IMG/VR virus record: IMGVR_UViG_3300033388_004471
Location: 1-43,989 of that record
Length of the DNA stretch: 43,989 nt
Origin: a virus
Direction: 5' to 3' (one strand)
The position numbers and the translations under genes were made by a program. Below are positions 1 through 43,989 of the stretch, in pieces. Under the pieces are notes generated by a model, which had not been told where the DNA came from, made no database searches, and worked only from the letters and a program-made list of their open reading frames with translations. Each line of letters begins with the position of its first letter. The stretch's first letter is position 1.

Positions 1-114
1 ATAGCCTTGTGTATTACGCTTCAACAATATTAGTTATGTTAACTACCAAATGTTAACTTCAAGACCGCCAGTGCTTGGTACCGCTTGCCAACCCAATGCT
101 CTACATGCATTACC
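1..114. repeat. Terminal redundancy, left copy (identical to 43876-43989)
   Basis: The first 114 bases are repeated exactly as the last 114 bases. This is either a short direct terminal repeat of the virion DNA or, as likely, the overlap left when a circular assembly is linearised. It falls inside a small leftward gene (43-276), so the right-hand copy carries only the 3' end of that gene (from 43918). The unique genome length is 43,875 bp. Confidence 0.95.
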
Positions 115-276
115 GATATAAGTGTCAGCATTATCTAACATTGTTTGAATAGTATCCACAGTTGCATTGTTGCGAATATGGTTTTCAACCCAATCAGCTA
201 TTTCTTGCTGATCTTTACCCATGTCAGTTGCTTCAATGTTGAATCCGTTCATATTTTCATTTGTCCATTTTTTCAT
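43..276 (-). CDS. Small early protein, unknown function (77 aa)
   Basis: I do not recognise this 77-residue, mildly acidic soluble protein. It has no membrane segment or cysteine cluster; the middle (residues 20-60) looks helical. The start is supported by a strong ribosome site, AAGGA eight bases before ATG, the spacing shared by several neighbouring leftward genes. A consensus-like sigma70 promoter and a leader hairpin lie just upstream, and nearly the same leader precedes the next gene (416-586). It is probably a host-takeover early gene, inferred only from position and promoter strength. Confidence 0.75.
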   Translation of the reverse strand: MKKWTNENMNGFNIEATDMGKDQQEIADWVENHIRNNATVDTIQTMLDNADTYIGNACRALGWQAVPSTGGLEVNIW

Positions 277-359
277 TTTATCCGTCCTTTTTTAATTGCT
301 TGCTAGCGTTATTGCTATCAAGTGATGTCATTATATAGTATTTACCTAGTAAGTGTAAA
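277..359 (-). promoter_or_regulatory. Early leftward promoter plus leader hairpin, copy 1
   Basis: Read on the minus strand there is TTTACA (354-359), an 18-base spacer and TATAAT (330-335). The leader then contains a stem-loop at 299-322 (arms CTTGATAGC and GCTAGCAAG, one mismatch, loop AATAAC), followed by AAGGA eight bases before the ATG at 276. Nearly the same block occurs at 587-670. A host sigma70 promoter is the simplest reading; the hairpin may protect the mRNA 5' end. Confidence 0.75.
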
Positions 360-365
360 GTATTT

Positions 366-421
366 AATAATATCTCAATGCACCAACTAACAAGGTTGAT
401 GCATTAGGTTATTATTTAGTA
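366..421 (-). repeat. Conserved intergenic stem-loop repeat, copy 1 (second copy 43608-43672)
   Basis: This block recurs at 43608-43672 with high identity, and its right part (GCATTAGGTTATTATTTAGT) occurs a third time at 43852-43871. It can fold: AATGCA at 377-382 pairs with TGCATT at 400-405 and CAAC pairs with GTTG inside. It covers the stop codon of the gene above it (416-418) and precedes the promoter of the gene below. It may be a terminator or processing hairpin between early genes, although no U-tract follows the stem. Confidence 0.6.
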
Positions 422-586
422 TTCTTTAACTAGGTCACGACCATGACCTGTTGCCGTACTTACACCATTAGAGTAGTAGCGAAAGCCTGAATTGTTCGCT
501 TCAAATAATCCATCTTTGCATTTTGTGGTAATTTGAATCACCTTGCCATTTCTATTCTTGTACTTCATATTTTCTTGCAATTTCAT
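416..586 (-). CDS. Small early protein, unknown function (56 aa)
   Basis: This 56-residue ORF begins MKLQENMKYKNRNGKVIQ and ends GHGRDLVKEY. It is basic, with one cysteine and a probable beta-rich fold judged from its alternating hydrophobic and aromatic residues. I do not recognise a family. AAGGA stands eight bases before the ATG, and a near-consensus promoter with a leader hairpin lies just upstream, almost identical to that of gene 43-276. The twin leaders suggest two co-regulated early genes that share a duplicated control region while their proteins are unrelated. Confidence 0.7.
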   Translation of the reverse strand: MKLQENMKYKNRNGKVIQITTKCKDGLFEANNSGFRYYSNGVSTATGHGRDLVKEY

Positions 587-670
587 TTTATCCGTCCTTT
601 TGTTAGTTGCTTGGTAGCGTTATTGCTATCAAGTGATGTCATTATATAGTAATCAATAGGTGAGTGTAAA
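587..670 (-). promoter_or_regulatory. Early leftward promoter plus leader hairpin, copy 2
   Basis: On the minus strand there is TTTACA (665-670), an 18-base spacer and TATAAT (641-646), then the stem-loop 610-633 and AAGGA before the ATG at 586. The -10 region, start region and hairpin are almost identical to copy 1 (277-359), while the spacer differs, as expected if promoter and RNA elements are selected separately. Confidence 0.75.
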
Positions 671-706
671 GTATTTAATATTTATTTTATACAGTGGTGT
701 ATAAGC

Positions 707-725
707 ACATCTGCACTAAATGCAT
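707..725. repeat. Inverted repeat arm A (partner 1065-1083)
   Basis: The 19 bases here are the exact reverse complement of 1065-1083, forming the outer arms of the nested palindromic structure. The shared core is CTGCACTAAATGCAT. Confidence 0.85.
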
Positions 726-763
726 TAAAGAGGTATTGTACTTAATAGTCAATGAGTGTATGA

Positions 764-803
764 GTTGTAGCGTTAATTGCACTAAATGCAATAAATAGGG
801 GGT
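764..803. repeat. 40-bp inverted repeat, left arm (partner 988-1027)
   Basis: Thirty-seven of 40 bases match the reverse complement of 988-1027. The core TAATTGCACTAAATGCA is conserved. A diverged direct copy of its first half (GTTGTAGCGATAATTGCA) lies at 830-847, and a diverged direct copy of the partner arm lies at 940-968, so the region is built from several copies of one module in both orientations. Confidence 0.85.
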
Positions 804-884
804 TGCGTTAATGTGTAGTTGGTGTATGCGTTGTAGCGATAATTGCATCATTTGCAGCGGTTTTGAGGGGTTATATACCTTTTT

Positions 885-913
885 TTGAAAATGTGGCTAC
901 AATTACATATATA
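885..913 (+). promoter_or_regulatory. Candidate rightward sigma70 promoter for the virion operon
   Basis: TTGAAA at 885-890, a 17-base spacer and TATATA at 908-913 form a plausible promoter pointing into the terminase operon. It sits at the centre of the inverted-repeat structure. No phage RNA polymerase is encoded, so host holoenzyme recognition is expected. Confidence 0.45.
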
Positions 914-987
914 AGGTGTGTATAGTGCGCGAGATGCATTTAGTGCAATTATCCATACAACCCTTGGTATGTATGGTGTCTAGCGGT

Positions 988-1027
988 ACCCCCTATTTAT
1001 GGCATTTAGTGCAATTATCGCTGCAAC
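988..1027. repeat. 40-bp inverted repeat, right arm (partner 764-803)
   Basis: This is the reverse complement of 764-803 with three mismatches. The 184-bp gap between the arms contains the rightward promoter candidate. Confidence 0.85.
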
Positions 1028-1085
1028 CCTTGGTATCAGTGAGTTGTATAAATAGAGGTATTACATGCATTTAGTGCAGATGTAC

Positions 1086-1173
1086 TAATACAGTGGTGTA
1101 TACGTTAATACAATGGTGTATACGTTAATACAATGGTGTATGTGCAGTTGGTGCTTATACAATGGTGTATGTG
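1086..1173. repeat. 20-bp iteron-like tandem repeats
   Basis: Three direct copies of a 20-bp unit (TAATACARTGGTGTATACGT) lie head to tail at 1086-1105, 1106-1125 and 1126-1145, with a partial copy at 1154-1173 and an outlying copy at 687-706. Each contains TACANTGGTGTA, a dyad of TACA and TGTA half sites, so a dimeric DNA-binding protein could recognise it. Arrays like this are typical of replication origins or repeated operators. Confidence 0.75.
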
Positions 1174-1273
1174 AGTGAGTGTGTGAGTGTGTGAGTGTGA
1201 GTGTGAGTGTGAGTGTGTGAGTGTGAGTGTGAGTGTGTGAGTGTGTGAGTGTGAGTGTGAATGTGAATGTGAA
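1171..1273. repeat. GTGTGA/GTGA minisatellite
   Basis: About 100 bases consist almost only of GTGTGAG and GTGAG units, with all C absent from this strand. The reverse strand gives a spurious ORF of repeated His-Thr-Leu. Such asymmetric G/T runs can melt or slip easily, and this one lies directly beside the iterons. Confidence 0.9.
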
Positions 1274-1284
1274 AAAGAGGGTAG

Positions 1285-1330
1285 GGGGCATCCCCAAGAG
1301 GGCGTTCAAAGGGTGGGGCGTATTCCCACC
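1285..1330. promoter_or_regulatory. Two small G/C hairpins upstream of the terminase genes
   Basis: GGGG-CAT-CCCC at 1285-1295 and GGTGGG/CCCACC at 1312-1330 (7-base loop) are the only GC-rich stems in the gene-free region. They lie 40-90 bases before the small terminase start. They could be a packaging-site element or a leader hairpin; no U-tract follows, so terminator function is unlikely. Confidence 0.4.
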
Positions 1331-1372
1331 GAAAAATATCACTTTTTGAAAAAAATATGGTATGATTGAGTT

Positions 1373-1864
1373 ATGCAACAAGAGATAATCACATTGACAG
1401 GTATACCCACATGTTTGATACCACCTGATACACCTACGTTCCTAACTGACATTACATGGGAAAACATTTTGTGCAATTTACAAAGTGGTATCCCTATAAC
1501 CAAGACACTGTCCAACTTAGGTTGTAAACCAAACGTGGCAGGTAAAGTTATGAGTTGGATTTACAAAGATGCTGAAAGAAAGGGTATCTATCTTTCAGCC
1601 CTTGAGGTTCAGTCTGAGATATTGGCACAACAAATAATAGAACTTTCAGATGGTACTTATAACGAAAATCCTGATGAAACCGTCCTCATACCAGAGGATA
1701 TTAAACGTTCCGCTTTGCGCATTAAAACCCGAACGTTTTTGATTGAGAAAAATAACGAACGATTTACTCCTAAGTCAATCAAGGAGGTTCATCATGTTGA
1801 TCTTAACGAAGCTATGAAGTTGGCAGAAAAAAACATAACCGACATTTGTGAGAGAGTGGAATGA
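1373..1864 (+). CDS. Terminase small subunit
   Basis: This 163-residue protein is the DNA-recognition subunit of the packaging motor. It directly precedes and overlaps (ATGA) the large-subunit gene. Residues 35-75 have a helix-turn-helix character (repeated Leu/Gly-Cys-Lys around NLGCKPNVAGKVMSWI), followed by helical, charged oligomerisation segments and a C-terminal helix rich in Glu/Lys, the usual small-terminase layout. The ATG has no clear Shine-Dalgarno sequence, so it may be translated weakly or from a leader effect. The call rests on position and architecture rather than a diagnostic motif. Confidence 0.75.
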   Translation: MQQEIITLTGIPTCLIPPDTPTFLTDITWENILCNLQSGIPITKTLSNLGCKPNVAGKVMSWIYKDAERKGIYLSALEVQSEILAQQIIELSDGTYNENPDETVLIPEDIKRSALRIKTRTFLIEKNNERFTPKSIKEVHHVDLNEAMKLAEKNITDICERVE

Positions 1865-3387
1865 GTGATAAACAGGAATTATTTACTAGAATATTACAGT
1901 TTAAATATGACCCTGAAGGGTTTATCAACTACGCTTTCCCGTGGGGGCAAAAAGGAAAAGACTTGGCTCAGTTTAAAGGATTGCGAAAATGGCAGTTAAA
2001 TGAGGTCAAACGTATTGCTAAAATTGTCGTTTCCAACAAAACCAAGATAGCATCAGGTGTACCCTCCAAAGTCATATACATCGCCATTTGTAGCGGTAGA
2101 GGTAATGGTAAAAGTGCGTTTTTGGCAATGTTGAACTTGTGGATGATGTCTTGCTGGTTTGGCACTACAATGATTGTTACAGCAAACACTGAAACCCAGT
2201 TAAAGACAACAACCATGGCTGAACTGAGAAAGTGGGCGACACTATTGATAAACGCCGACTGGTTTGAGTGTACTGCCTTGACAATACGTCCAGCACCATG
2301 GTTTGTCATTTTACTCAAAGAGCAGATGAAAATTGACTCAACTTATTACTATATTCAAGCCAAGCCATGGAATGAGGACAATACTTCAGCGTTTGCTGGT
2401 CCTCACTCACAAAGAGGTATGATGGTTACGTTTGATGAGGCTAGTGGTATTGATGACAAGATCTGGGACGTAACAGAAGGTTTTTTCTCGGATATTTCCC
2501 CAATGCGCTTATGGATTGTAATCAGCAACCCTCGCAAGCCTACAGGTAGGTTTTTTGAATGTTTTCACCGAAACAAAAAACGATGGCTAACTACTAAGAT
2601 TGATGTAAGAACTGTGGAAGGAATTGATCTGACTTTTGCCGAAAGGTTGATAGAGGACTATGGTATTGACAATGACACTGTTAAAACAGAGGTTTTGGGT
2701 GAATTTCCATCTAAAGGGGCAAACGCACTGATAAGTCCAGTACATGTGAATGAGGCAATGACTAGACCAATGCCACCTTGGTTTTATGGGTCTAACCATG
2801 AACCTTTGATACTTGGTGTAGATGTTGCTCGTTTTGGCGATGATAAGTCCGTATTGTATTTTAGACAAGGTAAGGATGCACGCTCTATACCACCTGAGAA
2901 GTATCGTGGTTTAGACCTTGAGGAATTGGCAGATAAAGTGGTGTTTGCGATAATGAAATACCATCCTGATGCGGTAATAATAGATGGTACTGGTGTCGGT
3001 GGTGGTCTTTGTGATATTTTGAAAAGACGAGGATTTATTGTTATTGAGGTACAATTTGGTACGAAGTCATCAAATACAGATAAGTGGCCACTCACAAGAG
3101 ATGAGATATGGTGTAAGATGGCAGACTGGACAATGAAAGAAGTTTACCTTGTGGATTCAATATCACTCAAAGACGATCTTAGTGGACCTTTGTATGATAT
3201 TGATGTTAGAGGGCGTAAGAATATTGAAAGTAAAAAGTCAATGAAAAAGCGTGGATTAAATTCACCAGATGAGGGTGATGCTCTAGCTATAACTTTCACT
3301 GTAGATATTAATAACTCACGTTTCCAAAACAGAAATAAATCTAACATGATTCATGCTAAAATGGATTATAACATTTATGGTTATTAA
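1861..3387 (+). CDS. Terminase large subunit
   Basis: This 508-residue protein is the ATP-driven DNA-packaging motor and nuclease. The N-terminal ATPase half shows a Walker A (GRGNGKS, near residue 80) and a Walker B with catalytic acid (MMVTFDEAS, near residue 190), followed by a coupling-type SNP segment. The C-terminal RNase H-like nuclease half shows LGVDVARFGDD near residue 320, then VIIDGTGVGGG near 375 and DEGDALAI near 475, giving the expected three acidic positions. The length is normal. It starts inside the small-subunit stop and is followed by the head and portal genes. Confidence 0.95.
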   Translation: MSDKQELFTRILQFKYDPEGFINYAFPWGQKGKDLAQFKGLRKWQLNEVKRIAKIVVSNKTKIASGVPSKVIYIAICSGRGNGKSAFLAMLNLWMMSCWFGTTMIVTANTETQLKTTTMAELRKWATLLINADWFECTALTIRPAPWFVILLKEQMKIDSTYYYIQAKPWNEDNTSAFAGPHSQRGMMVTFDEASGIDDKIWDVTEGFFSDISPMRLWIVISNPRKPTGRFFECFHRNKKRWLTTKIDVRTVEGIDLTFAERLIEDYGIDNDTVKTEVLGEFPSKGANALISPVHVNEAMTRPMPPWFYGSNHEPLILGVDVARFGDDKSVLYFRQGKDARSIPPEKYRGLDLEELADKVVFAIMKYHPDAVIIDGTGVGGGLCDILKRRGFIVIEVQFGTKSSNTDKWPLTRDEIWCKMADWTMKEVYLVDSISLKDDLSGPLYDIDVRGRKNIESKKSMKKRGLNSPDEGDALAITFTVDINNSRFQNRNKSNMIHAKMDYNIYGY

Positions 3388-3404
3388 ATTTAAAAGGACA
3401 TAGA

Positions 3405-3689
3405 ATGAGACTTAGTTTATTTGTATTTAATTTTTTGACAGGTAAAACATTCATAATGTTTTTTTGGGGATTCTTAGCAGCTGCCATTGGTGGTGCTTTA
3501 TTAGCTAAGTCTAGTAGTAGCGGCGGTGGTAAAGATCCTTATGATCAACAAGAGGCAGAGAGAAAAAGCGCAGAGGCTGCCGAAAAAAAGAAAAAAGAAA
3601 AAAGAAAACAAAGAGGTAATGCTAGTTTGTTCACAGGTGCTGGTGATGATGCTGTTGTTACCTCAGGTAGTAAATTATTGGGTCGTTAA
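3405..3689 (+). CDS. Small membrane-anchored head-region protein, unknown (94 aa)
   Basis: The N-terminal 35 residues are hydrophobic (FIMFFWGFLAAAIGGALLA), followed by a Ser/Gly hinge and a very basic Lys/Glu/Ala helix around residues 45-70. AAAGGA precedes the first ATG; an internal ATG at residue 18 would leave just the Gly/Ala-rich hydrophobic segment. Small proteins of this type between terminase and portal occur in T7- and BPP-1-like podophages, where some are virion or membrane proteins. I cannot assign a role. It could also be a holin-like protein, but no lysis gene adjoins it. Confidence 0.7.
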   Translation: MRLSLFVFNFLTGKTFIMFFWGFLAAAIGGALLAKSSSSGGGKDPYDQQEAERKSAEAAEKKKKEKRKQRGNASLFTGAGDDAVVTSGSKLLGR

Positions 3690-3694
3690 ATATA

Positions 3695-5335
3695 ATGACC
3701 TTGACACAATTGTTAGATAGATATAAAGTCTTAAAAGAAGGTAAGGCTTCGTGGCTTGCTGTATATGACCGTATTGCCCAGTTGATGGTTCCAAGGTATG
3801 CAAACACCTTTCTTGATAGCAACATTGATAAGAATTTTAAAATGGGTACGGATAGAATGTTCAATTCTAAGCCAGCACAAGCGGTTGATAAATTTACAGC
3901 AATTATCGATTCCACATTGACACCATCAAACAAAACATGGCACCAACTCACACTTACTAACGAATCGTTGTTGCAAGATCAAGAAGTTAAGATATGGTTG
4001 GAACAAGCAAACCGTATCTTAATGCGAGAACGTTATAAGCCCAGTGGTAATTTCCAAGCGAACAATACTGAACGTTGGTTTTTAATGGCTGCATTTGGTA
4101 CTGGTGTTATGTTTATTGATTATGAAAAGGCTAGTTTACGTTATAAAACAATCAATCTGAGACATGTATGTATGGATGTCAACCATCAAGGTGTAGTGGA
4201 TACAATGTATCGTACATTAATGCTAACTGCAAATGATGCGGTCAAGCTTTTTGGGCTTTCTAAACTGCCTGACGAAGTAAAAGCAACATTCGATAAAAAT
4301 ACAACTGACAAAAAAATATACGAATTTGTACACATTGTATATCCCAATCCTGAGATTGACGAGGATAAAATAGATTTTAGGTCTAGTCCTTTCATTAGTG
4401 AATATATTGCCGTTGAGACCATGAGACGAGTGGCAGAAACTAAAGGTTTTAGTGCATTTCCGTACTCGGTAGCGCGACATGTTGTCTCAACTGATGAGAT
4501 AATGGGTCGTTCCATTGCTATGACAATCTTGCCTGATGTTAAAATGTTAATGGAAGTTGTAAAGACAACTATCACTGCCATGCAAAAAGAGATCAACCCT
4601 CCTTTGGCTATTCACAGCGATGGTGTATTAGGTGGTGGTCAAAAAGTAAACTTAACTCCAGGAGCAATCAATACAGGTGCTATCAGCAGAGACGGGAAAG
4701 TATTAATACAACCAATCTTAACAAAAACAAGAACTGATATTGGCATGGCAACAGCTGATAGTTTGATAGAGGGTATTGAGAGTGCGTACATGTTGGATTT
4801 ATTCAGGGTGTTAATTGATGCACCTAGAATGAGTGCAACTGAGGCTATGATACGTGATCAAGAGAAAGCAGCATTACTTACGCCCACCATTGGAAGGCAA
4901 CAATCTGAGACTCTAGGTCCTCAGATTAAGCGTGAAATTAGGTTGTTGATTGAGAATGGTGTTTTACCTGATCCACCTGAAGCGATAAGAGGGCAAGATT
5001 TTCAAGTTATTTATACATCACCACTGAATAAATTACAGCAATCGCACGAAGTTGTAGGGTTGCAACAAACTTTAGAAATTATTACACCCATCGCACAAAT
5101 TGATCCTGGTATTCTTGATATAATTAATATTGAAGGTATTACTGAATTGCTACCAGAGCTTACAGGCATTCCATCGCAAATGGTGAACTCACCAGCGAAA
5201 ATTAAAGAAATTAGAGAGGCACGTCAAGAACAAGCTGAAAAGAATGAGGAAATTGATGCAATGGATAAACAAGCAGGTACTGCCAAAACACTGTCTGAAA
5301 TTGACAAGAACTTAAATACTGGAGTTGCTAGATAA
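3695..5335 (+). CDS. Portal (head-to-tail connector) protein
   Basis: This 546-residue protein forms the dodecameric ring through which DNA enters and leaves the capsid and to which the tail is attached. It matches the podovirus head-to-tail connecting family in length and pattern: an N-terminal YDRIAQLMVPRY segment, a central region with SATEAMIRDQEK and LGPQIKREI (typical wing/stem helices), and a charged Glu/Lys-rich C-terminal tail from residue 500. It lies between the terminase and scaffold/capsid genes, its usual place. The next gene starts within its stop codon. Confidence 0.92.
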   Translation: MTLTQLLDRYKVLKEGKASWLAVYDRIAQLMVPRYANTFLDSNIDKNFKMGTDRMFNSKPAQAVDKFTAIIDSTLTPSNKTWHQLTLTNESLLQDQEVKIWLEQANRILMRERYKPSGNFQANNTERWFLMAAFGTGVMFIDYEKASLRYKTINLRHVCMDVNHQGVVDTMYRTLMLTANDAVKLFGLSKLPDEVKATFDKNTTDKKIYEFVHIVYPNPEIDEDKIDFRSSPFISEYIAVETMRRVAETKGFSAFPYSVARHVVSTDEIMGRSIAMTILPDVKMLMEVVKTTITAMQKEINPPLAIHSDGVLGGGQKVNLTPGAINTGAISRDGKVLIQPILTKTRTDIGMATADSLIEGIESAYMLDLFRVLIDAPRMSATEAMIRDQEKAALLTPTIGRQQSETLGPQIKREIRLLIENGVLPDPPEAIRGQDFQVIYTSPLNKLQQSHEVVGLQQTLEIITPIAQIDPGILDIINIEGITELLPELTGIPSQMVNSPAKIKEIREARQEQAEKNEEIDAMDKQAGTAKTLSEIDKNLNTGVAR

Positions 5336-5607
5336 TGAGTAAAACATTAGATCAAATGCTTGACACTGATCAAGCCAAAGCATGGAATGAGAAAGTTAGG
5401 CGAGAGATAAACAAGCAAAAAGCATTGTTTCTACGCACCTTCAATAACCCAGACGGCAAGGCTGTGTTAAAGCAGTTAGAGGAGTTTTGCTATGTGAATA
5501 AATCACCAGCAGACGTAATGAACCCTTACGCAACCTATTTGGCACTAGGTAGACAAGAGGTGTATTTAGTTTTAAAAGAAGTTTTATTGAATAATAAGGA
5601 GGAGTAA
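5335..5607 (+). CDS. Small head protein, Bbp19-like (90 aa)
   Basis: This short helical protein lies between portal and scaffold genes. The sequence around residues 30-50 (LRTFNNPDGKAVLKQLEEFC) and the later YALGRQE-like segment resemble the Bbp19-type proteins of Bordetella phage BPP-1 and related podophages, small head-region proteins of unclear function. Its ATG overlaps the portal stop, so it is translationally coupled. The family assignment is from remembered sequence pattern and is moderate; the coding call is strong. Confidence 0.8.
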   Translation: MSKTLDQMLDTDQAKAWNEKVRREINKQKALFLRTFNNPDGKAVLKQLEEFCYVNKSPADVMNPYATYLALGRQEVYLVLKEVLLNNKEE

Positions 5608-5609
5608 AA

Positions 5610-6344
5610 ATGTCTCAAGACGGATGGAATGACGAGGGTGTAGGTGATGAAAATCGCGCTTATGTAACAAAAGGGAACTGGAAGGACAATAACGCAATGG
5701 TCGATCACATGCGTAAACTCCAGACCACAGCAGATGGTGCAGTGAATATACCTGGTGATGATGCAACTGATGATGATCGTAAAGCATTTTACAAAAAAAT
5801 GGGCAGACCTGATACCGTTGGTGAGTATACTTACAAGATGTCGCAAGGCGGTGATGAGGCTCATCACAAGTGGTTTACTGAGGCGGCTCATAAGCTTGGA
5901 TTATCTGATAAACAAGTAACCTCATTAGGTGAACAGTCAGACATGAGAAACAAGGAAGCAGCAGACAATAACATGGTGAAAATGGAAGCCGAGGTTCAAG
6001 CCTTAAAAAACAAATATGGTACTGAGTTTGACGCTAAAATCACCAAAGGTAAAAAGGTAGTTAGTGATTTAGGATTAAGCAATGAAGCCTTATCTCAGAT
6101 TGAAAAAGAGACAGGTTCAACCGCAATGGTTGACTTGTTCATTCGTCTTGGTGATAAAATTGGTGAAGGGACGTTCAATAATGATAATGCTAACCCTGAT
6201 AACGGTTCAATACTAAGTAAGGCTCAAGCAATAGAGGCACTAAACTCGTTTGATAATGATCTCGAAAAACAAAGGTTATATAAACTTGATGATCCGAAAA
6301 CAGTCGCTTGGCGTAGACAGTTATATAAAATTGCCTACGATTGA
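5610..6344 (+). CDS. Scaffolding / capsid assembly protein
   Basis: This 244-residue, acidic, largely helical protein sits directly before the major capsid gene. It contains the segment PGDDATDDDRKAFYKKMGRP near residues 48-67, common in podovirus scaffold or capsid-assembly proteins, then a long charged helix (residues 100-150) suited to coiled-coil dimerisation, and a basic C-terminal region that could contact the capsid protein. It has a very strong ribosome site (AGGAGG). It would direct prohead assembly and then leave or be degraded. No protease gene is visible. Confidence 0.85.
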   Translation: MSQDGWNDEGVGDENRAYVTKGNWKDNNAMVDHMRKLQTTADGAVNIPGDDATDDDRKAFYKKMGRPDTVGEYTYKMSQGGDEAHHKWFTEAAHKLGLSDKQVTSLGEQSDMRNKEAADNNMVKMEAEVQALKNKYGTEFDAKITKGKKVVSDLGLSNEALSQIEKETGSTAMVDLFIRLGDKIGEGTFNNDNANPDNGSILSKAQAIEALNSFDNDLEKQRLYKLDDPKTVAWRRQLYKIAYD

Positions 6345-6393
6345 TTTTTATGTGGTAAAATCTAGTTTTAGTTTAATTTAATTGAGGAATATT

Positions 6394-7311
6394 ATGCCTG
6401 ATAACATTGAAAACAGTTTTGTACAGGATTACCAAAACAAAGTCTACATGGCTTTGAAAGAAACAGGTGGTAAGTTTGAACATACAGTATCACACGAAAG
6501 CCTTGTTGGTGAAGGATCTGCTTTATTGGAAGTTATTGGGGATACCGAGGCTTGGCAAAAAACTGAGCGTCATTCAGCTACACCAAAACCGTACGACATA
6601 AAACATGACAAGCGCTGGGTTTACTCTGAGTTTTGGCGTACAGTGGCTTTAATTGATACTTATGATCAACTTAAAATGATCATTGAGGTCAAGAACAAAT
6701 ATGCAGGTCTACAGGCTAACGCATTGGCTGTCAAGATTGATAAATCCATTGTTGATGCTTTGGTGGGAACTGCTTTCACTGGTAAAAAAGGTCAAACTCG
6801 TACTGAGCTTCCTGACACTCAAAAACTATACCAAGTGCCAACTGTAGGTCTTAACACTGTTAAGATGCGTAGAGCGCGTATTTTGTTTAAAAAGAACAAT
6901 GTTGATTTAGCTAAGCATAAACTTCGTATCATAGTAGACCCTCAGCAGTTAGATGATATGTTGGCTGAAAATCCAGTTGGTTCAACAGACTACAACTCTG
7001 TCAAAGCATTGATTGACGGCACAATCACTAAATGGATGGGTTATGAATTTCTTGAGTATAACCGTCTACCTTTTGAACCACAGGATGATACAGGTGCTGG
7101 TGTTCGCACATGTATTGCTTATGTTGATGGAGCAGTTGTATTGGCTAAGTGGGACTCTGTTACTACTAGAATGACTGAACGTGATGATCATGACTTTGAT
7201 TGGCAGCTTTATACTAGTGCGTGTTGGGGTGCAACTCGTATTGACGAAAAGTTGGTCATAACTATTGGTTGTGTGGAAACGGGTATTGATGAATTAGAAG
7301 CACAAGGATAG
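6394..7311 (+). CDS. Major capsid protein
   Basis: This 305-residue protein follows the scaffold gene and is the expected major coat subunit. An upstream in-frame TTG at 6382 exists, but the ATG at 6394 is preceded by GAGGA at good spacing and gives the natural start (MPDNIENSFVQDYQ). The sequence resembles the phage capsid family seen in BPP-1-type podophages: a long N-terminal helix, a segment with DKSIVDALVGTAFTG, and a beta-rich C-terminal half ending in a CWGATR-IDEKLV-type motif. HK97-like fold is inferred from the family. The next gene follows after 10 bases. Confidence 0.88.
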   Translation: MPDNIENSFVQDYQNKVYMALKETGGKFEHTVSHESLVGEGSALLEVIGDTEAWQKTERHSATPKPYDIKHDKRWVYSEFWRTVALIDTYDQLKMIIEVKNKYAGLQANALAVKIDKSIVDALVGTAFTGKKGQTRTELPDTQKLYQVPTVGLNTVKMRRARILFKKNNVDLAKHKLRIIVDPQQLDDMLAENPVGSTDYNSVKALIDGTITKWMGYEFLEYNRLPFEPQDDTGAGVRTCIAYVDGAVVLAKWDSVTTRMTERDDHDFDWQLYTSACWGATRIDEKLVITIGCVETGIDELEAQG

Positions 7312-7321
7312 GAGGAATATC

Positions 7322-7795
7322 ATGTTAAAAGCAATAAAAGTAGCAATACGCACAGATGGTGGTTTAGATGGTGGCTATGTTGATGCAGATGCAACTGGTG
7401 ATGTAAAAATATCGATTGATAGTTTTGATTTGAAAGTAATTGCCGATGGTGATGATGGTGCTGATAATACCGAATTAGCGGCTAACGGTATTATTGTTGC
7501 ATCACTCTTACCTCAAGTACACATTATTGGTATTGAGGTTATGAGTGATTTCTCATTATCAAGCACTGCTCGAATAGGTACTAAAAATCAAAATGATTGT
7601 TTTCTTAATGGTGATTTAAAAACTACCCCAATGAAAGTTAATGTGAGTACAAAATCACTTGGGGAATTGGCGGCACATTCCACTAGTGGATTCAATAAAG
7701 GCATTAACACAGATGGGTTAGTGGATATTATATTGAAAGTGGCTGATCAGACCGATAGAGTCGGTACTGTAGTTGTACATATCTACTACATCTAA
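7322..7795 (+). CDS. Capsid decoration/cement-like protein, unknown (157 aa)
   Basis: This beta-rich, Gly/Asp-rich protein has no membrane segment. It lies immediately after the major capsid gene with a strong AGGAGGA site, where BPP-1-like phages encode a capsid cement protein of similar size. Features include DATGDVKISIDSF near residue 25, GTKNQNDCF near 90 and a final hydrophobic strand VGTVVVHIYYI. A role in stabilising the shell is inferred from position and composition; I see no diagnostic motif. It could instead be a head fibre or a neck protein. Confidence 0.75.
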   Translation: MLKAIKVAIRTDGGLDGGYVDADATGDVKISIDSFDLKVIADGDDGADNTELAANGIIVASLLPQVHIIGIEVMSDFSLSSTARIGTKNQNDCFLNGDLKTTPMKVNVSTKSLGELAAHSTSGFNKGINTDGLVDIILKVADQTDRVGTVVVHIYYI

Positions 7796-8358
7796 TGACT
7801 TCGGGCGTTGATATTTGCAATATGGCGCTCCAAATACTTGGAACAAGGAAAATATCGTCCTTTGATGATGAGACAGTAGAGGCACGTTTGTGTAAAACTC
7901 AGTATCCTCTTTCAAGGATGTCTCTTTTACGTGAACACCCTTGGAACTTTGCAATAAAAAGGGTAGATTTAGCACCTTTGTCTGATAAACCAGTTTTTGG
8001 CTGGACACATCAATTTGAAAAGCCTGGTGATTTTATTAGATTACTTGAGGTTATGGATCAAACAGTTGGTGATTATATTTTTGAAGGAAATAAAATATTA
8101 GCCAACACAAACATACTCAATATCAGGTATGTCTCAAACGTTACTGAAGCATTTTTTTTCGATACTGAATTTATAAGTGTTTTAGCCTATCATTTGGCTG
8201 TAGAGTTGTTTGAGGCTTTGGATGGGACAGTATCTAAAAAAGAAAGTTATCAGCGAGCCTTTGATAATTTGTTATCAAAGGCAAAATTGACAGATGGTAG
8301 AGAAAATCCCGTTATTCAAATTCATGAGTCAAGTTGGCTAGCAGCTAGAAGGATGTAA
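7795..8358 (+). CDS. Head-tail adaptor, tail tubular protein A-like
   Basis: This 187-residue protein matches the T7 gp11-type adaptor that docks on the portal ring. Typical elements are the opening VDICNMALQILGTRKISSF, the central RMSLLREHPWNFAIKR (an LR-x-HPWNFA-type motif characteristic of the family, near residue 45) and a hydrophobic segment ending in AYHLAVELFEAL. Start and stop overlap the flanking genes (TAATG before it), so it is part of a tightly packed tail operon. Length is normal for the family. Confidence 0.9.
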   Translation: MTSGVDICNMALQILGTRKISSFDDETVEARLCKTQYPLSRMSLLREHPWNFAIKRVDLAPLSDKPVFGWTHQFEKPGDFIRLLEVMDQTVGDYIFEGNKILANTNILNIRYVSNVTEAFFFDTEFISVLAYHLAVELFEALDGTVSKKESYQRAFDNLLSKAKLTDGRENPVIQIHESSWLAARRM

Positions 8359-8359
8359 A

Positions 8360-10282
8360 ATGCCATCACCAAATGCCATACCAACAACTGATAGAACCAC
8401 AGTATTAAGGTCATCTTTTAACGGTGGGTTAATTTCACCGTTGATGCTTGGTCGTGCAGATTTCGCTAAATATAAAGACTCTTGCACAGAACTTAAAAAC
8501 TTTATCCCTTGGGTTACTGGTGCAGTAAAAAAACGTGCAGGTAGTATATATGTACGCAGTTGTAAATACGTGGGTAGTGAAACCCGTTTAATTTCTTTCA
8601 GATATAGTGACAAAACGAATTATATAATCGAGTTTGGACACAAGTATTTTCGTTTTTACGCAAATGGTGAATCTGTATTTATTTACGACGCGGTGAGTGG
8701 GAGGAATATCTCTTATGAGATAACACATTCTTTTGATGCACGTCACGTTTTTGAGTTTGCTATATCTCAGGTTGGTGATAATGTATTTTTTGTGAATACT
8801 AGGTATCCACCTCACAAGTTGGTACGTATAGCAGGCAACAATTGGAGTTTTGCTTCAATTCCAATCTCGGGACTTAATCCTGACTTACCTGGTAATCCTG
8901 GTAAGCTTAATTGGGGTAACCCGGGAGCAATTTGTTTTTTTGAAAACAGACTATGGCTTGCAGGAAGTAATCTCAATCCTCGAGGGTTGGCTGCAAGTAA
9001 AACAGGGGATTATTTCAATTTTAATATTACTGGTGAAGTTAAAGATGATTCATCATTAAGATTTACTATCAACTCATCAAACAATCACCAAATAAAGTGG
9101 TTGCATTCAGGTAGAGACATGATCATTGGAACTAGTGGTGATGAGTACATAATGACAGGGGGTACGACAGGTATAACGCCAACCAACGTATCAGTTAGAA
9201 CATACACCTCATACGGATCTACCGTCGTCGCACCTATTCAGATTGATGATAGATTATCGTTTGTCCAAACAGGTGGAACGGTAGTGCGTGAGTTTAGCTA
9301 TGCGTATGATTCTGATGCATATCGCGCATCTGATGCTACAGTATTGACTGAACACATTACTCACAGTGGCATTAAAGAGATGGCATACCAACAACAACCC
9401 AACAAGACATTATGGCTATTACTGAATGATGGACGTATGGCAGGAATGGTACGCAATGAGGATCACAAGATACAGGCATGGTTTGAGGTTGAAACTTCTG
9501 ACCCTAAACTAACTTATCCACCACTTAGAGCTCAAGGAGAAGATGAAACTGATGCAGAATATAGCCAATATGTTAAGGACTATAATTATTATTCCACGTT
9601 TGGTTTTGGATATAAAAGCATTGCTGTGATTCCAGATTGGAACGACAGCAGAGAGGATATTGTATGGAATGTGGTTACACGCATGGTCGGCAATAGAATT
9701 GTACAAGCAATAGAATACACACCTTCTTACGGTTATGACAAACATGCTGTATTTACTGACAGTAGTGCTAAATATGATGGTGAACCAACAAGTGCTATTA
9801 AAGGGATGAACCACCTAGAAGGTGAAATGGTAGCAATTTACGCTGATGGCAATGTTGTTCCCAATCAAAAGGTTATTGATGGTAGGCTGCATTTCGGCAA
9901 AGACAAATACAGCACCATAATTATGGGTTTACCGTATGAAAGTATTCTCACCACAACACCTTTAGAATTTGGTGAAATTACCAGTATTGTGCAAGGCTCT
10001 AAATCCAAAATTATAAGTTGTATATTTAGGCTAGATCGTACAGCGTATGAAATAAGTTACTCATGGGATAACAACGGTATACACCTTTGGAATACTGAGG
10101 TATTTAAGGTTGTGGGTGATACAGTGTTGGGACAGAGTGATAAGTTATTTACTGGTGATACTGATAATTTACGCTTATCTGGTTCATCACAAACAAGTCT
10201 GCAAATGTCAGTTAGACACAACAAGCCTGCACCTTTTACACTGTTGGCAATGATGATAACAGTACAGGTAACATCAATATGA
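8360..10282 (+). CDS. Tail nozzle protein, tail tubular protein B-like
   Basis: This 640-residue protein corresponds to the T7 gp12 or P22 nozzle class that forms the tail tube end. The N-terminal SSFNGGLISPLMLGRADFAKY and the segment WVTGAVKKRAGSIYV (residues 17-55) are typical. The rest is beta-rich, consistent with a propeller-like nozzle, with WLLLNDGRMAGMV near 350. It follows the adaptor gene and overlaps the next gene by ATGA, the normal order in T7-like tails. It is expected in six copies at the tail end. Confidence 0.92.
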   Translation: MPSPNAIPTTDRTTVLRSSFNGGLISPLMLGRADFAKYKDSCTELKNFIPWVTGAVKKRAGSIYVRSCKYVGSETRLISFRYSDKTNYIIEFGHKYFRFYANGESVFIYDAVSGRNISYEITHSFDARHVFEFAISQVGDNVFFVNTRYPPHKLVRIAGNNWSFASIPISGLNPDLPGNPGKLNWGNPGAICFFENRLWLAGSNLNPRGLAASKTGDYFNFNITGEVKDDSSLRFTINSSNNHQIKWLHSGRDMIIGTSGDEYIMTGGTTGITPTNVSVRTYTSYGSTVVAPIQIDDRLSFVQTGGTVVREFSYAYDSDAYRASDATVLTEHITHSGIKEMAYQQQPNKTLWLLLNDGRMAGMVRNEDHKIQAWFEVETSDPKLTYPPLRAQGEDETDAEYSQYVKDYNYYSTFGFGYKSIAVIPDWNDSREDIVWNVVTRMVGNRIVQAIEYTPSYGYDKHAVFTDSSAKYDGEPTSAIKGMNHLEGEMVAIYADGNVVPNQKVIDGRLHFGKDKYSTIIMGLPYESILTTTPLEFGEITSIVQGSKSKIISCIFRLDRTAYEISYSWDNNGIHLWNTEVFKVVGDTVLGQSDKLFTGDTDNLRLSGSSQTSLQMSVRHNKPAPFTLLAMMITVQVTSI

Positions 10283-10653
10283 GTGCAGCATTATTATCAG
10301 CTGGTTTATCCCTTCTTGGTGGAATAATGAACAAGCAGGGATACGATGCACAGGCAGAACGAGAACGTCAGGCAGGTATTGCCAACATTGCACGCATTAG
10401 ACGTGAAGCTAGTAGTGCAGAAGGGACAATGATGGTTGCTTTTGGTAAATCAGGTGTTACCATGGAAGGTTCACCCATGGACGCTATCGGGCAAAATGCG
10501 TATAATGCTGCAATGGATGAGTATGTTTCTAACTTTAATACTCAAAGCAGTGTGGCAGCATCTAAACAAAAAGGTAGGTCAGCATTGGTGGCTGGAGTGG
10601 CTGGTGCTGCTTCGGCTTTTTCTAGTGCTAGTGCTGGTGCTAGTACAGGATAG
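10279..10653 (+). CDS. Internal virion (core) protein, gp14-like
   Basis: This 124-residue Ala/Ser/Gly-rich protein has a hydrophobic N-terminal segment (SAALLSAGLSLLGGI), a charged helical middle with repeated Arg/Ala, a GKSGVTMEGSPMD segment near residue 52 and a low-complexity C-terminus. The same layout is found in the small internal core proteins of T7-like podophages, which are ejected into the cell envelope first. It sits directly after the nozzle gene and before three large internal proteins, the expected order. Function is inferred from architecture and order. Confidence 0.8.
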   Translation: MSAALLSAGLSLLGGIMNKQGYDAQAERERQAGIANIARIRREASSAEGTMMVAFGKSGVTMEGSPMDAIGQNAYNAAMDEYVSNFNTQSSVAASKQKGRSALVAGVAGAASAFSSASAGASTG

Positions 10654-10661
10654 GGTCAAAT

Positions 10662-12692
10662 ATGCAATTATATAAACAAACAGAACGGGTTCAGGTTCAA
10701 CCATACGACCCATCGGGTGTAAATATCCTTGTAAATGCTGGTCAAAAATACATTGGTGAAATGCAAAGACGTGATCTTGAGCAAAGAAATAGTGTTGCCA
10801 CTATTGAAATGTTAGGCATTGAAACCAATATCGTTAATAAATTGGTTGACGTTGAAAAACAATTAGATGATACCGGGCATATTGATGGTATTAATTTACC
10901 TAATATTGCCGAACAAATTAGAATGGACGAATATGAGGGGTTTACTCCTCCACCTGAGCTTAAACATAAGTATGTTAAGAAACAAGCAGAATATCAAGCT
11001 GCTCAATCAATAAGAATGTATGCCTCTTATGGTGCTATCAAAGAGAAAAAAATAAAAGCAGACTTCAAAAGAACGTATGGGGATATTGCAATTCTTGCAA
11101 CTAGAGAAGCAGCGGACGAAAACATAGAAAAAATTACTACTCTAGTTAGTGGCATGAGTATATCACAAACACAATATAACACATTGCTCTCGTCTAGTAT
11201 TGAAGGTCATAACAATCAAATGTATCGCAACGAGTTAAATAACCCTGAAAACAATCTTGAGAAAATAGAATCATATTACAAAGAATTTAAAAATAATAGA
11301 TATGGTGTAGGTTTAGAAAACCATAAAACTATTGACAGATTATTCATTGGTCAAATAAAATCAAAGAAAGCGGGCAATCGTGCTTTTGCCAAGGCACAAA
11401 AACGACAACAGATTGATCAAACAATTACACGGTTTAACGGTTGTCGTAATATTGACAGTGCAAGTGCTGGATGCAATTTCACATCATTTGTGAATAATCC
11501 TGATTATCCTCGTGAACAGCAAGAGGAGTTTGAAGACTTTGAAAATATCCAAAAACCACTCAGACCTTTGTTGATAAATATGGCTGCTGGTTATAGCACT
11601 GATATAGACAAGGTTATGACTAAAATGCAAGCAATCGTGGCTGATGAAACAGTGCCTATCCTTGGTAAAAATGGCAGAAATAATGCCAAAAAGACACTGA
11701 CATACATGGACAAGCAAAGATCACAATTTGAGGCAAAAATTAGACAACCTGATGGTATTTACTTTGTGATTGCTCAACTCAATAAAGGTGATAACACTGA
11801 CATCATGGGTGGTGTTGAACATTTATCCAAGGAGTGGATGGCAAAGGCTAATAGTATAATGGCTAGAATAGGTGTGCCAGAACAAGAACGTATGTTGTTG
11901 CCACGTGAAACAAGGGAGCAATTAGCCGTTGATCCTTTTAATGCTATCACTGCTGTTTTAGATACTGCTGAACAAGAGAATTGGAATGATGTTAGTAGAC
12001 GGGTTGCAATTAAGGAAATAAACAAAATAACTGGTTTACCTAAAGGCATGTCTATTTTGTTGACGCAAGACAGCACTAAGGGGACTAGAGCCTTAAAGAA
12101 TTATAAAAGTAATAAAGAGTTATATGGTAAAGGTGATAACACTGAAATAAAAATTACAGAACATTGGTTTACAGATTCAACACGTAAAAAGTTACGCCTT
12201 TCTGGAATGCCTGTTGAAAGTATTAACAAATTTGATAGTGCAATAGAAATACAAGCGTTGTCTACTTGGGCGTTGACTGGTGGCGATATGGATAATATTT
12301 TAAAGGAAACATCTCAAGAAATTATCAATAAAGAATTTACGTTTGGTGGCGATGATATAAACGGTGGATATTTGAGATTTGATCGTTCCAAAGTAACACA
12401 AGATTTGGCTGATGATTATGTGAATGCGGTTGATTATATAATCAATGAGCCTGTCATATTAGATAAGATTATCCTTTGGGACGGAATACTAGGACCTTAT
12501 GACAGAGAGGAAGTGTACGATTTGATTGCAGATGCCACAATAATATCAACCGATAACGATACATCTTTCGGCATTCTAAGTGGCAACTTCACCATTCCCT
12601 TTACTGAGCAAATGACTTACGAAAAAATCAAGGGGATTTATGATGATTACATTAAATACAAACAATTAAATACACCAAAACTTAACTTATAA
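10662..12692 (+). CDS. Internal virion / DNA ejection protein (676 aa)
   Basis: This large, mostly helical protein belongs to the T7 gp15-like position in the ejectosome operon. It has a long N-terminal charged helical region (residues 20-160), an unusual Cys pair (FNGCRNIDSASAGCNF, near residues 258-275) and a helical C-terminal half. I see no transglycosylase or protease motif. The neighbouring genes for core proteins point to a DNA-ejection role across the periplasm. The stop overlaps the next start (TAATG). Confidence 0.78.
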   Translation: MQLYKQTERVQVQPYDPSGVNILVNAGQKYIGEMQRRDLEQRNSVATIEMLGIETNIVNKLVDVEKQLDDTGHIDGINLPNIAEQIRMDEYEGFTPPPELKHKYVKKQAEYQAAQSIRMYASYGAIKEKKIKADFKRTYGDIAILATREAADENIEKITTLVSGMSISQTQYNTLLSSSIEGHNNQMYRNELNNPENNLEKIESYYKEFKNNRYGVGLENHKTIDRLFIGQIKSKKAGNRAFAKAQKRQQIDQTITRFNGCRNIDSASAGCNFTSFVNNPDYPREQQEEFEDFENIQKPLRPLLINMAAGYSTDIDKVMTKMQAIVADETVPILGKNGRNNAKKTLTYMDKQRSQFEAKIRQPDGIYFVIAQLNKGDNTDIMGGVEHLSKEWMAKANSIMARIGVPEQERMLLPRETREQLAVDPFNAITAVLDTAEQENWNDVSRRVAIKEINKITGLPKGMSILLTQDSTKGTRALKNYKSNKELYGKGDNTEIKITEHWFTDSTRKKLRLSGMPVESINKFDSAIEIQALSTWALTGGDMDNILKETSQEIINKEFTFGGDDINGGYLRFDRSKVTQDLADDYVNAVDYIINEPVILDKIILWDGILGPYDREEVYDLIADATIISTDNDTSFGILSGNFTIPFTEQMTYEKIKGIYDDYIKYKQLNTPKLNL

Positions 12693-14302
12693 TGTCTTAC
12701 GATTATGAAGGTGATGACTTTCTCGCTAATGTACCTATACTAACTGCTGGTGATATAAAGTTAGACTGGGCTGATACAGGTAAGTTTTTTACACCAATAC
12801 AAGATTCAGAGAGAACATTAGATGCGGTTACCTCATGGCTTCCTACAGCCGAGGAAAACAAATTGGACGTTGAGACTGAAACTGAAATGCTTAAAGACAC
12901 AGGCATTAAATCTGCAGGTACTAGAACCCTTAAAGAAGTAAAGAATATTTTACGTTGGCGTAAAAAAGACGAACAGCAAGCATTTGATTTGTCACGCACC
13001 ACTGCCCCGGGTTTTGCAATGACAGCACAATTCGCATCATCAGTTTTTAATCCTGTTGAAGTGGCTGTCGGTACAGCAGCTGCGTTTGTACCAGGGTTAG
13101 GTCCAGCATACCTTGCGGCAAGGGTTGCATCAAAAGGTACAAAACTTGCGCGCATAGTACAGGCAAGTAAAATTAGTGCCGCTCAAAACACAGCGATTGG
13201 TATAGGTTTTGAACCATTGAACTACGCTGTAGAAACACATTATGGACATGACTATGGGTTAACAGACTCTTTGATTAATGTGGCTGCCAACACAGTATTC
13301 GGCGGTCTTTTTGGTAGTGGTGTTCAAAAGTTTACTGATCGCAAAGGTTTTGGTAGAACTCATGAACAACGCATTTGGGATGAGTTGCCACAGAAAAGCA
13401 AAGCTGAAATTACAGATGCTGTCAAAGTTGCTATGGATAATAATGTACCGCTTGACAGTGTTGATATTATCAAGATTGCACGTACTGATAGATTTTTCAG
13501 ATACGCCTCGAAAGAGGGTGAAGGTGAGGGTGGATTTTATGATAAGGTGCGTACACAATTCTTAGAAAAAGTGTTTGGGGATGATGATGATATGCAATTG
13601 CAATATGATATGATGAAATTGCAAGAAATGACCAAGGGTAAAAAGTCTGTATTTCAATTAAAATATAAACAAATACCCAAATCAACAGGCGACAGACGAC
13701 AAACCAATAAAGTATTTCAACGAGGGATACGTAAAGAAACTAAACAATTTGCCAAAGTTGTAGATTTAAACGAGAAATACAAGGCAATGGCTGATGAAAA
13801 CAAACACTCTAAAGAAAGTAAAGAGATTAAAGCAACGCTCACCAATGAATTAGACAAATTAAGCGAAAGGAGTCAATGGTTATTTTCGGTAATGCAGGTT
13901 GATAAACCTACAAACCGTAGACACAGGAAAATATTAGATGAGGTTATGAAAACTGAACATGGTAAGGATAGCACTGCAATGCTCTCTGACTTGAAAACAA
14001 TGATGAGTAAAGACCCATTACAAGCCGACCCTAAACATGAGACTCCAGAGACTCCAGTAGAAACTTTTGACACAACACCTGAAAACTATGAAAAACTGTT
14101 AGAGGAGGCTAAACCTGAACCTAAACCTGATATTAAGGCTAAACCTGATATTAAGGCTAAACCTGAACCTAAACCTGATGTTGCAGTTGAGTTGCGTAAC
14201 AAGAAATTGGCTGATGAAATAGAGGAAATAGATGTAGAATATGCTTGGCTTGATAATTATGATAGGATTAAATGCGGCGAATGGCTAAAAACACTTACAT
14301 AA
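12692..14302 (+). CDS. Internal virion / DNA ejection protein with KPEPKPD repeats (536 aa)
   Basis: The N-terminal half has long Ala/Gly-rich hydrophobic segments (residues 110-160 and 190-215) that could insert in a membrane after ejection. The C-terminal half is a charged helical region ending in a Pro/Lys tandem repeat near residues 475-495 (units PEPKPD and IKAKPD), then an acidic tail. No lytic transglycosylase motif is recognised. The gene sits in the ejection protein block and overlaps the next gene by about 30 bases. It most likely forms part of the T7-like ejectosome. Confidence 0.75.
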   Translation: MSYDYEGDDFLANVPILTAGDIKLDWADTGKFFTPIQDSERTLDAVTSWLPTAEENKLDVETETEMLKDTGIKSAGTRTLKEVKNILRWRKKDEQQAFDLSRTTAPGFAMTAQFASSVFNPVEVAVGTAAAFVPGLGPAYLAARVASKGTKLARIVQASKISAAQNTAIGIGFEPLNYAVETHYGHDYGLTDSLINVAANTVFGGLFGSGVQKFTDRKGFGRTHEQRIWDELPQKSKAEITDAVKVAMDNNVPLDSVDIIKIARTDRFFRYASKEGEGEGGFYDKVRTQFLEKVFGDDDDMQLQYDMMKLQEMTKGKKSVFQLKYKQIPKSTGDRRQTNKVFQRGIRKETKQFAKVVDLNEKYKAMADENKHSKESKEIKATLTNELDKLSERSQWLFSVMQVDKPTNRRHRKILDEVMKTEHGKDSTAMLSDLKTMMSKDPLQADPKHETPETPVETFDTTPENYEKLLEEAKPEPKPDIKAKPDIKAKPEPKPDVAVELRNKKLADEIEEIDVEYAWLDNYDRIKCGEWLKTLT

Positions 14303-16809
14303 CTTGTTTCAAAAAGTCTCTTGATAAGCTTGAGGGTATACCTGAGGTAAGAAAAGCAAAGATTGCTGATAAAATGGTGCAACTTGAAAATGCAGGCAAA
14401 GTACACACCATCGCTGATGCACTTGATGAGTTGAAAAAAGATGCCAAACATAGAAAGTTTATCGCTGTCAAAGAAGCAAGAATTGATATTAAGTTTATCA
14501 AGGAAGTTAGAGCCTTAACTGATGGTATGAACGATAAGGAATTTGCTGGTTTCATGGTTGATAGACTTGTTGGTACAGCAAAGCACGGTGAAGGCTTTGG
14601 GTTGAGTGTTGATGCTGTCCAAAATGCTACTGAAAAACAGTACATGCGCATGGTAGAAGGAAAGTTGTATCGTGTTATGCAGGAAAACCTTGATAATGAG
14701 TATGGTGTTACCAACCACAGAGAACTTATGGCTTTGTTTGAAAACAACAATACTGCATTAGGGTTGCAATTTCAACAACGCTCATTGGACGAAGTAGTAA
14801 GGCTTGACGTTTATCACACAAAGCCCACAAAAAGCCAATATGACGATAAATTCACAACTGAGGTTGCTAAGGTATTGCTTGAAGTTAAAACTCACGCTAT
14901 GGCTAAAAATGAGAGTGTAGGTATCACCATTGATAAATTGGATCATCACGCATTCAAACAAACCTACGATAATGATGCACTTATCAAAAAAACCAACAAA
15001 CACAGAAACAGACTCAAGACACTTAATCCGTTTGATAAGACTTGGGAGCAAAGTATTAAGTTAGCTAAGCGTGAGTTTGCACAAGAAAATTATGAACATG
15101 TTGATTGGGATAAAGTAGAATTTAAGATGGAGCAAGTATTATCCAATGAGCAACGCTTAAACTTATTGGAAAACACTTTCGAAAAAACAATCAAAGGTGA
15201 TAATAATCGATGGTTTGATAAGAACTTGAATACCAGAACAGGGGATAGATCTAAACGTGTGATCATCTATAAAAATGATCACAGATATGCAGTGCATTCC
15301 ACAGTTGGTACAGGCAACGTTTATGCCTCAATGTCCAGTGATTTAATCAGAATGTCACACCAGTACGCAGCTACGTCAAAAATGGGCGTCAATGTTGAGG
15401 ATAATCTGGGTTCAATCATTAAAGGGCGAAACTTAACCAATGCTCAAGAGAGAAACATAAACAACGCTATGAGTCAAGTTAGTGGTAAAGCACGTGAAAC
15501 AGGTAATGTGAGGGCTGCGAGAATTAACAGTGCATTAAGAACTTATGCCTCATCTGCCATCGCTGGAGGGTTTACTAAATATGCTGTGGTGCTTGATCCT
15601 ATTTTGTCAAGAAAAGAACTCCGAAATCATGGTATGAACACAGGTAAGATCACCTCACAATTTAAAGCAATCAACAAAATATTTGGTGATAAAGATGAGC
15701 TTAGGGCGTTCATGCAAACAATGGACTTGACTTACAAAACCCACATAGGGCAAATAATAAACCGCCATAACATGTCACTTGATACTGATACTCACAACAT
15801 TACTCGAGCCATTAGAGGTAAAACACACTATTACACTGGTTTGCACGGGGCAACCGAGACTGGTGATATTATGGCTGCATTAAGTCTGTCCTCCTGGTAT
15901 GGCAGTATGAAAAATAAAACATTCGAAAAACTACCAAAGAAAATGCAAGATAAGTTGACTAACTTTGATATTGACAAAAAAGACTGGAGTCTGTTGCGTA
16001 AATATGCCATTGATGACGGTCGTATGACTATTCAAGGTGTAACCAATATCCCTGAAGGTAAAATGTCTGATATTGATGGGCTTTCTATGAAAATGGCAAT
16101 GTTATTTCACACTGCCATTGATACAGCCGTTTTGAAACCCAGTAGCCGAACAGCAATGAGTAGTGGTAGTTTTTTTGGTTTAACTGAAATTGGCAAAACA
16201 GGTACGTTTGGTCGTGAGTTAAGTAATATGTTCTTTGCCCTCAAAGCACACCCTGTGGCATTCGGACAAAAGCACCTGATGCACATGGTTCACAACATGA
16301 CACCCATAGAGCAAGCACAATACGTGGCTAGTATGTTGGCATCATTGACAGCAGGAGGCTACACACTTGTTTTAATTTCAGAGGCATATGATGTGTGGTC
16401 TGGCAAACTAAAAGAGTTTTCATCACTTAATAACTGGGATACTTTGTATAAGTCGCTTGTGTATGGTGGTGCTACTGCACTTGCTCCCGATATAGTTGAT
16501 ATTCTTAGGTATAATAAGGCATCTAACATATTCGGTGTTGTTCCAAGTAAAATATATTCATTGGGTGAATCGGCTGCTAAATCAGTTGCTAAAACCTACA
16601 AAAGAGGTGAGCTGTCTGTAGGTGATATTGCAAGTGAAGTTATTGAACAAACACCTTTCGACCTCCCTGGACGAGATATAATTGTGGACAAGTTCAACAA
16701 TGAGTTGATGAAAATACTGGATAGGGAAACATGGGATAAAAATCAAAGCAAAGAAAGAGAGCGTTTTAGAAAGAAAAACCGAGAGATGCGTAAAAGAATT
16801 ATAGAATAG
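14272..16809 (+). CDS. Large internal virion / DNA ejection protein (845 aa)
   Basis: At 845 residues this is the largest product of the genome and occupies the T7 gp16-like place, last of the internal proteins and just before the tail fibre. It is mostly helical and basic. Hydrophobic stretches occur near residues 690-720 (ASMLASLTAGGYTLVLI) and a charged tail of Arg/Lys/Glu closes the protein. Two starts are possible, ATG 14272 (AGGA five bases before) or ATG 14281; both overlap the preceding gene. No peptidoglycan hydrolase motif was recognised, so the muralytic activity known for T7 gp16 is not evident. Confidence 0.78.
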   Translation: MRRMAKNTYITCFKKSLDKLEGIPEVRKAKIADKMVQLENAGKVHTIADALDELKKDAKHRKFIAVKEARIDIKFIKEVRALTDGMNDKEFAGFMVDRLVGTAKHGEGFGLSVDAVQNATEKQYMRMVEGKLYRVMQENLDNEYGVTNHRELMALFENNNTALGLQFQQRSLDEVVRLDVYHTKPTKSQYDDKFTTEVAKVLLEVKTHAMAKNESVGITIDKLDHHAFKQTYDNDALIKKTNKHRNRLKTLNPFDKTWEQSIKLAKREFAQENYEHVDWDKVEFKMEQVLSNEQRLNLLENTFEKTIKGDNNRWFDKNLNTRTGDRSKRVIIYKNDHRYAVHSTVGTGNVYASMSSDLIRMSHQYAATSKMGVNVEDNLGSIIKGRNLTNAQERNINNAMSQVSGKARETGNVRAARINSALRTYASSAIAGGFTKYAVVLDPILSRKELRNHGMNTGKITSQFKAINKIFGDKDELRAFMQTMDLTYKTHIGQIINRHNMSLDTDTHNITRAIRGKTHYYTGLHGATETGDIMAALSLSSWYGSMKNKTFEKLPKKMQDKLTNFDIDKKDWSLLRKYAIDDGRMTIQGVTNIPEGKMSDIDGLSMKMAMLFHTAIDTAVLKPSSRTAMSSGSFFGLTEIGKTGTFGRELSNMFFALKAHPVAFGQKHLMHMVHNMTPIEQAQYVASMLASLTAGGYTLVLISEAYDVWSGKLKEFSSLNNWDTLYKSLVYGGATALAPDIVDILRYNKASNIFGVVPSKIYSLGESAAKSVAKTYKRGELSVGDIASEVIEQTPFDLPGRDIIVDKFNNELMKILDRETWDKNQSKERERFRKKNREMRKRIIE

Positions 16810-16818
16810 AGGTGAACA

Positions 16819-17808
16819 ATGAGTTTAGAAACAACACAACATAAAATAAGTCATGTAGGCAATGGTGTTGCAACTACATTTCCTTTTATAGTTAGTTTTT
16901 ATGATGACAATGATATTGAAGTCTATCTTGATTTAGTTAAAGTAATTTCATTCTACTACACCTTGAATAAAAATCCAGAGAATATATCCGAATTAGAAAG
17001 TATTACTTTCAAGACAGCACCTGCTGATGGTGTTCATGTAGACTTCATTAGAAAAACACCACTCAAACAATCAGCGGAATTTATAGATGGTGGCAAATTG
17101 AGAGCTGCTACTCTTGAACGTTCATTTGATCACATTGTGATGATGATTCAAGAGTTAGGGGACGCTATCAAAAAAACTGCCAGACTTAATGTTTTTGGCA
17201 ATGATGATACATCAATGGTTATCAACGAGTCTGTTGCTGAACGACAAGGAAAAATATTTTCATTTAACCCTCAGGGTAATTTAGCACTGGTTGACAATAG
17301 TGGTTTGAAAGGTGATAAAGGTGATCAGGGTGTGCAAGGTCCATCAGGTGGCGCACCGGGTATCGATGCTGTAATTACGTATGACATGGACAAAACTTAC
17401 CAGACAGATGATGTCTGTAGTTGGGATGGTAAATTGTATATTTCCATTGTTAGTAATAATAGTGGAAATGACATAAGTGATACATCAAAATGGTTTTATT
17501 TAAGTTCAATAGGAATTGACCAACAGTGGTTTGATTTTACAGGTATGAGTACAAGGAGGGACAATGAGGAGTATTTGAATGATACAAACCGACCTATCTT
17601 TGTATCCATATTTGGACACAACGGTTATGAAAATGCAACCACACTAAATTGTCATTTTAAAATAGATGACAGAATTGCAGGTGGTCTCATCTTTGGGCAT
17701 AATGGGATTGAATCAGGTGTGTCTGCTATAGTCGGAGCGGGTCAAATTTACAAACTTGACCCTCTAATTTTAGATGGAACAATACGTAGTTGGTTGGAGT
17801 TAAGATAA
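16819..17808 (+). CDS. Tail fibre protein with T7-type N-terminus and collagen-like segment
   Basis: The first 140 residues match the T7 tail-fibre attachment domain (HVGNGVATTFPFIVSFYDD, then VDFIRKTPL and LRAATLERSFDH). A short collagen-like Gly-X-Y stretch follows near residues 169-185 (GLKGDKGDQGVQGPSGG), then a carbohydrate-binding-type segment (SWDGKLYISIVSNNSGND) and a beta-rich C-terminus. It anchors to the tail and contacts the host receptor. At 329 residues it is short, so a second gene, probably the next one or the fibre at 32459, may supply the distal tip. TAATG couples it to the next gene. Confidence 0.9.
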   Translation: MSLETTQHKISHVGNGVATTFPFIVSFYDDNDIEVYLDLVKVISFYYTLNKNPENISELESITFKTAPADGVHVDFIRKTPLKQSAEFIDGGKLRAATLERSFDHIVMMIQELGDAIKKTARLNVFGNDDTSMVINESVAERQGKIFSFNPQGNLALVDNSGLKGDKGDQGVQGPSGGAPGIDAVITYDMDKTYQTDDVCSWDGKLYISIVSNNSGNDISDTSKWFYLSSIGIDQQWFDFTGMSTRRDNEEYLNDTNRPIFVSIFGHNGYENATTLNCHFKIDDRIAGGLIFGHNGIESGVSAIVGAGQIYKLDPLILDGTIRSWLELR

Positions 17809-18614
17809 TGATTTATGGTATATCAGAAATAACCGGTGGGATTCATGCTTTTGATGAGATGAGCGGATTCAATAAACGGCAAAAGCAATTACAATTAAGA
17901 GAAATTACACTTGAGGAAAGGAATGCATTTCATAATCCGCCTTTGACTCAAGACCAAATAAATGTAGCATATATAGATACAGCGTTTAAAACTGTATGGA
18001 ATTTACATGAGGCTGAGTATAGAGATAGGAAATATTTCCACGGTTTTGGTTTTGGTCATCCAGTTAGCATAAGTAGTAAATTCGCTACTCCGATATTTAA
18101 TGCCTCTACATATCTACTAGCGAATGAAGATGTGTTAAAGTTAAATAGATGGAGGGAAGCCTGTTGGATAATGTTTACAACATGGGTGGCTGAGGTTGGT
18201 GCTGGAACAATGAGTTATGAGTCTCTAGCATCATTAGAGCGTATTACCGATAGCTTACCAAAAGTTGAGGATTTTGACAGCAAGCCTGAACCTAGAGAGA
18301 TTTTACTCTGGGAAGGTGAAACTGCCCCTAATGGAACAATAACACCTTTCGTAGGTACAATAGAAATACCAGTAAACAAACAATACGATTACCTTCAGTA
18401 TGCTTTTTATGGTGGAACAGAAGGTAACGCTCCTATATTCAGCAAGCGTAGTTTACAATATGCGTCTGTCATGCCTGATGACAATATCGTAGCATATTTT
18501 GGTAATAATGTACAAGGTCATTCTAAAATAGATAATATGGTGTGGAATGGTGAAAAGTTGACATCTTTTGAACCATCACACACAGGCGTTAAACGGGTTT
18601 TTGGGTACAAATAA
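17808..18614 (+). CDS. Distal tail / fibre-associated protein, unknown (268 aa)
   Basis: The ATG at 17808 overlaps the fibre stop (TAATG), giving a 268-residue protein. It begins MIYGISEITGGIHAFDEMSG and carries a charged helical segment with PPLTQDQINVAYID near residue 47, typical of proteins translated with tail fibres (fibre assembly or distal tip). The middle is rich in aromatic residues (YFHGFGFGHP) and the end is beta-rich with a Gly-Thr-Glu-Gly segment near 204. It is the last gene of the rightward virion operon. It may be a fibre chaperone or a receptor-binding tip; I cannot decide. Confidence 0.75.
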   Translation: MIYGISEITGGIHAFDEMSGFNKRQKQLQLREITLEERNAFHNPPLTQDQINVAYIDTAFKTVWNLHEAEYRDRKYFHGFGFGHPVSISSKFATPIFNASTYLLANEDVLKLNRWREACWIMFTTWVAEVGAGTMSYESLASLERITDSLPKVEDFDSKPEPREILLWEGETAPNGTITPFVGTIEIPVNKQYDYLQYAFYGGTEGNAPIFSKRSLQYASVMPDDNIVAYFGNNVQGHSKIDNMVWNGEKLTSFEPSHTGVKRVFGYK

Positions 18615-18627
18615 ACTTAAGTATTAT

Positions 18628-18667
18628 CTAGCCTGCTAGCCTGCTAGCCTGCTAGCCTGCTAGCCTG
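18628..18667. repeat. Five tandem copies of CTAGCCTG
   Basis: Five perfect copies of the 8-bp unit CTAGCCTG lie between the convergent virion and replication operons. Each junction creates the palindrome GCTAGC, so the array can fold into alternative hairpins and may serve as a bidirectional terminator. The related single-copy site at 19593-19600 (TCTAGCCC) has no expansion, so this array has grown by slippage since the 114-bp duplication. Confidence 0.9.
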
Positions 18668-18805
18668 ATGTATTAAATATTCCTTGTCATACTCTTGTAT
18701 ATGTCCATCCTGTGCCATTTTTAATACGTATCTTTCAGGATATAAATCAGTTTCTTTTTTTACTTTGATAATTGTTCCTTTAACAATCGCTCCACCATCA
18801 TTCAA
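18644..18805 (-). CDS. Possible small TTG-start ORF, duplicated copy A (53 aa)
   Basis: Reading from a TTG at 18805 with AAAGG six bases before, this frame gives a 53-residue peptide beginning with an Asn-Asp-Gly-Gly segment, containing KGTIIKVKKETDLYPERYVL and ending in residues made from the CTAGCCTG array. The first 36 residues are identical to copy B at 19590-19739. The peptide looks like a small beta-barrel (SH3-like) fold. It could equally be a non-coding duplication. Conserved reading frame in both copies and the ribosome site favour a gene, weakly. Confidence 0.35.
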   Translation of the reverse strand: MNDGGAIVKGTIIKVKKETDLYPERYVLKMAQDGHIQEYDKEYLIHQASRLAG

Positions 18806-18808
18806 AAA
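18695..18808. repeat. 114-bp exact direct repeat, copy A (copy B 19629-19742)
   Basis: These 114 bases are identical to 19629-19742. Each copy starts just at the 3' end of an unrelated upstream gene (18802-19014 and 19732-20571), so the junction TTTTTGAATGATGG is shared by two different proteins' stop codons. A recent duplication is the simplest explanation. Confidence 0.95.
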
Positions 18809-19014
18809 TGCCTTTGCGAATGTTTAATAAACATTTGTCTTGCTCTACTTTTATTCGCTCTGATACGGCTCATTCTTACGTACTTTTCTCGTTGTCTTTG
18901 TTCCCATTTTTCGTGTATTAAAAAAATGATTGAGACAAAGAGTCCTGAAAGACACCATATAAGTAAATAGAGAATATTTGGGTTAGCATACGCTATATAT
19001 TTTATTTCAATCAT
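18802..19014 (-). CDS. Small single-pass membrane protein, unknown (70 aa)
   Basis: The protein has one clear transmembrane helix near residues 13-33 (NILYLLIWCLSGLFVSIIFL) followed by a very basic Arg/Lys-rich cytoplasmic tail (RQREKYVRMSRIRANKSR). The orientation N-out/C-in follows from the positive tail. It follows gene 19019-19384 closely in the same operon. Small proteins like this in phage early operons may act as membrane anchors or superinfection or lysis factors, but nothing here decides it. The last codons lie in the 114-bp duplicated element. Confidence 0.65.
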   Translation of the reverse strand: MIEIKYIAYANPNILYLLIWCLSGLFVSIIFLIHEKWEQRQREKYVRMSRIRANKSRARQMFIKHSQRHF

Positions 19015-19018
19015 TGTG

Positions 19019-19384
19019 TCATCCTTTTGGTATTTTCCCTATAATATTATCTATACCATCCATATAGTCATAAGTATCATAAGTATCATCAGTATCATCA
19101 GGGTCAAGTGGGTCATCTAGGAAATTGAAAACAAATTTCCAACCCTTTTTTATTTCCTCTTTAGTACCTATTTTCATCTCAATATTCCCATGCCAATACT
19201 CTACACATAACACAGCATCTGCCATGTGTAGACTTCCAGTCAAACGAGGGAATACTTTATCCATATTAGTATATTCACAACACCATCGCCTTTTCAATCC
19301 AACTGTATATAAGCCTTCAGGTATGATAACCCCACCCAACACTGCCTCAACAGGTGAATTGAATGTTACTTGTAATCTAATCAT
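19019..19384 (-). CDS. Unknown small protein with acidic Asp/Tyr repeat tail (121 aa)
   Basis: The first 90 residues look beta-rich and soluble with three cysteines (two adjacent in WCCEY near residue 34). Near the C-terminus a tandem Asp-Thr-Tyr repeat (DDTDDTYDTYDY, residues 96-107) arises from repeats of a short ATGATACTT-like unit in the DNA. I do not recognise the family. It is in an operon with 19388-19573, with 3 bases between them. Confidence 0.65.
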   Translation of the reverse strand: MIRLQVTFNSPVEAVLGGVIIPEGLYTVGLKRRWCCEYTNMDKVFPRLTGSLHMADAVLCVEYWHGNIEMKIGTKEEIKKGWKFVFNFLDDPLDPDDTDDTYDTYDYMDGIDNIIGKIPKG

Positions 19385-19387
19385 TAT

Positions 19388-19573
19388 TTATGCCTTTTTA
19401 TAATCCTCACAAACAAAATCAACTGAAACACCGTAAAAATCTATTAAACAATGTAAGCTACCTGGTCTACCACGTACACCTTTCCAGCTACCTTTTTTAC
19501 ATTTAAAACAACTACTTGTAAAACAACTACCTGTTTCTTTTTCAAGTTTAATTCTTTTTTGTTTATTCATCAT
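19388..19573 (-). CDS. Small cysteine-rich protein (61 aa)
   Basis: This basic 61-residue protein has five cysteines in the pattern C-x4-C-x2-C ... C ... C, suggestive of a zinc ribbon (residues 17-24 and 42-56). AAAGGATAA precedes the ATG pair; either Met1 or Met2 may be used. Small zinc proteins are common among phage regulators, but no specific family is recognised. It begins the short operon 19573 to 18802. Confidence 0.6.
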   Translation of the reverse strand: MMNKQKRIKLEKETGSCFTSSCFKCKKGSWKGVRGRPGSLHCLIDFYGVSVDFVCEDYKKA

Positions 19574-19589
19574 TTATCCTTTTTAAGTA

Positions 19590-19739
19590 TTATCTAGCCC
19601 AACGTATTAAATATGGCTTGCTATGGTGTTGTATATGTCCATCCTGTGCCATTTTTAATACGTATCTTTCAGGATATAAATCAGTTTCTTTTTTTACTTT
19701 GATAATTGTTCCTTTAACAATCGCTCCACCATCATTCAA
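19590..19739 (-). CDS. Possible small TTG-start ORF, duplicated copy B (49 aa)
   Basis: This is the second copy of the small frame described at 18644-18805. It gives 49 residues ending HHSKPYLIRWAR and shares its first 36 residues with copy A. No convincing ribosome site precedes this TTG, and it overlaps the stop of gene 19732-20571, so expression would depend on coupling. It may be the ancestor of copy A or a non-coding duplicate. Confidence 0.3.
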   Translation of the reverse strand: MNDGGAIVKGTIIKVKKETDLYPERYVLKMAQDGHIQHHSKPYLIRWAR

Positions 19740-19742
19740 AAA
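19629..19742. repeat. 114-bp exact direct repeat, copy B (copy A 18695-18808)
   Basis: Identical over 114 bases to 18695-18808, about 0.9 kb away in the same orientation. Similarity continues weakly beyond the exact block towards 19585 (TTAAGTATTATCTAGCC is shared). Confidence 0.95.
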
Positions 19743-20571
19743 CCAACTTAGCTGCAATTTCCAAACGTTCCTCTATTCTTAGTGTTGCTTGTTTCTTAAT
19801 AGATGCTATTTGTTTGGCAGTATTGTCATTGTACTGTTTAATCCACTTTTGCTTTATGCGTCTGGTTTCTTTCATATCCTCAACAATTGCAAACCAACCT
19901 CTTTTTAGGCGATCATCCAAATCACTGAAACAACATAGCAGACAAGCATGCCTACTTCTATACAAATCATATAATCTAGTGGCTTCTAGGGTTAAATCAG
20001 AATAAAGTGGGGCGTTTTTAAGTGCTTGTCTTGCAACAAGATGCCATGCGTTTTTTATGTCTGAAGTAAGGCCTTCAAAAAACTCAGGTTTTACACCATG
20101 TATATCTTTTTTGAAAATCTCATACATTCTACATGCGTTGTTTTTTTCAGCATTTATTACTGCTTTACTCTTTCTACATGCGTTGTTTTTTTCAGCATTT
20201 ATTACTTTAATCTTTCTTCTTTGCCTAATATCCTCAAGTAGGTAGACAACTTCCCACCATGCTAATTTTACTTTATCAGTTTTTTCGTTAAATTCCGAAG
20301 GTATCCTAGTTGCCATTTCATGAAAGGTATTGTGTAACAAGATACCTTCCATTGTATCATTGCCACTGACATCACCATTAAGAAACCGTTTAGCAATAGC
20401 CATCCATCCATTTTGTACTTTTGCTTCGGCGTTATTGAACGAGTGAGATACTTTAGGATACAATTTCTCGTTGTATCCTAAATATGCTAATATTGCAATG
20501 TCTCGTTGTTCTGACGTTGATACCATATTTTGGTTCTGTGTAACACTACCACAATTTAAACATTCATTCAT
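19732..20571 (-). CDS. Unknown replication-region protein with internal duplication (279 aa)
   Basis: I do not recognise this helical, Lys/Arg-rich protein. It begins MNECLNCGSVTQNQN with a CxxC pair at residues 4-7, possibly half a zinc site. Residues 116-145 contain a tandem duplication, the 11-residue unit VINAEKNNACR twice, caused by a direct repeat at about 20133-20210; only the duplicated unit carries the two later paired Cys residues. Three separate segments contain a DDxxRxxW/GW-AI pattern (WMAIAKRF, WHLVARQAL, WFAIVEDM), so the protein may be built of a repeated helical module. A strong GAGGGTAATATAATG start supports the gene. Confidence 0.7.
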   Translation of the reverse strand: MNECLNCGSVTQNQNMVSTSEQRDIAILAYLGYNEKLYPKVSHSFNNAEAKVQNGWMAIAKRFLNGDVSGNDTMEGILLHNTFHEMATRIPSEFNEKTDKVKLAWWEVVYLLEDIRQRRKIKVINAEKNNACRKSKAVINAEKNNACRMYEIFKKDIHGVKPEFFEGLTSDIKNAWHLVARQALKNAPLYSDLTLEATRLYDLYRSRHACLLCCFSDLDDRLKRGWFAIVEDMKETRRIKQKWIKQYNDNTAKQIASIKKQATLRIEERLEIAAKLVFE

Positions 20572-20623
20572 TATATTACCCTCTTTTGCGCTTTAATTTA
20601 AAATAGGCTTAAAGCATTACCCT

Positions 20624-22060
20624 TTATTTATAATGTCCTTGTTGTATTCCATAATCATGTATTGATTGTTTGAGGTTGATTTGAACCTTGTCCTTGTTTT
20701 CCAAAGTGTCAGACTGTAAAAAGTCCATAGTCCCTTCAGTTAATATTCTGTGGCACATCACTGGTTTTGTTTGACCCTGCCTACGTAACCTAGCATTCAA
20801 TTGTAGGTATAAATCTAACGACCAATTAAGCCCAAACCACACAATAATATTACCTGCCTCTTGTAATCCATCAATACCATGAGCCATACTGGCTGGGTGT
20901 CCTATCATTAATTGACAATTCCCTAATTTCCACCTATCTAAAGCTAACGATATTTCATTGTCTTTGCAATCAGTCAAGTTAATAGGGTTTAACTTGTGAA
21001 AGTATTTTAAAATTCTCTCAGCATCGCTACGATAAGCATAAGCAACAAGAATGGGTAAACCATTGGCTTCCTCTATAATGTCCTCAAGAGCCTCTAATTT
21101 ACCATCATGAATATGCTCCCAATCAGGTATTCCCGGTTCAGGATACACTGCACCATTAGAAAACTGAAAACACTTATTCATCATAGCAAGCGTGGTGGAT
21201 ATTTCTATCACCTTGTCCAAAGATGCAACTTCAAGAAAAAACTTTTTCTCTAATGTCTTGTAGTTTTTCATGAGATCAGCACTCAACCTAATAATAACAT
21301 CATTTTCGATTAAGTCAGGTAATGGGTTATAATCATCTGTACTCATTTCCAACGTAATATCAGAAATAAACCTTTTGATATTTTGTTCTGAGTCTGGATA
21401 CAACTCACTCTTATATCTCGCTGTAGTTTTTAAAAAACTACTATCAAACTGTGTTTTGGTTCTACCCAGGCGTTTCCCACCATCAAGCACCAAAAATTGC
21501 CCATGTAAGTCTTTATAACCGTTGCCCACAGGTGTTCCAGTCAACCCAGTCGACCATTTCATGTATGGTTGGATTTTCAGAAATGCTTTAACTCGGTTGG
21601 TGGTACTGTTTTTCATTTTTGATATTTCATCAAAAACTACACCCTCAAAGCATGACGGATGCCCTCGGTCAATGTAATATGTTTTCAATGTCTCAGACAG
21701 CCATCCCAAGTTGTCGTAGCTGATTAAATGTATCTTGGCTGGTGCAATCAATGCTCTTATTCGTTGATCAGGGTTGCCTACCATCTTGCTGAAAGTTAAA
21801 CTTTGCAAGTGTTCCCACTTCAACGCTTCCTGATGCCATACTGTCTGTATCACCCTTTTTGGTGCTATAATCAGCACCGATTTTGTGAAATAACCAACAT
21901 TGATTAAATGGTTGATTGCAGTTAGTGTGATTGCGGTTTTACCTAAGCCCATACCAAGCCAAAGTGCTGACGTATCACGTTGACACTGAAAGGCTACTGC
22001 TGAGCGTTGGTATGGGAATAAATTTTGTTCAGTGTATTTATACATTAAATCTAATACCAC
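20624..22060 (-). CDS. SNF2-type DNA helicase/ATPase
   Basis: This 478-residue protein has all hallmarks of superfamily 2 SNF2-like motors: motif I GMGLGKT near residue 40, motif II FDEISKMKN near 140 (a DEIS variant of DEAH), motif III-like TGLTGTPVGNG near 170, and the second RecA lobe with motif V-VI SMAHGIDGLQ then YLQLNARLRRQGQ near 430. It is one of the standard replication-cassette genes of DUF2800/DUF2815 phages. The start is GTG at 22060 (overlapping the upstream stop) or ATG at 22045; the ATG gives the family-like MYKYTEQNLFPYQ start. It would remodel or unwind replicating DNA. Confidence 0.9.
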   Translation of the reverse strand: MVLDLMYKYTEQNLFPYQRSAVAFQCQRDTSALWLGMGLGKTAITLTAINHLINVGYFTKSVLIIAPKRVIQTVWHQEALKWEHLQSLTFSKMVGNPDQRIRALIAPAKIHLISYDNLGWLSETLKTYYIDRGHPSCFEGVVFDEISKMKNSTTNRVKAFLKIQPYMKWSTGLTGTPVGNGYKDLHGQFLVLDGGKRLGRTKTQFDSSFLKTTARYKSELYPDSEQNIKRFISDITLEMSTDDYNPLPDLIENDVIIRLSADLMKNYKTLEKKFFLEVASLDKVIEISTTLAMMNKCFQFSNGAVYPEPGIPDWEHIHDGKLEALEDIIEEANGLPILVAYAYRSDAERILKYFHKLNPINLTDCKDNEISLALDRWKLGNCQLMIGHPASMAHGIDGLQEAGNIIVWFGLNWSLDLYLQLNARLRRQGQTKPVMCHRILTEGTMDFLQSDTLENKDKVQINLKQSIHDYGIQQGHYK

Positions 22061-22437
22061 CCTGGCAATTTATCAGCACCAGCATGAGTGTATCCTTCAA
22101 GTTGAGGTCTATAATCTACCATCTGATCAAGTATGCTTTTACCTGCATCTATGTTGTCAACAATGTAAGTGTGAATGCCATTCTTTTTGATATTGACATG
22201 CTCTAATAATTGATTTTTTGTTGGTTTTTTACCAAGTCGTTTAAATTCCATGAAAAAAACTTGACCATAGAGATTGATAAGCAGTGCATCAGGCACACTA
22301 CGCCTACCCTCACTATTAAACTTGCGTACGTAAAACCCTTTAGACTTGGCATACGCTTTAACTGTTCTCTCAATGACTTTTTCTAATGGGTCATTTTTAT
22401 TAGGGATAGAGACTACTTTTTTACCGTTGATGTGCAT
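22051..22437 (-). CDS. VRR-NUC domain nuclease
   Basis: This 128-residue protein has the PD-(D/E)xK core of VRR-NUC nucleases: EKVIERTVKAYAKSKGFYV then RRSVPDALLI, FMEFKRLGKKPTKNQ and a final basic segment. The acid in VPDALL and the E-x-K in MEFKR are the catalytic residues. Stand-alone VRR-NUC genes next to a SNF2 helicase are found in many phages and may resolve branched DNA. Its stop lies inside the helicase start, so the two are coupled and probably cooperate. Confidence 0.88.
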   Translation of the reverse strand: MHINGKKVVSIPNKNDPLEKVIERTVKAYAKSKGFYVRKFNSEGRRSVPDALLINLYGQVFFMEFKRLGKKPTKNQLLEHVNIKKNGIHTYIVDNIDAGKSILDQMVDYRPQLEGYTHAGADKLPGWY

Positions 22438-22448
22438 GGTTTACCTCT

Positions 22449-22658
22449 TTATTTTATTAACTCAAAATTATGCTTAACATAAGAACGGTTTATTGTCCAG
22501 CTACTTATTGCTTGTGGATCACACGCTTCACTATCTATGTGGTCTTTAAATTTCATAGTATTACCATACTTTGATGACCCTGCATACACCATTTTTTGAC
22601 CAGATTCATTTAAAATAACATCTCCGTATTTTAAATTCTTTACTTGCTTGTTTGTCAT
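22449..22658 (-). CDS. Unknown small protein (69 aa)
   Basis: A small basic, soluble protein beginning MTNKQVKNLKYGDVILNESG, which resembles a short SH3-like or PUA-type beta-barrel start (KYGDVI). No motif is diagnostic. It overlaps the stop of 22655-23332 by 4 bases (ATGA), and is followed after 11 bases by the VRR-NUC gene, so it belongs to the replication operon. Confidence 0.65.
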   Translation of the reverse strand: MTNKQVKNLKYGDVILNESGQKMVYAGSSKYGNTMKFKDHIDSEACDPQAISSWTINRSYVKHNFELIK

Positions 22659-23332
22659 CCTATATCCTCAAAGAAGCAAGTAAATAAATCCCCGTTAAAG
22701 ATTCTTTCCATCGCCTCATCTAAATCTTGCAACCCCATTAACTCAAGGCGTACCTTTGATTCAACTGTCATTCCCTCACCACAATAATGACTTACGTCTT
22801 TATCCTCCATAGACAATATATCACCATTGAGCTTGTACCAGTTAACATCACTACACCAAATAATCTCTTTGGGATTTAATGGTTCACCACAATCACCATG
22901 ACCTAAACCTATTCGTTTAATCACATCAAGCACCAATGAATAGTCAAATAGTGGGTCAAACTCACTACCTTTAGTTGAAATGTCATTGTCATCCACGGGG
23001 TTGCCTTTTTTGTCAAACATTCGGAACGATATGCTGACAAGCGAATGTTCACCTTTTTTGTCAAACTCTACATTGGGTAAATTGACACTGAGGAAAATTT
23101 TACCGTCCAAGAAATAGTCCCTTGTCTCGTTGTCGGATGTACGAGGTTGCGAGTCAATACGCCCCTTAACCGAGGCAGGTGTATAGTCTGATTCATGTAG
23201 TTTAAGTCCACCATCTATAAGATGCTCCAACTGCTCTTGAACTCGAGGTGTCATTCGTTTGATGTAGCTATCCACTTTTTTGGCATATTGCTTAGACTCA
23301 ACCTTGGTCATTCTTTTCTTTTTATTACTCAT
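22655..23332 (-). CDS. Unknown replication-operon protein (225 aa)
   Basis: A soluble acidic protein whose N-terminal 30 residues are very basic (MSNKKKRMTKVESKQYAKK). No catalytic motif is recognised. Notable elements are ISFRMFDKKGNPVDDND near residue 100 and two Cys in GHGDCGEPLNP and IIWCSDVNWY near 148-163. It overlaps both neighbours by 4-8 bases within a dense operon between the DNA polymerase and the VRR-NUC nuclease. It may be a replisome accessory factor, but this rests only on context. Confidence 0.65.
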   Translation of the reverse strand: MSNKKKRMTKVESKQYAKKVDSYIKRMTPRVQEQLEHLIDGGLKLHESDYTPASVKGRIDSQPRTSDNETRDYFLDGKIFLSVNLPNVEFDKKGEHSLVSISFRMFDKKGNPVDDNDISTKGSEFDPLFDYSLVLDVIKRIGLGHGDCGEPLNPKEIIWCSDVNWYKLNGDILSMEDKDVSHYCGEGMTVESKVRLELMGLQDLDEAMERIFNGDLFTCFFEDIG

Positions 23333-23546
23333 CGTTATTTACTCCTTTAGTTATAAAACTTACATTTCCAACGTATTCAAATTCAAAATTGAATGTATCT
23401 ATATCTTTTATACACCAACGTTTGGCGGACTTAGCATCTACATTATATTCACTTAACCAAATACCCAATCTTGATACCTGATTTATGTAAAACCGTTTAT
23501 CATCTGTTGGTTGATTTTTCTTTTTATAAATTGCTAATATCATCAT
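23325..23546 (-). CDS. Unknown small protein (73 aa)
   Basis: A 73-residue soluble protein, MMILAIYKKKNQPTDD at the start. No family is recognised. It begins 3 bases after the DNA polymerase stop and its own stop overlaps the next gene by 8 bases, so it is translated with them. AAGGAATAAAAA precedes the two adjacent ATG codons. Confidence 0.6.
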   Translation of the reverse strand: MMILAIYKKKNQPTDDKRFYINQVSRLGIWLSEYNVDAKSAKRWCIKDIDTFNFEFEYVGNVSFITKGVNNDE

Positions 23547-23549
23547 TTT

Positions 23550-25436
23550 TTATTCCTTTAATTGTATTAATTTCTCAACGGCTTGCACATAATAATCAAA
23601 ATCAATCGCCATCGTAGCATCCGAATAATTATTACACACACACACATTGAACCCTTTTTGTACAGCAATATGCCTCTTACCCTCTTTGAGTGTTTTTACC
23701 TCTATACCACGTTCTAGTTGAGAAACTTGTTTGGGTGTTGGAGGCATTATTTTAGTGAGTGGTCTACCTTGCTTACTCACATAATATCTAGTAACGTTTT
23801 GCACAATATCAGTACCCCATAACAGATGCGAGCTACGTGGTATTTTAGTGTTCAGCATGAAGTCGTAATAGTTGGTATGAGCCATCAAAGTTGTTCTGAC
23901 ATCCTTATCATACAATAAGTATTCATTGGCGGCATAAGCAACTACTTTGGCTGATTGATTTTTATGCCACTCATCAGCACCATACTCATACTGGTAAGCA
24001 CCTTTGACTTTAACACTACCATCAGTATACTCAGCGATATAGTTATTCACATCACGTACGAACATTCGAGAGTAATTGGCGTACTCCATTTTTAGGTTTG
24101 TCATTTTTTCCCACCAACCGACAACATCATGCACCCATTTTTGGTGAACTCTAGGGTATCTAATTGTCATACCATCGGTGTTTACTTGTATCATTTGTAA
24201 TTGATCAAATTCCATCAATTGTTCAGCGAGCATGCAGAGCAAAAACTGCCCATTAAGTGTGATACGCACCATACACTTGGGGTCGTAAAAAGGGCTATAT
24301 ATTTGATTGGTATCACCGAATGTACCATTGAGCGCCAATTTATACATTTTATTTTCACCTGTTTTTTTGTCATATTTCAGGCGTGTTTTTTTTAATTTTT
24401 TATAAATTTCAACAAAAGTCTGACCCAGATGTTTTGGGTAAAAATTATTCTCAATAAGTATTGAAGGATAGTATGAGGTTACATCAATGTCCTCGATAAT
24501 GTACTCATCATCTGCTTTAAAAATGCGCTTACGTTGTGAGCCATGAATACCACCCAAGCCGACCGTAAATTCAAAACCTTTATAGATTGCTTTTTTCTTA
24601 AGTGCATCTTTGGTTTGCAGAATTGTTTGTGTTTTGAAATGTTCCAAAACTTGCTGTAATGGTGGGTGTTTAAATTTGATAATAGGTAAGATACACTCAC
24701 CCAGATTGATTGATGTACGTGGTGTCTGATGTACATCACGTTGACCACACATTCCCGGGTTCTTAAAGAAACATTGGACACCTGCTTTTTCTAATTCACG
24801 GATAAACAACTGATTGCCGATTTTCTTATCATTGTAATTAGTGTGATCCTCATTGGTTGTTTGAGTAAGATGTTTTCTCAGCTTAACAGCATCTTTTATT
24901 TTATGAAAAAAATTCTTAGTTGCCAACCAGTCATGTTTGTTGTATTCACCTAACAGTTGCATCTCATTATCAGTCAATATTGAACCAGGCTTATAAGGCA
25001 ATTCTTGAACTCTTTCCATGTGCATTTTAATTTCTAATTCTTTAAGGGTAGTTCTTTTAGATTTATTGTCAAAATGCATTATCTTAAATAAATCTAACTG
25101 TTTGACAATTCTTTTACTTGCCCAAATAATATTCGTAAATCTATCATTCCATGGGGTATCTATTATTTTTTGTGCTGCCTCATATAAAACAAATGCTGTG
25201 GCATCAACACCTAACTTCATCAATAGATGCATAACTGGATAATCAAAACCCTCATTGTTATAGCCCACCATTACATCACCTCTAAGACGCATCGTTTGCA
25301 TAAAATCTATAATAAGCAGTACGTGGTTTACCCTTGATGAGATTTCCCACACAACGCAATCCTCCGAGTCCACATCACCAATGGCTATGGTAAAGCAGTT
25401 AGGGTATGTCTCAATGTCGTAGGCTATATAACTCAT
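23550..25436 (-). CDS. DNA polymerase, family B, with proofreading exonuclease
   Basis: This 628-residue protein replicates the phage genome. The N-terminal 3'-5' exonuclease shows Exo I (YDIETYP), Exo II (GYNNEGFDYP near residue 60) and Exo III (YNKHDWLATKNFF near 165). The polymerase half shows motif A (DIDVTSYYPSILI near 320), motif B (KMYKLALNGTFGDTNQIY near 365) and motif C (QVNTDGMT near 410, NTDG in place of the usual DTDS; the second Asp is kept). This is family B, not family A, because of the SxYPSI and NxxxG signatures. No protein-priming TPR insertions are evident. Confidence 0.9.
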   Translation of the reverse strand: MSYIAYDIETYPNCFTIAIGDVDSEDCVVWEISSRVNHVLLIIDFMQTMRLRGDVMVGYNNEGFDYPVMHLLMKLGVDATAFVLYEAAQKIIDTPWNDRFTNIIWASKRIVKQLDLFKIMHFDNKSKRTTLKELEIKMHMERVQELPYKPGSILTDNEMQLLGEYNKHDWLATKNFFHKIKDAVKLRKHLTQTTNEDHTNYNDKKIGNQLFIRELEKAGVQCFFKNPGMCGQRDVHQTPRTSINLGECILPIIKFKHPPLQQVLEHFKTQTILQTKDALKKKAIYKGFEFTVGLGGIHGSQRKRIFKADDEYIIEDIDVTSYYPSILIENNFYPKHLGQTFVEIYKKLKKTRLKYDKKTGENKMYKLALNGTFGDTNQIYSPFYDPKCMVRITLNGQFLLCMLAEQLMEFDQLQMIQVNTDGMTIRYPRVHQKWVHDVVGWWEKMTNLKMEYANYSRMFVRDVNNYIAEYTDGSVKVKGAYQYEYGADEWHKNQSAKVVAYAANEYLLYDKDVRTTLMAHTNYYDFMLNTKIPRSSHLLWGTDIVQNVTRYYVSKQGRPLTKIMPPTPKQVSQLERGIEVKTLKEGKRHIAVQKGFNVCVCNNYSDATMAIDFDYYVQAVEKLIQLKE

Positions 25437-25439
25437 TTT

Positions 25440-25859
25440 TTACTCATTAAATCTTTTTCCACTTATTGTAAAGTATTTACTCATTAAATCCTTTTCACTT
25501 AGTCTAAACTGAAAAGCATATCGTTTTAAATCCTGTTCTTGTGAACGTTGCATGCCTCTAGTCCATTTGTTGTGCAAGTACATTCTATTATCTGAAGTGA
25601 GACTGTATACAGCAATCCCATCGATTGCTGTCCTGCTATCGTCTGTAGTGGCTTTTAAATAAAAATCCCATAGACGTTTAAAGTCATCTAAACTCATCCC
25701 TCGTTGAGTATCTATAAAACCTGCATACAAGGAATTGCTAGGTGTAATTACAGCAACTATGTCATCCCAGTATTCTATAGTTGCTCCTTGCCCAATAAAT
25801 GATCCTTGATAATCAAGTAAATTCGCACTCTTAATAAATTTTATTATTTCTTTGTTCAT
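25440..25859 (-). CDS. Unknown replication-operon protein (139 aa)
   Basis: The best start is ATG at 25859 (MNKEIIKFIKSANLLDYQGS); longer upstream frames would translate the terminator hairpin. The 139-residue protein is basic, with DYQGSFIGQGATIEYWDDIV near residue 15, and no recognised motif. It lies between the ssDNA-binding protein and the DNA polymerase gene. The hairpin and U-run end only 4 bases before its ATG, leaving no room for a normal ribosome site (AGG directly before), so its translation may be controlled. Confidence 0.65.
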   Translation of the reverse strand: MNKEIIKFIKSANLLDYQGSFIGQGATIEYWDDIVAVITPSNSLYAGFIDTQRGMSLDDFKRLWDFYLKATTDDSRTAIDGIAVYSLTSDNRMYLHNKWTRGMQRSQEQDLKRYAFQFRLSEKDLMSKYFTISGKRFNE

Positions 25860-25863
25860 ACCT

Positions 25864-25884
25864 AAAAACCCCCAATTAAGGGGG
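25864..25884 (-). terminator. Stem-loop terminator with U5, between ssb-like gene and next gene
   Basis: On the minus strand CCCCC-TTAATT-GGGGG-TTTTT forms a compact intrinsic-type terminator (arms 25869-25873 and 25880-25884). It lies downstream of the ssDNA-binding gene and 4 bases before the next start codon. The same hairpin recurs at 42227-42246 and 43045-43065, in each case after a leftward gene. Confidence 0.75.
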
Positions 25885-25908
25885 CTAGTTGTGAAATTGA
25901 TAAGAACT

Positions 25909-26739
25909 TCAAAAAGGTATGTCATTCGGATCAATATTTACTGGTGGTGCTACTGGTGTTAGTGGTGTACCATATCCACCTGCTACTGGTGGTGCTGTAC
26001 CTGCTACTGGTGTTAGTGCTACTGGTGGTGCTGTACCTGCTATTGGTGCTGCTTGTAACTGCATTGCTGGTGGTGCTGTACCTGCTACTGGTGTTAGTGC
26101 TACTGGTGGTGCTGTACCTGCTATTGGTGTTGCTGTACCTGCTACTGGTGCTGGTTGCAACTGCATTGCTGGTGCTACTGCTTGAGCGTTGGCAAACATA
26201 GGTGTTGCGTCAATTTCAACAACACCAAAAGGCTCACCATCACCTGCAAACTGAACTGCCACCAACTCACAGCGAATACCATTACCATCATGCACTTGTA
26301 AATAAGGTTGAATAACTACATTTACTTTGCACCCAGCATATATTTGTCGTGCCGCTTGTTCCCATGCTATCGGTTCAAGTATAGCCTTCTTTGAGATGTC
26401 AATAATTTGTGGACGATTGGGGTTTTTAGCACTAATATAATAGTTGTTAGCATAGCCAACATAGACTTCACCAGTTGTTTGCCTAACTTTACGATTGCCA
26501 TCACCAAAACACACCTTGTTTGCTGTTTGTATGGTTGCAATCATGCTGGGACCGTTTGCTTTCCATTTTTCAGTAGCAAGAGTGTTGATAACTTCCCAAA
26601 ACTTTACGAACCCAGGATGAGATGGAGGCATAATCATATCCATACTATACTTAGGCGTTTGAGTGGTATTAAATGCCGTTGGTTGAGCGATGTGTACAAA
26701 TGAGGCTGTTACACCTTCTAATAAAATTTGTGTTGTCAT
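25909..26739 (-). CDS. DUF2815-type ssDNA-binding protein with SSB-like DIPF tail
   Basis: This 276-residue protein should coat single-stranded DNA during replication. Residues 1-174 match the DUF2815 OB-fold ssDNA-binding family of phages (opening LEGVTASFVHIAQPTAF; central GDGNRKVRQTTGEVY near 75). Residues about 185-262 form a low-complexity Ala/Pro/Gly/Thr linker built from AGTAPPVALTPV units, and the last nine residues are NIDPNDIPF, close to the acidic DDDIPF tip of bacterial SSB that binds repair and replication partners. The fold, disordered linker and tip reproduce the SSB architecture. It follows DUF2800, as in many phages. Confidence 0.88.
   Translation of the reverse strand: MTTQILLEGVTASFVHIAQPTAFNTTQTPKYSMDMIMPPSHPGFVKFWEVINTLATEKWKANGPSMIATIQTANKVCFGDGNRKVRQTTGEVYVGYANNYYISAKNPNRPQIIDISKKAILEPIAWEQAARQIYAGCKVNVVIQPYLQVHDGNGIRCELVAVQFAGDGEPFGVVEIDATPMFANAQAVAPAMQLQPAPVAGTATPIAGTAPPVALTPVAGTAPPAMQLQAAPIAGTAPPVALTPVAGTAPPVAGGYGTPLTPVAPPVNIDPNDIPF
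25934..26185. repeat. GTAPPVA-coding tandem repeats in the ssb-like gene
   Basis: On the plus strand the unit GGTGGTGCTGTACCTGCTA and close variants repeat many times; read leftward they encode VAGTAPPVALTP. The same unit fills 28236-28420 in a different gene, and the units are more alike in DNA than the protein requires. Confidence 0.85.
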
Positions 26740-26801
26740 AATAATTTACTCCTTTAGTTGTTTTAAATAGTACGTTTTACAATGGCTTTGTTCCATTGCT
26801 T

Positions 26802-28058
26802 TTATGCCCAGTCTGGTATAACAGCGTCCACTTTGGCATCTTTAAAATGTTCCTCAACACTCGCTCCGATTGCTTTCCTACTATCGTTTTTTAAAACAAG
26901 AGTGGGTTTACCTTTATGGATAGTCATTTTTTGCTCAAAAAGATCTTTTTGAGTTTTATTAAGACTGATCTTTTTACCATCACCTTCTGACCAACTCAAC
27001 TTTAACGCTTGAGCAGGGGATATGAGCCGCTTGGTGTAAAGTGCATTAAATGGTATATTCTGCTCAGCAGCAGCAGATACAAGCTCAGTTTCTGTTAAAT
27101 CCCATGACTTCGAACCGTTGCCTTGAACTAACTTCACCCCTTTTATCGTCTTATGTTGCGCGCGCTTGGTTAATTCCTCAGAGCAAGCAGATAACATTTC
27201 GTTAATCTGTTTTTTCGCTGTAAAGATTTCCACAAGCTGCTCATCAGATACATCAGTAGGATTTATATACTTCATAGATTGATCAACCACATTGACAGGG
27301 TTAAATCCTAACACGTCTAACGATTGTTCGTTGTTGATTGAACATTTACCTTGTGCAAGACAATGTTTACACCACGAGCCAGCCGTTAATGTAGGTGTTT
27401 CTTGTCTTGCTCGTAGAAGTGCCTCAGCGATGAATTGCCATCTCACATTCATCGTTGATATGTCAGTCATCATTGTTTTGATTGTGTCTTGACCTAACAC
27501 AGCAATTCGAGGCTGAACAACAGTCATTTGAATGTATCGGGGATGATATTGTTCGTGAGTGAACTTGGCTATCACCCCAGCAACACATAATTCAAGTTGA
27601 GTGTTATCCACAACTTGAATTTCACCCATACCATACTTAAACTCAATGACCTCAAGATGAACATTTGATTTAATGTAAACATCACAACGTCCATCCATTT
27701 CACCACGAATACCACCTACCTTTGATGATGGATCTACAAAGTCCTCACAAACAGGTACTGCATTTATTTCATGTGAACGAAGTAATACATAATCAAAAGC
27801 GACACCAACTGCAGCAATCATGTCATCATTGGGCGACCATTCACCATATTGGTCTACATGTTTAATACCCAATAACACACGCTTTGGGTGAACGTTTGTT
27901 CTGATGGCATTTTCGAGTAGATAGTGAGCGCGTATGCCATCAATAGCATCTATTTTTTCAGAACTTTTTAAATCTTGATTTTCTGAAAAATTGACACTAC
28001 CAGCACACTGCGTCCATATGTGACTTTTACTTGGAGAAAATTTTGCATGTATAGTCAT
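26802..28058 (-). CDS. DUF2800 family, Cas4/AddB-like nuclease with Fe-S cysteines
   Basis: This 418-residue protein is a typical replication-cassette DUF2800 protein. The sequence shows a Cas4-like PD-(D/E)xK nuclease: EMDGRCDVYI near residue 115 and LEVIEFKYGMGE near 130 supply the acids and the catalytic E-x-K. A Cys at residue 18 (WTQCAGS) and a CX2CX5C cluster near 220-230 (WCKHCLAQGKCS) match the four-cysteine Fe-S cluster of Cas4/AddB nucleases. The C-terminal half is helical and basic. It probably processes DNA ends or recombination intermediates for the phage. Confidence 0.88.
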   Translation of the reverse strand: MTIHAKFSPSKSHIWTQCAGSVNFSENQDLKSSEKIDAIDGIRAHYLLENAIRTNVHPKRVLLGIKHVDQYGEWSPNDDMIAAVGVAFDYVLLRSHEINAVPVCEDFVDPSSKVGGIRGEMDGRCDVYIKSNVHLEVIEFKYGMGEIQVVDNTQLELCVAGVIAKFTHEQYHPRYIQMTVVQPRIAVLGQDTIKTMMTDISTMNVRWQFIAEALLRARQETPTLTAGSWCKHCLAQGKCSINNEQSLDVLGFNPVNVVDQSMKYINPTDVSDEQLVEIFTAKKQINEMLSACSEELTKRAQHKTIKGVKLVQGNGSKSWDLTETELVSAAAEQNIPFNALYTKRLISPAQALKLSWSEGDGKKISLNKTQKDLFEQKMTIHKGKPTLVLKNDSRKAIGASVEEHFKDAKVDAVIPDWA

Positions 28059-28060
28059 CT

Positions 28061-28603
28061 TTATACTCCCACAACAACTTTATCAAATTCTAAAAAAGCC
28101 CCGTAAACTTCATGCAATTTAGAATCTGGAACATCACTGAGTTTTGAGTAACCCAGTGATATTAAAAATGCAGCAACATCTTTTTCGCCTTGGTTATGTA
28201 TTGACAAGGCAAAATCAAGCACCATTTTTTGAGTGATTGTACCTGCTGCTATTGGTGCTGTACCTGCTGGTGTTGGTGCTGTACCTGCTATTGGTGCTGT
28301 ACCTGCTATTGGTGCTGTACCTGCTGCTATTGGTGCTGTACCTGCTGGTGTCAGTGCTACTGGTGGTGCTGTACCTGCTACTGGTGGTGCTGTACCTGCT
28401 ACTGATGCTGTACCTGTTACATCCAAAACAAAAACCCCGGCTGATTTTTTCATCTTATCAACATTAACTTTAATAGCATTATCACCATCATCATAAATGC
28501 CAGTGAAACTAACTTCCCTTGTGTTTTCGTTACCCATTTCAACATTTCTAAACTTAATACCATCAGCGTTATAACCAAAAACGATTATTTTTTTCTCATC
28601 CAT
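28061..28603 (-). CDS. Unknown protein with GTAPPVA linker between two domains (180 aa)
   Basis: Residues 1-63 form a small domain with beta strands, residues 64-121 are a low-complexity linker made of AGTAPPVA and AGTAPIA units, and residues 122-180 form a helical domain (ITQKMVLDFALSIHNQGEK ... LGYSKLSDVPDSKLHEV). The linker is nearly the same sequence as that of the ssDNA-binding protein at 25909-26739, at both DNA and protein level. It stands just upstream of DUF2800. It may work with the ssDNA-binding protein or on the same DNA, sharing a flexible spacer; the rest is unknown. Confidence 0.8.
   Translation of the reverse strand: MDEKKIIVFGYNADGIKFRNVEMGNENTREVSFTGIYDDGDNAIKVNVDKMKKSAGVFVLDVTGTASVAGTAPPVAGTAPPVALTPAGTAPIAAGTAPIAGTAPIAGTAPTPAGTAPIAAGTITQKMVLDFALSIHNQGEKDVAAFLISLGYSKLSDVPDSKLHEVYGAFLEFDKVVVGV
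28236..28420. repeat. GTAPPVA-coding tandem repeats in the 28061 gene
   Basis: The plus strand repeats GTGCTGTACCTGCTATTG and variants about a dozen times, the same family of units as 25934-26185. The shared repeats lie 2 kb apart on either side of the DUF2800 gene, which makes them a substrate for recombination that would delete or invert the intervening gene. Confidence 0.85.
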
Positions 28604-28604
28604 C

Positions 28605-28817
28605 TTAGTTCTCCTTTGTGTTTTTAAATAGACGACCTAGTGGGTCGTCCTCTCTTGTAGGTGGTGTTATTGCACACCTATCTTGATAAAATGCAATAAG
28701 GATTTGTCGAATACCCTCACTGTGTTTTATGTTTAGATTGTCCAACTTTTCGTACAATTTTTCTTTGCCTCCGTCAGGTAAAATAATGTTTAAATTGTTG
28801 TTGTAATTTCGTGTCAT
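28605..28817 (-). CDS. Probable ribbon-helix-helix DNA-binding regulator (70 aa)
   Basis: This 70-residue protein has a short N-terminal strand-like segment (NNLNIILPDGGKEKLYEKL) followed by a helix, a turn and a second helix (SEGIRQILIAFYQD), the layout of an Arc/MetJ-type repressor dimer. It is the first gene of the leftward replication operon and lies directly beside the 44-bp operator repeats. The simplest model is autorepression, and possibly repression of the divergent PAPS-reductase/primase operon. The fold call is moderate. Confidence 0.6.
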   Translation of the reverse strand: MTRNYNNNLNIILPDGGKEKLYEKLDNLNIKHSEGIRQILIAFYQDRCAITPPTREDDPLGRLFKNTKEN

Positions 28818-28833
28818 GATAACTCCTTTCTGG

Positions 28834-28965
28834 TTAATTTGAACATAGTATACACTATAAGAGATAAATATATATGCTTAATTTGAACATAATATACACT
28901 ATAAGAGATAAATATATATGCTTAATTTGAACATAATATACACTATAAGAGATAAATATATATGC
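28834..28965. repeat. Three tandem 44-bp operator-like repeats
   Basis: Three head-to-tail copies of one 44-bp unit occupy 28834-28877, 28878-28921 and 28922-28965. Each carries ATTTGAACATARTATACACTAT, with the short dyad ATAGT-ATAC-ACTAT in copy 1, then GAGATAAATATATATGC. Copies 2 and 3 have one substitution relative to copy 1. They lie between the divergent leftward (28817) and rightward (29037) operons, so they are candidates for repeated operators or an origin. Confidence 0.9.
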
Positions 28966-29003
28966 TTAATTTGAACATAGTGTATACTATGTTCAAATTA
29001 AGC
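28964..29003. promoter_or_regulatory. 40-bp palindromic operator at the end of the repeat array
   Basis: Eighteen-base arms GCTTAATTTGAACATAGT and their perfect complement flank a 4-base centre (28982-28985). The left arm is the start of a fourth copy of the 44-bp repeat, so the palindrome arises where a repeat meets its inverted self. A dimeric repressor such as the 28605 product would bind here; the palindrome overlaps the region just upstream of the PAPS-reductase gene and would control it. Confidence 0.75.
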
Positions 29004-29036
29004 AGAAAGAATAAAACAGAAAGGATAAATAAAATT

Positions 29037-29807
29037 ATGCAAATAATCGTACCAGTGTCAGGTGGTAAAGACAGTCAAGCCTGCTTAAAGTTGGCAGTAG
29101 ACAAGTATGGTGCAGAAAATGTACAAGGTATGTTTTGTGATACATATAATGAACATCCTATGACTTATTCTCACATTGCACTTATGGAAATACTTTATGG
29201 GGTAGAAATTATTACAGTAATTGATCATAAGTTCCCGGGGCGAAATGTTTGGGAAAGAATAAGAAACAGAGGACAATTTCCCAGAGATAATACTAGATTT
29301 TGCACTCAACAATTAAAAATACAAGCAGCGTGCAGATACTATAAAGAACTGTTAACTACTGACCGTTATAAAGATGGTTATCAAGTGTGGTATGGAATGA
29401 GAGGTACTGACGAGAGTACACAACGAACGAATAAATATAGTAAATATATACCAATGGATATTGATGATCAACGAGAATTAATTGATGCCAATGATATGAA
29501 CTCAACATTTCCCAAAAAATTAGCAAAACAAAATGTGTGGTTCGTACTTCCAGTAGTTGAGTGGACAACTCAAGATATTTTTCATTTTCTCGGAGATGAT
29601 ATTAATCCGCTCTACAACCATGGTTTCAAAAGAGTAGGTTGTTTTCCCTGTTTCGCCTGTGCCACACCAAAACAGTTGATAAAAGCATACTCTTTTGATG
29701 AATTTGGGGCTTCTCAGTTGAGAAAGGTTAAAGCAATGGAAATAGAATTAGGAGTTAAACATAAAAATTCAAATACTGAACAAGCTTGCTCATGGTGTGA
29801 TATTTAA
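29037..29807 (+). CDS. PAPS-reductase family ATP pyrophosphatase
   Basis: ATG at 29037 is preceded by AGAAAGGA and starts the conserved domain (MQIIVPVSGGKDSQACLKLA). The P-loop SGGKDS of adenylating ATP pyrophosphatases (residues 8-13) is intact. An FCTQQLKI motif near 87 and Cys-rich C-terminus (GCFPCFACATP near 205, then CSWC at the end) match phage-type PAPS reductase-like proteins, which also include DndC-like members. It is 256 residues. The role in phages is open: sulfur or nucleobase modification, or DNA thiolation-type reactions. In-frame ATG codons at 28962 and 28989 fall in the operator array and are unlikely starts. Confidence 0.85.
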   Translation: MQIIVPVSGGKDSQACLKLAVDKYGAENVQGMFCDTYNEHPMTYSHIALMEILYGVEIITVIDHKFPGRNVWERIRNRGQFPRDNTRFCTQQLKIQAACRYYKELLTTDRYKDGYQVWYGMRGTDESTQRTNKYSKYIPMDIDDQRELIDANDMNSTFPKKLAKQNVWFVLPVVEWTTQDIFHFLGDDINPLYNHGFKRVGCFPCFACATPKQLIKAYSFDEFGASQLRKVKAMEIELGVKHKNSNTEQACSWCDI

Positions 29808-29810
29808 CAA

Positions 29811-32183
29811 ATGAGAATATCAATATCACAACATCAAGCGGACAATTTTGTCCCTAACTCAATCACTTTTGAACAGTTGAAAGAATTTGTAGTAGCGAAA
29901 GATTTTAATTATTGTACACACCTATTCAAAGACAATCATAGAATAGGTACTAACGTCATTGAGGGCTTTGACTTTATAATTTTAGATGTTGACAACACAG
30001 CTACCGTAAAACAAGCAGTAGAATATTTTAAAAATATTACTTACTTGCTCTATACCACTAAGAGTCATCAAATAATTTCAAAGAAAAACCCAAACGGCAA
30101 CGATAGATTTAGAGTGATACTGCCTCTACCAACAACACTATTTTTGAATAGAGAGGCTTATAGTCATTTTATGAATGTGTTTATAGCAACGCTACCCTTT
30201 ACGGTAGATATTGGTGCATGTACTGATATTGTGCGTTACTGGTACACCAACTCAAAAGGTATTCTGTACACCAACGAAGGAGGGTACATAAATACGGTTG
30301 AAATGTTGAAAACACAACCTATCACCAAACCAATGAAAAAACATGTTTTTGACTCAAATTATGACGAAATATGGAATGCACTAAGTCATATTGATGCTAA
30401 CTGTGATAGAAAAGATTGGTTAGATATTGGGATGGCAATCCATCATGCTGATAGTATATTGGGTGAAAATCGTGGATATTTATTTTTCGATGAGTGGTCT
30501 AAACGTTCTGCTGAAAAGTACAATCAAACAGACACCAAAAAAACATACGACTCTATCACCTTTGATGAAAAAGGTATTACAACTGAAACGCTATTCATGG
30601 TTGCCCGAAATAATGGTTGGCAAAAAGATGTGTCTGCTATGTTTTCATCAATCAACACAGTAGGAAAACTGGTAAACCCTGAACACATAATGCAAGCGTT
30701 ACGTCCAGCACCGCCTGATTTAAACTTACAATTATTACCGCCAATAGTACAAGCAATGAGTAACGAACTATCCTCAGACGTTGGTGCCGATCCACTAGCA
30801 ACAGCATTGGCATGCTTAGCAGTTGCTAGTGGTGCGATTGATTCACGCATCATATTGGAGATCAGTTACAGGTTTAAAGTCAAACCAATACTTTGGTTAA
30901 TGACTATCGGTGAACCGTCATCCAAAAAGACTCCAGCATCTGCACCCATTTTTGATATTCTTGACAAAATACAAGACGAGGATCACCAAAACTACAAGGC
31001 AAAAAAATTACTGTGGGAAGGCGAGGAAGCAAAATACAACAAACAGAAAGCAGATTTTCTGAAATACGCTGCTAACCCATTAAACTCAATACTAGAAAAT
31101 GATAATTCAAACCAACCTCCCACCGACTTAAAACCATCGCCTAACCCACTGAGAATCACAGTACAAGACATTACGAGCCAAAAAATAATACCAATATGTG
31201 TAAATAACCCTAGAGGTGTGTTGTGCTATTTGGACGAAATGGCAGGGTGGTGTGCAAAGATACACAATATAAGAGGTACTGAGAATAGGTCAACGTGGAC
31301 TGTCGGTTATGATGGAAAGAGATATGAGATGGACAGGGTAGGGACTGGCTCTACTTTGGCTAAAAACCTGGCAATCAGCATGTACGGTAATATTCAACCT
31401 CATGTGCTAAAAAAATACATTCAAGATTTAAGCGAGGACGGTATGTTGCAACGCTTTATCCCGGCTGTACTACGAGACAGTTTTGATAAAGTAGGGACAC
31501 CCATTACAGAAGCAAAATCAATAAATCCTTATTGGGAACAGGCTGTTCGTAAATTATTTGCATTGGGTAAACACACCTACACACTAAGTCCAGAAGCCTA
31601 TGATGAGTTTAGAAAATTTCAATATTGGAATGAGGATTTAAAAAAACACTTACGAAAACATAACGAGGAGGGGCGTATCTTTATGACTGCCGTTGGCAAA
31701 GTAGAAGGAACGGTAGGTAAACTGGCTCTTGTATTTCACCTGATGGAAACAGAAGGTATGACATCAATATCGCTTGATGTCATGCAAAGAGTGGTGGCAT
31801 TTGTTAAAACGTACGTTATACCATCTTACCGATACACTTACAGTGAGATTGGAGGAGTGAAAGGGTTTGACTTTACTATTTGGATTACCAACTATGTAAT
31901 AAAAAAATCTGAAAAAATTATTGATTTAACATTAAGTGGACTCAAACGAGCGGCAACACAGCAATTTGGACAAATGCAAATTACTGATAATTTCAAAAAA
32001 GATGTTATTATCCGCGATGAGATGATATTGCTGGAGTCGTATTATTGGGTTGTGCCTGTGGGTGATAAAAATACCAAGTGGCGAATAACAAAAGAATTAA
32101 CCGAACACTTCCACACATACCGTAAAGAGGTAATTTCAGATAGGGAAAATTTATTAAAAATATTCGCTAGTCATAAGGTATAA
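29811..32183 (+). CDS. Prim-pol / DUF3987 primase-helicase
   Basis: This 790-residue multidomain protein likely primes and unwinds DNA. Residues 1-170 form an archaeo-eukaryotic primase-like domain with FIILDVDN (near 50) as the metal-binding acids and RFRVILPLPT (near 100). A PriCT-type segment follows near 190-265 (DIGMAIHHADS ... DEWSKRSAEKY). Residues 300-790 match DUF3987, with the Walker A GEPSSKKTP near 370, a DEMAGW motif near 475 (acidic Walker B-like) and helical C-terminus. It starts 3 bases after the PAPS-reductase stop, so the two are coupled. Confidence 0.85.
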   Translation: MRISISQHQADNFVPNSITFEQLKEFVVAKDFNYCTHLFKDNHRIGTNVIEGFDFIILDVDNTATVKQAVEYFKNITYLLYTTKSHQIISKKNPNGNDRFRVILPLPTTLFLNREAYSHFMNVFIATLPFTVDIGACTDIVRYWYTNSKGILYTNEGGYINTVEMLKTQPITKPMKKHVFDSNYDEIWNALSHIDANCDRKDWLDIGMAIHHADSILGENRGYLFFDEWSKRSAEKYNQTDTKKTYDSITFDEKGITTETLFMVARNNGWQKDVSAMFSSINTVGKLVNPEHIMQALRPAPPDLNLQLLPPIVQAMSNELSSDVGADPLATALACLAVASGAIDSRIILEISYRFKVKPILWLMTIGEPSSKKTPASAPIFDILDKIQDEDHQNYKAKKLLWEGEEAKYNKQKADFLKYAANPLNSILENDNSNQPPTDLKPSPNPLRITVQDITSQKIIPICVNNPRGVLCYLDEMAGWCAKIHNIRGTENRSTWTVGYDGKRYEMDRVGTGSTLAKNLAISMYGNIQPHVLKKYIQDLSEDGMLQRFIPAVLRDSFDKVGTPITEAKSINPYWEQAVRKLFALGKHTYTLSPEAYDEFRKFQYWNEDLKKHLRKHNEEGRIFMTAVGKVEGTVGKLALVFHLMETEGMTSISLDVMQRVVAFVKTYVIPSYRYTYSEIGGVKGFDFTIWITNYVIKKSEKIIDLTLSGLKRAATQQFGQMQITDNFKKDVIIRDEMILLESYYWVVPVGDKNTKWRITKELTEHFHTYRKEVISDRENLLKIFASHKV

Positions 32184-32192
32184 TCAAGCATT

Positions 32193-32462
32193 ATGGAATC
32201 ATATTCAATAGAACTGAACAACGAGTGGGTACAAGCATTAACTGATCAGGTAGGTGTTATTTTACCACCTACCAAAGCAACACATGAGAAGGAAGGCTAT
32301 CAAGTTGCTATAGATAGTGTGCTTATGTGTGTTGGCACTCCTACTGATGAGAATGACGAAAATGTAGTACTCATGCCAAAAGAGGCTATATCTTTCGAAA
32401 CACCTCATAACGTCTGGATTAAAGCTAAGCACGGCAAGCCTTGGTTAGGAGTTATAAAATGA
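32193..32462 (+). CDS. Unknown small protein (89 aa)
   Basis: A soluble 89-residue acidic protein beginning MESYSIELNNEWVQALTDQVG, with no recognised motif. Its stop overlaps the start of the tail fibre (TGA with ATGA), so it is co-translated with it. It may be a small virion or fibre-associated protein; the fibre context is the only hint. Confidence 0.6.
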   Translation: MESYSIELNNEWVQALTDQVGVILPPTKATHEKEGYQVAIDSVLMCVGTPTDENDENVVLMPKEAISFETPHNVWIKAKHGKPWLGVIK

Positions 32463-34258
32463 TTTCTGTAGGTAAAAAAAAAGGCTCTGGGTCAAGTCTA
32501 TTAAATTTAGCATTTACCTCAGACAGCTATAAAATTATTGCTGAAGCTGGTGATTTTGCTGCCCATGAAGCATTAGGTTGGGAAAGAAATGATGATAGAG
32601 TAGATTTAGCTGAATATGGTGGAGTTCCAGTTATTGACTTTAACGGTGGTGGGGTTAATACTACTGATGGCTCTACTGGCTCTGAATCTCTCAAAAACAT
32701 TAGTTTACGGATACCTTTGGTTTTAGAAGACTTTAACAATATGCATAGATATGGTGGTGTATATTCTGGCCATGTATCATTAGACAGCATTAATGGCTCA
32801 TTAGGATTTTTTACTGGCTTTGGAACAAACATAGCTAATCAAATAACAGGTTTAGATGGAACTAAACCATTTAATAGTAATTCCAGAAGGATAGGTGCTT
32901 TCATTAGGCACAATGCTGATGGGCATGTATACAGTTTAGGCGGATTTAATACAGGCTCTGCTAATATTGTTATGAATGGTATTGATACTGTTGATGTAGT
33001 AAATTGGGCAGGTGATACAATTACTAACACGTTACCTGAAATTAAGAAAGGTGAATTCTTTACCTTTGAATTTCATATTAGAGATGGTTTTGATAAAACT
33101 ATGTTCTTGTATATGAATGGGATACTAGTAAACAACCCAGTATTTACGTCTCACGCTTTAGACAATGAAGTTGCTATGCATGCAGGTTCCGCTAGTACTT
33201 ACAGGCATTCTTACATTAAAGAATTTGGTGCTAACATAAATACAAATGAATCAAATCTAATACTCACTAAAAATCAACTTGAAGCAAGTAGTGGAGTAAA
33301 TCTTTCAATTCCAAAAGGGACAAGAAGTTATTCAGTTGAATTGCCTAAAGGTATGCAACTACCTTCTGGGCATATATTTAATGTTAAATCCCAAACTATT
33401 GGTGAACTTACTTGGTCACCTTCTGATGGTGATGGAATATCCGCTACTATTGAAGGTTATTCATCTGGCAAAGCTGAACTTTATGGCTTGCAAGAATTAA
33501 CTAAAACTAATATTCTCAAAGATGGTGCACAATACATAGGAAGCACTGTTGAGAAATGGATAGTTGACCCTATAACTGGTGAAATATCTTATGGTGATAT
33601 AGTTATTAAAGATAGCAAGGTGGCATTGGGTGAAGCAGAGATTGAATACTCTAACATAACCCACTATGCTATTTATGGCTCAGGTCAAACTGGATTAGAT
33701 GATTTAACAATATCTGGTACTTATGATGTACAGGATGAAAATACACTATTCCAAATAAAAATAGACAGCATTGATGGTTCTTTTGATACTTTTGAATGGA
33801 AGGACTATGCAGATGGTATATGGCATCCTGGTATTTTTATAACTGGAGCAGTACAACAGTTGCGAAATGGTATTACTATTACTTTCGCAAATGATACAGG
33901 GCATACTCTTGGTGATAGTTGGTACTTTGATGCTGGGCACGAAATACATATAAGCAGAACTATGCATGTAATGGGTGATATGCTTATCCATAGAAACTTA
34001 ATCATAGCTGGTTTGATTCAAACATTTAGCCCTTTAAAAATCCAAGACGGCATAAAAATTTCATGCGATAAAACAACTGATAGAGGAATAATTAACACGA
34101 CTTGCACAGCACTTGATTTAAAAATTGATGGTAAAACAGTGCTACCAATTGAAAAGGGTATGACATTTGCTAGCAATGAAATTGCAGAAATCAAGTATTT
34201 TGGATTAAGAACAAATAACTTCAGTGGATGGCGTTTATGTGATGGCTCGTTTATGTGA
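32459..34258 (+). CDS. Second tail fibre, N-terminal part (truncated by 16-bp duplication)
   Basis: This 599-residue beta-rich protein starts at the ATG overlapping the upstream stop (MISVGKKKGSGSS). Its middle shows a concanavalin/LamG-like pattern (FFTFEFHIRDGFDKTMFLYMN near 215) and long Ser/Gly-rich beta segments typical of fibres. It ends abruptly in NNFSGWRLCDGSFM. The GWRLCDGS motif is the start of the tail-collar type tip domain, whose remainder is encoded in the +1 frame from 34242. A 16-bp tandem duplication at 34232-34263 causes the break. Without it one fibre of 793 residues results. Confidence 0.85.
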   Translation: MISVGKKKGSGSSLLNLAFTSDSYKIIAEAGDFAAHEALGWERNDDRVDLAEYGGVPVIDFNGGGVNTTDGSTGSESLKNISLRIPLVLEDFNNMHRYGGVYSGHVSLDSINGSLGFFTGFGTNIANQITGLDGTKPFNSNSRRIGAFIRHNADGHVYSLGGFNTGSANIVMNGIDTVDVVNWAGDTITNTLPEIKKGEFFTFEFHIRDGFDKTMFLYMNGILVNNPVFTSHALDNEVAMHAGSASTYRHSYIKEFGANINTNESNLILTKNQLEASSGVNLSIPKGTRSYSVELPKGMQLPSGHIFNVKSQTIGELTWSPSDGDGISATIEGYSSGKAELYGLQELTKTNILKDGAQYIGSTVEKWIVDPITGEISYGDIVIKDSKVALGEAEIEYSNITHYAIYGSGQTGLDDLTISGTYDVQDENTLFQIKIDSIDGSFDTFEWKDYADGIWHPGIFITGAVQQLRNGITITFANDTGHTLGDSWYFDAGHEIHISRTMHVMGDMLIHRNLIIAGLIQTFSPLKIQDGIKISCDKTTDRGIINTTCTALDLKIDGKTVLPIEKGMTFASNEIAEIKYFGLRTNNFSGWRLCDGSFM

Positions 34259-34263
34259 TGGCT
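34232..34263. repeat. 16-bp tandem duplication that frameshifts the tail fibre
   Basis: CGTTTATGTGATGGCT is present twice in a row (34232-34247 and 34248-34263). Sixteen is not a multiple of three, so the copy shifts the frame and creates a TGA at 34256-34258. Removing one copy restores the reading WRLCDGSAVSADDQ across the joint, a consensus tail-collar motif. Confidence 0.95.
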
Positions 34264-34856
34264 CTGCTGTAAGTGCAGATGACCAAGTTAAAATTGCAAA
34301 TGCTGGACTTGCCTCTGTTTGGAATAATGTTTATGGTTTAAACACTTATCCTAATTTAGAAGGTAAAGTTATTGCTGGTGTATCCTCTAGCCACTCTATG
34401 GGCTCTATAACTGGTTCAGCCACTAAGATAATAACAGAGAGTAACCTACCCAGTCATAATCACCCATTTACAACAGGCAATAATAGTAGAGGACATACCC
34501 ATGGTTCAGGCACTTACAAGACAGCAGAAGGTGCAACTACTAATGACTATGCAACATCAGCGCAAGCGCAAAGTCCAAATGTCCCAGCGGCAACTTCAGC
34601 GTGGGAGACAGATAATGGTTCGGATATAGGTGGTAGTGGTGATGATTATCCGAAACAAGATGGGGGCGGATTTGTTAGCTTAACTACTAGACACAACCAT
34701 GATACACCATCAGTTGATGTAGCAGGAATATCAAGTACTAATAGTTTGACACATACTCACACTGGTACAACTGGCAATAAAGGCTCAGGTAATGCAATTA
34801 GCAATATGCAACCAACTGGATTTATGGGTAATTACTTTATATGGGTAGGTGTTTAA
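34242..34856 (+). CDS. Tail-collar tip domain fragment of the second tail fibre
   Basis: The ATG at 34242 lies in the duplicated segment and opens a 204-residue frame, MARLCDGSAVS ... FIWVGV. This is a complete tail-collar-like adhesive tip: NTYPNLEGKVIAG near residue 35, LPSHNHPF near 68, and repeated HNHD/HTHTG segments, ending in the conserved QPTGFMGNYFIWVGV. Such tips bind the host surface and need metal-binding histidines, which are present. In this molecule it is separated from its fibre, but the fragment overlaps the fibre's stop by 17 bases, so reinitiation could make it separately. Confidence 0.85.
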   Translation: MARLCDGSAVSADDQVKIANAGLASVWNNVYGLNTYPNLEGKVIAGVSSSHSMGSITGSATKIITESNLPSHNHPFTTGNNSRGHTHGSGTYKTAEGATTNDYATSAQAQSPNVPAATSAWETDNGSDIGGSGDDYPKQDGGGFVSLTTRHNHDTPSVDVAGISSTNSLTHTHTGTTGNKGSGNAISNMQPTGFMGNYFIWVGV

Positions 34857-34877
34857 ATATGATGAATGAGGGAACTG

Positions 34878-35369
34878 ATGGATACTACTAAAATGGAGTA
34901 CACTACTTTAAAGCAACAAGGTTTCGGCAATAGAATACATATCTTAGCTAAGGATTATGTATTTAATGGCTACACTCTATATAAAGGCCTAAGGACTGAT
35001 GGAGGTTCTGTACCTAAAATCTTTATATTAGCTACATTTTTGATTTTAAAAGAAGTCTATCAATTCCATTGGCTAACTAATGTCATTATATTTGCCATAG
35101 CTATTGATGAGAGTAGTGGCTGGTTCAGAGAGGCATTCTTTGCTCATGACCAAAGATGGGATTTAAACAAGACTTGGTCAAGTTTTGCTTTAAGTAATTG
35201 TCATTTCTTCATGGACATGATTTACATAGTAAATAATTATAAAGATAAACCATTTATTAAAGCATTCTTTCACATACCATTAGGGTATTTATTAGCTATA
35301 GTTTACCCACTAGCTGTTATGACATTAGCAATACCAGTGTTTTATCTAAAACACATCAAGGACAGTTAA
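34878..35369 (+). CDS. DUF1353-like membrane protein
   Basis: ATG at 34878 is preceded by GAGGGA; an upstream in-frame ATG at 34866 is poorer. The 163-residue protein contains LRTDGGSVPKIF near residue 40, the dG-(A/G)-SVP core of DUF1353 proteins often found in phage lysis or tail-end regions, and has hydrophobic segments at about 45-75 and 135-163. DUF1353 function is unknown. It starts the membrane-protein cluster after the fibre. Confidence 0.7.
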   Translation: MDTTKMEYTTLKQQGFGNRIHILAKDYVFNGYTLYKGLRTDGGSVPKIFILATFLILKEVYQFHWLTNVIIFAIAIDESSGWFREAFFAHDQRWDLNKTWSSFALSNCHFFMDMIYIVNNYKDKPFIKAFFHIPLGYLLAIVYPLAVMTLAIPVFYLKHIKDS

Positions 35370-35370
35370 G

Positions 35371-35571
35371 ATGATAGAGGGTCTAATTGGTGTTAATTGG
35401 GATGTAATTGTTATAGTAGGTGGTGTGTTGTTATTCATGTATAAAATGAATGCCAACATTGACATTTTAGTTAATGATTGCAAAATAACTAATAAAAAAT
35501 GCAACAAAAAAGCAAAGCGCGATAGAAAGAATTTCATGCGTGAATTGAGAAAAATTAGAAAGGGGAGATAA
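35371..35571 (+). CDS. Single-pass membrane protein, holin or anti-holin candidate (66 aa)
   Basis: One transmembrane helix at residues 9-26 (WDVIVIVGGVLLFMYKM) is followed by a short polar loop with two Cys and a very basic C-terminal tail (KKAKRDRKNFMRELRKIRKGR). Single-TM proteins with basic tails next to a spanin candidate can be class III holins or pinholins. It follows the DUF1353 gene by 1 base. I cannot exclude a small virion-membrane protein. Confidence 0.5.
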   Translation: MIEGLIGVNWDVIVIVGGVLLFMYKMNANIDILVNDCKITNKKCNKKAKRDRKNFMRELRKIRKGR

Positions 35572-35575
35572 AATA

Positions 35576-35752
35576 ATGAATTACACTAATGATGAATGGC
35601 TTAAGGCTAAAAGGATGTATGAAACATACAAATCTCACAAACTTGAAGGTGATGCTTTAGGTATGATTGTAAGATTTGAACATAAGGAAAAAGATTACCA
35701 ATTAGGTTGGGTTAAAGTAGCACAAATTAAATTTGATGGGGAGTTAAAATGA
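35576..35752 (+). CDS. Unknown small protein (58 aa)
   Basis: A 58-residue soluble basic protein beginning MNYTNDEWLKAKRMYETYK and ending IKFDGELK. The ribosome site GGGGAGA lies at good spacing before the ATG. No family is recognised. Its stop overlaps the following short ORF (ATGA). Confidence 0.6.
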   Translation: MNYTNDEWLKAKRMYETYKSHKLEGDALGMIVRFEHKEKDYQLGWVKVAQIKFDGELK

Positions 35753-35814
35753 ATGAGACAACTAAGAGAAGTGAAGCAATTTTAAAAGAAACAACGCAAG
35801 AACGTAATGAGTAA
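35749..35814 (+). CDS. Very short coupled ORF (21 aa)
   Basis: A 21-residue peptide (MNETTKRSEAILKETTQERN, then E) starts within the stop of the previous gene and ends 8 bases into the HNH gene. It could be a leader peptide coupling translation of the nuclease, or chance. GGGGAG lies before its ATG. Confidence 0.35.
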   Translation: MNETTKRSEAILKETTQERNE

Positions 35815-36097
35815 ATGGCGAAAAACTAGAGATTATAGAGTGTGGCGAGTGGCTGTTATTCGCAAAGGTAAAATATGTGATATTTGCGGCTCAAGAAAGC
35901 ACCGCCATGCTCATCATTTAGAATCAGGGGCTTACAATGTAAAATTAAGGTTCGTTGTAAAAAATGGGGTTGTCTTGTGTAAATATTGCCACATGAATTA
36001 TCATAATAATTTTAACCGCTCATATAGAATTAAAACCACACGTTATAATTACAATAATTTTAAATCATTAGTTAAATATTTAAAGACGGTATTATAA
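35807..36097 (+). CDS. HNH endonuclease
   Basis: This 96-residue basic protein is an HNH nuclease. It has CDICGS near residue 24 and CKYCHMNYHNNF near 66, the two Cys pairs of the zinc-binding HNH fold, and AHHLES near 35 as the central catalytic His. Phages use such nucleases for DNA packaging cuts or host DNA degradation, or they are homing enzymes; its position far from terminase and intact surroundings do not decide. The next gene overlaps its stop (ATAATG). Confidence 0.85.
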   Translation: MSKWRKTRDYRVWRVAVIRKGKICDICGSRKHRHAHHLESGAYNVKLRFVVKNGVVLCKYCHMNYHNNFNRSYRIKTTRYNYNNFKSLVKYLKTVL

Positions 36098-36555
36098 TGA
36101 GTAAAATATATTACAAAGATGAATATGCACCACTTTACGCTTTTGCATTTGTTATACTAACAACAATGTTTGCAATATTTACTTCTGGCTGTGTATCTCT
36201 ACCTAGTGCTGATGGTATTTCAAAAGTAGTTAATGCAGGTGGTAAAGCAGCTGGAACTGTTTTGATTGCTAAATCTGCTAAGACTATTGCTGATACAAGA
36301 AAGATTAAAGCAAAGACAAATCAAGCATTTGTCAAAGCGACAGAGGATTTAATAGCCAAGCAACCACCAGAGGAGCAATCTGATTTAATTAAACAAAGTA
36401 TTCAAGCTAAAGTAAGTTTGGCAGAAAATAGTTGGTTTAACGGCTTTATGGTAGGCTTTACTTTTGCTCTTGGATTGTTAGGTTTAGCAATAACTCTCAA
36501 ATATCTACTAGACAAAGTTTTCCCTAAAACCATCAAAGAAACCAAGGAATATTAA
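36097..36555 (+). CDS. Unimolecular spanin (u-spanin) candidate
   Basis: The 152-residue protein has an N-terminal signal with a lipobox-like TSG-Cys (Cys32, after FVILTTMFAIF), a periplasmic segment of about 80 residues rich in charged helices, and a C-terminal TM helix at about 112-139 with a short basic tail. Lipoprotein at one end and inner-membrane helix at the other is the u-spanin design (as in phage T1 gp11), linking outer and inner membrane for the last step of lysis. Threonine at position -3 of the lipobox is unusual. It follows HNH and membrane genes and precedes a tRNA by 5 bases. Confidence 0.75.
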   Translation: MSKIYYKDEYAPLYAFAFVILTTMFAIFTSGCVSLPSADGISKVVNAGGKAAGTVLIAKSAKTIADTRKIKAKTNQAFVKATEDLIAKQPPEEQSDLIKQSIQAKVSLAENSWFNGFMVGFTFALGLLGLAITLKYLLDKVFPKTIKETKEY

Positions 36556-36560
36556 ATTAA

Positions 36561-36637
36561 GTGCCTATAGTTCAACTGGATAGAATAACGGGTTTCTACC
36601 CCGTGGGTTGTAGGTTCAAGTCCTACTAGGCACTCCA
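36561..36637 (+). tRNA. tRNA-Arg (anticodon UCU)
   Basis: The 77 bases fold into a full cloverleaf: acceptor GTGCCTA/TAGGCAC, D stem GTTC/GAAT, anticodon stem ACGGG/CCCGT with loop TTTCTAC (anticodon TCT), T arm GTAGG-TTCAAGT-CCTAC, discriminator T and an encoded CCA. AGA codons are frequent in AT-rich phage genes, which gives a use for it. It starts 5 bases after the spanin candidate's stop. Confidence 0.92.
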
Positions 36638-36641
36638 AAAA

Positions 36642-36691
36642 AGTTTATAATAATCACTAACAAATTAGTTTATAATAGTCACTAACAAATT
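36642..36691 (+). repeat. Two 25-bp direct repeats carrying TATAAT
   Basis: AGTTTATAATARTCACTAAC plus ACAAATT-type ends repeat head to tail at 36642-36666 and 36667-36691 with one difference. Each has a TATAAT that could act as a -10 box, and the second copy contains the 5' acceptor strand of the following tRNA-like element. A related TATAATAATCACCAAC occurs at 37219-37234 before the next tRNA, suggesting a common promoter or processing element. Confidence 0.8.
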
Positions 36692-36765
36692 AGAGAAGTC
36701 GGGTATCTCGTTTAAGCTTACCATAGGAAGGTTAAAAGACGTGGGTTCGAATCCCACATTTGTTA
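36684..36765 (+). ncRNA. tRNA-like element with a 16-nt anticodon loop
   Basis: Acceptor AACAAAT/ATTTGTT, D stem GAGA/TCTC with loop AGTCGGGTA, and T arm GTGGG-TTCGAAT-CCCAC are perfect. The anticodon stem TTTAA/TTAAA is intact but closes a 16-base loop (36716-36731, containing GCTTACCATAGG) in place of 7. Inside, CTT/AAG and CC/GG can pair, prolonging the arm. There is no encoded CCA and no loop in which a normal anticodon follows a U33. It may be a degenerate tRNA, a processing or packaging signal, or a tRNA mimic. A class II reading (anticodon TTA) needs a mismatch and is poorer. Confidence 0.75.
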
Positions 36766-36888
36766 CTAATTCTAAGATTATAATTCGCTGATGAGCTAAG
36801 CAATACTCACTATTATAATCTTTAAATAGTATGGGTGAAGGCTGTAGAATAACAACACCCACTTTTAATAACTAAATAGGAGTAAGAG
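36766..36888 (+). other. Intergenic region with two inverted repeats
   Basis: The 123 bases after the tRNA-like element hold no gene. An 11-bp perfect inverted repeat, AAGATTATAAT (36774-36784) and its partner 36812-36822, encloses 27 bases, and a weaker stem TGGGTG/CACCCA spans 36832-36861. The ribosome site of the next gene (AGGAG) follows. They could be a processing stem and a leader hairpin. Confidence 0.5.
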
Positions 36889-37179
36889 ATGGATATTTTT
36901 GCAATGTTTATAATGTTCGCAATGTTCGCAATGTTTGCAATGTTTGCCTTAGTGATTATGGGGTTTGCAGAGCCTTTATTAGTGATTATGGGGTTTGCAG
37001 AGCCTTTAAAGATGTTGTGGCGTAAAGCAAAGGCATGGTGTAGCCAATATGTTGGTGGTTTGACTCAGGCGTTTATCGCTTGGTTCAAAAAAGATGCAGC
37101 TGCATATAATACTGTTGCTTACAAAGTTAATACCTCACCAGTGGCAAATGGTATGCCCTGGTATCGCTACTGCCATTAA
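36889..37179 (+). CDS. Small membrane protein built from internal repeats (96 aa)
   Basis: The N-terminal half is a hydrophobic segment assembled from tandem repeats: FAM is repeated several times (residues 4-19) and then LVIMGFAEPL occurs twice in a row (about residues 21-40) from a 30-bp DNA duplication. The C-terminal half is amphipathic with a basic WRKAKAWC segment. AGGAG precedes the ATG. It lies between the tRNA-like and tRNA-Met-like genes. A membrane role, for example in lysis or superinfection, is possible but not shown. Confidence 0.65.
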   Translation: MDIFAMFIMFAMFAMFAMFALVIMGFAEPLLVIMGFAEPLKMLWRKAKAWCSQYVGGLTQAFIAWFKKDAAAYNTVAYKVNTSPVANGMPWYRYCH

Positions 37180-37308
37180 CTATTACATGTTCCTTGCACG
37201 GGGGAGCGTAAACCCGTGTATAATAATCACCAACCACGTTATCTGGGCAAAGTATTACAGTTAACAAAACGCCTGCACTTGTTGTGGGCGTTCTTTACAG
37301 TAAGGTAT
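37180..37308 (+). other. Intergenic hairpins before the tRNA-Met-like gene
   Basis: A strong stem CACGGG/CCCGTG (37197-37218) is followed at once by TATAATAATC, and then AACGCC/GGCGTT (37268-37292, with an inner CAC/GTG) is followed by TTCTTT, an intrinsic terminator candidate pointing right. The first hairpin overlaps a -10-like box, so it could modulate the promoter for the tRNA-Met-like gene. Confidence 0.55.
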
Positions 37309-37387
37309 AGCGGAGTGGAGCAGTCTGGCTAGCTCGTTGGTCTCATAAGCCAAAGGTCGTAGGTTCGAATCCTACCTCGCGCTACCA
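37309..37387 (+). tRNA. tRNA-Met-like (anticodon CAU)
   Basis: The element resembles initiator/elongator Met tRNAs in sequence (GGAGTGGAGCAG, CTCATAA loop, AGGTCGTAGG), with D stem GAGC/GCTC, anticodon stem TTGGT/GCCAA and T stem GTAGG/CCTAC, an A discriminator and encoded CCA. The 3' acceptor strand has one extra base (CTC-G-CGCT) that must bulge opposite AGCG-GAG. It lacks the three G-C pairs in the anticodon stem that are specific for initiators. It may be an elongator Met or a lysidine-type Ile tRNA. The HTH gene on the other strand ends inside its 3' end. Confidence 0.85.
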
Positions 37388-37624
37388 AATTCTAGGTTTT
37401 AAAGCCTTAGCTAACAACTTCCAATGACCAAGACTATCGTTCATCATTGAACGATACCAATTAACAGCTTGATTGCAGTTAGGTTTACTCTTAATCTCAC
37501 TAAAGGTTGTTGCCAGTCGGTTTAACCTACTTCTAACAGTACATATACTTATACCTGTTATGTGTGCTATTTCCTTGACGGTGTAATATTTACCATCAAT
37601 ATTGTATTTTAGTATTTTACCCAT
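37382..37624 (-). CDS. Small helix-turn-helix DNA-binding protein (80 aa)
   Basis: Residues 12-40 have a clear helix-turn-helix (YYTVKEIAHITGISICTVRS) followed by basic Arg/Lys residues. It is probably a transcription factor or a terminase-like DNA-binding protein of the early region. It lies downstream of the methyltransferase gene with 25 bases between. Its stop codon falls in the 3' acceptor end of the tRNA-Met-like gene on the opposite strand. Confidence 0.75.
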   Translation of the reverse strand: MGKILKYNIDGKYYTVKEIAHITGISICTVRSRLNRLATTFSEIKSKPNCNQAVNWYRSMMNDSLGHWKLLAKALKPRIW

Positions 37625-37648
37625 GTTGTGTTTTTGTTATTCAGTTGG

Positions 37649-38371
37649 TTAAATAAATGGACACCCAAAGACATTAATTCTTGTTTCTGCAATATCAAAA
37701 TATTTTTCATCAATTTCAATACCAATGAAATTACGCTCAATACTTTTACAAGCTACCCCGGTTGTACCGCTACCCATGAACGGATCTAAAACTAAATCAC
37801 CTTTGTTGGTTAAAATTGAGAGGATGTCCGTCATTAAGTTTATAGGTTTTTGAGTTGGATGTTTTCCAAAATATTTTTCACTGTTCGGAGTTAGTCCCAT
37901 TGTGAAACTACCATGATGCACCTTGTCAGTGTTAAATGTATAGGCACCTTGCTTGACAGCATGCAAGAAATACTCTCTACCAGGTACAAACCGTCTTTGC
38001 CACTCTGCAGGTAAAGGATTTAATTTTTGCCAATGGTTAAGACACTTCACTTTGATTTTTAACTTTCTCAATTCTTTTGCAATATCACCCATGTTTTCCC
38101 AATCGTTAAAAACGATCAAGTGTCCTCCCTTTTTGAGCAATTTAACTGCTTTTCCTAACCAAGTTATTTGATCAAAAGCTACATCGAAAGCCATGGTTTC
38201 CTTACAATGACTTTTTCTATTGTATTTTTTGTCTTGTCTAAATAAATGAATAGAATTCATTTTTCCAATAAGATTATAAGGAGGATCGGCTATGATGGTA
38301 TCAACAATGACTCCTTTACTTGTCAAAGTATCCATCACACTTAAACAATCATCATTATATAAATCAACCAT
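37649..38371 (-). CDS. DNA adenine/cytosine-N4 methyltransferase
   Basis: ATG at 38371 is preceded by AGAGGG and gives a 240-residue protein. The catalytic DPPY (residues 29-32) comes first, and the SAM-binding DPFMGSGTTG and EIDEKYF come near residue 205, the beta-type permuted order of N6-adenine or N4-cytosine methyltransferases. The target specificity is not visible. It probably protects phage DNA from host restriction or regulates phage or host genes; no cognate nuclease is adjacent. It overlaps or follows the C5-methyltransferase by 1 base (38371/38373). Confidence 0.88.
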   Translation of the reverse strand: MVDLYNDDCLSVMDTLTSKGVIVDTIIADPPYNLIGKMNSIHLFRQDKKYNRKSHCKETMAFDVAFDQITWLGKAVKLLKKGGHLIVFNDWENMGDIAKELRKLKIKVKCLNHWQKLNPLPAEWQRRFVPGREYFLHAVKQGAYTFNTDKVHHGSFTMGLTPNSEKYFGKHPTQKPINLMTDILSILTNKGDLVLDPFMGSGTTGVACKSIERNFIGIEIDEKYFDIAETRINVFGCPFI

Positions 38372-38372
38372 T

Positions 38373-39386
38373 TTAACCCTCTTTATTTGAAATTTTTTTA
38401 AATATCGCAGCCACCACATTCACAGTGACCGCATTGCCACAGCATTTATACCTCTGACTGTCGCTGATTTTCTCACCATCAGTACCGTATTTAGTCCAAT
38501 CGTCTGAAAACCCCTGTAGGCGCTCACACTCAATTGGCATCAACCTACGAATACGCTTATCAATCAACACCCCGTGCCTGTCTTGTGCAGTTAGCGTAAA
38601 TGACGGGTCGCCATCATCTTTAAAACGCCTACCGTTTTGACGTTTGTTCGGTCTATCAGGTGCTAAAACTGGCACTGCATAAAGTCCAGTTTTAGCACCC
38701 ATACCGCCACTTATATTACCAAGTTTCTCTATATTCGAGAGCTGAGTTTCAATAACATACGCGCCTGACCTTGTGCCATCTGCGTGGCCTGCCATGAGTG
38801 TAGGTGATATATTTTCTTGTTTTGATATGCCAGTAGTTTTGCCGTGGCTTTTTTGGATAGAAAATATTTCTCTGGCACTTTGTCCGCTGGCTCTAAGATG
38901 TCCAACAAAGAATATTCTTTGTCTGCTTTGAGGGACTCCGTGATTCTTAGAGTTACAGACATTCCATTGAACATCGTACCCCAGCTCATCAAGCGTGGAC
39001 ATGATGCTATTGACACTACGTCCTTCATCGTGAGATAGTAACCCTTTGACGTTTTCCAACACCAAAAAGCGTGGTTGTTTTTCCCTAATAATCCGTGCAA
39101 TTTCAAAAAACAGCGTGCCTCTTTTATCGCTGAACCCTCGCCTTTTACCAGCGATTGAAAAAGCTTGACAAGGAAAGCCTCCGACCAAAATATCGAAGTC
39201 TGGCAGTTCTGAGGGAATAATTCTTGTTGCGTCACCATAATTTTTATGATCCTTAAATTTTTTTTGATAAATTGATATTGCCCATTTGTCTATTTCACTA
39301 AAGCCAACGCATTTGGCATCAGGCATCACCTGTTGAATGCCTGATTCAAAGCCACCAATACCTGAGAATAAAGAGAAGTATTTCAT
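38373..39386 (-). CDS. DNA cytosine-C5 methyltransferase
   Basis: This 337-residue protein shows the ordered motifs of C5-cytosine methyltransferases: SAM-binding FSGIGGFESGI at the start, DILVGGFPCQAFS with the catalytic Cys near residue 77, FLVLENVKGL near 110, QSRQRIFFVG near 155, and the GNAVTV motif near 320. A target-recognition segment of average size separates the last two. It is complete and needs no partner. With the adjacent N6/N4 methyltransferase it gives two modifications to the phage DNA. Its ATG overlaps the stop of the upstream gene (ATGA). Confidence 0.95.
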   Translation of the reverse strand: MKYFSLFSGIGGFESGIQQVMPDAKCVGFSEIDKWAISIYQKKFKDHKNYGDATRIIPSELPDFDILVGGFPCQAFSIAGKRRGFSDKRGTLFFEIARIIREKQPRFLVLENVKGLLSHDEGRSVNSIMSTLDELGYDVQWNVCNSKNHGVPQSRQRIFFVGHLRASGQSAREIFSIQKSHGKTTGISKQENISPTLMAGHADGTRSGAYVIETQLSNIEKLGNISGGMGAKTGLYAVPVLAPDRPNKRQNGRRFKDDGDPSFTLTAQDRHGVLIDKRIRRLMPIECERLQGFSDDWTKYGTDGEKISDSQRYKCCGNAVTVNVVAAIFKKISNKEG

Positions 39387-39580
39387 TTTATCCTTGGATT
39401 GTTCTTACATTTTATTATAGTTATTGAATTACCTTTATCTAAAAGCTTAAAAGATTTTTTTATGTAGTCTAGTATATTTTTTTGGTTATCAACCTCCACA
39501 GTAGTTAATATCGTATTAAAGGTTGCTTCAATACGATACCCATATGCATGTTTTGTGTCATACGTAGCATCTTTATTCAT
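39383..39580 (-). CDS. Unknown small protein (65 aa)
   Basis: A basic 65-residue soluble protein, MNKDATYDTKHAYGYRIEATF at the start, with a beta-alpha-beta feel. No motif is recognised. It overlaps both the clamp-side gene and the C5-methyltransferase by 4 bases, so the group 40609 to 37382 reads as one operon. Confidence 0.6.
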   Translation of the reverse strand: MNKDATYDTKHAYGYRIEATFNTILTTVEVDNQKNILDYIKKSFKLLDKGNSITIIKCKNNPRIK

Positions 39581-39969
39581 TGTGTATAATCCACTATTTC
39601 AATTTTTATACAATCACTTTTTTCACATATTGCTTTATCATTAGATGTCAACTCAGAATCTAATTTATTCAGATAATATGCGCATGCTTTATCATATGTA
39701 CTGTATACATAGTCTTCCAAAATATAAACTCTTTCACCACTAGTGCGGTTCTCTTGTTTTAAACCGCGCAATTCTATTTCTAATTTGTAAATTTTTTCCT
39801 CAGCAGTGCCTGCACAAAATTCCATTGAATCCAAGGATTTAATTACCTTATCAAGCCTATCAAGTAATTGATCGGCTATAGACTGTATGTCAGCATCATT
39901 ATAGTGATGTAAATTATATTTGAGTAAGGGGACTAATTCGTCGTCGTTCCATTGCTCTAGGTTAATCAT
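39577..39969 (-). CDS. Unknown coiled-coil protein (130 aa)
   Basis: ATG at 39969 is preceded by GGAGG and gives a 130-residue acidic protein (MINLEQWNDDELVPLLKY). Residues 40-90 have a heptad-like Leu/Lys pattern (ADQLLDRLDKVIKSLDSM ... IYKLEIELRGLKQEN), suggesting a coiled coil. A longer frame starting further left would overlap the clamp gene and lacks a ribosome site. It is in the clamp-methyltransferase operon; no function can be assigned. Confidence 0.65.
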   Translation of the reverse strand: MINLEQWNDDELVPLLKYNLHHYNDADIQSIADQLLDRLDKVIKSLDSMEFCAGTAEEKIYKLEIELRGLKQENRTSGERVYILEDYVYSTYDKACAYYLNKLDSELTSNDKAICEKSDCIKIEIVDYTQ

Positions 39970-40609
39970 TTTGCACCTCCATTGGGTTAAATAACTCTTG
40001 TTTAATTTTGCGCGTGGATGGTGATACCAGGCCGACAAAAATCTGAGAATTATCAGGATTTTGCCATTTAATATGTACAACCCCCACATCCTCCCCATTG
40101 TGATAAAAATTAAACGATCTACCATTCAACAACATTTTTGCTTTAAAGAATAGAGACATAACCTCTAAAGGATAAGTGCCGAATGATGGAATGAAAGGCT
40201 TAGGTACTACTTGACGCCAATCTGGAAAAACACCCTTCAGTTCAGGTGTAGTAAATTCACGCTCGTTCTGCGTAACAATTATATCATGTCCTTCGCAAAA
40301 CACTAGCGATTTATACCTTACATTGATCACGCCATGGGTCTTACAGTTTCTACTGTTTGACTTTTTAATATCTTTCAGTACCTTCAATGGAATGGTAAAA
40401 TTTACATCATTCAACCCCGTTGTTTTACCAACTTCTAACAGTACTAAATTTTCTCGGTCAGTGGCAATCAGTGTAATTATATTATTTTTTATATCCACGT
40501 TTACACCTTTCATTTGTTCAGTGGTTAAATCTGTAATGTTAGAAAAATTTTCTCGCTTGGTAAAAAGTGCCACCGCCAGCAGCTCATTGGTATTTAGTGT
40601 TATATTCAT
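39962..40609 (-). CDS. DNA sliding-clamp-like (DnaN-like) protein
   Basis: The 215-residue protein resembles part of bacterial beta clamps: ATDRENLVLLEV near residue 48, VFPDWRQVVPKPF near 130 (the FPDY/WRxVxP strand of DnaN), and a beta-rich C-terminal end. It is shorter than the 366-residue bacterial clamp, about two of its three domains, so it would need a trimer or a different symmetry, like some phage clamps. A role as processivity factor for the phage family B DNA polymerase is inferred. It is not next to the polymerase. Confidence 0.65.
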   Translation of the reverse strand: MNITLNTNELLAVALFTKRENFSNITDLTTEQMKGVNVDIKNNIITLIATDRENLVLLEVGKTTGLNDVNFTIPLKVLKDIKKSNSRNCKTHGVINVRYKSLVFCEGHDIIVTQNEREFTTPELKGVFPDWRQVVPKPFIPSFGTYPLEVMSLFFKAKMLLNGRSFNFYHNGEDVGVVHIKWQNPDNSQIFVGLVSPSTRKIKQELFNPMEVQND

Positions 40610-40628
40610 TTTCTTAATCCTTTAATAT

Positions 40629-41063
40629 TTAATACCCGTCAACATTAGCCCCTGTAAAATCCGTATTTGATAAATTTGCTCCCAAAAAACATGCATCTAC
40701 TGCATATGTATTTTTACAAATACCATCTCTCAAGTCAACATTTTCAAACTTAGCACCTGATAAATCGGCACCTACTAGATTGGCACCTGCTAGATTGGCA
40801 CCTGTTAGATCGGCATAATGCAAGTTAGCACCTGATAAATCGGCACCTGCTAGATTAGCACCTGCTAGATTAACACCTGCTAGATTAGCACCTACTAGAT
40901 CGGCATCAATAAGGCTTTTGCGTTCCACAGCCATAATAATAGCACTACGTTGATCATTGCTATTGGTGAGTCTATTGCAAGTAATATTCCCTTCAAAATC
41001 GGTAACCGTTTTAAAGATTACCTCATTTGTAAACTTGTTTTTAATTTCAAATATCTTTTTCAT
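40629..41063 (-). CDS. Pentapeptide-repeat protein 1
   Basis: The first 50 residues are a small N-terminal domain, followed by about 15 pentapeptide repeats A(D/N)LXX ([16 protein letters not shown] near residues 65-80) that form a right-handed beta helix. Such proteins can mimic DNA and inhibit gyrase, as in MfpA and Qnr, but other functions exist. It is a paralogue of the gene at 41124-41600, with N-terminal domains near identical and the leader and ribosome site (AGGAG) shared. The 3' end carries extra residues (FENVDLRDGICKNTYAVDAC) interrupting the repeats. Confidence 0.85.
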   Translation of the reverse strand: MKKIFEIKNKFTNEVIFKTVTDFEGNITCNRLTNSNDQRSAIIMAVERKSLIDADLVGANLAGVNLAGANLAGADLSGANLHYADLTGANLAGANLVGADLSGAKFENVDLRDGICKNTYAVDACFLGANLSNTDFTGANVDGY

Positions 41064-41123
41064 AATTAATACTCCTGTTTAATATTTAATATTTAATAGG
41101 TTCGCGTCCTCAAATACCACCCC

Positions 41124-41600
41124 TCAAGTTAACGTTGCACCTGATAAATCGGCACCTGATAGATCGGTATCTACTAGATTAGCACCTGATAAATTGACAT
41201 AATGCAAATTAGTACCTGATAAATCGACACCTGAGAAATTAGCACCTGATAAATCGGCACCTGATAAATCGGCACCTGCTAGATTAGCACCTGATAGATT
41301 GGCACCTGATAAATCGGCATAACGCAAATTAACACCTGTTAGATCGGCACCTGATAAATCGGCACCAAATAAATCGGCACCTGCTAGATTAGCACCTGGT
41401 AGATTAGCACCTGCTAGATTAGCACCTACTAGATCGGCATCAATAAGGCCTTTGTGTTCCATAATAGCCATAATAATAGCACTACGTTGATCATTGCTAT
41501 TGGTGTGTCTATTACAAGTAATATTTCCTTCAAAATCGGTAACCGTTTTAAAGATTACCACATCTGTAAACTTGTTTTTAATTTCAAATATCTTTTTCAT
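41124..41600 (-). CDS. Pentapeptide-repeat protein 2
   Basis: A 158-residue paralogue of 40629-41063. N-terminal residues 1-50 are almost identical and the pentapeptide part is longer and uninterrupted, with units such as ADLSGANL repeated about 20 times to the end. The gene is tandem to its paralogue with 60 bases between, and the non-coding upstream block (CAGGAGTATTAATT before ATG) is copied with it. The extension of repeats relative to its sister is consistent with slippage. It may bind gyrase or another DNA-binding enzyme of the host. Confidence 0.85.
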
Positions 41601-41659
41601 AATTAATACTCCTGTTTAGTATTTCTATTTTAGTATTCCACCTTTAAACATCTTTTCCC

Positions 41660-42178
41660 TTAATCGGTAAGAAGGTTGCAGATACGTATAAATTCCCCTC
41701 TATTCTCACTTAATGATAAATACTCGTTTACATCCATACTTGATAATATCCACTCATCAGGCAATCCTGCCAAATAAACAATATCATCTAGCATCATTTG
41801 CGTATCATTACCCGTGGACTCACTGATAAAACCAGTAATATCATCTATTTTATCGGTGCGTTCTACAAGATTATAATTCTCTTTTTCACAACACGTATCA
41901 ATTATTTTTACACCGTTTATAATAATATCCCTTTCTAGGTTATAGCCAATAACTGGCTCAACCAATAACTCATCATCACCGATAACATTGGGTAATAAAT
42001 CTTCATCCTCAATACCTTGAATAGAATGCTGAACCTTACCAAGTCTCTCAAGTAAGCATACACGTTGTGAATTTTCACAAGTGTCACCATCATTTTTCAA
42101 ATGGTCATTAATGCCTTCCCAAAGCATTACACTAATATCTAATAATTTATCTTGTACAATCGTTGCTTTATTATTCAT
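41660..42178 (-). CDS. Unknown early protein (172 aa)
   Basis: The best start is the ATG at 42178: AAGGA lies eight bases before it, as in neighbouring early genes, and the ATG at 42187 has no spacing from AAGG. The 172-residue acidic protein has no recognised motif. It has a leucine-rich N-terminal half (LLDISVMLWEGINDHL) and an acidic C-terminus. It follows the leader hairpin at 42190-42230. Confidence 0.65.
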   Translation of the reverse strand: MNNKATIVQDKLLDISVMLWEGINDHLKNDGDTCENSQRVCLLERLGKVQHSIQGIEDEDLLPNVIGDDELLVEPVIGYNLERDIIINGVKIIDTCCEKENYNLVERTDKIDDITGFISESTGNDTQMMLDDIVYLAGLPDEWILSSMDVNEYLSLSENRGEFIRICNLLTD

Positions 42179-42189
42179 CTTGTCCATCC

Positions 42190-42230
42190 TTTTGTTGACA
42201 CCAGATCATCATTAACCTGATACCTCAAAA
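42190..42230 (-). promoter_or_regulatory. Leader stem-loop 2 (paired with terminator) before gene 41660
   Basis: Read on the minus strand, the 18-base arm TTTTGAGGTATCAGGTTA and TGATCTGGTGTCAACAAAA fold around ATGA into a long RNA hairpin that needs several G-U pairs and has one small bulge. The U-run of the adjacent terminator (42227-42230) is its 5' arm. The AAAAGGA ribosome site ends its 3' arm. See the homologous leader at 43010-43049. Confidence 0.7.
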
Positions 42231-42560
42231 CCCCCAATTAAGGGGGTTAAGTTGGTGAATAAATAGTTTTAGAGTGGACGTTCTTAATCTTTCCAATCTA
42301 GTAGTAACATTATAAGTACGCCCCCCCAATTCCAAAGATAAATCAGAAATCGCATTAACTATTTTTTTCATTAAAGAATAGTTAACTACAGGCATAAGAC
42401 CATAATTATTCTTTATATGCATATGTATTCTGAAATCAATTTTTATACCAACCTTTTTACTTAACTGATTTTTAAAACTTTCTAATGTAATTTTCTCACT
42501 ATTTGGCTGTATTGTTTCAATAGTAAAATCAATTTTTCTTTTTGTCTCTATTCTTAACAT
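42225..42560 (-). CDS. Unknown early protein (111 aa)
   Basis: A 111-residue basic soluble protein, MLRIETKRKIDFTIETIQPN at the start, with no recognised motif. Its last residues (NPLNWGF) and its stop codon are encoded by the terminator hairpin, so the gene runs into its own terminator. ATG is preceded by the coupled stop of the 41-residue peptide gene. Confidence 0.65.
   Translation of the reverse strand: MLRIETKRKIDFTIETIQPNSEKITLESFKNQLSKKVGIKIDFRIHMHIKNNYGLMPVVNYSLMKKIVNAISDLSLELGGRTYNVTTRLERLRTSTLKLFIHQLNPLNWGF
42227..42246 (-). terminator. Stem-loop terminator 2 (minus strand)
   Basis: AACCCCC-TTAATT-GGGGGTT with a U4 tail on the minus strand, the same sequence as 25864-25884 and 43045-43065. 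It overlaps the last codons of gene 42225-42560 and the 5' arm of the next leader hairpin. Confidence 0.75.
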
Positions 42561-42564
42561 AATT

Positions 42565-42690
42565 TTATCCCCTTTGTCTTGTTAATTTAAAATGGCGCAT
42601 TATCCTTATTGATTGCTGCCTTTTCTTTTTTTGTTGACTGCGAGTCAATGGTTTAATCATCCCAAACTTATTAAACTTACGATGTGTCAT
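42565..42690 (-). CDS. Small, very basic peptide (41 aa)
   Basis: ATG at 42688-42690 lies within the stop of the upstream gene (GCATGA), with AAGGA nine bases before. The 41-residue product (MTHRKFNKFGMIKPLTRSQQ then KKKRQQSIRIMRHFKLTRQ and two more) has about 16 Lys/Arg, so it would bind RNA or DNA or acidic proteins. Its stop is 5 bases before the next ATG. It is too short to recognise. Confidence 0.55.
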   Translation of the reverse strand: MTHRKFNKFGMIKPLTRSQQKKKRQQSIRIMRHFKLTRQRG

Positions 42691-42998
42691 GCGTATAATT
42701 CCTTCATTTTATTCTTATTGTTTTCAAAAATTAACAAAGCGTCTCTCAATTTTTTGTAGATTTTTATAAACTTTTTAAATTCCGTTTTATCACTTATAAT
42801 AGTATTAGCGTTGCTAGTCAAACCTCCGTTTTTTTCGATACGTATCGAACTTTCAAAACCTTTAACACCGAATACTTTTATATTCATATCCCACTGTTTG
42901 AGTTGCCCATCCTCTATCATATTCAAAAAAACTTTGGGTAAATTTTCCAGATTCCATTTATCTTTGTTAATTAACCATGACTGCTGTAACTTGTCCAT
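42687..42998 (-). CDS. Unknown early protein (103 aa)
   Basis: The ATG at 42998 fits AAGGA at eight bases; the earlier ATG at 43007 has none. The 103-residue basic protein (MDKLQQSWLINKDKWNLE) has no recognised motif. Its C-terminal 40 residues look like a helix rich in Lys and Leu (KKFIKIYKKLRDALLIFEN). It is coupled to the 41-residue peptide below, and its leader carries the 43010-43049 hairpin. Confidence 0.65.
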   Translation of the reverse strand: MDKLQQSWLINKDKWNLENLPKVFLNMIEDGQLKQWDMNIKVFGVKGFESSIRIEKNGGLTSNANTIISDKTEFKKFIKIYKKLRDALLIFENNKNKMKELYA

Positions 42999-43009
42999 CT
43001 TGTCCATCC

Positions 43010-43049
43010 TTTTTAGGTATCAAATCATCATTGATCTGATACCTAAAAA
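43010..43049 (-). promoter_or_regulatory. Leader stem-loop 1 before gene 42687
   Basis: Minus-strand 18-base arms TTTTTAGGTATCAGATCA and TGATTTGATACCTAAAAA surround ATGA and pair completely if one G-U is allowed. The first U-run is shared with the terminator at 43045-43065, so hairpin and terminator overlap. The AAAAAGG of its 3' end contains the ribosome site for the ATG at 42998. This may be an attenuator or translation control element. Confidence 0.75.
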
Positions 43050-43065
43050 CCCCCAATTAAGGGGG
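43045..43065 (-). terminator. Stem-loop terminator 3 (minus strand)
   Basis: CCCCC-TTAATT-GGGGG-TTTTT on the minus strand, after the secreted-protein gene (43086-43535). Its U-run forms the first arm of the next hairpin (43010-43049). Confidence 0.8.
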
Positions 43066-43085
43066 TTAAGTTGGTAGTGGGTTCT

Positions 43086-43535
43086 TTATTCAGTATAAAG
43101 ACGTTCTTTACTTACTACCTTTCTGACCAACGCCTCAAGTACATTGGCTTGTTTGGCAGCCGTGTCAACTGCTTGATTAGCCTTGAAGGATTTATACATT
43201 TCATCAGCTTGCGAGTTGCGTAATGTGATCATGGCATTTGCCGCCTGTTTGGCATCGCGTTCGTCCATTAAACGATTAATCATCGCTGTTTGTGCCACCA
43301 AGTCTTGAGCGGCTTGGTCACGCGCAATCATTTTTTTCAACAAATTATTATTCTCGTTGTTCGTTCTAAGATTTTGCTGATAAACCTGCTCTTTTTGATA
43401 ATCAGCCATGTACGAATTGAAGTCTTTATTATCCGAACCAATATCATACCAAGCGGCTGTACTTGAAGTTGATGCCATCATAACACTTGTAGTTGCAATT
43501 AATAGTGCTGTCATTGTTTTGTTAAGTTTTTTCAT
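43086..43535 (-). CDS. Sec-secreted periplasmic protein, unknown (149 aa)
   Basis: MKKLNKTMTALLIATTSVMM ASTSSTAA-WYD gives a standard signal peptide with probable cleavage after Ala28. The mature part (residues 29-149) is helical, Gln/Ala/Asn-rich and basic at the end (VRKVVSKERLYTE), with the heptad-like segment AQDLVAQTAMINRLMDERDAKQ. A phage protein exported early from an early promoter region is unusual; superinfection exclusion or an envelope-stress role is possible. The hairpin CCAGT/ACTGG and AAGGA precede the start. Confidence 0.75.
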   Translation of the reverse strand: MKKLNKTMTALLIATTSVMMASTSSTAAWYDIGSDNKDFNSYMADYQKEQVYQQNLRTNNENNNLLKKMIARDQAAQDLVAQTAMINRLMDERDAKQAANAMITLRNSQADEMYKSFKANQAVDTAAKQANVLEALVRKVVSKERLYTE

Positions 43536-43607
43536 TTTATTTCTATCCTTGTTAAAGCCAGTATCCGACTGGTTCGGTTGAGTTTTATTTAACTCTTGAC
43601 ATTATTA

Positions 43608-43672
43608 AATAATATCTCAATGCACCAACCTTAATAATTGATGCATTAGGTTATTATTTAGTATTTATAGCA
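43608..43672 (-). repeat. Conserved intergenic stem-loop repeat, copy 2
   Basis: A second copy of 366-421; the arms AATGCA/TGCATT and CAA/TTG still pair despite changes in the loop. It covers the stop codon of the cysteine gene at 43654-43833 and lies upstream of the secreted-protein gene. Confidence 0.6.
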
Positions 43673-43833
43673 AATAGCTTACAAGTTTTATAAATGGCTA
43701 CACCATTCGCTATTTCAGCAGCACAATAATAATAACCATATGCTTCAGGGTTAGTTTTAGCATGCTTGCAGTTATAACAACTTTTATTACGATCGTTTGT
43801 TCTGAATTGAAGGTTTTTAGTTTGTTTTTTCAT
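43654..43833 (-). CDS. Small four-cysteine protein (59 aa)
   Basis: ATG at 43833 follows AAGGA by eight bases. The 59-residue basic product has a CYNC pair at residues 19-22 and further cysteines near 37 and 51, which could form a zinc site. It is in the leftward early cluster with the conserved stem-loop repeat at its 3' end. Function is unknown. Confidence 0.65.
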   Translation of the reverse strand: MKKQTKNLQFRTNDRNKSCYNCKHAKTNPEAYGYYYCAAEIANGVAIYKTCKLFAINTK

Positions 43834-43875
43834 TATGTTCGTCCTTTTGTTGCATTAGGTTATTATTTAGTATTT

Positions 43876-43989
43876 ATAGCCTTGTGTATTACGCTTCAAC
43901 AATATTAGTTATGTTAACTACCAAATGTTAACTTCAAGACCGCCAGTGCTTGGTACCGCTTGCCAACCCAATGCTCTACATGCATTACC
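43876..43989. repeat. Terminal redundancy, right copy
   Basis: Identical to 1-114. It carries the 3' end of the 43-276 gene in a second copy (stop codon at 43918-43920). Immediately before it, GCATTAGGTTATTATTTAGT at 43852-43871 is a third copy of part of the conserved intergenic repeat. Confidence 0.95.

Follow-up and report, generated by a model that had tools for sequence, protein, structure and literature searches.

A duplicated gene-junction block joining a terminator to a ribosome-site hairpin in a podovirus-like genome

The question raised by this locus is what a structured block of approximately 80 nucleotides does, given that it is carried twice on the minus strand and ends both times in the start codon of a gene. 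The window, meaning the whole stretch of DNA that was analysed, is a virus record of 43,989 bp with a GC content of 36.8%. An identical 114-nucleotide direct repeat is found at its two ends (1-114 and 43876-43989), so the genome is probably complete and either circular or terminally redundant. Its gene set is podovirus-like and includes TerL, a head-tail adaptor, a major head protein, a DNA polymerase, and a primase/helicase. Within the collections covered, TerL led to no close relative; the nearest named phage shares 43% of it, and the TerL alignment contains 80 loci with identities of 39-49%. Patterns made from single proteins had no match among the viral contigs. Both copies of the block lie in a run of small minus-strand genes that extends from approximately position 690 across the genome join, and this run is taken here as the early region.

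The block is located at 43075-42996 (copy 1) and 42256-42176 (copy 2). Each copy is composed of a C5/G5 terminator, a second hairpin (hairpin 2) that begins in the terminator U-run, and the sequence AAAAGGATGGACAAGATG. Both copies open with ACCAACTTAACCCCCTTAATTGGGGGTTTT (at 43075 and 42256, minus strand) and are alike as far as AAAAGGATGGACAAGATG, the last ATG of which is the start codon (42998-42996 in copy 1, 42178-42176 in copy 2). The features of the two copies, their flanking genes, and a third copy of the terminator are as follows.

43086-43535, minus strand: gene upstream of copy 1; its stop codon is 5' of the terminator and outside it
43050-43065, minus strand: copy 1 terminator stem CCCCCTTAATTGGGGG (CCCCC/GGGGG), followed by TTTTT at 43049-43045
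43010-43049, minus strand: copy 1 second hairpin, 18 bp with a 4-nucleotide loop, its U5/A5 base adjoining GGA
42996-43013, minus strand: copy 1 ribosome-site block AAAAGGATGGACAAGATG
42687-42998, minus strand: gene downstream of copy 1, no family match
42225-42560, minus strand: ORF upstream of copy 2; its last codons cross the terminator
42231-42246, minus strand: copy 2 terminator stem CCCCCTTAATTGGGGG (CCCCC/GGGGG), followed by TTTTG
42190-42230, minus strand: copy 2 second hairpin, 5 bp, an internal loop, and 11 bp, with five G-U pairs
42176-42193, minus strand: copy 2 ribosome-site block AAAAGGATGGACAAGATG
41660-42178, minus strand: gene downstream of copy 2, unrelated to the gene downstream of copy 1
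25859-25888, minus strand: third terminator copy and TTTTTAGGT, leading directly into the ATG at 25859, with no second hairpin

A sequence-only reading of this DNA had described one tandem structure before genes 42687-42998 and 41660-42178, with a C5/G5 terminator whose U-run doubles as the 5' arm of a second hairpin that reaches the ribosome site. Both copies bear this description out: hairpin 2 starts at the first U of the U-run in each, and in each it lies flush with the GGA of the ribosome site. The length of 18 bp given for hairpin 2 fits copy 1, but not copy 2, where 5 and 11 bp flank a defect.

The identity between the copies begins ten bases 5' of the terminator and continues to the start codon, with nine substitutions and one gap in between (the exact count varies with the placement of the gap). 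Immediately outside these limits the sequences diverge, and by sequence comparison the genes on either side of copies 1 and 2 are not homologous. It is therefore the junction block that is duplicated, and not a gene. A search for homologues of the proteins adjacent to the block found none. The two copies differ in how the preceding gene ends. The ORF upstream of copy 2 terminates in …QLNPLNWGF, with its TGA (42227-42225) inside the U-run and the 5' arm of hairpin 2, while the upstream stop codon of copy 1 is located approximately 38 nucleotides before hairpin 2. A G7 tract is present within ORF 42560-42225 (42322-42328) and is a possible slippage or hypervariable site.

The junction sequence of the third copy is GGGGGTTTTTAGGTATG, with the ATG at 25859. 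The terminator thus occurs three times in the genome, compared with no occurrence in 100 shuffles, and all three copies directly precede a start codon. An automatic scan for the tandem arrangement, defined as a terminator with a U-run in which a second hairpin begins, returned exactly two matches in the genome, copies 1 and 2. Across 40 shuffled windows the same scan turned up a single loose case, and in approximately 0.95 Mb of distantly related phage DNA it returned weak structures only, none with a ribosome site after it. The tandem feature is real and non-random.

In a 41-nucleotide fold, hairpin 2 of copy 1 has a predicted free energy of −21.3 kcal/mol (z −8.1). Hairpin 2 of copy 2, at −11.8 kcal/mol (z −2.9), is predicted to be weaker by ten kcal/mol. 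Folded whole, copy 1 (86 nucleotides) forms the terminator and the 18-bp hairpin at −35.6 kcal/mol (z −7.1), and copy 2 forms the terminator and a hairpin of 5 and 11 pairs at −25.3 kcal/mol (z −2.2). When the leaders of 57 gene starts were ranked by structural z-score, based on simple letter shuffles, copies 1, 3, and 2 were first, second, and fifth, respectively. In the predicted folds, hairpin 2 covers the A's of the Shine-Dalgarno sequence in both copies, and the ribosome site of copy 1 is roughly 20-70% open, with fraying of the lower hairpin pairs.

The differences between the two copies of hairpin 2 had been described as compensated, and pairing is in fact retained: 17 of the 18 pairs survive the nine substitutions when the inserted base of copy 2 is placed favourably. 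The compensation, however, is mostly tolerance of G-U wobble. Eight pairs are changed, six of them by one-sided exchanges between Watson-Crick and G-U, one by a two-sided change from T-A to G-C, and one by being broken; the two-sided change depends on gap placement, and there is at most one. Under random substitution models, the chance of such retention is between 0.00002 and 0.05 according to the assumed ancestor and mutation bias, in a test made post hoc on two copies from one genome. The energy of copy 2 is not significantly better than that of randomly mutated copy 1 (P 0.13). That selection may act on the RNA of hairpin 2 is weakly supported by these comparisons, with two copies and at most one true double change.

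A wobble change that gives G·U in one strand gives A·C in its complement. On the transcribed strand the six wobble columns are without exception G·U and never A·C, an outcome expected once in 64 cases if the strand were irrelevant. For copy 2, RNA from the opposite strand reaches a folding energy of −1.2 kcal/mol, compared with −11.8 kcal/mol on the transcribed strand. This strand asymmetry is a cleaner argument than the retention of pairs. With every wobble a G·U in the transcribed orientation and hardly any fold from the opposite strand of copy 2, it favours a role as RNA over a role as a DNA operator.

Homologues of the leader were searched for with three DNA patterns among the viral contigs, with no match. 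A covariance model was built from the two copies. Below E 0.1, its matches within the genome were limited to copies 1-3 and copy 1 read in antisense, and in 21 whole virus records it recovered nothing. In 0.96 Mb of DNA from relatives there were two weak matches (L006 and L031, E 0.14 and 0.29). These were judged to be chance; one is inside a coding sequence and the other is in G/C-rich low-complexity DNA. An Rfam search down to E 5 gave nothing relevant, with no model at gathering score and no known riboswitch.

The reading preferred here, held with moderate confidence, is that the duplicated junction block is a leaky terminator joined to a hairpin abutting the ribosome site, and that it has been spread by recombination. 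The block would probably tune the output of each downstream gene. The short intrinsic terminator, with its weak U-run (T5 or T4G), would end part of the upstream transcripts, and the downstream genes would be reached through readthrough. Readthrough seems to be needed because the U-runs are short, because no promoter can be made out in the stretch from the terminator to the start codon, and because the terminator of copy 3 runs directly into a start codon. A promoter was sought within the block, and no conserved site was found in either copy (the best agrees at 7 of 12 positions, and scanner matches are not common to the copies). At copy 3, the sequence leaves no room for a promoter between terminator and ATG, so readthrough must presumably be tolerated there. 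In the most economical form of this reading, the leaky terminator would set relative gene levels. Hairpin 2, with its A-rich 3' arm over the A's of the Shine-Dalgarno sequence, would lower ribosome loading until it is frayed or opened.

At copy 2 the preceding gene may also take part. A ribosome stopping at the upstream TGA would cover the G arm of the terminator and the 5' arm of hairpin 2 and could open both hairpins, and transcription and translation of the next gene would be tied to translation of the preceding one. In both copies, the downstream ribosome site abuts a putatively inhibitory structure. The upstream stop is inside the structure in copy 2 only, and coupling cannot be a general function of the block since copy 1 has no stop-codon overlap. 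The fullest form of this idea is a two-level ribosome-gated junction, in which one terminating ribosome at copy 2 disables the terminator and opens the hairpin at the next ribosome site. We regard it as unlikely. If true, a single event would control both transcription and translation, and the phage would be spreading such a block between early genes.

A possible alternative, to which we give a minor share of belief, is that the block is a recombination cassette only. It would be a repeated junction sequence for the swapping of early genes, with the terminator as an insulator and hairpin 2 without a regulatory role. The block boundaries coincide exactly with gene ends, as this would have it, and partial copies resemble recombination junctions: the terminator half is found at 25888-25859, and the 5' half of another repeated hairpin is found before a start codon at 43847-43880. 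The strand-specific retention of G-U pairing, however, is unexpected for an inert hairpin.

Repeated blocks are also present at other early junctions (288-369/599-680, 361-423/43603-43665, and 43638-43671/43847-43880), and half-blocks are reused before other start codons. The blocks at 288-369 and 599-680 (minus strand) are 88% identical and precede genes 276-43 and 586-416; they contain a promoter-like site, TTTACA-18 nt-TATAAT, a small hairpin in the leader, and the ribosome-site block AAAAGGACGGATAAAATG. A hairpin of approximately 20 bp is found at 361-423 and at 43603-43665, and the one at 361-423 is related to the repeats around gene 43654-43833. These repeats, at 43638-43671 and 43847-43880, are 97% identical, are direct, and are located on both sides of the gene, which suggests that gene 43654-43833 is a cassette inserted by recombination. 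The pattern looks like a shuffling of modules where junctions are repeated, of the kind reported for the promoter early stem-loops (PeSLs) of T4-like phages (cited in PMC4503421).

Repeats and structures of other kinds are found elsewhere in the window. Two pentapeptide-repeat genes (40629-41600) have a duplicated start region of 170 nucleotides that is 94% identical. The strongest local hairpin of the genome (38656-38700) is a near-perfect 14-bp inverted repeat inside a cytosine methyltransferase gene. The segment at 28831-29009, between divergent genes 28605-28817 (minus strand) and 28962-29807 (plus strand), contains 44-bp direct repeats and a 19-bp palindrome and is likely an operator or iteron array. 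A tRNA-like gene at 36684-36766 (plus strand) has normal acceptor, D, and T arms and a 16-nucleotide anticodon loop, which is possibly an extended arm with an ATA triloop. The ARAGORN call of a TTA ochre suppressor is doubtful because of the length of this loop.

Rather doubtful is the proposal that hairpin 2 is a processing or stability element, either cut by RNase III as at the early junctions of T7 or acting as a protective 5' hairpin. Long duplexes are indeed present at several early junctions (18 bp at 43049-43010; approximately 20 bp at 423-361 and at 43665-43603), and the T7 RNase III sites provide a precedent (PMC9135205). A processing site of this kind is a duplex of about two helical turns cut at defined positions; the 16-18 bp predicted here are short for RNase III.

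The sequence-only reading had placed the block among cis-acting RNA switches or attenuators, with the terminator and the leader hairpin as alternative folds of which only one can form fully. The U-run is common to both elements, which is the point in its favour, but the predicted folds contain both. The overlap amounts to only two A-U pairs at the foot of the terminator stem, and these are optional. The terminator has a probability of 1.0 in contexts of 151 to 361 nucleotides in both copies and coexists with hairpin 2 without a rival fold. Forbidding the terminator costs approximately 13 kcal/mol, and its arms gain no alternative pairing. Folding of the two copies yielded no antiterminator fold of comparable stability. 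The G7 tract near 42325 was considered as an antiterminator partner for the C's of the copy 2 terminator and was unused even with the terminator forbidden. In intrinsic termination, moreover, the terminator folds before hairpin 2 is transcribed, so later pairing of the U-run cannot disturb it. With no match to a riboswitch family either, a switch or attenuator is very improbable.

Still harder to sustain is a palindrome acting at the DNA level as an operator bound by a repressor of the phage or of its host. As DNA, copy 1 comes close to a perfect inverted repeat, with 17 of 18 pairs Watson-Crick. Copy 2, however, keeps 12 of 18 as Watson-Crick pairs but 17 of 18 as RNA, and no promoter is nearby. 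A processive antiterminator RNA like HK022 put, in which two adjacent hairpins act on RNA polymerase, is the least credible reading, for although put likewise has two adjacent stem-loops within approximately 70 nucleotides of early phage RNA (PMC9378689), stem I of the block is itself a C5/G5-U5 terminator, put is located downstream of early promoters while these blocks are between genes with no promoter seen, and no Rfam model reaches its gathering score.

The preferred reading, a leaky terminator with a ribosome-site hairpin, would bear on phage early regions more widely. Small genes without a known function abound in these regions, and outside T4 and T7 little is understood of the way they are acquired and expressed at set levels. 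A block that brings its own stop signal together with a structured leader and a ribosome site reaching the start codon would give an inserted gene ready-made expression. With terminators located directly before start codons, partial termination as a means of setting gene ratios is directly testable.

Known phage systems resemble the block in part. HK022 put, an RNA of two stems, acts through the zinc-binding domain of RNA polymerase to suppress termination further downstream. The block agrees with it in the two-stem outline alone, since one stem of the block is a terminator; unlike put, the block stands ahead of genes within a run of them and does not follow an early promoter. T7 has ten RNase III sites, six of which are in the same intergenic region as a promoter (PMC9135205). 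As in the T7 early region, the hairpins described here are found at early gene junctions near the next ribosome site, but the stems of the block are shorter and fused to a terminator, and cleavage is putative. In genes VII/IX of phage f1, a long hairpin just before the start prevents initiation as long as the upstream gene is not translated (PMC12548453). The hairpin of the block likewise ends just 5' of a start codon, and coupling would be conceivable at copy 2; unlike f1, it is preceded by a terminator, and the upstream stop is inside the structure only in copy 2. For the PeSLs of T4-like phages, a role in module shuffling is cited in PMC4503421. Like these elements, the terminator stem-loop is repeated at junctions of unrelated early genes (three copies) and apparently aids shuffling. 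Unlike them, the block has no promoter, and it continues through a second hairpin and a ribosome site as far as the start codon; because the promoter that defines a PeSL is absent, it is not classified as one. The block is a modest addition to the phage junction elements already known, and it brings with it one idea open to test, ribosome gating at copy 2.
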